Made by a program: the position numbers and the translations under genes. A stretch of DNA of 29,083 nucleotides from a virus. Position 1 is the stretch's first letter; every line of letters starts with the position of its first letter. Below are positions 1 to 29,083 of the stretch, in pieces. The notes beneath the pieces were generated by a model. The model was given only the letters and a program-made list of their open reading frames with translations. It had not been told where the DNA came from and did not search any database. The stretch covers positions 1 through 29,083 of IMG/VR virus record IMGVR_UViG_3300042448_000330, one strand, 5' to 3'.

Positions 1-90
1 TACTAATCCTAATATTGGAAATAAATATATTAATCCAATACATCCAATTATTAAAATGATAATAATAGATGTTATTAAATGTGTCTTCAT
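1..90 (-). CDS. Small membrane protein, 3' end cut off by window edge
   Basis: Partial gene. It starts at an ATG whose last two bases overlap the stop codon of the preceding gene (ATGA overlap at 87-90) and stays open to base 1, giving 30 codons. The visible part is a short polar start (MKTHLITS) followed by a run of Ile, Leu, Val and Gly with no charge, so an N-terminal membrane segment or uncleaved signal anchor. The start context is the same ACAAGAACAATGAA seen at 272 and 28961. The base composition is very AT-rich (11 G/C in the first 60 bases). Function unknown; the gene is the last visible member of the leftward recombination operon. Confidence 0.6.
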   Translation of the reverse strand, partial: MKTHLITSIIIILIIGCIGLIYLFPILGLV

Positions 91-272
91 TGTTCTTGTT
101 GTTTAAGTAATTCAATTGCTTTTTGGAATCCTTGTTTAAATCCATAAATTGTATCTAATTTTTGAGTTTCTGAAGTTATGTTTTCACCATAACTATTGTA
201 TCTATGTTTAATACTATCTTTAGCAAACTTATCAACCTCAACACTTTCTAAAAATTCTACTGCTGTTTTCAT
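87..272 (-). CDS. Small hypothetical protein
   Basis: A 61-residue protein with no recognised domain. It is charged and probably helical (AVEFLESVEVDKFAKDSI early, then FKQGFQKAIELLKQQEQ at the end). It is translationally coupled at both ends: the upstream stop overlaps its ATG and its own TGA overlaps the next ATG. Its last residues KQQEQ are the same as those of the preceding gene because the gene junctions share a repeated sequence. AT content is higher than in the recombination genes upstream. It is real by position, coupling and start context; no function can be given. Confidence 0.65.
   Translation of the reverse strand: MKTAVEFLESVEVDKFAKDSIKHRYNSYGENITSETQKLDTIYGFKQGFQKAIELLKQQEQ
88..106 (-). 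repeat. Gene-junction repeat, copy 1
   Basis: Minus strand TTAAACAACAAGAACAATG, spanning the last codons of one gene (KQQEQ) and the ATG of the next. Copies at 270-297, 689-714 and 28959-28985. Confidence 0.7.
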
Positions 273-691
273 TGTTCTTGTTGTTTAAAGGTTTTAGTTT
301 CTTGAACCATATGTAAAGCGAGTGTCATATACTGCTTAACTTGTTCTTCCGTGTTTTTCTTGCTATCCCAACTTGCTAAATCCCTAATATATTCGAATGT
401 ATCGCAACCAGAACACGAACCATAGTCAACTTCCGTAAAAATATAGTCGTTTAAATTTGGTTGGTAGGTATTATTGCAAAGTATAAAAATTATATTGCCT
501 TGATAGTGGCCGTCGTCAATAGTTACAAAGCGTTCCCAGTCCCAAGAATTATTATAACCATTCGGTTCAGTTACCACTAATTCAAATAACTTCCTGTAAA
601 CATCTTCATAGTCGCTTGGTTGGTTTTCTTTCAACCATTCTTCTAATAGGTGCTTACGCTCATCCCATTGTTTTACAAATTCTTTTATCAT
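269..691 (-). CDS. Hypothetical phage protein with DYGSCSGCDTF motif
   Basis: A 140-residue soluble protein. The middle carries TEVDYGSCSGCDTFEYI (about residues 87-103), a cysteine-containing motif I have seen in uncharacterised early proteins of many tailed phages; it could bind a metal or be a redox site, but no function is established. The N-terminal half is acidic with several Trp and Tyr. The ATG overlaps the stop of the preceding gene and the C-terminus (FKQQEQ) overlaps the next start, so it is one link in a tightly coupled operon behind the exonuclease and ERF genes. Confidence 0.75.
   Translation of the reverse strand: MIKEFVKQWDERKHLLEEWLKENQPSDYEDVYRKLFELVVTEPNGYNNSWDWERFVTIDDGHYQGNIIFILCNNTYQPNLNDYIFTEVDYGSCSGCDTFEYIRDLASWDSKKNTEEQVKQYMTLALHMVQETKTFKQQEQ
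270..297 (-). repeat. Gene-junction repeat, copy 2
   Basis: Same junction sequence as at 88-106 with a longer match on the 5' side (AAACCTTTAAAC on the minus strand); the stop of one gene and ATG of the next overlap inside it. Confidence 0.72.
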
Positions 692-903
692 TGGTCTTGT
701 TTAAAGGTTTTTACTTCGTCTTTTAGTCGTTCTACGTACAAAGTCGCGTCCATTAGTTCGTCTTGTAGGTGTGTAAGCCATTCTAAGGCGCTCAGGTCGT
801 TTCTTTCTAGCGTTGTGTTATATTTCATTATTCCTAGTTTCGAACGTTCGTTGAAACGGGCTAAAACACGTAAAACTATTTTGTCTTCTATTTGTTGTTT
901 CAT
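688..903 (-). CDS. MazG-like / phage nucleotide-metabolism-type small protein
   Basis: A 71-residue protein. The start is placed at the ATG at 903 because it overlaps the exonuclease stop (ATGA), rather than the in-frame upstream start at 939 that would lie inside the exonuclease. The core reads LGIMKYNTTLERNDLS, then WLTHLQDELMDATLYVERL. The ELMDATLY segment with its preceding Gly-x-x-Lys-Tyr motif is typical of short phage proteins compared with MazG-like or dATP/dGTP-hydrolase N-terminal families (all-alpha NTP pyrophosphohydrolase metal motif ExxxD). At this size it may lack a full active site. The family call is from memory and is moderate; membership in the recombination operon is clear. 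Confidence 0.6.
   Translation of the reverse strand: MKQQIEDKIVLRVLARFNERSKLGIMKYNTTLERNDLSALEWLTHLQDELMDATLYVERLKDEVKTFKQDQ
689..714 (-). repeat. Gene-junction repeat, copy 3
   Basis: Minus strand AAACCTTTAAACAAGACCAATG-type junction, one 3-base unit shorter and one base different from the copies at 88 and 270. Confidence 0.7.
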
Positions 904-1580
904 AGGAAATTGTAAAGGGTTTCGTAATACTCGCGGCATAGTTCGACGCGTTCTTTTATTTGTTCTATTACTTCGTCGTCACGTTCGACCTCAAAGACTT
1001 TCACACGGCGGTTGTCGGGTATATGGTCGAAGTTGTGGCGTTTCTGTACTTCGTCTATAAGATCGAGGCTTTCTTCTAAAAGGTTAGCGTTCCAGTGCGC
1101 GCGTCTTATTTCGTCTTGAACCATGTCTAGCGGTGTATTGACTAGGCAGTAAACTAGTAAACTTTTTTGTTTACCTGTAAGCCACATATAGCCCTGTAAT
1201 TGGTAGTAATAGTCTTTAGTTGGTATTTCTGTAGCAAAGAAAGGGAATGTCGTAGCGTCCCAAGAACTTTTTACGTCTAAAATAAGGCTAGCGGTGTTTA
1301 CGTCGGGCGTACCCGTTACCCAGTCGTTACTAAAATGTTCGTCGTTCTTTAAGATAAAGCCTAACTCTAGGACCTCGCTAGCTAGTTTAATGCTTTCGTC
1401 TTCTACTAGGTTGCCTTTGTCGGTGTAACGCGAGTTAAACGTCTTGACTATTCCGTATTTTGCTAGTAGAACTTGTTCTTCTACGTAGGTCTTAGCCGTT
1501 TGGCTTAGTAGTTCGCTTTTCGAACGCGGTGACGTCATTACTTTACCAAGTGCTGAGCATCGAACTTTAAAAGCAGTCAT
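900..1580 (-). CDS. YqaJ-type PD-(D/E)XK exonuclease (lambda-Exo-like)
   Basis: A 226-residue nuclease expected to resect one strand of double-stranded DNA so that the partner annealing protein can load. Nuclease core residues are visible in order: Glu60 in GNLVEDESI, Asp93 in TGTPDV, Asp102 and Lys104 in LDVKSSWD, and Gln127 in YYYQLQGYMWL. These are the E...D...DxK...QxxxY pattern of the YqaJ/lambda exonuclease family. The C-terminal third is acidic and helical. The gene overlaps the ERF gene by 4 bases (ATGA), so the pair is a two-component (SynExo) recombination system. The short length fits phage members of the family. Confidence 0.88.
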   Translation of the reverse strand: MTAFKVRCSALGKVMTSPRSKSELLSQTAKTYVEEQVLLAKYGIVKTFNSRYTDKGNLVEDESIKLASEVLELGFILKNDEHFSNDWVTGTPDVNTASLILDVKSSWDATTFPFFATEIPTKDYYYQLQGYMWLTGKQKSLLVYCLVNTPLDMVQDEIRRAHWNANLLEESLDLIDEVQKRHNFDHIPDNRRVKVFEVERDDEVIEQIKERVELCREYYETLYNFL

Positions 1581-2086
1581 AGGGCTTCAAGCATTTCGGT
1601 TTGTGACTCAGTCAAAGTAAAGCTAGACGTAATTTTTTCCTTAGTAACCTTACCTTCTACAATGGCTTTACACGCGTCTTGAAAGCGTTTGTTATCAATA
1701 GCGGGTAGTTTCTTTACTTGTTCACCGCTTGCGTCCGTGTCTTTGTCGGTAACTAGGCCTAAAGCTGAACTGAGGGCGTAACGTCGAACGTAAGTAATAG
1801 CTGACCCCATAACTTGAAAGTCGTTCATACCTTTGAGTTGTACGCCTTGCGGTATTGCTGTAGTGCTTTCGATAGTTTCGCCACTTTCTACGTGGAAAAT
1901 GCACGTTACTAAGTCTGTGCCGTTAATTAACTGCGTAAAGCCTAGCCCGTGTTTCTTTAGTAGCGGGTTAATCTTGTCGAAAATAGCGGGTAAGTCGGCG
2001 TAAGAATAGCCGAACCCCTGAGTTCCTTTGTGAATTACAGGCACTTCTTGCTGGAAATTAGCCAGCGCTTTAAATAAATTTTTCAT
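1577..2086 (-). CDS. erf: ERF-family single-strand annealing protein
   Basis: A 169-residue recombinase of the ERF superfamily, which anneals complementary single strands and recircularises or repairs phage DNA. Recognisable ERF features are the start LFKALANFQQEVPVIHKGTQ, the YSYADLPAIFDKINPLLKKHGLGFTQ segment (residues about 28-52), and QVMGSAITYVRRYALSSALGLVTD (about 91-114), which holds the conserved GsAiTYarRYal motif. The C-terminal tail (KLPAIDNKRFQDACKAI onward) is typical of Bacteroidota phage versions. It is the first gene behind the promoter at 2103-2118, with an A-rich leader (TTTAAAAACAAGCTATG), and is followed by the exonuclease with a 4-base overlap. Confidence 0.9.
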   Translation of the reverse strand: MKNLFKALANFQQEVPVIHKGTQGFGYSYADLPAIFDKINPLLKKHGLGFTQLINGTDLVTCIFHVESGETIESTTAIPQGVQLKGMNDFQVMGSAITYVRRYALSSALGLVTDKDTDASGEQVKKLPAIDNKRFQDACKAIVEGKVTKEKITSSFTLTESQTEMLEAL

Positions 2087-2102
2087 AGCTTGTTTTTAAA
2101 TT

Positions 2103-2118
2103 GTTATATGCAAATATA
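2103..2118 (-). promoter_or_regulatory. Promoter of the ERF/exonuclease operon
   Basis: Reading the minus strand, TATATTTG (2118-2111) is a perfect Bacteroidota -7 box (TAnnTTTG), followed by CATATAAC. The same 16-base string occurs at 6623-6638 upstream of the other early operon. No good TTTG -33 box is visible; that position lies in the last codons of the NinG gene. Predicted transcription start is about 2105, leaving a leader of roughly 20 bases before the ERF start. Confidence 0.65.
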
Positions 2119-2122
2119 ATAC

Positions 2123-2644
2123 TTATTTTAATTCCTTGCACTTTTTTTTGTACGTCGATATAATTTTTTTTAGTTCGTCGGTGGTGTACTTACGCACCTC
2201 GTGGGCCTCAGCGTGTAATTTTAGCAGTCGTTCAGCGCCTATTCGCTTTTCAATGCCTATTTGATATTCTAAAAGGTTGCCGTGTTTATATCGGTTACAG
2301 GTTACGCATTGTGCATGAACGTTGTCTTCGTTGAATGTAACGGCTTTGTGTCCACCCATGCTGAAATAATGGCCAGCGTCGTACTTTTCGCCTAAAGAAC
2401 CGCCGCAACTTACGCAAGGCTTGCCAAAGTCACGAAGACGAATGAAAGTATTAAACACCTTTTGAGCTTCTTTAAGCCAGTCTGTGGTCGTTTTAAGGTC
2501 GTTCTTTAGTTTTACCTTAGTCTTTTTCCATTGAGCCGCTTTGGCTTCTTCTACAAAGGCTTTAATACATTCGTCTTTTAAACAAAATTTATGGTTAAAG
2601 CGTATCGGTTCGAACTTGTCTTTACAATTTTTACAACGTGGCAT
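2123..2644 (-). CDS. ninG: NinG/Rap-type recombination nuclease
   Basis: A 173-residue protein of the NinG (lambda Rap) family, structure-specific endonucleases that act on recombination intermediates. Seen in order: an N-terminal zinc knuckle (CKNCKDKF with a second Cys pair FCLKDEC), a helical linker with WLKEAQKVFNTFIRLRD, then CVSCGG, the DAGHYFSMGGH motif, and NVHAQCVTCNRYKHGN, which together form the Cys/His-rich HNH-like core. The tail is basic and ends KKKCKELK. It overlaps the upstream zinc-ribbon gene by 14 bases and lies directly upstream of the ERF promoter, so it probably works with ERF and the exonuclease. Confidence 0.88.
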   Translation of the reverse strand: MPRCKNCKDKFEPIRFNHKFCLKDECIKAFVEEAKAAQWKKTKVKLKNDLKTTTDWLKEAQKVFNTFIRLRDFGKPCVSCGGSLGEKYDAGHYFSMGGHKAVTFNEDNVHAQCVTCNRYKHGNLLEYQIGIEKRIGAERLLKLHAEAHEVRKYTTDELKKIISTYKKKCKELK

Positions 2645-2894
2645 AGTTATTTTCTTTATACCAAAACTTTAAAGCTTGGTTCTTGTTTTTAAAGTAATGT
2701 ATTACAAATTTTCTTGTTTCAAAGTCGTATCTAACGGCTCGTAATTCACGCAACATTCGGGCGCGTGTACATTGTTTGCAGCTTGCGACCTTTCCTTTGT
2801 AGTGTGGCAATTGGTATTCTCGTTTGTTATCTTGGAAGTATTCGAGTTTTCGTAGTCGCTTACACGTGAAGCATTGTAGTTTTTCATTGTTCAT
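2631..2894 (-). CDS. Zinc-ribbon-like small protein
   Basis: An 87-residue basic protein with two CxxC pairs: CFTC at residues 8-11 and CKQC at 39-42, separated by about 27 residues, which would form one zinc-binding ribbon. The segment LRKLEYFQDNKREYQLPHYKGK between them resembles the recognition part of phage zinc-finger proteins encoded next to HNH-type nucleases. The C-terminal half is rich in Lys, Arg and aromatic residues. It overlaps the upstream gene by 11 bases and the NinG gene by 14, so co-expression with NinG is certain by position; nucleic-acid binding is inferred. Confidence 0.7.
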   Translation of the reverse strand: MNNEKLQCFTCKRLRKLEYFQDNKREYQLPHYKGKVASCKQCTRARMLRELRAVRYDFETRKFVIHYFKNKNQALKFWYKENNYATL

Positions 2895-3072
2895 TTGTTA
2901 TTCTTTCGTTTTCAAGTAATTTTTCCGCCATGACTTTTGACTCAGAAAAGCCAGCTAAAAGACCTGTGTACATATATAGGCCTGCTTCATCTTCTTGGCT
3001 ATGGATAAAAATATTTACTCGTTCTATTTTTTGGTGTAGTTGTTCAATCAGCATTTCCAGCGGTGTTTTCAT
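2884..3072 (-). CDS. Small hypothetical helical protein
   Basis: A 62-residue protein with a helical, amphipathic start (PLEMLIEQLHQKIERVNIFI) and a second helix near the end (SKVMAEKLLENERI). No family recognised. It overlaps the upstream coiled-coil gene by 4 bases (ATGA) and the downstream zinc-ribbon gene by 11, so it is an integral member of the replication/recombination operon. The start context ACTATGAAAAC matches other small genes here. Confidence 0.62.
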   Translation of the reverse strand: MKTPLEMLIEQLHQKIERVNIFIHSQEDEAGLYMYTGLLAGFSESKVMAEKLLENERITNEQ

Positions 3073-3365
3073 AGTTCAATGTCTTTAAATTTTAGTTCGT
3101 TTTTAAGTTCGTCGTAAGCTACTCGAAGTTGAGCGTTGCGTCTAGCTAACTGGTTTAACTCGCGGTTCAAACTTACTATTTCGTTTTCCATTTCGATTAA
3201 AACAAGCTCGGTTTTTAGTAGCATTTCTTCGCTATCCTTACCGCCGTTTATGTAGTCCTTTGCGTCTGGTTTGTCCTTTTCGAGTTTTTCCCTTACGTTT
3301 TTAATTCGTTCGCGGACTACCCAAATAGTGTTCTTAGCCCATAAAATTTTTAAATCGAGTTGCAT
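3069..3365 (-). CDS. Coiled-coil protein
   Basis: A 98-residue, highly charged protein that is nearly all helix, with heptad-like spacing in ELVLIEMENEIVSLNRELNQLARRNAQLRVAYDELKNEL-type sequence over its C-terminal half. I place the start at the ATG at 3365 because it follows the ATPase stop by one base (TAAAATG); an in-frame GTG at 3398 would overlap the ATPase by 32 bases. Directly downstream of the helicase-like ATPase, so it may be a loader or partner, but there is no sequence evidence for that. Confidence 0.68.
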   Translation of the reverse strand: MQLDLKILWAKNTIWVVRERIKNVREKLEKDKPDAKDYINGGKDSEEMLLKTELVLIEMENEIVSLNRELNQLARRNAQLRVAYDELKNELKFKDIEL

Positions 3366-3366
3366 T

Positions 3367-4296
3367 TTAAAATGGTTTAAAGTTTCGTAATTTTTCACTT
3401 GTCGACATAATGCCGTCGGTTATTGTTTTTTGTATGTCTTTAGGTCTGTGTTTTTGTAGTGGGTCTATTCCGTTAATTGTAAACCCTAAGCCACTATTAA
3501 AGTCGCAAACTACTGGGTAATCAATTTCGGTATGCTTACCGCCCGTTTCGGTGTCCTTAACTTTTTCGACGTTCACCCAGGTTTTAAATTTGTATTCGGG
3601 GTGTTTAATTAGGCGGTGTATTACTAACATGTCGTCGCAGCGGTTCAAAAAGGCCTTCCCGCCTTCTATTCCATCCTTTAAGGGGGCTTTCAAATGTCCT
3701 TTTAGTTCGCCTTCGGTGTATAAGTTACCGCTTCGGCCGCTTTCAGTATTCGGGTGGGTGTTTATGTATATAGTCATGCCCGTACTATTGACAAATTGGC
3801 GTGCGGTATTCATAAATTCGTAATTCCCACTAAACGACATTTCTCGGTCTAGACCCGTAAAAGGGTCAATAAGCCCAACTTTGCACCCACTTTGTGCAAA
3901 TAGCGCCAATATTTCTTCGGGTTTGTACAAATTCGAGTTGTCAATAAATGTAAAGTATTGTTCTAAGTACGCAACGTCGCCCGCTATTTGCGAATGGGTT
4001 AATTTATTAAAATGTTTGCCTCGATACATTTGTACCATGTCGCGAAGTATTTGCCCCTTTTGGTTTTCACCCGACCAAATGCAGAATGTTAAGTCGTGTT
4101 TTAAAGCTAGGGTAAGAAAGTACCAATTTATCCAGTACGTTTTACCTACGTTGTCATGTCCTAAAATGATATTGAGTTGCTTAGGTTTGAATTTAAGGTG
4201 TTCGTCTAGCGCACAATCTAAGCCAAGCCCTTGTTTTATTTTGCCGTCCCTTACGTCTAGTAAGTATTGCAGCGCGTCGCCTTGTTTGAGTAGCAT
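3367..4296 (-). CDS. RecA-fold (DnaB-like) replicative ATPase/helicase
   Basis: A 309-residue ATPase. Walker A is GHDNVGKT (residues 46-53); Walker B ends VGLIDPFTGLD with Asp144; a sensor-like strand IYINTHPN follows at about 176-183. The order and spacing match the RecA-fold domain of DnaB-type helicases and RepA/AAA_25 ATPases, with WSGENQKGQILRDM corresponding to the catalytic Glu region. It lacks a DnaB N-terminal domain, so it is a single-domain helicase or a RepA-like ATPase. It starts 1 base after the stop of the replication-initiation gene, and both sit behind the promoter and attenuator-like leader at 4895-4999. Confidence 0.82.
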   Translation of the reverse strand: MLLKQGDALQYLLDVRDGKIKQGLGLDCALDEHLKFKPKQLNIILGHDNVGKTYWINWYFLTLALKHDLTFCIWSGENQKGQILRDMVQMYRGKHFNKLTHSQIAGDVAYLEQYFTFIDNSNLYKPEEILALFAQSGCKVGLIDPFTGLDREMSFSGNYEFMNTARQFVNSTGMTIYINTHPNTESGRSGNLYTEGELKGHLKAPLKDGIEGGKAFLNRCDDMLVIHRLIKHPEYKFKTWVNVEKVKDTETGGKHTEIDYPVVCDFNSGLGFTINGIDPLQKHRPKDIQKTITDGIMSTSEKLRNFKPF

Positions 4297-4297
4297 G

Positions 4298-4888
4298 TTA
4301 ATTGTTTTTTAGGTGAGCTAAGATAGCGTCGCTTTCAGTAACTATGGTTCTATTTGCGTATTTATCCAAAGTTTCGGCCCTACTAAAAAATTCGGGTGTA
4401 CAATAGTTGTAATTGTTGTCTTTATGAAATTGGTTTTCTTTGCAGTTTTTTATTGCGTTTATAATGTCTTCTTTTATGTACCCGTCTTTTAGACGTGAGT
4501 AATAAGAACGCTTTACTTTTTCTGTAATTACTTTAAAATTTCTACCAAAAGTATTATTAACGAAGTCAAGCAACGCTTGATAGTCTATTTCTTCTTTCTC
4601 TTTCCCTTTCTCTTTCTCTTGTACCGAAGGCCCTTGCGTACCCCCTTGCGTAGGGTCTTGGCTAGGGTCTTGTAAAGGTCGTTTTGTCTTGTCTTCGTAA
4701 CCCTTTATTTGCTTGTCTATTGAATGCTTTTGCGAAAGATACGCGAACTTGACTAAGCCTTTTAGTTCTGTTTCTTCACCTGTAAATTGACGTGTAAGTA
4801 ATGCGTCGTAAAACGCTAACCTATCTTTGTCGTTTAGTTCCTTTGCTACGTCCCAGTAGCTTCGATAAAAATTAAATGCTTGCCTCAT
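4298..4888 (-). CDS. Replication initiation / helicase-loading protein (Phg_2220_C-like)
   Basis: A 196-residue two-domain protein. Residues about 1-65 form a helical domain (FNFYRSYWDVAKELNDKDRLAFYDALL) typical of a domain found in Bacteroidota phage initiators (DUF6291-type). A Pro/Gln/Lys-rich linker (KRPLQDPSQDPTQGGTQ, then KEKGKEKEE) leads to residues about 100-180, IDYQALLDFVNNTFGRNFK...YYSRLKDGY...YCTPEFFSRAETLDKYA, the conserved phage C-terminal domain Phg_2220_C of DnaD-like initiators. Upstream is a 122-base leader with a -7 box and terminator-like hairpin; downstream is the ATPase. A role in origin melting or helicase loading is inferred from family and context. Confidence 0.82.
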   Translation of the reverse strand: MRQAFNFYRSYWDVAKELNDKDRLAFYDALLTRQFTGEETELKGLVKFAYLSQKHSIDKQIKGYEDKTKRPLQDPSQDPTQGGTQGPSVQEKEKGKEKEEIDYQALLDFVNNTFGRNFKVITEKVKRSYYSRLKDGYIKEDIINAIKNCKENQFHKDNNYNYCTPEFFSRAETLDKYANRTIVTESDAILAHLKNN

Positions 4889-4894
4889 ATTTTA

Positions 4895-4988
4895 CTGCCT
4901 TAAAATAAAAAAAGCCCCTTTGGCGTTCGCGAGGCAGCGTTACTAACCAAAAGAGCTTCAATAATGTTTTACATGGGCCTGCCTACCC
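4895..4988 (-). promoter_or_regulatory. Attenuator-like leader of the replication genes
   Basis: On the minus strand the leader contains GCCTC (4935-4931), a 12-base loop, GGGGC (4918-4914) and seven Ts (4913-4907): a short terminator-like hairpin about 20 bases before the start codon at 4888. The left arm lies inside CTGCCT (4937-4932). That hexamer is perfectly complementary to AGGCAG at 4984-4979, at the very 5' end of the predicted transcript, and to another AGGCAG at 4900-4895 after the T-run. Mutually exclusive pairings are the layout of an attenuator. It may instead be a plain terminator for the upstream genes. Confidence 0.5.
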
Positions 4989-4991
4989 GTA

Positions 4992-4999
4992 CAAATATA
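4992..4999 (-). promoter_or_regulatory. -7 box of a promoter for the replication genes
   Basis: TATATTTG on the minus strand (4999-4992), a perfect TAnnTTTG box in the gap between the DnaA-like gene and the initiation gene. Predicted start of transcription is about 4988, which places AGGCAG at the 5' tip of the RNA. The -33 region is poor: no TTTG at the usual 19-22 base spacing. Confidence 0.55.
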
Positions 5000-5010
5000 A
5001 CGTATAAACT

Positions 5011-5436
5011 TCAAAAAGGTTGCACGGCTTCTTCTTTTTCTTCGTAAAAACCCATTTTTATCCGTCTTTGAATACGTTTAAATGACACCATATTGTGGGC
5101 CTTAAGTATGTCGACCTTTAAGTCGTAGTCTTTTTGCGTCTTAAACACTTTCGATATGTCGGGTAACTCCGCGCCGTCTAAGTAGGCTTGAAGCGCGCAC
5201 GTTTCGGCTAGGTAATCCGTATCGCGATAGCTAGTTAAGTCTTTATGAACGCGTAACCCGTGTAAAATTGTAGCGTGGTTCTTGTCAAAAACACGGCCAA
5301 TTTCCGAAAGACTAAGACCACACGTCCGTAATTCATTGTAAAGGTAATAGCGTTTAAAAAGTACGTCGCGGCGTCTGGACTTGTCAAGTAGTCCGTATTT
5401 TTCTATTAGTTCGTGTATTGAAGTAAGGCGGTTCAT
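5011..5436 (-). CDS. Stand-alone DnaA domain-IV-like DNA-binding protein
   Basis: A 141-residue protein whose N-terminal half matches the C-terminal DNA-binding domain of DnaA: YYLYNELRTCGLSLSEIGRVF followed by DKNHATILHGLRVHKDL (signature at residues 51-67, with the H-A-T and L-H residues that in DnaA contact the DnaA box). No AAA+ ATPase domain is present. The start at 5436 overlaps the preceding stop (ATGA); an upstream in-frame start would run 66 bases into that gene. The C-terminal half is basic and unassigned. Likely recognises a phage origin or regulates the operon; the DNA repeats at 6743-6800 are candidate sites. Confidence 0.8.
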   Translation of the reverse strand: MNRLTSIHELIEKYGLLDKSRRRDVLFKRYYLYNELRTCGLSLSEIGRVFDKNHATILHGLRVHKDLTSYRDTDYLAETCALQAYLDGAELPDISKVFKTQKDYDLKVDILKAHNMVSFKRIQRRIKMGFYEEKEEAVQPF

Positions 5437-5579
5437 ATTTGTTCTACTTTGAATTTTCCGTTTTCGTAACGGCCCGTTGTTAGTAAGTCGTGCTTTTTCC
5501 AATATGCTAGGCTTTGAGAATTTAAAACCCAGCTTTCGACGGCTTTAGAACCGACGAAGTAAGTTAGTTTCCATTTCAT
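5433..5579 (-). CDS. Small hypothetical protein
   Basis: A 48-residue protein (begins MKWKLTYFVGSKAVESWVL, ends GRYENGKFKVEQI) filling the gap between two larger genes. Both of its ends overlap neighbours in the ATGA manner: its ATG with the stop at 5576-5578, its TGA with the ATG at 5436. That double coupling is strong evidence it is translated. The sequence looks like a small beta-rich fold with two Trp in the first half. No function recognised. Confidence 0.72.
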   Translation of the reverse strand: MKWKLTYFVGSKAVESWVLNSQSLAYWKKHDLLTTGRYENGKFKVEQI

Positions 5580-5794
5580 AGCTTTTCGATTTCGTGTTTG
5601 ACATTTTCAAAATACGCACGTTGTACACCTATTCCATTACTTTGATAATAAATTGTGTCTTCATTAAAATAATTTAGTATTTCATCAACTGCAATCAATG
5701 CAAGTTCGTTAGCAACGTGACTTATTATATAAACACCATCCAAAGGGTATTTCATTTTATCTACTAATTCTTTTGCTTTTTGTTTTGGTGTCAT
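5576..5794 (-). CDS. Small conserved phage protein (KQKAKELVDKM type)
   Basis: A 72-residue protein. It begins MTPKQKAKELVDKMKYPLDG and ends YFENVKHEIEKL, with ALIAVDEILNYF in the middle. This layout (KQKAxELvdKM, alanine/aliphatic helix with VDEI, and a terminal YWxxVKxEIexL) is very common among short proteins of Bacteroidota phages; their function is unknown. It is coupled by ATGA to genes on both sides. AT content is higher than in neighbouring genes, which suggests it is a mobile 'more-on'. Confidence 0.75.
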   Translation of the reverse strand: MTPKQKAKELVDKMKYPLDGVYIISHVANELALIAVDEILNYFNEDTIYYQSNGIGVQRAYFENVKHEIEKL

Positions 5795-6006
5795 ATTTGT
5801 TGCATTTTGATTTCACAAATTCGATTATAAAGGTCATGGTTAAACGAAGTCCAAAAGCGGTCAATTTGATACTTGTTAAACGAACCAACTAAACCCGCTT
5901 TCGTCGTTGTATTCTTGCACGTAGGCGTCTTCGAAGGTGTTGGCTTCGTAAAGCTTTTCGAGGTAGTCGTCGCAGTCCCTGGTTTGTTTGATTGTAAGTT
6001 TTTCAT
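5791..6006 (-). CDS. Possible gene overlapping its neighbour out of frame
   Basis: An open frame of 71 codons starting at an ATG in good context (ACAATGAAAAAC) but inside the upstream gene, with which it overlaps for 131 bases. The first 38 residues are Thr/Lys/Pro-rich low complexity, as expected of an alternative frame of an acidic gene. The last third, beyond the neighbour's stop (SFNKYQIDRFWTSFNHDLYNRICEI), looks like ordinary protein, and its TGA overlaps the next ATG. Either a true overlapping gene or the displaced 3' end of the gene at 5876-6187 after a frameshift. Confidence 0.4.
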   Translation of the reverse strand: MKNLQSNKPGTATTTSKSFTKPTPSKTPTCKNTTTKAGLVGSFNKYQIDRFWTSFNHDLYNRICEIKMQQI

Positions 6007-6187
6007 TGTATTCCTTTTTAGTTATTTTATAGTTTGCGTAAGCGTCGTAAATTTTGATTTCGTATTCGGCTAGGATTTCGGCGTTCGTGTCCGTGTCGCC
6101 TTCGTCCCAAAGCGTGACCATTAAGTAAACAAAAGTCGTATCGCCTGGTGCGTATACTTCGAAGTCTTTAAGTTCTGTTACAATCAT
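5876..6187 (-). CDS. Hypothetical acidic phage protein
   Basis: A 103-residue acidic protein. The start is placed at the ATG at 6187, one base beyond the previous stop; an in-frame ATG at 6214 would overlap that gene by 26 bases. The first half is beta-strand-like (IVTELKDFEVYAPGDTTFVYLMVTLWDEGDTDTNAEI), and the second is charged and helical (ITKKEYNEKLTIKQTRDCDDYLEKLYE). No family recognised. Its end is in doubt because the next 85 bases look coding in another frame. Confidence 0.6.
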   Translation of the reverse strand: MIVTELKDFEVYAPGDTTFVYLMVTLWDEGDTDTNAEILAEYEIKIYDAYANYKITKKEYNEKLTIKQTRDCDDYLEKLYEANTFEDAYVQEYNDESGFSWFV

Positions 6188-6188
6188 T

Positions 6189-6434
6189 TTATTTGAATTT
6201 AGAGTTATAAACATGGTTCATATATTTGTTAAAAGATGGCTTTAATTCATACGTCTTTTTTTCGTGAATTTGTGTGTCCTTTGTCTTGGCGTCTAGAACA
6301 GGGTAAGTATTCGTAGACATGAGCCAAATTAAAAACGCAAAGCCTAAAACTGCCGTAATTGCACCGCCTAAAATTTGGCGTTCGTCTTGGTTTAAATCCT
6401 TAAATAAAAACGAATATTTTTTAAGTGTTTTCAT
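6189..6434 (-). CDS. Small membrane protein
   Basis: An 81-residue protein with a basic, cytoplasmic-looking N-terminus (MKTLKKYSFLFKDLNQDERQ), a hydrophobic segment at about residues 21-39 (ILGGAITAVLGFAFLIWLM) and a polar 40-residue tail with many Lys, Tyr and Asn. One membrane pass is likely. It is the second gene after the promoter at 6631-6661. No family recognised. Confidence 0.65.
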   Translation of the reverse strand: MKTLKKYSFLFKDLNQDERQILGGAITAVLGFAFLIWLMSTNTYPVLDAKTKDTQIHEKKTYELKPSFNKYMNHVYNSKFK

Positions 6435-6437
6435 GTG

Positions 6438-6605
6438 TTAAAATGTTAATTGTTCAATTTCAAAAAAGAAAGCGCGCGTGTCGCTAGTGTTGTCTAAAAT
6501 ACGACGGCCTTTTTGATTAGCCATAAATTCGCTTTCGGCGTCTACGTTGTAAAAAAATAACGTGTTTCGGTCTTCGTCTAAAATTGTAATTCTAAATGTT
6601 TTCAT
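6438..6605 (-). CDS. Small hypothetical protein, first gene of the early operon
   Basis: A 55-residue protein (begins MKTFRITILDEDRNTLFFYN, ends FFFEIEQLTF) that fills the space between the promoter at 6631-6661 and the gene at 6434. It starts in an A-rich context (AAAAACGACATGAAAAC) about 20 bases after the predicted transcription start and stops 3 bases before the next ATG. The beta-strand pattern with a repeated Arg/Asp content suggests a small ubiquitin-like or RHH-like fold, but this is a guess; no family recognised. Confidence 0.68.
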   Translation of the reverse strand: MKTFRITILDEDRNTLFFYNVDAESEFMANQKGRRILDNTSDTRAFFFEIEQLTF

Positions 6606-6630
6606 GTCGTTTTTGTTAATTGGTTATATG

Positions 6631-6661
6631 CAAATATAGATACTATTTACAACCTACCAAA
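6631..6661 (-). promoter_or_regulatory. Consensus Bacteroidota promoter of the early operon
   Basis: Minus strand: TTTG at 6661-6658, 19 bases, then TATATTTG at 6638-6631. This is a perfect match to the Bacteroidota primary sigma consensus (TTTG, N19-22, TAnnTTTG). Predicted transcription start is about 6625, leaving about 20 bases before the ATG at 6605. The -7 box and following bases CATATAAC are identical to those at 2103-2118. Confidence 0.8.
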
Positions 6662-6742
6662 CTTTTTAACAACTTTTTTTAACATTTTTTTAGATTTCCT
6701 TATTTGACGGGGGTTGTAGACGCAAACTTTTTTTTCACGTTT

Positions 6743-6800
6743 TAAGGCGTTACCCTTATTTTGTTACAAATTTCGTAAGGTTTTACCCTTATTTTGTGAC
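6743..6800. repeat. 25-bp direct repeat, two copies 33 bp apart
   Basis: TAAGGnnTTACCCTTATT followed by TTGTnAC occurs at 6743-6767 and again at 6776-6800, with only three differing positions. The 33-bp offset is about three helical turns, so proteins bound to both copies would lie on the same DNA face. The repeats lie about 85-140 bases upstream of the early promoter. Origin iterons or operator sites. Confidence 0.75.
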
Positions 6801-6873
6801 ATGAGTACCCGAAAAGGTGCAATATAATGTGCAATTAGTCGGAATATACCCGATTAGGTATACTATATTATGC

Positions 6874-6900
6874 AAAAAAGCCAACCCCGAAAGGCTGGCT
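6874..6900 (-). terminator. Terminator at the end of the late operon
   Basis: Minus strand: AGCCAGCC, loop TTTCGGG-like of 6 bases, GGTTGGCT, then six Ts. Eight base pairs including one G-U, followed by a T-run: a standard intrinsic terminator 32 bases after the stop of the phosphoesterase gene. Confidence 0.85.
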
Positions 6901-6931
6901 TCAAAACAGAACTATGAAAAAGTGTACTAAT

Positions 6932-7996
6932 TTACTTAAAAAAGTATTCGTTTATGCTCTTTGTTAAAAGTCCGTAATTAAAATGTATGAATCCCGACCG
7001 CCCAAGTTGAAAGTTTATAGCTACCCAATTCGAAGACGGACTAAAAGCGGGGTAATTGTAATATTTAAATACGTCCGAACTTGACGCGTCGAATAAGTAT
7101 TGGTGTGAGTCGCCTTTTTCGAAAATGATTTCGTAGCCTTTATTCAAAAGGTCTTGGGTGTTTAGGTAACCGACTATTTTGTTTACTTGGTTCGGGTCAA
7201 TCTTTGGCTTAAATCCGTGTTTTAAATTGTGGGTGTCTTTTCCGTGCGTTGTAATAAAACAATAGTTACCAACTAGTTCGTAGTCTATAAACGCCGTTTG
7301 GTTAATTACCTTCACGTGTTTTAAGTCGCGTTCGACGTATGTTTTGAAAGACTGGTTAACGAAGTACGCAAAGTCGCCGCTATGGTTGTCGTTGCAAATG
7401 TTACGAACGTGAATAGTTTTGTAGAACGGCGCAAGGTATTGCAGTAACAAGGTCTTAAACTGAAAACCAACGTCAAACGCTTTTTGGTTGCTCATGTTTT
7501 GAGGCAACGCATGGCCGCCTCTAGTCGTTTGGGCATTGAACCCGTCTAAGTAGTCGCCGAGATCCAGAATATAAAGCGTGTCGCTGTTCTGTTTTTCTAG
7601 CGTGTAACTAATCATTTGTTCTAAGCGGTCGAATAGTATGTTTTCGTTCCATTCTGTGCCGTACATGCTGCGCCCTTTGTCGCTTGCGTCCATTCCTATA
7701 TGTACGTCTGTAAATACTAGCTTGTCAAATAGGCCTTTGTGCGTTCGTTTTTTTGTAGGTTCTACAACTAGTTTCGGCGCGTCTTTAATTAGGGCATGAA
7801 AGTCTACGTTTTGAATGTCGAAGTCGTTACCAAAAGACGGATTTTTAAAGAATAAACTAGCGTCGTTTGTTTTTAACCAGCCGTGTTTTACGTCTTTGTC
7901 GTTTAGTCCTAGTTCGTTAGCCTTGTTTTTAATTGCTCTATATTGTTCTATTAATACAAGCTCGTCGGCCTTTAATCTTATTCTAGGTATCTTCAT
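6932..7996 (-). CDS. Calcineurin-like metallophosphoesterase
   Basis: A 354-residue protein with the two-metal phosphoesterase motif series in order: DVH (Asp97, His99), GD (Gly147-Asp148), the GNH-type motif as NDNH (Asn204, His205), an isolated His251 in ITTHGKD, and GDSH (Asp296, His298). The first 90 residues are a helical, lysine-rich domain that could bind DNA or another partner. It overlaps the spanin gene by 4 bases and is the last late gene before the terminator at 6874-6900. Substrate unknown: DNA ends, nucleotides or 2',3'-cyclic nucleotides are all possible in this superfamily. The +1 strand shows only shadows. Confidence 0.8.
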   Translation of the reverse strand: MKIPRIRLKADELVLIEQYRAIKNKANELGLNDKDVKHGWLKTNDASLFFKNPSFGNDFDIQNVDFHALIKDAPKLVVEPTKKRTHKGLFDKLVFTDVHIGMDASDKGRSMYGTEWNENILFDRLEQMISYTLEKQNSDTLYILDLGDYLDGFNAQTTRGGHALPQNMSNQKAFDVGFQFKTLLLQYLAPFYKTIHVRNICNDNHSGDFAYFVNQSFKTYVERDLKHVKVINQTAFIDYELVGNYCFITTHGKDTHNLKHGFKPKIDPNQVNKIVGYLNTQDLLNKGYEIIFEKGDSHQYLFDASSSDVFKYYNYPAFSPSSNWVAINFQLGRSGFIHFNYGLLTKSINEYFFK

Positions 7997-8436
7997 AAAA
8001 CGGTTTTAGAAAACTTAAGTAGCCAGTTTGCAAGAAAGCCCATGCCAAACCCTATAATAAATAGCCACAAGTTAGCTTTTGTTTTCTTATTGCGTTCGGT
8101 TTTCCACTTAACGACCTCTACTTTTTCTAGCATTTTTATTGTGTCGCGCTTTAGTCTGTATTCTATTCGTGTTTCTAGTCGCGTTTTAGGCACAAAAGAA
8201 CGCTTGTAACGCACTATTGTATCTTTTTTGTATATTACCCTTTCCCATGCAATAGAGTCTCTTAAAACGTACGGAATCGAGTCAACCGAAAGTATTGTAA
8301 TTGTGTCTTCTACGGTGTCGCAGCGGTAACCTTTTTTAATCGCCTTATTTATATGGTAATTAACGCCGCAACTTGTCACAATGATTGCCAAAATAAGTGA
8401 CAAAAATATAAGGCTATAAGCTGAAAGTTTTTTCAT
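7993..8436 (-). CDS. Unimolecular spanin-like lipoprotein with C-terminal membrane anchor
   Basis: A 147-residue protein. Residues 1-22 form a lipoprotein signal peptide ending in a lipobox IVTSC with Cys23; the central part (about 40-115) is charged and beta/coil-like (RVIYKKDTIVRYKRSFVPKTRL); residues about 122-141 (ANLWLFIIGFGMGFLANWLL) form a C-terminal membrane segment. A lipid anchor in the outer membrane at one end and an inner-membrane segment at the other is the layout of u-spanins such as T1 gp11, which fuse the two membranes in the last step of lysis. It lies directly after the endolysin, which supports this. No homologue was searched. Confidence 0.7.
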   Translation of the reverse strand: MKKLSAYSLIFLSLILAIIVTSCGVNYHINKAIKKGYRCDTVEDTITILSVDSIPYVLRDSIAWERVIYKKDTIVRYKRSFVPKTRLETRIEYRLKRDTIKMLEKVEVVKWKTERNKKTKANLWLFIIGFGMGFLANWLLKFSKTVL

Positions 8437-8447
8437 TTTATAAGGTT

Positions 8448-8912
8448 TTAAGCTAAAATTTCGAAGTGCATCCAGTCGTAGTTTTTGGCTCTACCTAAAC
8501 TTAAGAATCCGTGTTTTTCAAAAATAGCAATCATTGGCGCGTATTCGGGGCGTGCAAAGCGCGCAGTCTTAGAAGTTTCTTTTAATGTATTACGTGCGGG
8601 GTCTAAATCTATGGCAATACCCCAAGCGTGACGCGACCATGACGAACCACCGCGCATTTTACGAAAGTTAAAACAACCCCCATAAAGGTCTATTCCTAGT
8701 TCGACAATACGTTGGTAGCCATACACCGCTAAAAGTTCGTTAAACACGCTTAAAAACGCATCTGCGACTAGCTTATGGCAACGCATCTTCGTAACTTTGG
8801 TGTCGATGTCCCAAGCTATGCGCATAGGGTACGGCAAATTGATGGTAGTTAGGTACGTTCCCCTTTCGTTAGGTTGTCCGTATTTCGCTAAGGCTTGGGC
8901 GGTTGTTATCAT
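8448..8912 (-). CDS. M15-family peptidoglycan peptidase (endolysin)
   Basis: A 154-residue zinc peptidase of the M15 (VanY/D-Ala-D-Ala carboxypeptidase-like) fold. Metal ligands and catalytic residues are visible: [12 protein letters not shown] (His95 and Asp102) and YDWMHFE (His149, with Asp146 and Glu151 nearby). The [11 protein letters not shown] stretch before the first His is typical. It has no signal peptide, so it needs a holin to reach the cell wall; holin-like genes precede it and a spanin-like gene follows. A hairpin at 8934-8962 separates it from the holin gene. Confidence 0.9.
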
Positions 8913-8933
8913 GTTACATTTTTAGAAATTATA

Positions 8934-8962
8934 AACCCCGCCAACGTTATCGACGGGGGGTT
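8934..8962 (-). terminator. Hairpin between holin-like and endolysin genes
   Basis: Minus strand: AACCCC (8962-8957), a 17-base loop that could be partly paired internally, then GGGGTT (8939-8934) and a weak T-rich tail (TATAATTT). Six base pairs with a poor T-run, so at most a partial terminator or an RNA processing/stability element in the lysis transcript. Confidence 0.5.
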
Positions 8963-8970
8963 CTCGGTGT

Positions 8971-9207
8971 TCAATTGTGAGCAGTCGAGTGGGGTGCTTT
9001 TATTTTCTTATTCCATACGCTTAGACCTAACGACGTAGCCGAGTAAGTAAGCAAACCAATAAACACAAATTCTTGTGCTTTAAACGCAGTAACTAAAGGA
9101 ACGAAAGCGTAAAAAACCGCAATCCAAAACGACGTAAAAGCGGATAGCCTTTTAATTGACCATTTGCCGCTAGGCCTTAAAGTTTCGTTTATTAGTTCTT
9201 TTATCAT
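8971..9207 (-). CDS. Probable holin (two membrane segments)
   Basis: A 78-residue protein starting MIKELINETLRPSGKWSIKR. It has two hydrophobic segments, about residues 22-43 (LSAFTSFWIAVFYAFVPLVTAF) and 48-66 (FVFIGLLTYSATSLGLSVW), and a basic tail. The start at 9207 is preferred to an in-frame ATG at 9222 because the sequence from MIKEL onward matches the usual start of this family in Bacteroidota phages. It overlaps the upstream membrane protein by 38 bases and precedes the endolysin. Size, topology and place fit a class II holin; function is inferred. Confidence 0.68.
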   Translation of the reverse strand: MIKELINETLRPSGKWSIKRLSAFTSFWIAVFYAFVPLVTAFKAQEFVFIGLLTYSATSLGLSVWNKKIKAPHSTAHN

Positions 9208-9397
9208 TTGGTAAGACTGCAAGTAATTGAACGGGTAAGTCTATTCGTGTTTTGGTTGCTTGTCTAAAGCTTTGAGTTTTGTAGCAGTCGTAAAGGGCCG
9301 TTTCGACCTTGTTAAGTCGGTTGTCCGTGTGCCATAACCATAGGCATAAAACACCCGTAACGCCGTACTTTTTTACTATGGTTACAAACTCAGTCAT
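9170..9397 (-). CDS. Small single-pass membrane protein
   Basis: A 75-residue protein with one hydrophobic segment near the N-terminus (VKKYGVTGVLCLWLW, about residues 8-22) followed by a polar, basic domain. Short proteins of this shape lie beside holins in many Bacteroidota phages and could be an antiholin, a second holin or a regulator. It shares 1 base with the connector gene's stop and overlaps the holin-like gene by 38 bases. Confidence 0.62.
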   Translation of the reverse strand: MTEFVTIVKKYGVTGVLCLWLWHTDNRLNKVETALYDCYKTQSFRQATKTRIDLPVQLLAVLPNDKRTNKRNFKA

Positions 9398-9954
9398 TAG
9401 AATACCATTATAGCGTTATTGTAGCCGTTGTCGTTGTAACGTTGGCCGCAACGTCCCCAGCAAGTACCTACGCAGTCGCAAGCTTCTATTTGTGGGCGCA
9501 AGTCCGTGTCTTTATTCGTTTGGCTAGTGAATTGCGGGTACAAATTTTTGTTAGCTAGTAGGTATTTAATCAAACGTTGTTCGTAGAAGCTGGCTTTTTG
9601 TGCGTAATGCTCCATTGAAAAGGCAACTTCAGCGCGGGAAACGCTACCAGAATAGTCCCCGAACTGCGTTTGAATACCTTTGTTTTTAAGTTGGTAAGAC
9701 AAACCAAATACTGCGTCCTCAGCACTACGCCAAGCCACAACGGGTTGTATAAATTCTACCAACGTTTCTTCGTCGTTAGTCAAAGTCTGCGTATTATATG
9801 CATTCAAAAGGTACTTGTAGAACGTTGTACCTAGAATTGGTTGTACTCTTAAGTCCGATTGCGTAGCAATGTAAGGTGTTACGTCTGTTACGTCTACGTT
9901 TGCCGTAATTGGCGTGTTCGTCTTTAGGTAAGTTTCGGTTATAAAGTAAATCAT
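9397..9954 (-). CDS. Head-tail connector-like protein (DUF6712 type)
   Basis: A 185-residue protein beginning MIYFITETYLKTNTPITANVDVTDVTPYI, with LRVQPILGTTFYKYLLNAY, EETLVEFIQPVVAWRSAEDA and YEQRLIKYLLANKNLYPQF: the all-helical pattern of the DUF6712-type family of Bacteroidota phages, which by position corresponds to the portal-proximal adaptor. It follows the portal gene with an ATGA overlap. Its last 30 residues are unusual, with four Cys in CDCVGTCWGRC (159, 161, 165, 169). Connector role is inferred from context and fold, not shown. Confidence 0.7.
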   Translation of the reverse strand: MIYFITETYLKTNTPITANVDVTDVTPYIATQSDLRVQPILGTTFYKYLLNAYNTQTLTNDEETLVEFIQPVVAWRSAEDAVFGLSYQLKNKGIQTQFGDYSGSVSRAEVAFSMEHYAQKASFYEQRLIKYLLANKNLYPQFTSQTNKDTDLRPQIEACDCVGTCWGRCGQRYNDNGYNNAIMVF

Positions 9955-11264
9955 TTCTTAAATGTTTGGGCGGGTTGTTGTGAAGCTACTACGTCGCCAC
10001 CTTCGACGGGTGGTAAGCTTGCAAGTGCGCGGATTTCGTTCGGTGTCATGGTGTCCAAAACTTTAGTAGCTACAAGCGGGCTCATTGCGTTCAAGGCATC
10101 TTGTGTTTTACTTGCGTCGCCTTCAACTTCTACAATTGTTTCGTTAATTATTTGGAAATTCTTAATTGTAAAGTCAGCTTTAAGCCTAGAAATGTTTAAT
10201 AGTTCCGTGAATATTTCGGTAACCATTTCGCGCAACGGAATAACTACGTTTTTTTCAAAGATTACGTAAGCTTGTTTAATGTCAGCGCCACCGCCTAAAC
10301 TACCCGTTGTGCGTACACCCATTAATATAGGGTCAATTGTATGGGCAAAACAAATTTGTTCGGTGTTAAGCGTGCTAGCTTCTTGAAATAACTTGTCGTT
10401 TTGGTTTGTAGGTATGCTTTCGATTTTAGGCAATTGATCGGCTGAGTTGGCAAAGAATGCCACGCCTTTACCCGCGTTGGCCGCGCCTTTCATTCTGTCG
10501 ATTGTGTCGCGTAGTACCTTCTTTTCTTCTTCGCTTTGCGGACGCTTAGGGAACATCATGGCAAAAGCGGGGAAAATACTATTTTGAATGTTCGACTTTG
10601 CGAAGTAACTAAGTTCACCCGACAAAAAGGCGAAGTTTAAAGCACTTGAATACTGCGGTAATGAGTAATAATCTTGTCCAATGCTAGGTAATTCGTAGCT
10701 ATAAAGCTGGCATCTGTCCGTGTTAAGCGGGTGGTATGGTTTTACTTGTTCTACGTCAATACGGCTAGCCCAGTCGTCGCACAAATAGTAACAAGTTTTA
10801 GTGTTGTTTATACGGACTTTTTCAGGGCTTACGTTTTCTATTCTGTGTAGCTTGTTTTTGTCGTCAAAATGCAACTTAAAGTAAACGCGGTTGTGCATTA
10901 CAAGTTGTTTTGTAACGGCTTTAACCGACTTGGCTAGGCGCATTTTCTTTTCCCAAGTGTAAATGTCTAGGAGTTCTTGCGGTGTAAGCTTGTCCGTTTT
11001 TAATTCGTAACCCGCGCCAATAGCTGCGTTTACTTTAAAGTCTACAATTGCCCCATGTAAAGGCGACGTGTAGTAAAGTTGGTTTAAAGTTTCGGGAAAT
11101 AGGTTGTCTGATCCAAACGGCACATAGCCTGCCACCTGGTAACGTCCATTAACGTAAGGAAGCGACAAGTCACCGCGTCCGATTTTACCGAAAGGAGTTG
11201 AAAAGCTTTGATAGCCTTCTATTACTTCGGGTTTTTGTTGTTTGAATCTGTCGAAAATTCCCAT
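9951..11264 (-). CDS. Portal protein
   Basis: A 437-residue portal, the dodecameric ring through which DNA enters and leaves the head. It begins MGIFDRFKQQKPE; an in-frame start at 11306 is rejected because it lies inside the upstream gene, whereas 11264 follows that gene's stop by 4 bases. Portal-type features include FPETLNQLYYTSPLHGAIVDFK near residue 55-75, a stem region, and KLFQEASTLNTEQICFAHTIDPILMGVRTTGSLGGGADIKQAY with the helical C-terminal crown/clip segment IPLREMVTEIFTELLNIS. Unusually it is transcribed after the capsid and tail genes, not before them. Confidence 0.88.
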   Translation of the reverse strand: MGIFDRFKQQKPEVIEGYQSFSTPFGKIGRGDLSLPYVNGRYQVAGYVPFGSDNLFPETLNQLYYTSPLHGAIVDFKVNAAIGAGYELKTDKLTPQELLDIYTWEKKMRLAKSVKAVTKQLVMHNRVYFKLHFDDKNKLHRIENVSPEKVRINNTKTCYYLCDDWASRIDVEQVKPYHPLNTDRCQLYSYELPSIGQDYYSLPQYSSALNFAFLSGELSYFAKSNIQNSIFPAFAMMFPKRPQSEEEKKVLRDTIDRMKGAANAGKGVAFFANSADQLPKIESIPTNQNDKLFQEASTLNTEQICFAHTIDPILMGVRTTGSLGGGADIKQAYVIFEKNVVIPLREMVTEIFTELLNISRLKADFTIKNFQIINETIVEVEGDASKTQDALNAMSPLVATKVLDTMTPNEIRALASLPPVEGGDVVASQQPAQTFKK

Positions 11265-11268
11265 TTTA

Positions 11269-11619
11269 TTAGTCGTATATGCTAGAAGTAGAACCGCCCG
11301 CAACAACTAAGCGCCCTTCTTCTATTAAATTAAGTCCGTTTGTATTCGTGTTTTCGTCTACTATTATTTCTTCGTCGCTTTCGTAAACTGAATAAGTGTA
11401 TTGACCGCGCGTTAGTTCGAGGTCTACACCTTCTTCTAAAGTAAAAAGGTTGTATCTAGTCGGAAAGTTTGACGTGTCAACACCCGACCACAAAACGGGT
11501 TCGGTTGCCGTGTTAAATTCGCCCTCAAAGACGAATAAATAAAAAGGGTCTACCAACGTCGTTACTTCGCTTAAAGTAAGCGCAAACGTGTTTATTTCGC
11601 CTTTTTCAATGTAAATCAT
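11269..11619 (-). CDS. Hypothetical structural-region protein
   Basis: A 116-residue beta-rich protein (MIYIEKGEINTFALTLSEVTTLVDPFYLFVFEGE...YTYSVYESDEE...LIEEGRLVVAGG...SIYD). The start at 11619 is chosen because the conserved 12-mer AATATNGTTATG ends there; the in-frame TTG upstream at 11652 would extend it through the promoter. Proteins with this Ig-like beta pattern and terminal GRLxVxG...SxYD sit beside the portal and major tail protein in Bacteroidota phages; a head decoration or tail role is possible. Has its own probable promoter after a terminator. Confidence 0.7.
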   Translation of the reverse strand: MIYIEKGEINTFALTLSEVTTLVDPFYLFVFEGEFNTATEPVLWSGVDTSNFPTRYNLFTLEEGVDLELTRGQYTYSVYESDEEIIVDENTNTNGLNLIEEGRLVVAGGSTSSIYD

Positions 11620-11649
11620 AACAATATTAAAATTCGTTTGAGACTTGTT
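11617..11649 (-). promoter_or_regulatory. Start-site element AATATTGTTATG with promoter-like upstream boxes
   Basis: Minus strand: the 12-mer AATATTGTTATG (11628-11617) ends exactly in the start codon. Just upstream, TTTG (11653-11650), 20 bases, then TAATATTG resembles a Bacteroidota promoter with one mismatch in the -7 box. If used, transcription would start at or within a base or two of the ATG, giving a leaderless mRNA. A 33-base stretch including this element is repeated with few changes at 17987-18019. Confidence 0.6.
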
Positions 11650-11656
11650 CAAACAG

Positions 11657-11678
11657 AAAACCCCCTACAATGAGGGGG
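11657..11678 (-). terminator. Terminator after the probable major tail protein gene
   Basis: Minus strand: CCCCCT (11678-11673), a 6-base loop, AGGGGG (11666-11661), then TTTT. Six G-C-rich pairs with a short T-run, 24 bases after the stop of the gene at 11703. Confidence 0.75.
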
Positions 11679-11702
11679 CTAACTATGTTTGGTAAGGAAA
11701 AT

Positions 11703-12218
11703 TTACACTAATAAACCTGGCACAATTGCCGCGTCTACTTCGTATGCAAGGGTTTCGTTTTCCGCAAGAAGTGTAAGGCTGTATTTACTGCCATCTGCAC
11801 GGGCCACACCTGAACCTTCGCCGTAAGCGCTAACTTGCAAGAATGGGAAATACCAAAATTTGCCGTTTGCGTCACCTACAACCGCTGTTAAGTATTGTTG
11901 ACCAGCGCCAAGAACTTTAATAGCCTTAGACTTTTCTTGGTCGCGTCGGTGAAACATTAGGTTAATAGTTTGAGTAACGTAAGAAGACCCATTGACTAAG
12001 TCGATAGTTCCGTCTTCGGTAAAGCTACCCGTATTGCGTTTAAACTCCATCGCAACAAAAGGCGAAGTGTAGTTAATGTCGGTTACTTCCCAGTTCGTGC
12101 CCGTTTCGTTGGTAGTAATTCCCGTAATGTTGTCCTGTTGGTTAATTAGTAGGGTATAAATTCCCCCGCTATTTGAATCACACCCCTTTAGGATCTCTAA
12201 TAATGTACTGCATGCCAT
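11703..12218 (-). CDS. Probable major tail protein
   Basis: A 171-residue beta-rich protein beginning MACSTLLEILKGCDSNSGGIYTLLI, with GSSYVTQTINLMFHRRDQEKSKAI and AVVGDANGKFWYFPFLQVSAYGEGSGVARADGSKYSLTLLAENE. These segments match the family of tail-tube-like proteins found next to the capsid gene in Bacteroidota phages. The gene is enclosed by two terminators (12242-12270 upstream, 11657-11678 downstream), as often seen for abundantly expressed structural genes. Tail-tube role is inferred from fold-like pattern and place. Confidence 0.7.
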   Translation of the reverse strand: MACSTLLEILKGCDSNSGGIYTLLINQQDNITGITTNETGTNWEVTDINYTSPFVAMEFKRNTGSFTEDGTIDLVNGSSYVTQTINLMFHRRDQEKSKAIKVLGAGQQYLTAVVGDANGKFWYFPFLQVSAYGEGSGVARADGSKYSLTLLAENETLAYEVDAAIVPGLLV

Positions 12219-12241
12219 GATTTCGAATATTTTTTTGTTAT

Positions 12242-12270
12242 AAAAAAGGGCGGCGTTTTATGGCCGCCCC
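12242..12270 (-). terminator. Terminator after the major capsid gene
   Basis: Minus strand: GGGCGGC, 8-base loop, GCCGCCC, then six Ts: seven perfect G-C-rich base pairs and a T-run, 25 bases after the capsid gene stop. The strongest terminator in the late region. Confidence 0.88.
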
Positions 12271-12295
12271 GTATATTTTAATTGATGGTTAACGA

Positions 12296-13222
12296 CTAGT
12301 CGAAACAAACGTTGTAAACAACAATTTGTGAAGGGTTCGTGTAGTGGAAACCAGCTTTCAAGTTCGCACGTGTACGAATGTAAGGCTCAGCAACTGAATC
12401 AGAAAGGTTAACCGCTTTCAATGCTTTAGCGTCGCCCTCTGCGTCAAACGCGTAGATAAGGTCTGTTTTCAATGCAAGAACCATTGTGTTAACTGGTGCG
12501 CCTTCTGCAAGAACAATTTTGATACCTAAGAAAGTAGGTGCAAGTGGTGCAGTAACGTAAGTCAAAGTGTTACCAGTAGCGGCAGCAATTTGGTAGTTTA
12601 CGAATACGTCGCTAGAAACGAACAAACGAAGGTCAGCGCGTTTAGCTTGAACCGCAGCGGGTGAAGCTTGAAGAACCGCAGTCATTTGTGCAAGTACGTT
12701 TGAGCTAGTAATAGCACCAGCGTAAAGGCCGTTAACGTCTGCGTCAGCACACAATTTTTTAAGGTAGCCGTCACACAAAGAAAGAACAGGGTCAGTGCTT
12801 TCTGTGTCACCTTGCCAACGAATAAGCTCTAAGTCGTTACCGATACGTCCTGCCATTTCGTTCCAATAGTAAGCCATGAAAGAAGGCACGCTAAAATCGC
12901 CGTTTGAACCTTGTGACATTTGCAAAGCCAAGAAAGATTGCTCTAAGTCGAACTGACAAATTTGGCTCATTGCTGAAAGCGCACAAACGTCGATGTCTAC
13001 TGCGTCGAGGTTGTCAGTAGGGGCAGTAAAGTTACAAGTCGATGCAGCCAAAAGGTTGCCGAAAGTAACGTTAGCCAATTTAGTAGCTGACTTAATACCA
13101 GGAAGCGTGCGGTAGTTGTCCGCGATGTCTTCGGTTAAGTAAGCTTTTGAGTAGAACTCGTCTGGGTTAGGACATAACAACGCGTTTGTTTCTACGTCCA
13201 AGTCAAATTTAAGATTTCTCAT
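12296..13222 (-). CDS. Major capsid protein (HK97-fold)
   Basis: A 308-residue protein placed right after the protease/scaffold gene and before a strong terminator. The layout fits an HK97 fold: a helical N-terminal region, a helix with MAYYWNEMAGRIGNDLELIRWQGD (spine-helix-like, about residues 115-138), LRLFVSSDVFVNYQIAAATG, LGIKIVLAEGAPVNTMVLALKTDLIYAFDAEGD and the C-terminal YIRTRANLKAGFHYTNPSQIVVYN. Seven or more Cys are present, an unusual number for a capsid protein. The leader is a 33-base, almost G-free A-rich stretch, as expected for a highly translated gene in this phylum. Confidence 0.85.
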   Translation of the reverse strand: MRNLKFDLDVETNALLCPNPDEFYSKAYLTEDIADNYRTLPGIKSATKLANVTFGNLLAASTCNFTAPTDNLDAVDIDVCALSAMSQICQFDLEQSFLALQMSQGSNGDFSVPSFMAYYWNEMAGRIGNDLELIRWQGDTESTDPVLSLCDGYLKKLCADADVNGLYAGAITSSNVLAQMTAVLQASPAAVQAKRADLRLFVSSDVFVNYQIAAATGNTLTYVTAPLAPTFLGIKIVLAEGAPVNTMVLALKTDLIYAFDAEGDAKALKAVNLSDSVAEPYIRTRANLKAGFHYTNPSQIVVYNVCFD

Positions 13223-13255
13223 TTTTTGTTTGGTTTTTATTTTGTTTTTATTTGT
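13223..13255 (-). promoter_or_regulatory. A-rich translation initiation region of the capsid gene
   Basis: On the minus strand the 33 bases before the capsid ATG consist almost only of A, C and T, with repeated ACAAA/AAAAC units and no Shine-Dalgarno sequence. A-rich, unstructured leaders are the known determinant of strong translation in Bacteroidota. No promoter box is seen here. Confidence 0.6.
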
Positions 13256-14227
13256 TTACTTGTTTGATGCACGAAACATTTTGAACTTGTCAAAAGCCGA
13301 CATTTTTGTGTCTTTAGCCATTTCGATTTCTTCTTCTTCTTTGATTACGCCTAATTCTTCAATTTGGTTTTTTAGGTCTGCAATCATTCCGATTAAAGCG
13401 CGTTCGCGTTCTTCGATAAAAGGAGTAACAATAGCTAAGATAGCTTCGGCGTCTGCTGTTGGGTCTACTGCCATTTCAGTAGCTACTTCTTCTACTACTA
13501 CTTCTTCTTCGGTTACGCTTGTGTCTTCCATAGCTACTTCTTCGGTAACTTCTTCTGTTACTTCGGCCATTTCGACTTCTTCTTTTTCTACTTCTTTGAT
13601 TTCGATTACTTCGCCGTCTTTGACTACGTAAATCTTACCTTCAATAAGGTGTTCTCCGTCTGGGAAATTCATATTATTTTGTTTTAAGTGTTTACTTAAT
13701 TTCATTCCCAAAAAGCCTTCGATTGAAAAACCTACTTGTTCGTCTTCTACTAGCTTATTGTAATAGTCTACGTCGGTAATTTGTGCCGTAAGCATTAAAG
13801 TGCCTTTCGGTACTTCGATGCCATAGGTTGTAAGCGCTTTGTCTTGGGTTGGGTTTTCAACAATCCACGCTTCTAAAATGTAAGCGGGAACTTCTTTACT
13901 TTGGTCATGCTCTAAGTTGAAGACGTTTCTATTAGAAAGGTCCTTCATGAACTTAACGTAAATTTGTTCTATGGTTTGTTCGTCGAATTGTACGTAATAT
14001 TCGCCTTCGTCGTCGCGTCTGTAAATTTCCATAGGGATCATTGCGGGCGCAGTAACGCGATATTTTAAACTATCGGAAAAGAAACGCTTTGCAACGTTTT
14101 CAAAAGCTAACCCGCGCACTTTTATAGCGGGGTTTGATGTGAAGGCAATTTGTTCGATGCCTAAGTCTTCGCCGTCTGAGTATTCAGGGTCGATAGTTAT
14201 TTTGTAAATGGGTAAGTCATTAACCAT
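13256..14227 (-). CDS. Head maturation protease (XkdF-like) fused to scaffold-like tail
   Basis: A 323-residue protein. The N-terminal 180 residues match XkdF-type prohead proteases: APAMIPMEIYRRDDEGEYYVQFDEQTIEQI, NLEHDQ with the likely catalytic His, DKALTTYGIEVPKGTLMLTAQITD, and VGFSIEGFLG with the likely catalytic Ser. The rest is a very acidic Glu/Val stretch (repeats of VTEEV and VVVEEV, about residues 205-255) followed by a coiled-coil-like helix and a basic tail: a delta/scaffold domain that would guide assembly and be cleaved off. The start at 14227 is chosen because the 12-mer AATATGGTTATG ends there; ATG 14233 is two codons earlier. Confidence 0.85.
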   Translation of the reverse strand: MVNDLPIYKITIDPEYSDGEDLGIEQIAFTSNPAIKVRGLAFENVAKRFFSDSLKYRVTAPAMIPMEIYRRDDEGEYYVQFDEQTIEQIYVKFMKDLSNRNVFNLEHDQSKEVPAYILEAWIVENPTQDKALTTYGIEVPKGTLMLTAQITDVDYYNKLVEDEQVGFSIEGFLGMKLSKHLKQNNMNFPDGEHLIEGKIYVVKDGEVIEIKEVEKEEVEMAEVTEEVTEEVAMEDTSVTEEEVVVEEVATEMAVDPTADAEAILAIVTPFIEERERALIGMIADLKNQIEELGVIKEEEEIEMAKDTKMSAFDKFKMFRASNK

Positions 14228-14236
14228 AACCATATT
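14225..14236 (-). promoter_or_regulatory. Start-site element AATATGGTTATG
   Basis: Minus strand 12-mer of the AATATNGTTATG set, ending in the ATG at 14227 of the protease gene. It lies between the divergent starts of the protease gene and the plus-strand chaperone-like pair, so it also decides which of two ATGs is used. Confidence 0.55.
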
Positions 14237-14246
14237 AAAAAACCCT

Positions 14247-14254
14247 TATATTTG
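14247..14254 (+). promoter_or_regulatory. -7 box for the plus-strand gene pair
   Basis: TATATTTG on the plus strand, a perfect TAnnTTTG box 12 bases before the ATG at 14267. No TTTG lies at the usual -33 distance, so strength is uncertain. Its presence means the inverted pair could be transcribed independently of the leftward late operon. Confidence 0.5.
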
Positions 14255-14266
14255 TTCAAAAAAATT

Positions 14267-14812
14267 ATGGTAACAATTTGTAACAAAGACATTCCGAACG
14301 AGTTAAACGAGCTAACCATTCAGCAGTTTGAAGACATTACGGCTATTCACTCAAACGAAAAGCTAGACAACGTCGAAAAGCATCTAGAAGTTTTTAAGTA
14401 CATGGGTGTTCAAGAAGTTGAAGACATGGAATTCGAAGATTTTAAAGAAGCAATCCGTCTTTTTAACACGGCTAAAGCGCCCGAAGGTATTTTATTAAAA
14501 CGTTTTGAAGCGGACGGGTACACTTACCAAGCCTACGAAACCGAATTTAAACTAACGGCTAAAGACACAAAGCATATTGAAAAGATTTTAGCGCATAAGC
14601 ACAAAGGGTTTGTTTCCGAAGCTATTGCCGTTATTTTTAAAAGAACGGACCTAAGCAAAACAGAACACTACACCGACGCGCATATCAAACTAAAAGCTAA
14701 AATTATTCGTGAAATGCCTGCCGAAGTTGCCGTGCCTTACCTAGTAGCCATTGCCGAAACAATTAACAAACAAGTTCAGTCTTTAAATGAAAGTTCCGAA
14801 GGGGTGGCATGA
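14267..14812 (+). CDS. Tail-assembly-chaperone-like protein, first of a related pair
   Basis: A 181-residue acidic protein on the plus strand, opposite to its neighbours. The ATG at 14267 is preferred to an in-frame TTG at 14252, which lies inside the promoter box. The opening pattern NELTIQQFEDITAI...LEVFKYMGVQEVEDMEFEDFKEAI recurs in the next gene, as does the later DGYTYQ...LTAKDTKHI...FVSEAIAVIFKR. Genes with this N-terminal pattern in Bacteroidota phages lie beside tail genes and resemble tail assembly chaperones; the call rests on place and pattern. It overlaps the next gene by 26 bases in a +1 frame. Confidence 0.55.
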   Translation: MVTICNKDIPNELNELTIQQFEDITAIHSNEKLDNVEKHLEVFKYMGVQEVEDMEFEDFKEAIRLFNTAKAPEGILLKRFEADGYTYQAYETEFKLTAKDTKHIEKILAHKHKGFVSEAIAVIFKRTDLSKTEHYTDAHIKLKAKIIREMPAEVAVPYLVAIAETINKQVQSLNESSEGVA

Positions 14813-15569
14813 AGTTAAGTTGTACCAATTTAAGGAACTTCGCGAACTCAAAGACGCCGAGGGTTTTTTCAATACACAACTAGAAACGCTTGCAATACTT
14901 TTAGACCTACCTACCGAAGACCTAGAAGAACTTTCACTAGAAGAAATAGGCGAACTATTCAAGTCGGCTAAATGGGTTCTCAGCGAGCCTAAAAAGGGCC
15001 ATGCAAGCGAAGTAATTATAGACGGCGACACGTACATTTTAAAGCCGTTTAAGAAGCTAACACTAGACGAGTTTATAGACCTTAACTTTTTCTTGTCAAA
15101 TGATTACTTAAAGCACATTTCGCATATTGTTTCCGTGTTTTATAGGCGTATCAATACCGACAACTGGGGTAATATTGAATTTGAACCCTATGTATTTAAC
15201 CCGTTCGACGTTTACGACAAGTTCGACGACCTTAAAATCACCCAAGTTTACGGGCTTATTCCTGAATTCTTAAAGTGGCGCGAAGACTTTTTAAAGAAAT
15301 ACGAAAACTTGTTTAACGAAGACGACGAAGACGACGACGAAGCCTTAGACATTAAAGACTTTGATAGCCTCGAAGATTATAAGCAAAGTTTAAAGGCCCA
15401 AGAACAAGCCAAGAAGTCTAAAAAATGGGGGTGGGAATCTTTATTGTTTGACCTTTGCGAAGGTGACCTAACAAAAATAAAGGCAGTCGGTGAACTGCCC
15501 TTAATTTTCGTTTTTAATATGCTAAGTATGCGTAAGGAAATGGGCTACTTAGAAACCCCTAAAGGTTAA
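14787..15569 (+). CDS. Tail-assembly-chaperone-like protein, second of a related pair
   Basis: A 260-residue protein on the plus strand, starting MKVPKGWHEVKLYQFKELRELKD inside the end of the previous gene. It shares the partner's layout: HEVKLYQFKEL, then LETLAILLDLPTEDLEELSLEEIGELF, IIDGDTYIL, LTLDEFIDLNFFLS, and a later VSVFYRR. A run of Asp/Glu (EDDEDDDEALDIKD, about residues 177-190) precedes a lysine-rich segment and a hydrophobic C-terminus. Its 3' end overlaps the leftward gene at 15549 by 21 bases, so the two transcripts are complementary there. Related by duplication to its partner, in my reading. Confidence 0.55.
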   Translation: MKVPKGWHEVKLYQFKELRELKDAEGFFNTQLETLAILLDLPTEDLEELSLEEIGELFKSAKWVLSEPKKGHASEVIIDGDTYILKPFKKLTLDEFIDLNFFLSNDYLKHISHIVSVFYRRINTDNWGNIEFEPYVFNPFDVYDKFDDLKITQVYGLIPEFLKWREDFLKKYENLFNEDDEDDDEALDIKDFDSLEDYKQSLKAQEQAKKSKKWGWESLLFDLCEGDLTKIKAVGELPLIFVFNMLSMRKEMGYLETPKG

Positions 15570-15980
15570 CGCAGCGTCAAACTCCCCGCCAATTGGCGCG
15601 AACGTGTAGACAATACCTTTCTTTTGACCTAGAATATTAGCCACTTGTAAAATTGGGTAGCGTTGTGCCATCCATTCGGTATACTGCTGGTATATTTCGG
15701 CGGTCGTTCCGTTGGCGTTTAGTTCTTCGGTAAGCTTAGCGCATAAGTCAAAAGCTGCCATGTTTACAGTACCATTGTTTAAGAACCCGAAGTAGTACAT
15801 TGCTAGAATTTGTATTTCTAATTCACCTAGCGCGGGTATTTGGGCGTTAATACGAATAGAGTCGTAAAGCGCCCCCGTGTCGATTAGGGCCTCGGACGCA
15901 ATAACACGCTTCAAAGTCTTTGCGATTTTGTTACGTGTTTTGTACTTAATATTAAATATGCCGTTATTCTTGTACGCCAT
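15549..15980 (-). CDS. HK97 gp10-like tail completion / head-tail protein
   Basis: A 143-residue protein. The first half, KIAKTLKRVIASEALIDTGALYDSIRINAQ followed by IQILAMYYFGFLNNGT, has the DTGxLxxSI...YxxFLxxGT pattern of HK97 gp10-like tail-completion proteins, which join the tail to the head. The second half is helical (FDLCAKLTEELNANG, then EWMAQRYPILQVANIL). It overlaps the small gene before it by 17 bases and converges with the plus-strand pair over 21 bases. Confidence 0.68.
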   Translation of the reverse strand: MAYKNNGIFNIKYKTRNKIAKTLKRVIASEALIDTGALYDSIRINAQIPALGELEIQILAMYYFGFLNNGTVNMAAFDLCAKLTEELNANGTTAEIYQQYTEWMAQRYPILQVANILGQKKGIVYTFAPIGGEFDAALTFRGF

Positions 15981-16101
15981 TTTCTTTCTGTTCTTCGGCT
16001 AATTTCTGCAAATACTGCAATAAAGGCAATCCGTATTTTACGGGCATTTCTTGAATGTAGGCCTCTAGTTCTTTCACATTCTCTTCAGTGAGCTGAATCA
16101 T
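15964..16101 (-). CDS. Small conserved helical protein
   Basis: A 45-residue protein (begins MIQLTEENVKELEAYIQEMP, ends YLQKLAEEQKENGVQE) in what would otherwise be a 125-base gap. It starts 4 bases after the stop of the gene at 16106 and ends 17 bases inside the gp10-like gene. The acidic helix, EMPVKYGLPLLQYL turn and second helix form a plausible hairpin. Similar short genes sit at this place in related phages in my recollection. Function unknown. Confidence 0.68.
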   Translation of the reverse strand: MIQLTEENVKELEAYIQEMPVKYGLPLLQYLQKLAEEQKENGVQE

Positions 16102-16105
16102 AATC

Positions 16106-16375
16106 TTAAATTAAAGTTACGCCAATAGCGGCAGCAACGCACTCGTTAACGTAGTTGTTGTCAGTTCCCCAAGCTGCGAATTCTTCCTCAGTCAAAGTGT
16201 AGTTACCTTGCGAAAGTTGTAGTCCGTCTTCAGTTAGGAGCTGCCAATACGTTGTGCAAGTGGTTGCCTCAGTTGTAAAGTTAAGAACTAAAACGGACAT
16301 TTGCGTTGCCGTTCCTGCGTTAAGTGGGTATACAATTGGTTCAATTGCTACTCCTTGTGTTGGTTGTGTTTTCAT
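16106..16375 (-). CDS. Hypothetical structural-region protein
   Basis: An 89-residue beta-rich protein: MKTQPTQGVAIEPIVYPLNAGTATQMSVLVLNFTTEATTCTTYWQLLTEDGLQLSQGNYTLTEEEFAAWG, ending CVAAAIGVTLI. The YWQLLTEDG..L..GNYTLTEEEFAAWGTDNNYV pattern is a recurrent short family downstream of the tail fibre in Bacteroidota phages; it might bind the fibre or be a minor virion protein. It begins 9 bases after the fibre gene and overlaps nothing. Confidence 0.65.
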   Translation of the reverse strand: MKTQPTQGVAIEPIVYPLNAGTATQMSVLVLNFTTEATTCTTYWQLLTEDGLQLSQGNYTLTEEEFAAWGTDNNYVNECVAAAIGVTLI

Positions 16376-16384
16376 ATTTTTATT

Positions 16385-17989
16385 TTAAAGTGATACCCAA
16401 ATTGTGCCGTTGAAAAAGTGCGGCAAGTTTAATGTTGTGTCGTATACCATAAGCCCTGCCGCAGGCGATGCAATGGCGTTGCGTTGTGTTGTGGTCATTC
16501 TTGGGGGAAGGAAGCCTTTTGTAGTGCTATCTGCTTGTAGAATTGCTGAGGCGTTTAATGAAGCTCCTACCGATAATCCCGCTCCGAAAGTGTCGTCAGC
16601 ATTTTTGATTTCTATGTTGTTAGAAGCACGTTTAATCGATGGAAAAGCAGATGTTGTCCCTCCTAATTGTAATCTATTGAAATCACTAGCAGTGCTGTCG
16701 CATATCCTTAAGATTCCATTAGCTGTATTTCTTATTTGGTTTCCGCCACTCCAAAAAACTACAGTATTCACTAAATTTAAATCTTGATTGCACGAAAGTT
16801 GTCCACGGAAAATAGCAGTCCCGTTAACGTCAAGTTTATAGCCTGCGTCTGTGGTGGTGTTTATTAGGACGTTGCCCGTGTTGGCTATTTGTAATCTTGA
16901 TGTTCCACCCGTTGCAATTCCAATTATGTTTACTCCGTCTTGATATAGTCCCGCACTTGAATTTCCCGAAAAAGAATAAGAAGGAAATGATGCTCCACTT
17001 GCCGTACTATAAGACCTTATAAACGCTGCGATGTCTCTTGCAATCCTTACATCTGCATTGTCGTCAACTCTAAACGAAAGGCTACCCGCACTATTAACAA
17101 CTTGAAAAGATGTTGTTGCACTTGTAGTTCCCGTACCTCTCACCCTCGCAGTCCCATTGACGTCTAAACGGAAGCCTGCATCGGTGAAAGTTCCTCCGTT
17201 TTGTAGTAGTAGGTTTCCCGTACTAAACATCCTCATTTGAGGTGTTCTAGCTGGTGTTCCATTACCAATACTCCAAACATAATTTGATTGAGTAAAAAAT
17301 TCAAATTGATATGCACCTCCAACTAAAGAATAACCTAATCCTGCTGATGAAGAACCATTGCCACCTCCATCAAATATTAATAATTTTGCGTTATTTATAT
17401 TACCAAGACCATTTGTTCCGTAAGACGCACCAAGTGAAATTAATGCAGGATTTGCAAAGCCTAATTGATTACTTCTATCACCAATTGCAATTGCTATGCC
17501 CGTGTTTTGAGATGTTCTAATTGAGTGATTTAATACCCCCGTAAATGCTCCATTTGTAAAGGTAGGCTGGATATCTAATGCCGCAAGAACATCATTGTTT
17601 GCTGAGGCTACTAAAGTGTTATTTAAAAAATTACCTCTACCAATAGCAGCTGAAGCGGTAACCGAACCAACTGAATGAATGATTGCTGAAGGCGTACTCG
17701 TACCAATCCCCAAGCGGTTGTTCGTTGAGTCCCAAAATAAAGACGAACTCTGCTGCAACACATTCCCCGTACCTTGAAACAATACACGTCCTATTGTACC
17801 CGAAGCAATCGGTGTAGTGCCGACTGTTAAGCCTGTGGGCGGTAGCGGTATTGCGTCGATGAGTTCTTGACCAGTAATTGACTTAGTAACGTAAGAACCC
17901 GCTTCTAAGGTTGACACTTCTATTAAATCGGTAGCCGCTAAGTCTGCCCCTTTAGGGGTCATTTGGCTTATTTTCTGCGTTAGGTTCAT
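16385..17989 (-). CDS. Tail fibre / receptor-binding protein
   Basis: A 534-residue protein with a modular fibre layout. The N-terminus (MNLTQKISQMTPKGADLAATDLIEV) is the conserved virion-attachment part. Then SLFWDSTNNRLGIGTSTP (about residues 83-99), two DVNGTAxxRG repeats (LDVNGTARVRG and LDVNGTAIFRG, each preceded by GFRL/GYKL), and the terminal module GFLPPRMTTTQRNAI...YDTTLNLPHFFNGTIWVSL (492-534), common to Bacteroidota phage fibres. The middle (roughly 16600-17660) is clearly more AT-rich and CpG-poor than the ends, as expected if the receptor-binding part was exchanged. The start is fixed by the 12-mer AATATTGTTATG. Confidence 0.82.
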   Translation of the reverse strand: MNLTQKISQMTPKGADLAATDLIEVSTLEAGSYVTKSITGQELIDAIPLPPTGLTVGTTPIASGTIGRVLFQGTGNVLQQSSSLFWDSTNNRLGIGTSTPSAIIHSVGSVTASAAIGRGNFLNNTLVASANNDVLAALDIQPTFTNGAFTGVLNHSIRTSQNTGIAIAIGDRSNQLGFANPALISLGASYGTNGLGNINNAKLLIFDGGGNGSSSAGLGYSLVGGAYQFEFFTQSNYVWSIGNGTPARTPQMRMFSTGNLLLQNGGTFTDAGFRLDVNGTARVRGTGTTSATTSFQVVNSAGSLSFRVDDNADVRIARDIAAFIRSYSTASGASFPSYSFSGNSSAGLYQDGVNIIGIATGGTSRLQIANTGNVLINTTTDAGYKLDVNGTAIFRGQLSCNQDLNLVNTVVFWSGGNQIRNTANGILRICDSTASDFNRLQLGGTTSAFPSIKRASNNIEIKNADDTFGAGLSVGASLNASAILQADSTTKGFLPPRMTTTQRNAIASPAAGLMVYDTTLNLPHFFNGTIWVSL

Positions 17990-18019
17990 AACAATATTAC
18001 AATTAATTTGGAACTTGTT
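17987..18019 (-). promoter_or_regulatory. Start-site element AATATTGTTATG, extended copy
   Basis: Minus strand: AATATTGTTATG (17998-17987) ends in the fibre gene start codon. The preceding bases AACAAGT..CAAA..AATT are nearly identical to those at 11629-11649; 28 of 33 positions match between the two sites. The upstream part here is the end of the coding sequence for KQVPN of the preceding gene. Confidence 0.6.
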
Positions 18020-18452
18020 TAAGCGGTACGGCGCAGTCTGTCCAGTTGTTTACGGCGTAGGTTGCGGTCATTACCCAACCCGCTGCATAGTCTAGTAAGT
18101 CGTTGTTTAACGGCTCAAAAGTAGGGACGTCGACAAGGTCAAAAGCGTAGTTGTCCGAGTTTATGAAGTACGTATACAAGTCGTATAAAATCTGTTGGCA
18201 GTCGCTTAGAATTACGTTAATGTTCGCGCGGTCTTTTTGGATTATATCGAAACAATAGATTTCTAGGACAAAGTCGTTTGTGTTTTCGGTGGCCAACGCC
18301 GTAACGGGTACAATGTAAACAATAGGATATTTTTCGTCTTTAGTGGCGAAGTTAAACATTTGTTCTTTGAAGTCCGACCCTACCTTTTTTACTTGAATAT
18401 GGTTGTCGTAAAACGTTGTTATTTCGTTTATAAGTGCTTGGTAACTTGTCAT
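18003..18452 (-). CDS. Tail terminator/completion-like protein
   Basis: A 149-residue protein (MTSYQALINEITTFYDNHIQVKKVGSDFKEQMFNF...KYPIVYIVP...FVLEIYCFDI...ILSDCQQILYDLYTYF...DYAAGWVMTATYAV...CAVPLKQVPN). The alpha-beta order, with a helix, a beta sheet of YPIVYIVP and FVLEIYCFDI, a second helix and a final GWVMTATYAV strand, fits the lambda gpU-like tail terminator fold. It overlaps the tape measure gene by 4 bases and lies directly after it; in canonical phages the terminator is just before. The role is inferred. Confidence 0.58.
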   Translation of the reverse strand: MTSYQALINEITTFYDNHIQVKKVGSDFKEQMFNFATKDEKYPIVYIVPVTALATENTNDFVLEIYCFDIIQKDRANINVILSDCQQILYDLYTYFINSDNYAFDLVDVPTFEPLNNDLLDYAAGWVMTATYAVNNWTDCAVPLKQVPN

Positions 18453-20479
18453 AATTCCGAACCTTGTTTTATTTTATTGATTTTCGTTTGAGTGTTTGTT
18501 ATGTCCGTTTCGCTTACAACCGCTTGAACCACAAAACTAGGTGTAGCGTTTGCGCTTTTAGTTTGTCCCGCCGTGTTTAAGTTGTTGCCTTGACCGAACA
18601 AGTTTATTTGCGGCACTAAAGCCGCAGCACTTGCGCCACTAGACGTACCACCGCCGCCACCGCCACCGCCCGAAACGTTCCCGCTTGGGTTGCTAAGTAG
18701 TTGCTTAGCCTTAACCATATTGGTGGTAATTTGTAAGATACCGCTAGCAAATTGAGCAATACCCGCAGCACCTGCCGTTACCCCGTTAAATGGGTTTGAA
18801 TTAGCCGCAGCAACCAAAGCCGAAATAGCCTTAGCCGTGTCGATACCAATTTGCACCAACGCGCTGGCTTTGTTTATTTGTTCGAGTTTCTTTTGGTCTT
18901 TTATTACGAGACTTGAAAGGTTTAGTAAGCTTTGTGCAGCATCCCCCGCCGCTTGTATCTTGGCGTCACGTACTTGCTTTTCCGCTTCGATTTTAGCTAG
19001 TTGCGCTTGTCGTTCGGCTTCGTCGTACTTCTTATTTATTTCGGCTTCTTTGGCGCGTTGTTCTTCGACTAAGTTAGCCGCGTCTAGGCCGTAACGCTCC
19101 GCTTCAGCTATTAAGTTTTCGTAGTGGTATTTGTTTGTTTCGAGTTCGCGTTGTTGCTCAGTTAAACCAGCTTGGTAAATCTGTTCTTGTATTTCTTCTT
19201 CTTTAGCGGCTTCAGCTTCGTAAAACGCTTTAATGCCTTTGGCTATATCTTCTTGGCGTTTCTTTTCGGCGTCGGCTTGTACCTTAGCAGCTTTTTCTAA
19301 TTCGGCGGTCTTTTGGCTTTCATAAAGGGCCGTAAGTCTTACTTTTTCTTTACCCGTTAAGGTTTCGTTTTTCTTTACGTCTTCGATTAGTCGGCGATAC
19401 TTTTCGTTTGTCGCGGCTATTTCGCGTTCGGTTTCGTCGGCAATCAAACTTATTTCGATGTCCTTAATTGTACGCTCGGCGTCTAGTCGGTTCTTAGCGT
19501 ATTCCTTAGCCTTTTCCTTTCTCTTGTCCGCGTTTTCTTTGTCCTTTGCAGCTTGTTCGGCGGCGTCGTTTATTTGTATTAGCTTTCGTTCTTTGCTGCC
19601 GTCCGAAAGTATTTTCTTTTCAGCCTCCATTTGTTCGCGTAATTTCTTACGGCGTTCCAGGTTGTCTTTAGAAGCAATCTTTTGAAGTGCGGCGTATTCC
19701 TTTTGTGCGTTCTTATAGCGTCCTTCGGCTTCTTTGCTTATGGCTTTCGACTTGGCTATTTCTAAATCGGTGGTATCTTTACCCGCTGCCTTTGCTTTGG
19801 CTATTTCTATGTCGTAAGAGTCGCTTATTTTCTCGGCTCGTTTCTTTGAACTTTCGGCGGCCTTGTCGTTGGCCTTACCGATTTTAACGGCGTTTTCTTC
19901 GGCGGCAAAATTGCTTAGTCCTATTTCGTCTGTAAATCTCTTAAACGCGTCAATTAAAGCGTTAATGGGTGTCATTAAAACATTAAATGCTTTTTCTAAA
20001 AGTCCCATTTTAGACAAGAACACACCGATGCCCACTACAATAGCGGTAATAACTCCGACTAGCAAAAAGATTGGATTTGCGAGTATTTGCATACCGAGTT
20101 TAACAAAAGCCCCGCCGAGTGTTTTAATAGTGCCTGTAATGCCCTTAATTGCTCCCGAAACGTCGGCTTTACTAATCTTACCCAAGTTGTTCGCGAAGAC
20201 TTGCGACTTTTCCGCAGCGCCCTCGAAGTCTAGGCTAGCTAGGTCGCCTCGTATTGCACCAAATGAATTGGAAATACTTTCGAATTTTGAACCCGCCGTA
20301 AAGACGGCTACTTGTTCGTTCGCGTCTTTTATTTTATCCGCAACCTCACCCGCTCTTTTTGCGAGCATTTCCATTTGTGCGGGGTCAGTAGCTGCGGCGA
20401 TTTGCGCTTTTAACTGCCTTAACTCGGCTTTCATTGAGCCGACACCCGTAAGTTTTAAAGGTATTGTAACTTCATTCAT
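18449..20479 (-). CDS. Tape measure protein
   Basis: A 676-residue protein that sets tail length and helps DNA enter the cell. It starts MNEVTIPLKLTGVGSMKAELRQLKAQIAA, has a hydrophobic segment at about 135-156 (NPIFLLVGVITAIVVGIGVFL), then about 330 residues of Lys/Glu/Ala-rich coiled coil, a second hydrophobic zone (about 555-605), and a run of eight glycines near residue 620. At about 0.15 nm per residue the tail would be near 100 nm. The start is fixed by the 12-mer at 20477-20488. The many long plus-strand frames here are low-complexity shadows. Confidence 0.85.
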   Translation of the reverse strand: MNEVTIPLKLTGVGSMKAELRQLKAQIAAATDPAQMEMLAKRAGEVADKIKDANEQVAVFTAGSKFESISNSFGAIRGDLASLDFEGAAEKSQVFANNLGKISKADVSGAIKGITGTIKTLGGAFVKLGMQILANPIFLLVGVITAIVVGIGVFLSKMGLLEKAFNVLMTPINALIDAFKRFTDEIGLSNFAAEENAVKIGKANDKAAESSKKRAEKISDSYDIEIAKAKAAGKDTTDLEIAKSKAISKEAEGRYKNAQKEYAALQKIASKDNLERRKKLREQMEAEKKILSDGSKERKLIQINDAAEQAAKDKENADKRKEKAKEYAKNRLDAERTIKDIEISLIADETEREIAATNEKYRRLIEDVKKNETLTGKEKVRLTALYESQKTAELEKAAKVQADAEKKRQEDIAKGIKAFYEAEAAKEEEIQEQIYQAGLTEQQRELETNKYHYENLIAEAERYGLDAANLVEEQRAKEAEINKKYDEAERQAQLAKIEAEKQVRDAKIQAAGDAAQSLLNLSSLVIKDQKKLEQINKASALVQIGIDTAKAISALVAAANSNPFNGVTAGAAGIAQFASGILQITTNMVKAKQLLSNPSGNVSGGGGGGGGTSSGASAAALVPQINLFGQGNNLNTAGQTKSANATPSFVVQAVVSETDITNTQTKINKIKQGSEL

Positions 20480-20488
20480 AACAATATT
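20477..20488 (-). promoter_or_regulatory. Start-site element AATATTGTTATG
   Basis: Minus strand 12-mer ending in the tape measure start codon, placed just after the TAA of the preceding gene (20493-20495). One of six late-gene copies. Confidence 0.58.
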
Positions 20489-20492
20489 ACTT

Positions 20493-23201
20493 TTAGTAGG
20501 TGCGAATTTCTAGGGTTGTGTTATTTAGTATGCTGTCGTCGTGTTGGTGGTTCTGGGTGTTGGTAGTTTGAACTACAATATTCCCGTCCGTGTTTATGTA
20601 GGCATTTGTTAAGTGGTCATGTTCTACGTTATTAATCATAACGAAAGTGTACAACGGGTCGAAAGGGCTTGTCGGCGTTCCTAGATATTTGCCTTTTAAC
20701 GTTCGTGTCCATGTTACTAGGCCTATGTTATTGCTTAGTTCTATGGCCGTAGGTGCTGCCGTTCCTACTTGGGTAAGGTTAGCAACGTAGCTTAAATTTT
20801 GTACTGGTAGGCCGTTTATTCTAGGTGTTATAATTCCGTCTTCGTTTAGTGTTTGTCCGTCGCCAATTACAATACCTCGAACGCCTTGCGCGATTGTGTT
20901 ACCGCGTCCGTAAACCGCTACTTGCGCGCCTTCAAGAATTACGTTACCCGAAATAGTCGACGACCTAAGAACGGAATTTAATGCGGCCTCAGTCGTTGGG
21001 CTAGGTGTAGGGTTGCCCGTGTTTGTAATGAACGGCGCTAATTCTAGTTCGCTATCGACGCTTATAAGTTCGACCTTTGTAAGTCCGTCCGTGTTTGCGT
21101 TGTAGTCAATTACGCGGTTAATATTCCACCATGAATTGTCGATGCGGATTTTGTCGTTAAGCTTTAGGCCGTGTATGTCGTTTTCTTTTAAGTAGAAAAA
21201 CGCCGTTAACATTTTACCATCATTAATTTGATTAATGGTTCGACGCCAATACATATTGTAAAGCGTGTTGTTAGTTAACGTTTGAGGGTTATAATAATAA
21301 AAGTCGCACGTTCCGAAGTTAATGTCGAAGCTAGGTGTTAGCGCGTTGTCAAAATGGGTAATAGCTGGGTAAGTAGTTACCCCGTAAGTACCCGTTAAGC
21401 CCCCGTCGATTATGTCGTAAGACCCACAAGGTTGTTCGCCCCCGTCGTAAAGTATTCTTATGTTCGTCTTCGGGGCTTGTCCGTCAATCATTGGCACAAC
21501 CGCACCAAATGTAGTTTGGGCTATTGGCGTAGGGCTAAAGATTAGTTCCTTCGTGTCTACGTCTTTAACGTACTCCGAATTAAAAATGTATTCCTGTTGC
21601 CCGTATATTTCGCGGGTAGCGTCAAAATACAAAGTGTTCGGGCTATCCGTATCTTGTTTGTAGGTTAAGATTAAGCGCTTATTTGAAACGTCGGGTAAGA
21701 ACTCCAAATTTTGTTCTCGGTCTTTGGCTAGTTTGTAAGTCCAGTCGCGCTCAGTTCCGTTGTCGTAATATTCGTCGCGGTGTGTTAAGATTAGATTGTT
21801 CGGTGCGCTAGGGTCTACGTCAATGAATAGGTTGTACATTTGAAAAATAGACTTCACAAAGTCGCTTTGCTTAATCTTTTGCGGTACGTATTGGTTCATT
21901 GTTAAGAACCCGCCAATAGGTTGCGTGTTGCTATTGGGTAGTATTTCCAAGCGTAAGTCTAGGACGTCGACATTTATGTCAACTTGGGCAGGTACACCCG
22001 CAGCAGTTCGCCAAGAAATTAACGCACCCGAAGCGGTACTAGACAAAACACCGACGGCCATTGTTAAAATATCGGACGTGTTTATGTAGCCGCTAGGGCT
22101 AGTTATAACAACGTTTGCGTAAGTTCCATAAGTAGTAACCCCACTAGGTATGTAGTCGTCTATTACAACGGGTGTAAGTTGCCCTATTGTTCCTGTTTGG
22201 GTAGGCGACAAAGCTTTAACAAAAGGCGTAAAACTTCGGCTTACTGGAAAGTAACCAACTTGCGAAGACGAAAAAGGACGGGCCGCGCTAGCACTTTGGT
22301 TGTCAAATATTAAGTCGTATTGTATTGTAACTTTAAATTCGTAAGACTGCGACGCGGCGGGGTCGGTGTTTGTTGGTGCTGAGTATTCACCCGTCACGGG
22401 GTCGAATAAGTTTTGAGGGTCTAGTAATTCGGTGAAGCCGTCTATTGTTTCTTGAAACTGCGCAAACGTTCCATTTGTTGGTTGGGTGTTTGTTGTTAGC
22501 CATTCAGCTCTAGCCTCTACTTTGTAGTCGTTCCAGTCTATTTGGTTTTCGTCGCCGTTGTAAGGAATTAGCAACTTGTCAAACCTAGCATTTTGTAAGT
22601 CCGTCCACGTGTAGGTAAAACCTGCATTCGCAAAAATGCGGTCGAAATAAGTCTTGGCGTAAATAGCGGGCTTAATTTGTCGAACGTTGTAAAGGTTATC
22701 CGTGTCGTAAGGTAAAACGTATTTATACCCGTTGGCCTGCGTAAAACTAAAGCTGCCAATTATTGCGCTAGAGTTACTAAAATGGTTTAGGTCGCTAAAG
22801 TCTAGGTCGGTAAGTTCGGCGTTAGTTATGGCCGTGAATAGTTCCGCCTTCGTGTCTTTTATTAACACCTCGTAGTTAACTATTTGTTCGTGCGCGTCCG
22901 TAAGTTGCGACTTGTTTACGGCAATGAGTTGTAAGACGGCGTTGTCTAGAATTACCACGTCGTTTTGTGTGACTTGGCAATAGGTCAACTTTGAAATATC
23001 AAACGTTCCCGCGCTTATATTGACGTCGTAGTAATGATTTAAAAGCTGGTTGTTGTTGTCCGTTCCCGCTAGCACAATAGTCTTTGAAAACGTCCCCGTG
23101 CGTTTTGTTATGTCGCGTATTTCACCAACGGAAAATGTAAGGGGAAAGCTAACGTCTTGGCGCACGTCAAGTACGCCTGTACTTAAAATAATCTTAACCA
23201 T
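20493..23201 (-). CDS. Large tail-tip / baseplate protein
   Basis: A 902-residue protein. The start MVKIILSTGVLDVRQDVSFPLTFSVGEIRDITKRTGTFSKTIVLAGTDNNNQLL is a conserved domain of large tail proteins of Bacteroidota phages. Strand-rich regions follow, with a short HxxE-free body, a hub-like segment (about 470-560, QNLEFLPDVSNKRLILTYKQ), and a beta-helix-like segment near 795-830 (GNVILEGAQVAVYGRGNTIAQGVRG). The C-terminus has QNHQHDDS, a His cluster that could bind metal as in some fibre tips. It overlaps the preceding gene by 8 bases and precedes the tape measure. Baseplate assignment is inferred. Confidence 0.65.
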   Translation of the reverse strand: MVKIILSTGVLDVRQDVSFPLTFSVGEIRDITKRTGTFSKTIVLAGTDNNNQLLNHYYDVNISAGTFDISKLTYCQVTQNDVVILDNAVLQLIAVNKSQLTDAHEQIVNYEVLIKDTKAELFTAITNAELTDLDFSDLNHFSNSSAIIGSFSFTQANGYKYVLPYDTDNLYNVRQIKPAIYAKTYFDRIFANAGFTYTWTDLQNARFDKLLIPYNGDENQIDWNDYKVEARAEWLTTNTQPTNGTFAQFQETIDGFTELLDPQNLFDPVTGEYSAPTNTDPAASQSYEFKVTIQYDLIFDNQSASAARPFSSSQVGYFPVSRSFTPFVKALSPTQTGTIGQLTPVVIDDYIPSGVTTYGTYANVVITSPSGYINTSDILTMAVGVLSSTASGALISWRTAAGVPAQVDINVDVLDLRLEILPNSNTQPIGGFLTMNQYVPQKIKQSDFVKSIFQMYNLFIDVDPSAPNNLILTHRDEYYDNGTERDWTYKLAKDREQNLEFLPDVSNKRLILTYKQDTDSPNTLYFDATREIYGQQEYIFNSEYVKDVDTKELIFSPTPIAQTTFGAVVPMIDGQAPKTNIRILYDGGEQPCGSYDIIDGGLTGTYGVTTYPAITHFDNALTPSFDINFGTCDFYYYNPQTLTNNTLYNMYWRRTINQINDGKMLTAFFYLKENDIHGLKLNDKIRIDNSWWNINRVIDYNANTDGLTKVELISVDSELELAPFITNTGNPTPSPTTEAALNSVLRSSTISGNVILEGAQVAVYGRGNTIAQGVRGIVIGDGQTLNEDGIITPRINGLPVQNLSYVANLTQVGTAAPTAIELSNNIGLVTWTRTLKGKYLGTPTSPFDPLYTFVMINNVEHDHLTNAYINTDGNIVVQTTNTQNHQHDDSILNNTTLEIRTY

Positions 23202-24654
23202 TTATTGCGTCGTTATTTGCTAGCTTGACAACTAGGCTTTGTTTAATTAAGTTCTTGTTTCGTTGTTTGAACACTTCGTAACTATTTGTTGTAAGAATTA
23301 CGGGTAGGTAGTTCGTGCTTTCGGGTACGCGAACGGGGCAACCATTTTCGTCTATTACTGGTATTCCGTCTTCTGTTGTTAGGTAGGTGACAAGCTTAAA
23401 GAATACTTGCGGGCTAGTTACTAGTTCTTCGAAGTAAGTAGCCATTTCTTGGGTCATCCAGTTAGAATTTAATTCTAGCGTCTTTACGACGTTTATATTA
23501 AACGTGCTGAAGCCAAATTCTTCGTAATTGTAATTCCATTCGCCGCCGCTTACGTAGCCTTGTACGTCTTTGTTGTAATCGTCGCGTTGCACTTCGCCAC
23601 GTTCGTAGCTTTTTAATTGAAATGCAAAGCTAGACCACGACCCCATGCGGTCAAGAAAGCACAAATGGTACTCATTGATTTGTACGCGTCGGTCTAAATT
23701 CACTCGGTACTTAACGGATTTCTGGCCGCCGTCGTCGTACCAAAAGTCATAGTATTTAGTCGTTGGCGTAATTAGGTTGCCCGTACCTACCAATACCCCG
23801 TAATTGTTCGGACCTACTGCGACACCTTCGATAGTTGAGTTGTTGGTAAGGAACTTATAAAACAAGTCGCCGTTGTCGTTTTCAAAGACTATCTTTTTAC
23901 CTATGCGACCCCTTATGTTTAACCAAAGGTCCTGGCCTAAGGTTGCGTAAAATTCCGTTTGCGGTTGGTTGGTTACCCAAAGCTTTGTAACGCCGTTAGG
24001 GTTGTACGTGTTTTCGTCGTATGTCGGAAATTCAATAAAGCGTCTAGCCCCGTTAAAAACGCGTTTAACGTCAAAGGTGGTAACGTCGTAAGTTACTATT
24101 TTGCGGTTGTCAGCATAGACGACCGACCCGTTAATGTTTGCGTCTGTTACGCTTGACCATGCCACCCCGACTTCGAACCATGAGCCGCTAGCATTTGTAA
24201 CGGAATGTAACCCTTCGAGCAATGGGTTAGCCGCGCCGCCGTCGTCTTGGGTTATGTTTATTTGGTCACCAATTGCGAAAGTATTTGTGACATTCACGCG
24301 CACGAATCCGCCCGAGTTTGTAAGCGCTGAGGTGTAATTGAATTGCGCTAAATATTCTTCGCCCGTCTTTACTTGAAAATTGTAGTAAGAATTTACGGCG
24401 TCGTAGTCCGTTGTTACCAAAGGTTGAAAATCCCAGCTAACGTATGAACTTAGGAACTTCGAAAGGTCAAGTTCGCCGTAACCCGTTCCATAGGTTGGTA
24501 GTACGTTAAAGCGTCCGATTAGGGTCGCGCCGTTGTATACGTCAAAAATGTACTTGAAGCCGTCTAGGTTCTTGTTAGTTGAGTCGACTATAAACTTTAC
24601 AGGGTTGTAAGCGGGTGTAAAGCTTTGGGGTTGTGCTATTATTGTTTGTGCCAT
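23194..24654 (-). CDS. Tail-tip / minor tail protein
   Basis: A 486-residue, beta-rich protein: MAQTIIAQPQSFTPAYNPVKFIVDSTNKNLDGFKYIFDVYNGATLIGRFNVLPTYGTGYGELDLSKFLSSYVS at the start, later VNLDRRVQINEYHLCFLDRMGSWSSFAFQLKS. The opening pattern with YNPV, NFKYIFDVY and YGELDLSKFL is typical of proteins encoded next to terminase and the big tail-tip protein in Bacteroidota phages; receptor-contact or distal-tail functions are suspected, not shown. The start is fixed by the 12-mer at 24652-24663. Confidence 0.62.
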   Translation of the reverse strand: MAQTIIAQPQSFTPAYNPVKFIVDSTNKNLDGFKYIFDVYNGATLIGRFNVLPTYGTGYGELDLSKFLSSYVSWDFQPLVTTDYDAVNSYYNFQVKTGEEYLAQFNYTSALTNSGGFVRVNVTNTFAIGDQINITQDDGGAANPLLEGLHSVTNASGSWFEVGVAWSSVTDANINGSVVYADNRKIVTYDVTTFDVKRVFNGARRFIEFPTYDENTYNPNGVTKLWVTNQPQTEFYATLGQDLWLNIRGRIGKKIVFENDNGDLFYKFLTNNSTIEGVAVGPNNYGVLVGTGNLITPTTKYYDFWYDDGGQKSVKYRVNLDRRVQINEYHLCFLDRMGSWSSFAFQLKSYERGEVQRDDYNKDVQGYVSGGEWNYNYEEFGFSTFNINVVKTLELNSNWMTQEMATYFEELVTSPQVFFKLVTYLTTEDGIPVIDENGCPVRVPESTNYLPVILTTNSYEVFKQRNKNLIKQSLVVKLANNDAING

Positions 24655-24663
24655 AACTATATT
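24652..24663 (-). promoter_or_regulatory. Start-site element AATATAGTTATG
   Basis: Minus strand 12-mer of the AATATNGTTATG set ending in the start codon at 24654, in a 28-base gap after the terminase gene. TAATATAG resembles a -7 box but no TTTG is at correct distance. Confidence 0.52.
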
Positions 24664-24682
24664 AATTTGCGCCCGTCTTTAA

Positions 24683-25834
24683 TTAGAAAGCAAAGTAGGC
24701 GTCGTCGGTAAAGTATTGTTCTTTTATGTAGGTCGTTGCGTAACGTGTCGCGTCCATTGCGTCGTCGTAAAGCTTCACGGGTTCGTCTAGAATTTGGTCG
24801 CCTACCTTTTTCCATTTGTAATTCTGGTATTCCTTTTTGAGGTGTTCGTTTTCCAAACAAAATACGCCGAACGTTTTAATGTTGTCGATGCCTTTCTTAA
24901 CCGACTTGTTCGCGTTCAAAACATTGTAACCCGCGTTGTTCATTTCGGCAATGATTTCGGGCCGTGCGTAGTCGGCTATTATTTCCGTTTCCTTTTCGAT
25001 GTTTAGGTCAGCGAGGCGGTCGATTAGGTTCGAGGTGGTAAGGTAGCTTTCGTATATTACGGGTTCAATGAAAATGTCTTTTTCGTGCCAATAGACGCGA
25101 ACTAACGCCGTCGGGTGGTTATACCCAAAATCGCATCCGTATACAAATTCCGTAAAGCGTGAAGGCCTGTGAAGTGCAAATGTCCAGTTTGAGTAAATGT
25201 TGCTTTTACTTATGGCCTTTTCCCCTAGCGCGTAGATTTGGTAAAGCGCTTCGTCGGTTCGTTTGAGGTCTTCTATTTGGCGTTTGATTGAGTCGGGTAA
25301 AAACGGGTTATCGCGGTATGTGCTTTTGATTAGGACGCTTTCGTTTTTTGGTAGGTCGTAAAGCCAACTTGTCGAGTCGCTGGGGTTGTAATCAAAAATT
25401 AGCTTTGTTTCGGTACGCATGTTTAATTGCGTGAAGTCGTCGTAAAACAACTCGTTGGCCTCATTACACCATGCTAGGTTACGTTTGCGGCCTCGAATCT
25501 TTTGTTCGTCGTCAACACTAAAGAACTCCACCATTGAGCCGTTAGGGAACGTGTATATGTGTTCGCTCATGTTATGGCTAGCCTTGTCGTAAATTCCCGA
25601 CTCTTTAAGCACTTCGAAAAAGTCGCGCATTGCGGTTGCCCTAAGTGCTGGGAACGTCTTACGAATAATCGAAACGACCACGCCTTTGTTCTGTAGGCAA
25701 TAGACTAGAATAAGCTGGCAAAGCGAGTAGGTCTTACTTGAACGCGAACCCCCTTCGTTAATGATAAAACGCGCCTCGTTATTGTAAAGCGCGTCGTAGT
25801 TACGTTCAAAGACTATTGTACTCTTTAGTTCCAT
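24683..25834 (-). CDS. terL: Terminase large subunit
   Basis: A 383-residue packaging motor. ATPase: Walker A GGSRSSKT (residues 28-35), Walker B NLAWCNEANE with catalytic Glu125, and a coupling region DYNPSDSTSWLY. Nuclease: Asp235 in CDFGYNHP, Asp288 in IIADYARPE, and Asp357/358/361 in LYDDAMDATRYA, the RNase H-like metal-binding acids. This is the Terminase_3/PBSX-type family, slightly shorter than usual. It follows the small subunit by one base. Confidence 0.92.
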   Translation of the reverse strand: MELKSTIVFERNYDALYNNEARFIINEGGSRSSKTYSLCQLILVYCLQNKGVVVSIIRKTFPALRATAMRDFFEVLKESGIYDKASHNMSEHIYTFPNGSMVEFFSVDDEQKIRGRKRNLAWCNEANELFYDDFTQLNMRTETKLIFDYNPSDSTSWLYDLPKNESVLIKSTYRDNPFLPDSIKRQIEDLKRTDEALYQIYALGEKAISKSNIYSNWTFALHRPSRFTEFVYGCDFGYNHPTALVRVYWHEKDIFIEPVIYESYLTTSNLIDRLADLNIEKETEIIADYARPEIIAEMNNAGYNVLNANKSVKKGIDNIKTFGVFCLENEHLKKEYQNYKWKKVGDQILDEPVKLYDDAMDATRYATTYIKEQYFTDDAYFAF

Positions 25835-25835
25835 G

Positions 25836-26267
25836 TTACTCTAGTTCTTTGGTGTCGGGTCTAATAATGCTTATTTTGATTTCGTTTATGTTTTCGCCGT
25901 TACTTGTTACGTCCGTCTTTTCGGTTAACGCATTTAGTCGGGCTACGATATTCTGTTGGTACTGCCCAACGAGCGCCCCTTCGACTTGGTCGTTTCGGAT
26001 TTCTTCTTTAATACGCGTAACGATGCTAATAAATGTGTCGAACACCCCCCCGACGTTGTACCAATAATTATTTATTTCTTGGCCTTGTTTATTGCAATAC
26101 GTTTTAAAGCCGTCAATTGTAAGGGGTGGCACGTGTTCTTCGTACAATACTCCTTTATTTGTTGCTTTGGGTACTTTACGGGTTCGGCTCTTTGTTTCTA
26201 TTACGTAGTTTTCGAATAGGGTGTAAAGTTCTTCTGGTTCTTTTAAGTGTCTAGGCCTTCCTGCCAT
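25836..26267 (-). CDS. terS: Terminase small subunit
   Basis: A 143-residue DNA-recognition subunit. It begins MAGRPRHLKEPEELYTLFENYV and carries VPPLTIDGFKTYCNKQGQEINNYWYNV, FDTFISIVTRIKEEIRNDQVEGALVGQYQQNIVARLNALTEKTDV: the order GRPR, PLTxxGF, helical, QxEGAxxGxYxxxIxxRL seen in small terminases of Bacteroidota phages. It overlaps the previous small gene by 17 bases and lies immediately before the large subunit. Confidence 0.88.
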   Translation of the reverse strand: MAGRPRHLKEPEELYTLFENYVIETKSRTRKVPKATNKGVLYEEHVPPLTIDGFKTYCNKQGQEINNYWYNVGGVFDTFISIVTRIKEEIRNDQVEGALVGQYQQNIVARLNALTEKTDVTSNGENINEIKISIIRPDTKELE

Positions 26268-26445
26268 TGTTCGTGTTTTTAAAGTGGTCTAAAAAGTCGT
26301 CTTCGCTTACAAACTCAATACAAAGTAAGCCTTCTTGGTCTGTCAAGTACAAAACGTAATGCACCCCGTCACGTTCTAGCTGGTCTTGTATTGCTGAACA
26401 ATAAGCGGCCATGTTTTTACCCATGTCAACTATTGCGTATTTCAT
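26251..26445 (-). CDS. Small hypothetical protein
   Basis: A 64-residue acidic protein (MKYAIVDMGKNMAAYCSAIQDQLERDGVHYVLYLTDQEGLLCIEFVSEDDFLDHFKNTNNGRKA) with an alpha-beta pattern. Its ATG overlaps the TGA/TAA junction of the preceding gene and its end overlaps the terminase small subunit by 17 bases. No family recognised; the coupling to terminase may only reflect compact packing. Confidence 0.6.
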   Translation of the reverse strand: MKYAIVDMGKNMAAYCSAIQDQLERDGVHYVLYLTDQEGLLCIEFVSEDDFLDHFKNTNNGRKA

Positions 26446-26618
26446 TTTTTAAGACTTTTCACGTAAGCGGTCATTGCTTCGCGGGCGTGTGTTTCCCAAA
26501 CTCGGTTACAAACGGCGTAACGCTGGCTTTCGTCAGGGAATGCGCCTACACTTTCTTCGTCACTCATGCAACGCTGAATAAAAGTGTCTTTCTTTTCTCC
26601 TTTAATTGGCTGAGGCAT
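26442..26618 (-). CDS. Small conserved phage protein (MPQPIKGE...FIQRCM type)
   Basis: A 58-residue protein starting MPQPIKGEKKDTFIQRCMSDEESVGAFPDESQRYAVCNRVWE. The pattern MPxPxxxExxxxFIxRCMxDxxxxxxFPDxxQRxAVCxxxWE is a widespread short motif of phage genes encoded near terminase or portal; related C-terminal tails occur on prohead proteases. The start at 26618 overlaps the preceding gene by 17 bases; a longer in-frame version from 26699 is mostly low-complexity shadow of that gene and is rejected. Two Cys may be functional. Role unknown. Confidence 0.7.
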   Translation of the reverse strand: MPQPIKGEKKDTFIQRCMSDEESVGAFPDESQRYAVCNRVWETHAREAMTAYVKSLKK

Positions 26619-26889
26619 TTGTTTTACGTTTACGTGTTTTTGTAGCGGGTTTCTTGCGTGCTGGCTTCGGTTCGACTGCCTGAGGTTCTGCGACTGCATC
26701 CGACTCCTTAACTTCTTGGTCTATTCCTGTGTAGGAAATAGTCGATTTCTCGAATAAATAGCCTAGTCCGATAGTATTATAGTAGCTAAAACGCTTCGGG
26801 TCTATCTTGTCGACCTCGACTTTGCGTTGCCCTAGTACTGAATCGTAGGTAATTATTGTCTTACCTTTGTATTCTTCTTTAATTTTCAT
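26602..26889 (-). CDS. Hypothetical phage protein with basic tail
   Basis: A 95-residue protein. The N-terminal 55 residues (MKIKEEYKGKTIITYDSVLGQRKVEVDKIDPKRFSYYNTIGLGYLFEKS) are beta-rich with a conserved-looking GQRKVxVDxIDPxxFxYY pattern seen in short proteins beside terminase in Bacteroidota phages. The rest is an acidic linker followed by a Lys/Arg/Pro-rich tail (KPARKKPATKTRKRK) that could bind nucleic acid. It overlaps the tiny membrane gene before it by 11 bases. Confidence 0.65.
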   Translation of the reverse strand: MKIKEEYKGKTIITYDSVLGQRKVEVDKIDPKRFSYYNTIGLGYLFEKSTISYTGIDQEVKESDAVAEPQAVEPKPARKKPATKTRKRKTNASAN

Positions 26890-27052
26890 CTTGTTTCGTG
26901 TTTAGTTCTTCGTCTAGACGGCCTAAAATAAGCGCAACTGCGCCAACCCCTAGAACTTTTAAGTACATTGTGTCACCTTCGTAGGCTAAAGCTATGCCAG
27001 CTGCTAAAAAAGACAGGGTAGCGACTACATAAAGCAGTTTATAGGTGTTCAT
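26879..27052 (-). CDS. Tiny membrane protein
   Basis: A 57-residue protein with two hydrophobic stretches: about residues 7-24 (LYVVATLSFLAAGIALAY) and 30-44 (YLKVLGVGAVALILG), then an acidic tail (RLDEELNTKQDEN). It starts 14 bases inside the sigma-like gene and overlaps the next start by 11 bases. The start codon lies at the end of an AATATAGTTATG element. It could be a holin-like or membrane-modulating protein; function unknown. Confidence 0.7.
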   Translation of the reverse strand: MNTYKLLYVVATLSFLAAGIALAYEGDTMYLKVLGVGAVALILGRLDEELNTKQDEN

Positions 27053-27611
27053 AACTATATTGAATTTTTTTTATTTTCTGTTTTAAGTCCCTAATCATGT
27101 AATGAGCAGACGTACGGCTTACGTTAAAGTAGTCGGCCATAGCTTCAGCGGTCTGTTTCTTTAGGTCGAAGTAGACTTTTGCTATTTGCTTTTCTACGGG
27201 GTTCGTTATTTCGTCGCGGTATTTCTGAATGCACCACATTTTGAAGTTAAATTCGTTTTCAAAACGTATCTTTTCGAGTACTTCGTCGTCTTCGGGTTCG
27301 TCTATTAGGTCTGGGTACTGACTATTTATGTCGTCTTGTTTGTGGCTTAAAGACGTGTTCCAAATAATTTGATATTTAATTGTGTTTAGTAGGTAGCTTT
27401 TTACGCTATTTTCGTCCGTCTTTGCGTCGGGAATAGTCAAAACGTGCAAATAGGCGTTGTTTATACAGGTGTCAGCGTTCAGCATCGAACAGACTAGCTT
27501 CTTACTATTGACATAACGAGTCAGAAAGTAATTAGCGTATGCCCTTACTTCTTCGTAATTCTCGCTTACGTATCTGTCAAGCGTTCGCTTCAAACCATTG
27601 TAAGAACTCAT
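27039..27611 (-). CDS. Sigma-70-like factor
   Basis: A 190-residue protein with the outline of a small sigma factor. Residues about 18-85 (EEVRAYANYFLTRYV...SVKSYLLNTIKYQIIW) match the helical region-2-like part, and residues about 145-185 (TAEAMADYFNVSRTSAHYMIRDLKQKIKKI) are a region-4-like helix-turn-helix. An acidic linker (LIDEPEDDEVLEKI) lies between. It is transcribed early in the late operon behind the promoter at 28024-28031, upstream of terminase and structural genes, a good place for a late transcription regulator. A plain DNA-binding protein is the alternative. Confidence 0.68.
   Translation of the reverse strand: MSSYNGLKRTLDRYVSENYEEVRAYANYFLTRYVNSKKLVCSMLNADTCINNAYLHVLTIPDAKTDENSVKSYLLNTIKYQIIWNTSLSHKQDDINSQYPDLIDEPEDDEVLEKIRFENEFNFKMWCIQKYRDEITNPVEKQIAKVYFDLKKQTAEAMADYFNVSRTSAHYMIRDLKQKIKKIQYSYEHL
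27050..27061 (-). promoter_or_regulatory. Start-site element AATATAGTTATG
   Basis: Minus strand 12-mer of the AATATNGTTATG set ending in the start of the tiny membrane gene, here inside the last 12 codons' worth of the sigma-like gene's 3' end. Confidence 0.5.
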
Positions 27612-27780
27612 TGTAAAATTTTGTTCGTTCCTGAGGGGCGCACAAACAACGGCGGTCGTATTGCCCTGTCACCCTGTTTTTAATCGTTTGCAACTTGCGT
27701 AAGTGCATTTTACTAAGCCTTTGAGGGTTCAAGTTGGCTAGTATTCCGTTTATTTCTAGTAATTCAGCCTCGCTAAACAT
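27577..27780 (-). CDS. Small hypothetical protein with CLCAPQER motif
   Basis: A 67-residue helical protein (MFSEAELLEINGILANLNPQRL...KLQTIKNRVTGQYDRRCLCAPQERTKFYNEFLQWFEANA). The CxCxPxERxxFYxEFLxWFE end is a recurrent motif of short Bacteroidota phage genes in my recollection. It overlaps the membrane gene before it by 25 bases and the sigma-like gene after it by 35. The Cys pair might bind metal; function unknown. Confidence 0.68.
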   Translation of the reverse strand: MFSEAELLEINGILANLNPQRLSKMHLRKLQTIKNRVTGQYDRRCLCAPQERTKFYNEFLQWFEANA

Positions 27781-28007
27781 AAGTCAACAACGTAAGAACA
27801 TAAAGAAACAAGGCACGCGGTAAGAAATTCACCGCTTAACGCCCACGTAGTCCAGAACCCCATGCACTTAGGACAACCAAACGCATTGTGTAAATAGATT
27901 GTAAGGCGATTTAAAGGCACTTCGGTAAATACGCGGTCTATGAGGTCCTGTAATGGCTCAAAGTTCGTTAAAAACCAAGCTAAAGCCGTGTAAAGTAGTA
28001 TTTCCAT
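27756..28007 (-). CDS. Membrane protein with CPKCMGFW motif (DUF1360-like)
   Basis: An 83-residue protein, with an N-terminal hydrophobic segment (LLYTALAWFLTNF), a middle with FGCPKCMGFWTTWAL (about residues 44-58) and a hydrophobic C-terminal helix (FLTACLVSLCSYVVDLCL). The CxxCxGFW pattern is the hallmark of small membrane proteins related to DUF1360, also found in Gram-positive spore and phage genes. It is the first gene after the promoter at 28024-28031, so it is probably well expressed. Holin-like, immunity or metal-dependent membrane roles are guesses. Confidence 0.65.
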   Translation of the reverse strand: MEILLYTALAWFLTNFEPLQDLIDRVFTEVPLNRLTIYLHNAFGCPKCMGFWTTWALSGEFLTACLVSLCSYVVDLCLARLNY

Positions 28008-28023
28008 GTGTTTAATTTCTAAA

Positions 28024-28031
28024 CAAATATA
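28024..28031 (-). promoter_or_regulatory. -7 box of the promoter opening the late region
   Basis: TATATTTG on the minus strand (28031-28024), just downstream of the terminator at 28064-28088 and about 17 bases before the ATG at 28007. Upstream sequence is AT-rich; a TTTG lies nearby but at 11 bases, shorter than the usual 19-22. Confidence 0.62.
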
Positions 28032-28063
28032 TGTTTAATTTTCAAACAATTAATATTTTAAAC

Positions 28064-28088
28064 AAAAAAGCCCCTTTTTACGGGGGCT
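28064..28088 (-). terminator. Strong terminator between early and late regions
   Basis: Minus strand: AGCCCC (28088-28083), an 8-base loop, GGGGCT (28074-28069) and six Ts (to 28064). Six pairs and a T-run, 6 bases after the stop of the helix-turn-helix gene. Similar in sequence to the leader hairpin near 4914. Confidence 0.87.
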
Positions 28089-28093
28089 AGTTA

Positions 28094-28300
28094 CTAATGT
28101 AGGTGTTTATAAAGGTATTCGTCTAGTTTAATGAGGGTAGAAAGGGCTACGTCTTTGCCGTCTAAGAAATTGTTTATTTGGAAATGATGAAACTTCCCAG
28201 TCCGTTCTTTTATTTCCGTGACTATTTGGTTTCTTGTCCGTGTTTTCAACAATTCCTTCAGCCCACGCCTTAACGCTTCGTCTTGAATGAACATGATCAT
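28094..28300 (-). CDS. Small helix-turn-helix (Cro-like) protein
   Basis: A 68-residue protein whose layout is RNQIVTEIKERTGKFHHFQINNFLDGKDVALSTLIKLDEYLYKH: a helix, a turn with GKFHHFQINNFLDGK as the recognition helix region, and a following helix with SxxTLxKLxxYL. This is the pattern of Cro/C1-like small repressors. A second in-frame ATG lies at 28294; the first is kept. It is the last gene before the terminator at 28064-28088, adjacent to the late promoter at 28024-28031, which it could control. Specific targets unknown. Confidence 0.68.
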   Translation of the reverse strand: MIMFIQDEALRRGLKELLKTRTRNQIVTEIKERTGKFHHFQINNFLDGKDVALSTLIKLDEYLYKHLH

Positions 28301-28303
28301 GCT

Positions 28304-28531
28304 TTAAAAGGGTAAGTCGTCGTTTGAAACTAGGGGCGCAGATTGTGGGGCTACGTAAGGTTCAGAAAAAGACGCGCTAAAATAGCTATTTCCGTTACTT
28401 GACGTCTTAACCCAAAGGGCTATTTCCATTTCTTTGCCGTTTACGTTTACTTTTCCCCTGTAGTCGGGTTGGTTAGCGCTTGTTTTTTTGTCGTTCTTGA
28501 AAATTGCGCCCGTGTTTGTTTTGTTTTCCAT
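28304..28531 (-). CDS. SSB-like protein with DDLPF tip
   Basis: A 75-residue protein (MENKTNTGAIFKNDKKTSANQPDYRGKVNVNGKEMEIALWVKTSSNGNSYFSASFSEPYV...) that resembles the short, beta-rich single-stranded-DNA-associated proteins of phages (DUF736-like pattern: a leading GxIFKN, PDYRGKVxVxGKExEIALWVK, YFSxSxSEPY). It ends in DDLPF (71-75), like the acidic tip DDIPF by which bacterial SSB binds its partners. The start at 28531 follows the upstream stop by 7 bases; a longer in-frame version from 28588 overlaps that gene and is rejected. ssDNA binding is inferred. Confidence 0.66.
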   Translation of the reverse strand: MENKTNTGAIFKNDKKTSANQPDYRGKVNVNGKEMEIALWVKTSSNGNSYFSASFSEPYVAPQSAPLVSNDDLPF

Positions 28532-28538
28532 GTTATTT

Positions 28539-28961
28539 TTAGTTAAAGTTAGTAATAATTGAATAAATAATAGCCGTAAGGACTGCACCTAATAAGAAGG
28601 CCGTACCTATGGCAGCCATTTTGTTGCGCTTTTGTTCTTTGTTCACGGGTTTAGGTTTAGGGTTTGAGAATTTAATTTTAATTTGCGTGTCCTTTACGTC
28701 CTTTTTGTCCTTTTTACTAGAGTCCCAGCTTTTTCTATACTCGATAGTCAAGATAGCTACGCGTTTTGCAGTTGCTATGGTTGGTTTTTTAGCTACCCAC
28801 GTGTATACTGCGCGGTCTACTTTCTTAATGTAGCCGTGTTCTTGTAATACTCTAAAAACGTCAAAGCGTGTTTGACTTAGTTCATCAAAGCGAAACGTAG
28901 GCTTTTCGTTCATTTCGGTTAATAGGTCCTTATAGGCCGTTAGGTTTGTTTTCTTATTCAT
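28539..28961 (-). CDS. Winged-helix-like protein with C-terminal membrane anchor
   Basis: A 140-residue protein. Residues about 1-65 (MNKKTNLTAYKDLLTEMNEKPTFRFDELSQTRFDVFRVLQEHGYIKKVDRAVYTWV) look like a small winged-helix domain: helix, recognition helix, then a beta-hairpin. A basic linker (about 70-115) follows, and the C-terminus AAIGTAFLLGAVLTAIIYSIITNF (about 116-138) is a clear membrane segment. A DNA-binding-like head on a membrane anchor is unusual. It starts at the same ATTGTTCTTG-type junction as the genes at the left edge. Confidence 0.62.
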   Translation of the reverse strand: MNKKTNLTAYKDLLTEMNEKPTFRFDELSQTRFDVFRVLQEHGYIKKVDRAVYTWVAKKPTIATAKRVAILTIEYRKSWDSSKKDKKDVKDTQIKIKFSNPKPKPVNKEQKRNKMAAIGTAFLLGAVLTAIIYSIITNFN

Positions 28962-28985
28962 TGTTCTTGTTTAAAGGTTATCAAT
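28959..28985 (-). repeat. Gene-junction repeat, copy 4 (right edge)
   Basis: Minus strand AACCTTTAAACAAGAACAATG before the start at 28961. It matches copy 2 except for the 3-base unit, although it lies at the opposite end of the window and the upstream frame ends differently (at the TAA inside the repeat). Confidence 0.72.
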
Positions 28986-29083
28986 ATTAATGAACTCATT
29001 GAATGGGATTATAGGATTTTCGCTTCGGTCATTTAATACTGCAAATTCAGCATATAATTCTGCTTGCTCTTTCTCCATTTCTT
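28971..29083 (-). CDS. Partial hypothetical protein at the right edge
   Basis: The minus-strand frame is open from the window edge to a stop at 28971-28973. An ATG at 29078 would give a 35-residue acidic peptide (MEKEQAELYAEFAVLNDRSENPIIPFNEF...), but the frame also continues to the edge, so it may be the C-terminal end of a longer gene. It lies 9 bases before the start at 28961 and is AT-rich. No function recognised. Confidence 0.5.
   Translation of the reverse strand, partial: EMEKEQAELYAEFAVLNDRSENPIIPFNEFINIDNL

Follow-up and report, generated by a model that had tools for sequence, protein, structure and literature searches.

A conserved leader RNA with predicted kissing loops and a terminator-like hairpin at the entry of replication genes in Bacteroidota phages

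Kissing hairpins with loops of 6-7 nt are characteristic of ColE1 RNAI/RNAII and other plasmid copy-number controls, in which the loops diversify between replicons, and the RNAI/RNAII loops define plasmid incompatibility groups. The phage leader described here also has putative kissing hairpins at a point of replication control and diversified loops, but it carries both loops in one transcript. Guanidine-IV consists of two hairpins linked through a loop-loop pseudoknot; the 3' one is a terminator, and the kiss impedes full closure of its stem (PMC7736828, PMC9788692, PMC11611296). This topology is that of an ON switch, and a stretched linker has been proposed to block the outer terminator pairs (PMC7736828, PMC9788692, PMC11611296). 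With guanidine-IV (mepA/GGAM-1)/Gd4v the phage leader shares two hairpins with a loop-loop pseudoknot, a 3' Rho-independent terminator (predicted here from sequence and fold), a short single-stranded linker, and a place ahead of several non-homologous genes. On the other hand, its kissing nucleotides are not conserved in the way a conserved pocket would require, its internal loops differ, and it is found in phages and not upstream of transporters; the ligand of guanidine-IV is known. A further relative in layout is the HK022 put RNA, likewise a phage leader whose two stem-loops come straight after a promoter (a putative one here, suggested by a TAnnTTTG box), which differs in acting on distant terminators, in having no reported kissing loops or U tract, and in showing no sequence similarity to the present element.

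The leader was studied in a 29-kb virus record (IMG/VR IMGVR_UViG_3300042448_000330), whose analysed stretch of 29,083 nt is called the window throughout. Its terminase, portal, NinG, Erf and replication genes are those of a Bacteroidota tailed phage. The leader lies on the minus strand, between the end of a DnaA-C-like helix-turn-helix gene and the start of a DUF6291/Phg_2220_C-like gene, the C-terminus of whose product is replication-initiation-like by PHROG matches (Table 1); the ATG of the latter stands 18 nt past the last T of the U tract. The window holds eight AGGCAG/CTGCCT sites, three of which fall within 90 nt at the leader. A sequence-only reading had located CTGCCT at 4937-4932, AGGCAG at 4984-4979 and 4900-4895, and seven Ts at 4913-4907, and these strings and coordinates are correct. 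Its description of a leader RNA at the entry of the replication module, with a terminator-like hairpin, also stands, and its suggestion that replication entry is controlled here is plausible.

Table 1. Predicted parts of the leader and neighbouring genes, in window coordinates
Feature	Coordinates	Strand	Basis or remark
Upstream gene, DnaA C-terminal-like helix-turn-helix protein	5011..5436	-	Below Pfam cut-off, E 9e-7
Putative promoter -7 box TATATTTG, Bacteroidota TAnnTTTG type	4992..4999	-	Sequence; 3 nt ahead of first stem
P0 5' arm, GGGT	4985..4988	-	MFE fold
K1, AGGCAG, 6-nt loop of hairpin A, K2 kissing partner	4979..4984	-	K2 pairing, swap test
P0 3' arm, GCCC	4975..4978	-	MFE fold
Linker	4960..4974	-	Usually 13 nt in relatives
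P2 5' arm of terminator stem, GAAGCTCTTTTGGT	4946..4959	-	Fold; P2 covariation in relatives
Internal-loop strand UAGUA(A), GAA opposite (bulged-G/loop-E-like), and P3 5' arm CG	4938..4945	-	Sequence; 61-element census
K2, CTGCCT, apical loop of terminator hairpin, can kiss K1 or K3	4932..4937	-	Fold, covariation
P3 3' arm CG and internal-loop strand CGAAC	4925..4931	-	Fold, covariation
P2 3' arm, GCCAAAGGGGCTTT	4911..4924	-	Fold
U tract, 7 U	4907..4913	-	Sequence
Third hairpin H3, ATTTTA[AGGCAG]TAAAAT, with loop K3 (4900-4895), abuts ATG	4889..4906	-	Fold
Downstream gene, DUF6291 N-terminus and Phg_2220_C-like/phage replication-initiation-like C-terminus	4298..4888	-
Next gene, DnaB/primase-helicase-like replicative helicase	3367..4296	-

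The hairpin itself has to be redrawn. The earlier reading had placed it at 4935-4914 with CTGCCT in its left arm; those 5 bp (GCCUC/GGGGC, -7.1 kcal/mol) are not favoured, since the MFE structure holds instead the 14-bp stem P2 (4959-4946 with 4924-4911, -16.5 kcal/mol as a bare stem), topped by the small stem P3, with CUGCCU in or beside the apical loop. Being much weaker than P2 and not conserved by relatives, the shorter hairpin was rejected. A separate 4-bp hairpin at the 5' end (4988-4985/4978-4975) presents AGGCAG as a 6-nt loop. Pairing of AGGCAG with CTGCCT was also said to break the hairpin, but the contacts are predicted to be apical, loop-loop ones; because K1:K2 would be such a kissing helix, K1 and the terminator stem do not compete for bases. 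An attenuator based on shared bases was dismissed as well, given that the partner of both K1 and K3 is K2, at the apex of the hairpin, and not an arm of P2. Taken alone, the window architecture exceeds chance modestly (it scores 61, and the best of ten shuffled windows scores 59; folding z = -1.97), and it is the comparative evidence, not the window alone, that makes the element certain.

For that comparison, 50 related loci were collected via the downstream protein, and upstream of those genes the same interleaved layout recurred in quite different letters. A descriptor scan requiring a U run and compatible stems brought the set to 61 distinct relatives in phage contigs (FCL-2 included), to which the phage isolates 11b and phi18:3 add two. 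The layout opens with the TAnnTTTG box and closes with the U tract; between them lie hairpin A, whose stem P0 carries loop K1, then a linker, then hairpin B, in which an internal loop separates P2 from P3 and K2 forms the apex. The box precedes the start of P0 by 2-6 nt in 45 of 46 elements measured, and 25 different P0 stems were counted among 46 relatives. A U tract of 6-8 T is present in 59 of 61 elements, a count biased upwards because the scanner required a T-run; in phi18:3 the tract is interrupted (TTTTATGTTTTT), and in phage 11b P2 is imperfect. Between the terminator hairpin with its U tract and the downstream start codon there are usually 8-45 nt, occasionally 0-4 nt. Upstream of the box, an A-rich block runs from 13 to 8 nt ahead of it in most copies, with A at 64-85% per position; no TTG at a fixed -33 spacing was seen upstream of the leaders in the elements measured.

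The pairing is borne out by several comparisons. Nine leaders were aligned by sequence, without reference to structure; 97% of the cells in this alignment are paired, double-sided changes occur in 19 pairs (shuffled mean 9.0), and a shift of the partner by one base lowers the pairing to about half. Within the same alignment the kissing helix is 100% paired, four of its eight pairs being doubly changed, and P0, P2 and P3 covary as well. A covariance model was then used in which P0, P2 and P3 were included and the kissing helix was left out. Among the 23 distinct loop pairs found in this way, a loop matches its own partner over a mean of 7.9 nt, compared with 4.2 nt when partners are swapped; none of 20,000 permutations, in a set with 17 different first-8 K1 sequences, reached the observed sum of own-loop pairing, although permutation does not fully remove relatedness. 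Across the 61 distinct elements, 31 different K1 sequences are found, with compensatory changes in K2. Both loops are also accessible in the unpseudoknotted ensemble (K1 is unpaired with a median probability of 0.90, K2 with one of 0.84), and the kissing duplex has a median energy of -11.6 kcal/mol. Formation of a loop-loop kissing helix by K1 and K2, and the RNA structure around it, are well supported by covariation. The sequence-only reading had named compensatory changes in relatives as informative, and K1:K2 shows them. As to whether relatives lose AGGCAG while keeping the hairpin, the outcome is divided: the relatives found keep a K1:K2 pair with changed letters, but the K3 copy is confined to the window's subclade.

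The internal loops of the 61-element census fall into two main types, UGAA/GGAU (tandem G-A-like) and AGUA/GAA (bulged-G, loop-E-like), the latter being the window's type. Conservation of nucleotides is seen within a subtype (ATTATA after K1; TGAA/GGAT or AGTA/GAA in the internal loops), and the conserved unpaired nucleotides differ among subtypes. The covariance model matched most loci of its own subtype and missed the window's; a single pattern for the second subtype returned no matches. In Cellulophaga phage phi18:3 (L203:2642), the two strands of the first internal-loop type have changed places, giving GGAU/UGAA and not the UGAA/GGAU of most relatives, which is what a near-symmetric, tandem G-A-like loop would lead one to expect.

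The earlier proposal that both AGGCAG copies matter, and that one loop has two mutually exclusive partners, holds for the window's subclade, where the second copy covaries with the first and with CTGCCT. K3 equals K1 (AGGCAG or GTGCAG), with a matching K2, in all eight distinct subclade leaders found by the scan, and no K3 copy near the start codon was detected in the 53 elements outside the subclade. Within it, K1:K2 and K2:K3 are both 100% paired, with two doubly changed pairs each, and P0 shows a one-sided change from U-A to U-G. One leader (L166) carries the GTGCAG triplet on a P2 stem nearly the same as the window's, so the triplet changed against a conserved background. These changes represent few events, perhaps one or two; they support functional competition between K1 and K3 without proving it. 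The stem of H3 alone amounts to about -1.6 kcal/mol and the K2:K3 kiss, as a duplex, to about -8.4, which suggests that H3 is stable mainly while kissing. Two other roles for this region were rejected. The AGGCAG ahead of the ATG is not a Shine-Dalgarno-like site, as sister leaders read GTGCAG there, matching K2 and not the anti-SD; and leader-peptide attenuation was set aside because the in-leader ATG of the window is an ATG-TAA that reads ACG-TAA in L004, L020 and L193, the start-stop not being conserved.

Most copies of the leader lie directly, or one small gene, ahead of a replication initiator or helicase loader, and these downstream replication genes belong to several unrelated families. 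Other copies precede genes for thymidylate synthase (thyA), an MT-A70 methylase, an SNF2-like helicase or an HNH endonuclease. One leader ahead of non-homologous genes is what would be expected of cis control. All copies found lie in phage records, the isolates being FCL-2 (F. columnare), 11b (Flavobacterium sp.) and phi18:3 (Cellulophaga baltica). The descriptor scan gave no copy in phage 6H or Riemerella phage PJA1, and blastn for copies in isolates returned only noise because the sequence diverges too fast. No copy was found in 395 Bacteroidota genomes with model R1 or a strict pattern, a weak negative, as R1 misses the window's subtype and no genome served as positive control.

We favour, with somewhat more confidence than doubt, the reading in which this element acts in cis at the 5' end of a phage replication operon, as a leader RNA built on a kissing-loop-coupled intrinsic terminator. 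Transcription would start just ahead of hairpin A, at a promoter suggested by the conserved box. K1 would be presented first and could pair with K2 while the 3' arm of P2 is still inside RNA polymerase, as K2 leaves the polymerase before that arm and K1:K2 can therefore form first. P2 might then close fully at the U tract, where its stem and the U run point to termination, or be held back by the strained kissing structure and the linker; its closure would determine what share of polymerases continues into the replication-initiator or helicase-loader gene. That the kiss gates the terminator is suggested by analogy with guanidine-IV. The linkers of 13-15 nt may, however, let the kiss and a full P2 coexist, in which case kissing would stabilise termination and not oppose it. 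The interrupted U tract of phi18:3, the imperfect P2 of 11b, the differences among subtypes in conserved unpaired nucleotides, and the absence of any apparent ligand or protein partner also speak against the favoured reading. In the window's subclade, K3, which a weak AU hairpin displays next to the start codon, would compete with K1 for K2 and probably couples the read-through decision to translation initiation. Most likely the element is an intrinsic terminator gated by a kissing loop, resembling guanidine-IV riboswitches except that it lacks a conserved ligand pocket. A kissing loop that may gate a terminator without such a pocket would isolate the mechanical step proposed for guanidine-IV, and the 31 natural loop variants, together with a subclade that has two rival partners for one loop, make the proposal directly testable by loop swaps. 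Furthermore, a structured RNA family stands at the entry of DNA-replication genes, whichever replication protein is used, in diverse Bacteroidota phages (three isolates with different hosts and dozens of metagenomic contigs), among them many viruses of Flavobacterium-like bacteria, and it probably decides how often the replication genes switch on.

One unlikely alternative is a free-standing small RNA of the phage, about 80-100 nt long and equipped with a promoter and a terminator of its own, for which the kiss would be the mature fold, the target would lie elsewhere, and the operon would follow because phage genomes are compact. The tight flanking of the structure by putative promoter and terminator, the strong covariation and the U tract of 6-8 nt in most copies would all suit such an RNA. 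Against it stand the short distance to the start codon and the promoters themselves: a TAnnTTTG box occurs just before or beyond the likely start codon in six of 61 elements, and most copies have no second promoter, so that the gene seems dependent on read-through. Moreover, the RNA almost always fronts the replication operon, whichever gene comes first.

Two further explanations strike us as improbable to a similar degree. In the first, the folded leader would bind RNA polymerase in the manner of put and make it resistant to pauses or terminators met further on in the early operon; HK022 putL also has two stem-loops directly after the promoter, and put RNA works on its own (PMC9378689). The leader can stand at several operons in a single phage, as this reading would allow, but nearly all copies retain the U tract, which, like kissing loops, is not reported for put, and no sequence or Rfam relationship was seen. 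In the second, a knotted 5' end would protect the message or gate the ribosome, the U-rich part being an unstructured landing site. Flavobacterial mRNAs favour A/U-rich, SD-poor initiation regions, and H3/K3 of the window's subclade either adjoins the start codon or takes in part of it, both of which fit a leader acting on translation or mRNA stability; outside that subclade, however, no K1 copy lies near the start codon, and a stem followed by a U run is the layout of a terminator.

More doubtful still is an extension in which the terminated leader would serve as a phage-specific antisense regulator, its free K2 kissing K1 or K3 of new initiator mRNA and repressing it according to phage copy number, so that fast-changing loops would form mutually insensitive "incompatibility groups". 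A small-molecule riboswitch of a new class appears very improbable. The architecture equals that of guanidine-IV/Gd4v, and some nucleotides are conserved within each subtype, yet the nucleotides of the kissing contact, thought to build the guanidine-IV pocket, vary freely (31 K1 sequences), unpaired conservation shifts among subtypes, and every copy found is in a phage record. Hardly credible is the idea that AGGCAG/CTGCCT/AGGCAG are DNA-level repeats bound by a DnaA-like protein or part of an origin: a DnaA-C-like gene adjoins and three copies of one 6-mer are clustered, but DnaA-like proteins about 93-95% identical to the window's accompany completely different K sequences, and G-U wobbles with compensatory changes in P0, P2 and P3 indicate selection on RNA pairing.

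Compared with catalogued RNAs, the leader has no counterpart that we could find. No family in Rfam 15 matches the window leader at gathering scores; permissive thresholds gave only sub-threshold matches at chance level, so that known families were rejected, and no match to guanidine-IV, whose presence in Rfam 15 was not separately confirmed. The RT-14 RNA (RF02921) shares a 3' hairpin with UAGUA/GAA (loop-E-like) above a stem, after an A-rich linker; it scored 22.9 bits on the window leader against a gathering score of 48.1, with no convincing match to the 5' half, gave no match at the leaders of 13 other records, and passed the cut-off in none of the 14. No published description of the element was found in the literature searched, the coverage of which is incomplete, so that prior notice is possible; for human-gut data, candidate RNAs outside Rfam are reported to number in the thousands (PMC8040213). 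As judged from comparative sequence data, this is a real, conserved phage leader RNA, which we did not find catalogued.

The surroundings of the leader offer some observations of their own. Among the kin of the DnaA-like neighbour there is one fixed site, at which the gene behind the leader varies and the helicase after it is often the same; the variable genes encode DUF6291 proteins or products beginning MSGWIKLH... (resembling DnaD-like helicase loaders), MSKELPFF... or MAKDKKSF.... In the window (4298-5436) and in L143-L171, the promoter and leader stay while the first replication gene is swapped between non-homologous families, and the DnaA-like gene beside the swap is often 93-95% identical between contigs. 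The site downstream of the DnaA-like gene is a modular swap site for replication initiators. In the gene family studied, the phage record OQ791282.1, "Shigella phage Henu10", gives a match whose coordinates and identity equal those of the match to Riemerella phage vB_RanS_PT15, so the host named for Henu10 may be mistaken.

In some phages the leader occurs twice, with kissing loops that differ: ahead of the replication operon and ahead of a methylase, helicase or HNH gene. Examples are L081 (13067-12962 and 11346-11243, minus strand), L037 (2533-2637 and 4843-4965), L069 (3390-3285 and about 408, minus strand) and the phage G014 (L122:788 and L123:7495). Such pairs were not accepted as proof of selection against cross-talk, as most random pairs of elements differ anyway. 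In two phages, HNH (NUMOD4-like) genes seem to own a promoter and kissing-loop leader (L069 at about 408, minus strand; L122:788, plus strand), as if the leader were travelling with a mobile HNH endonuclease.
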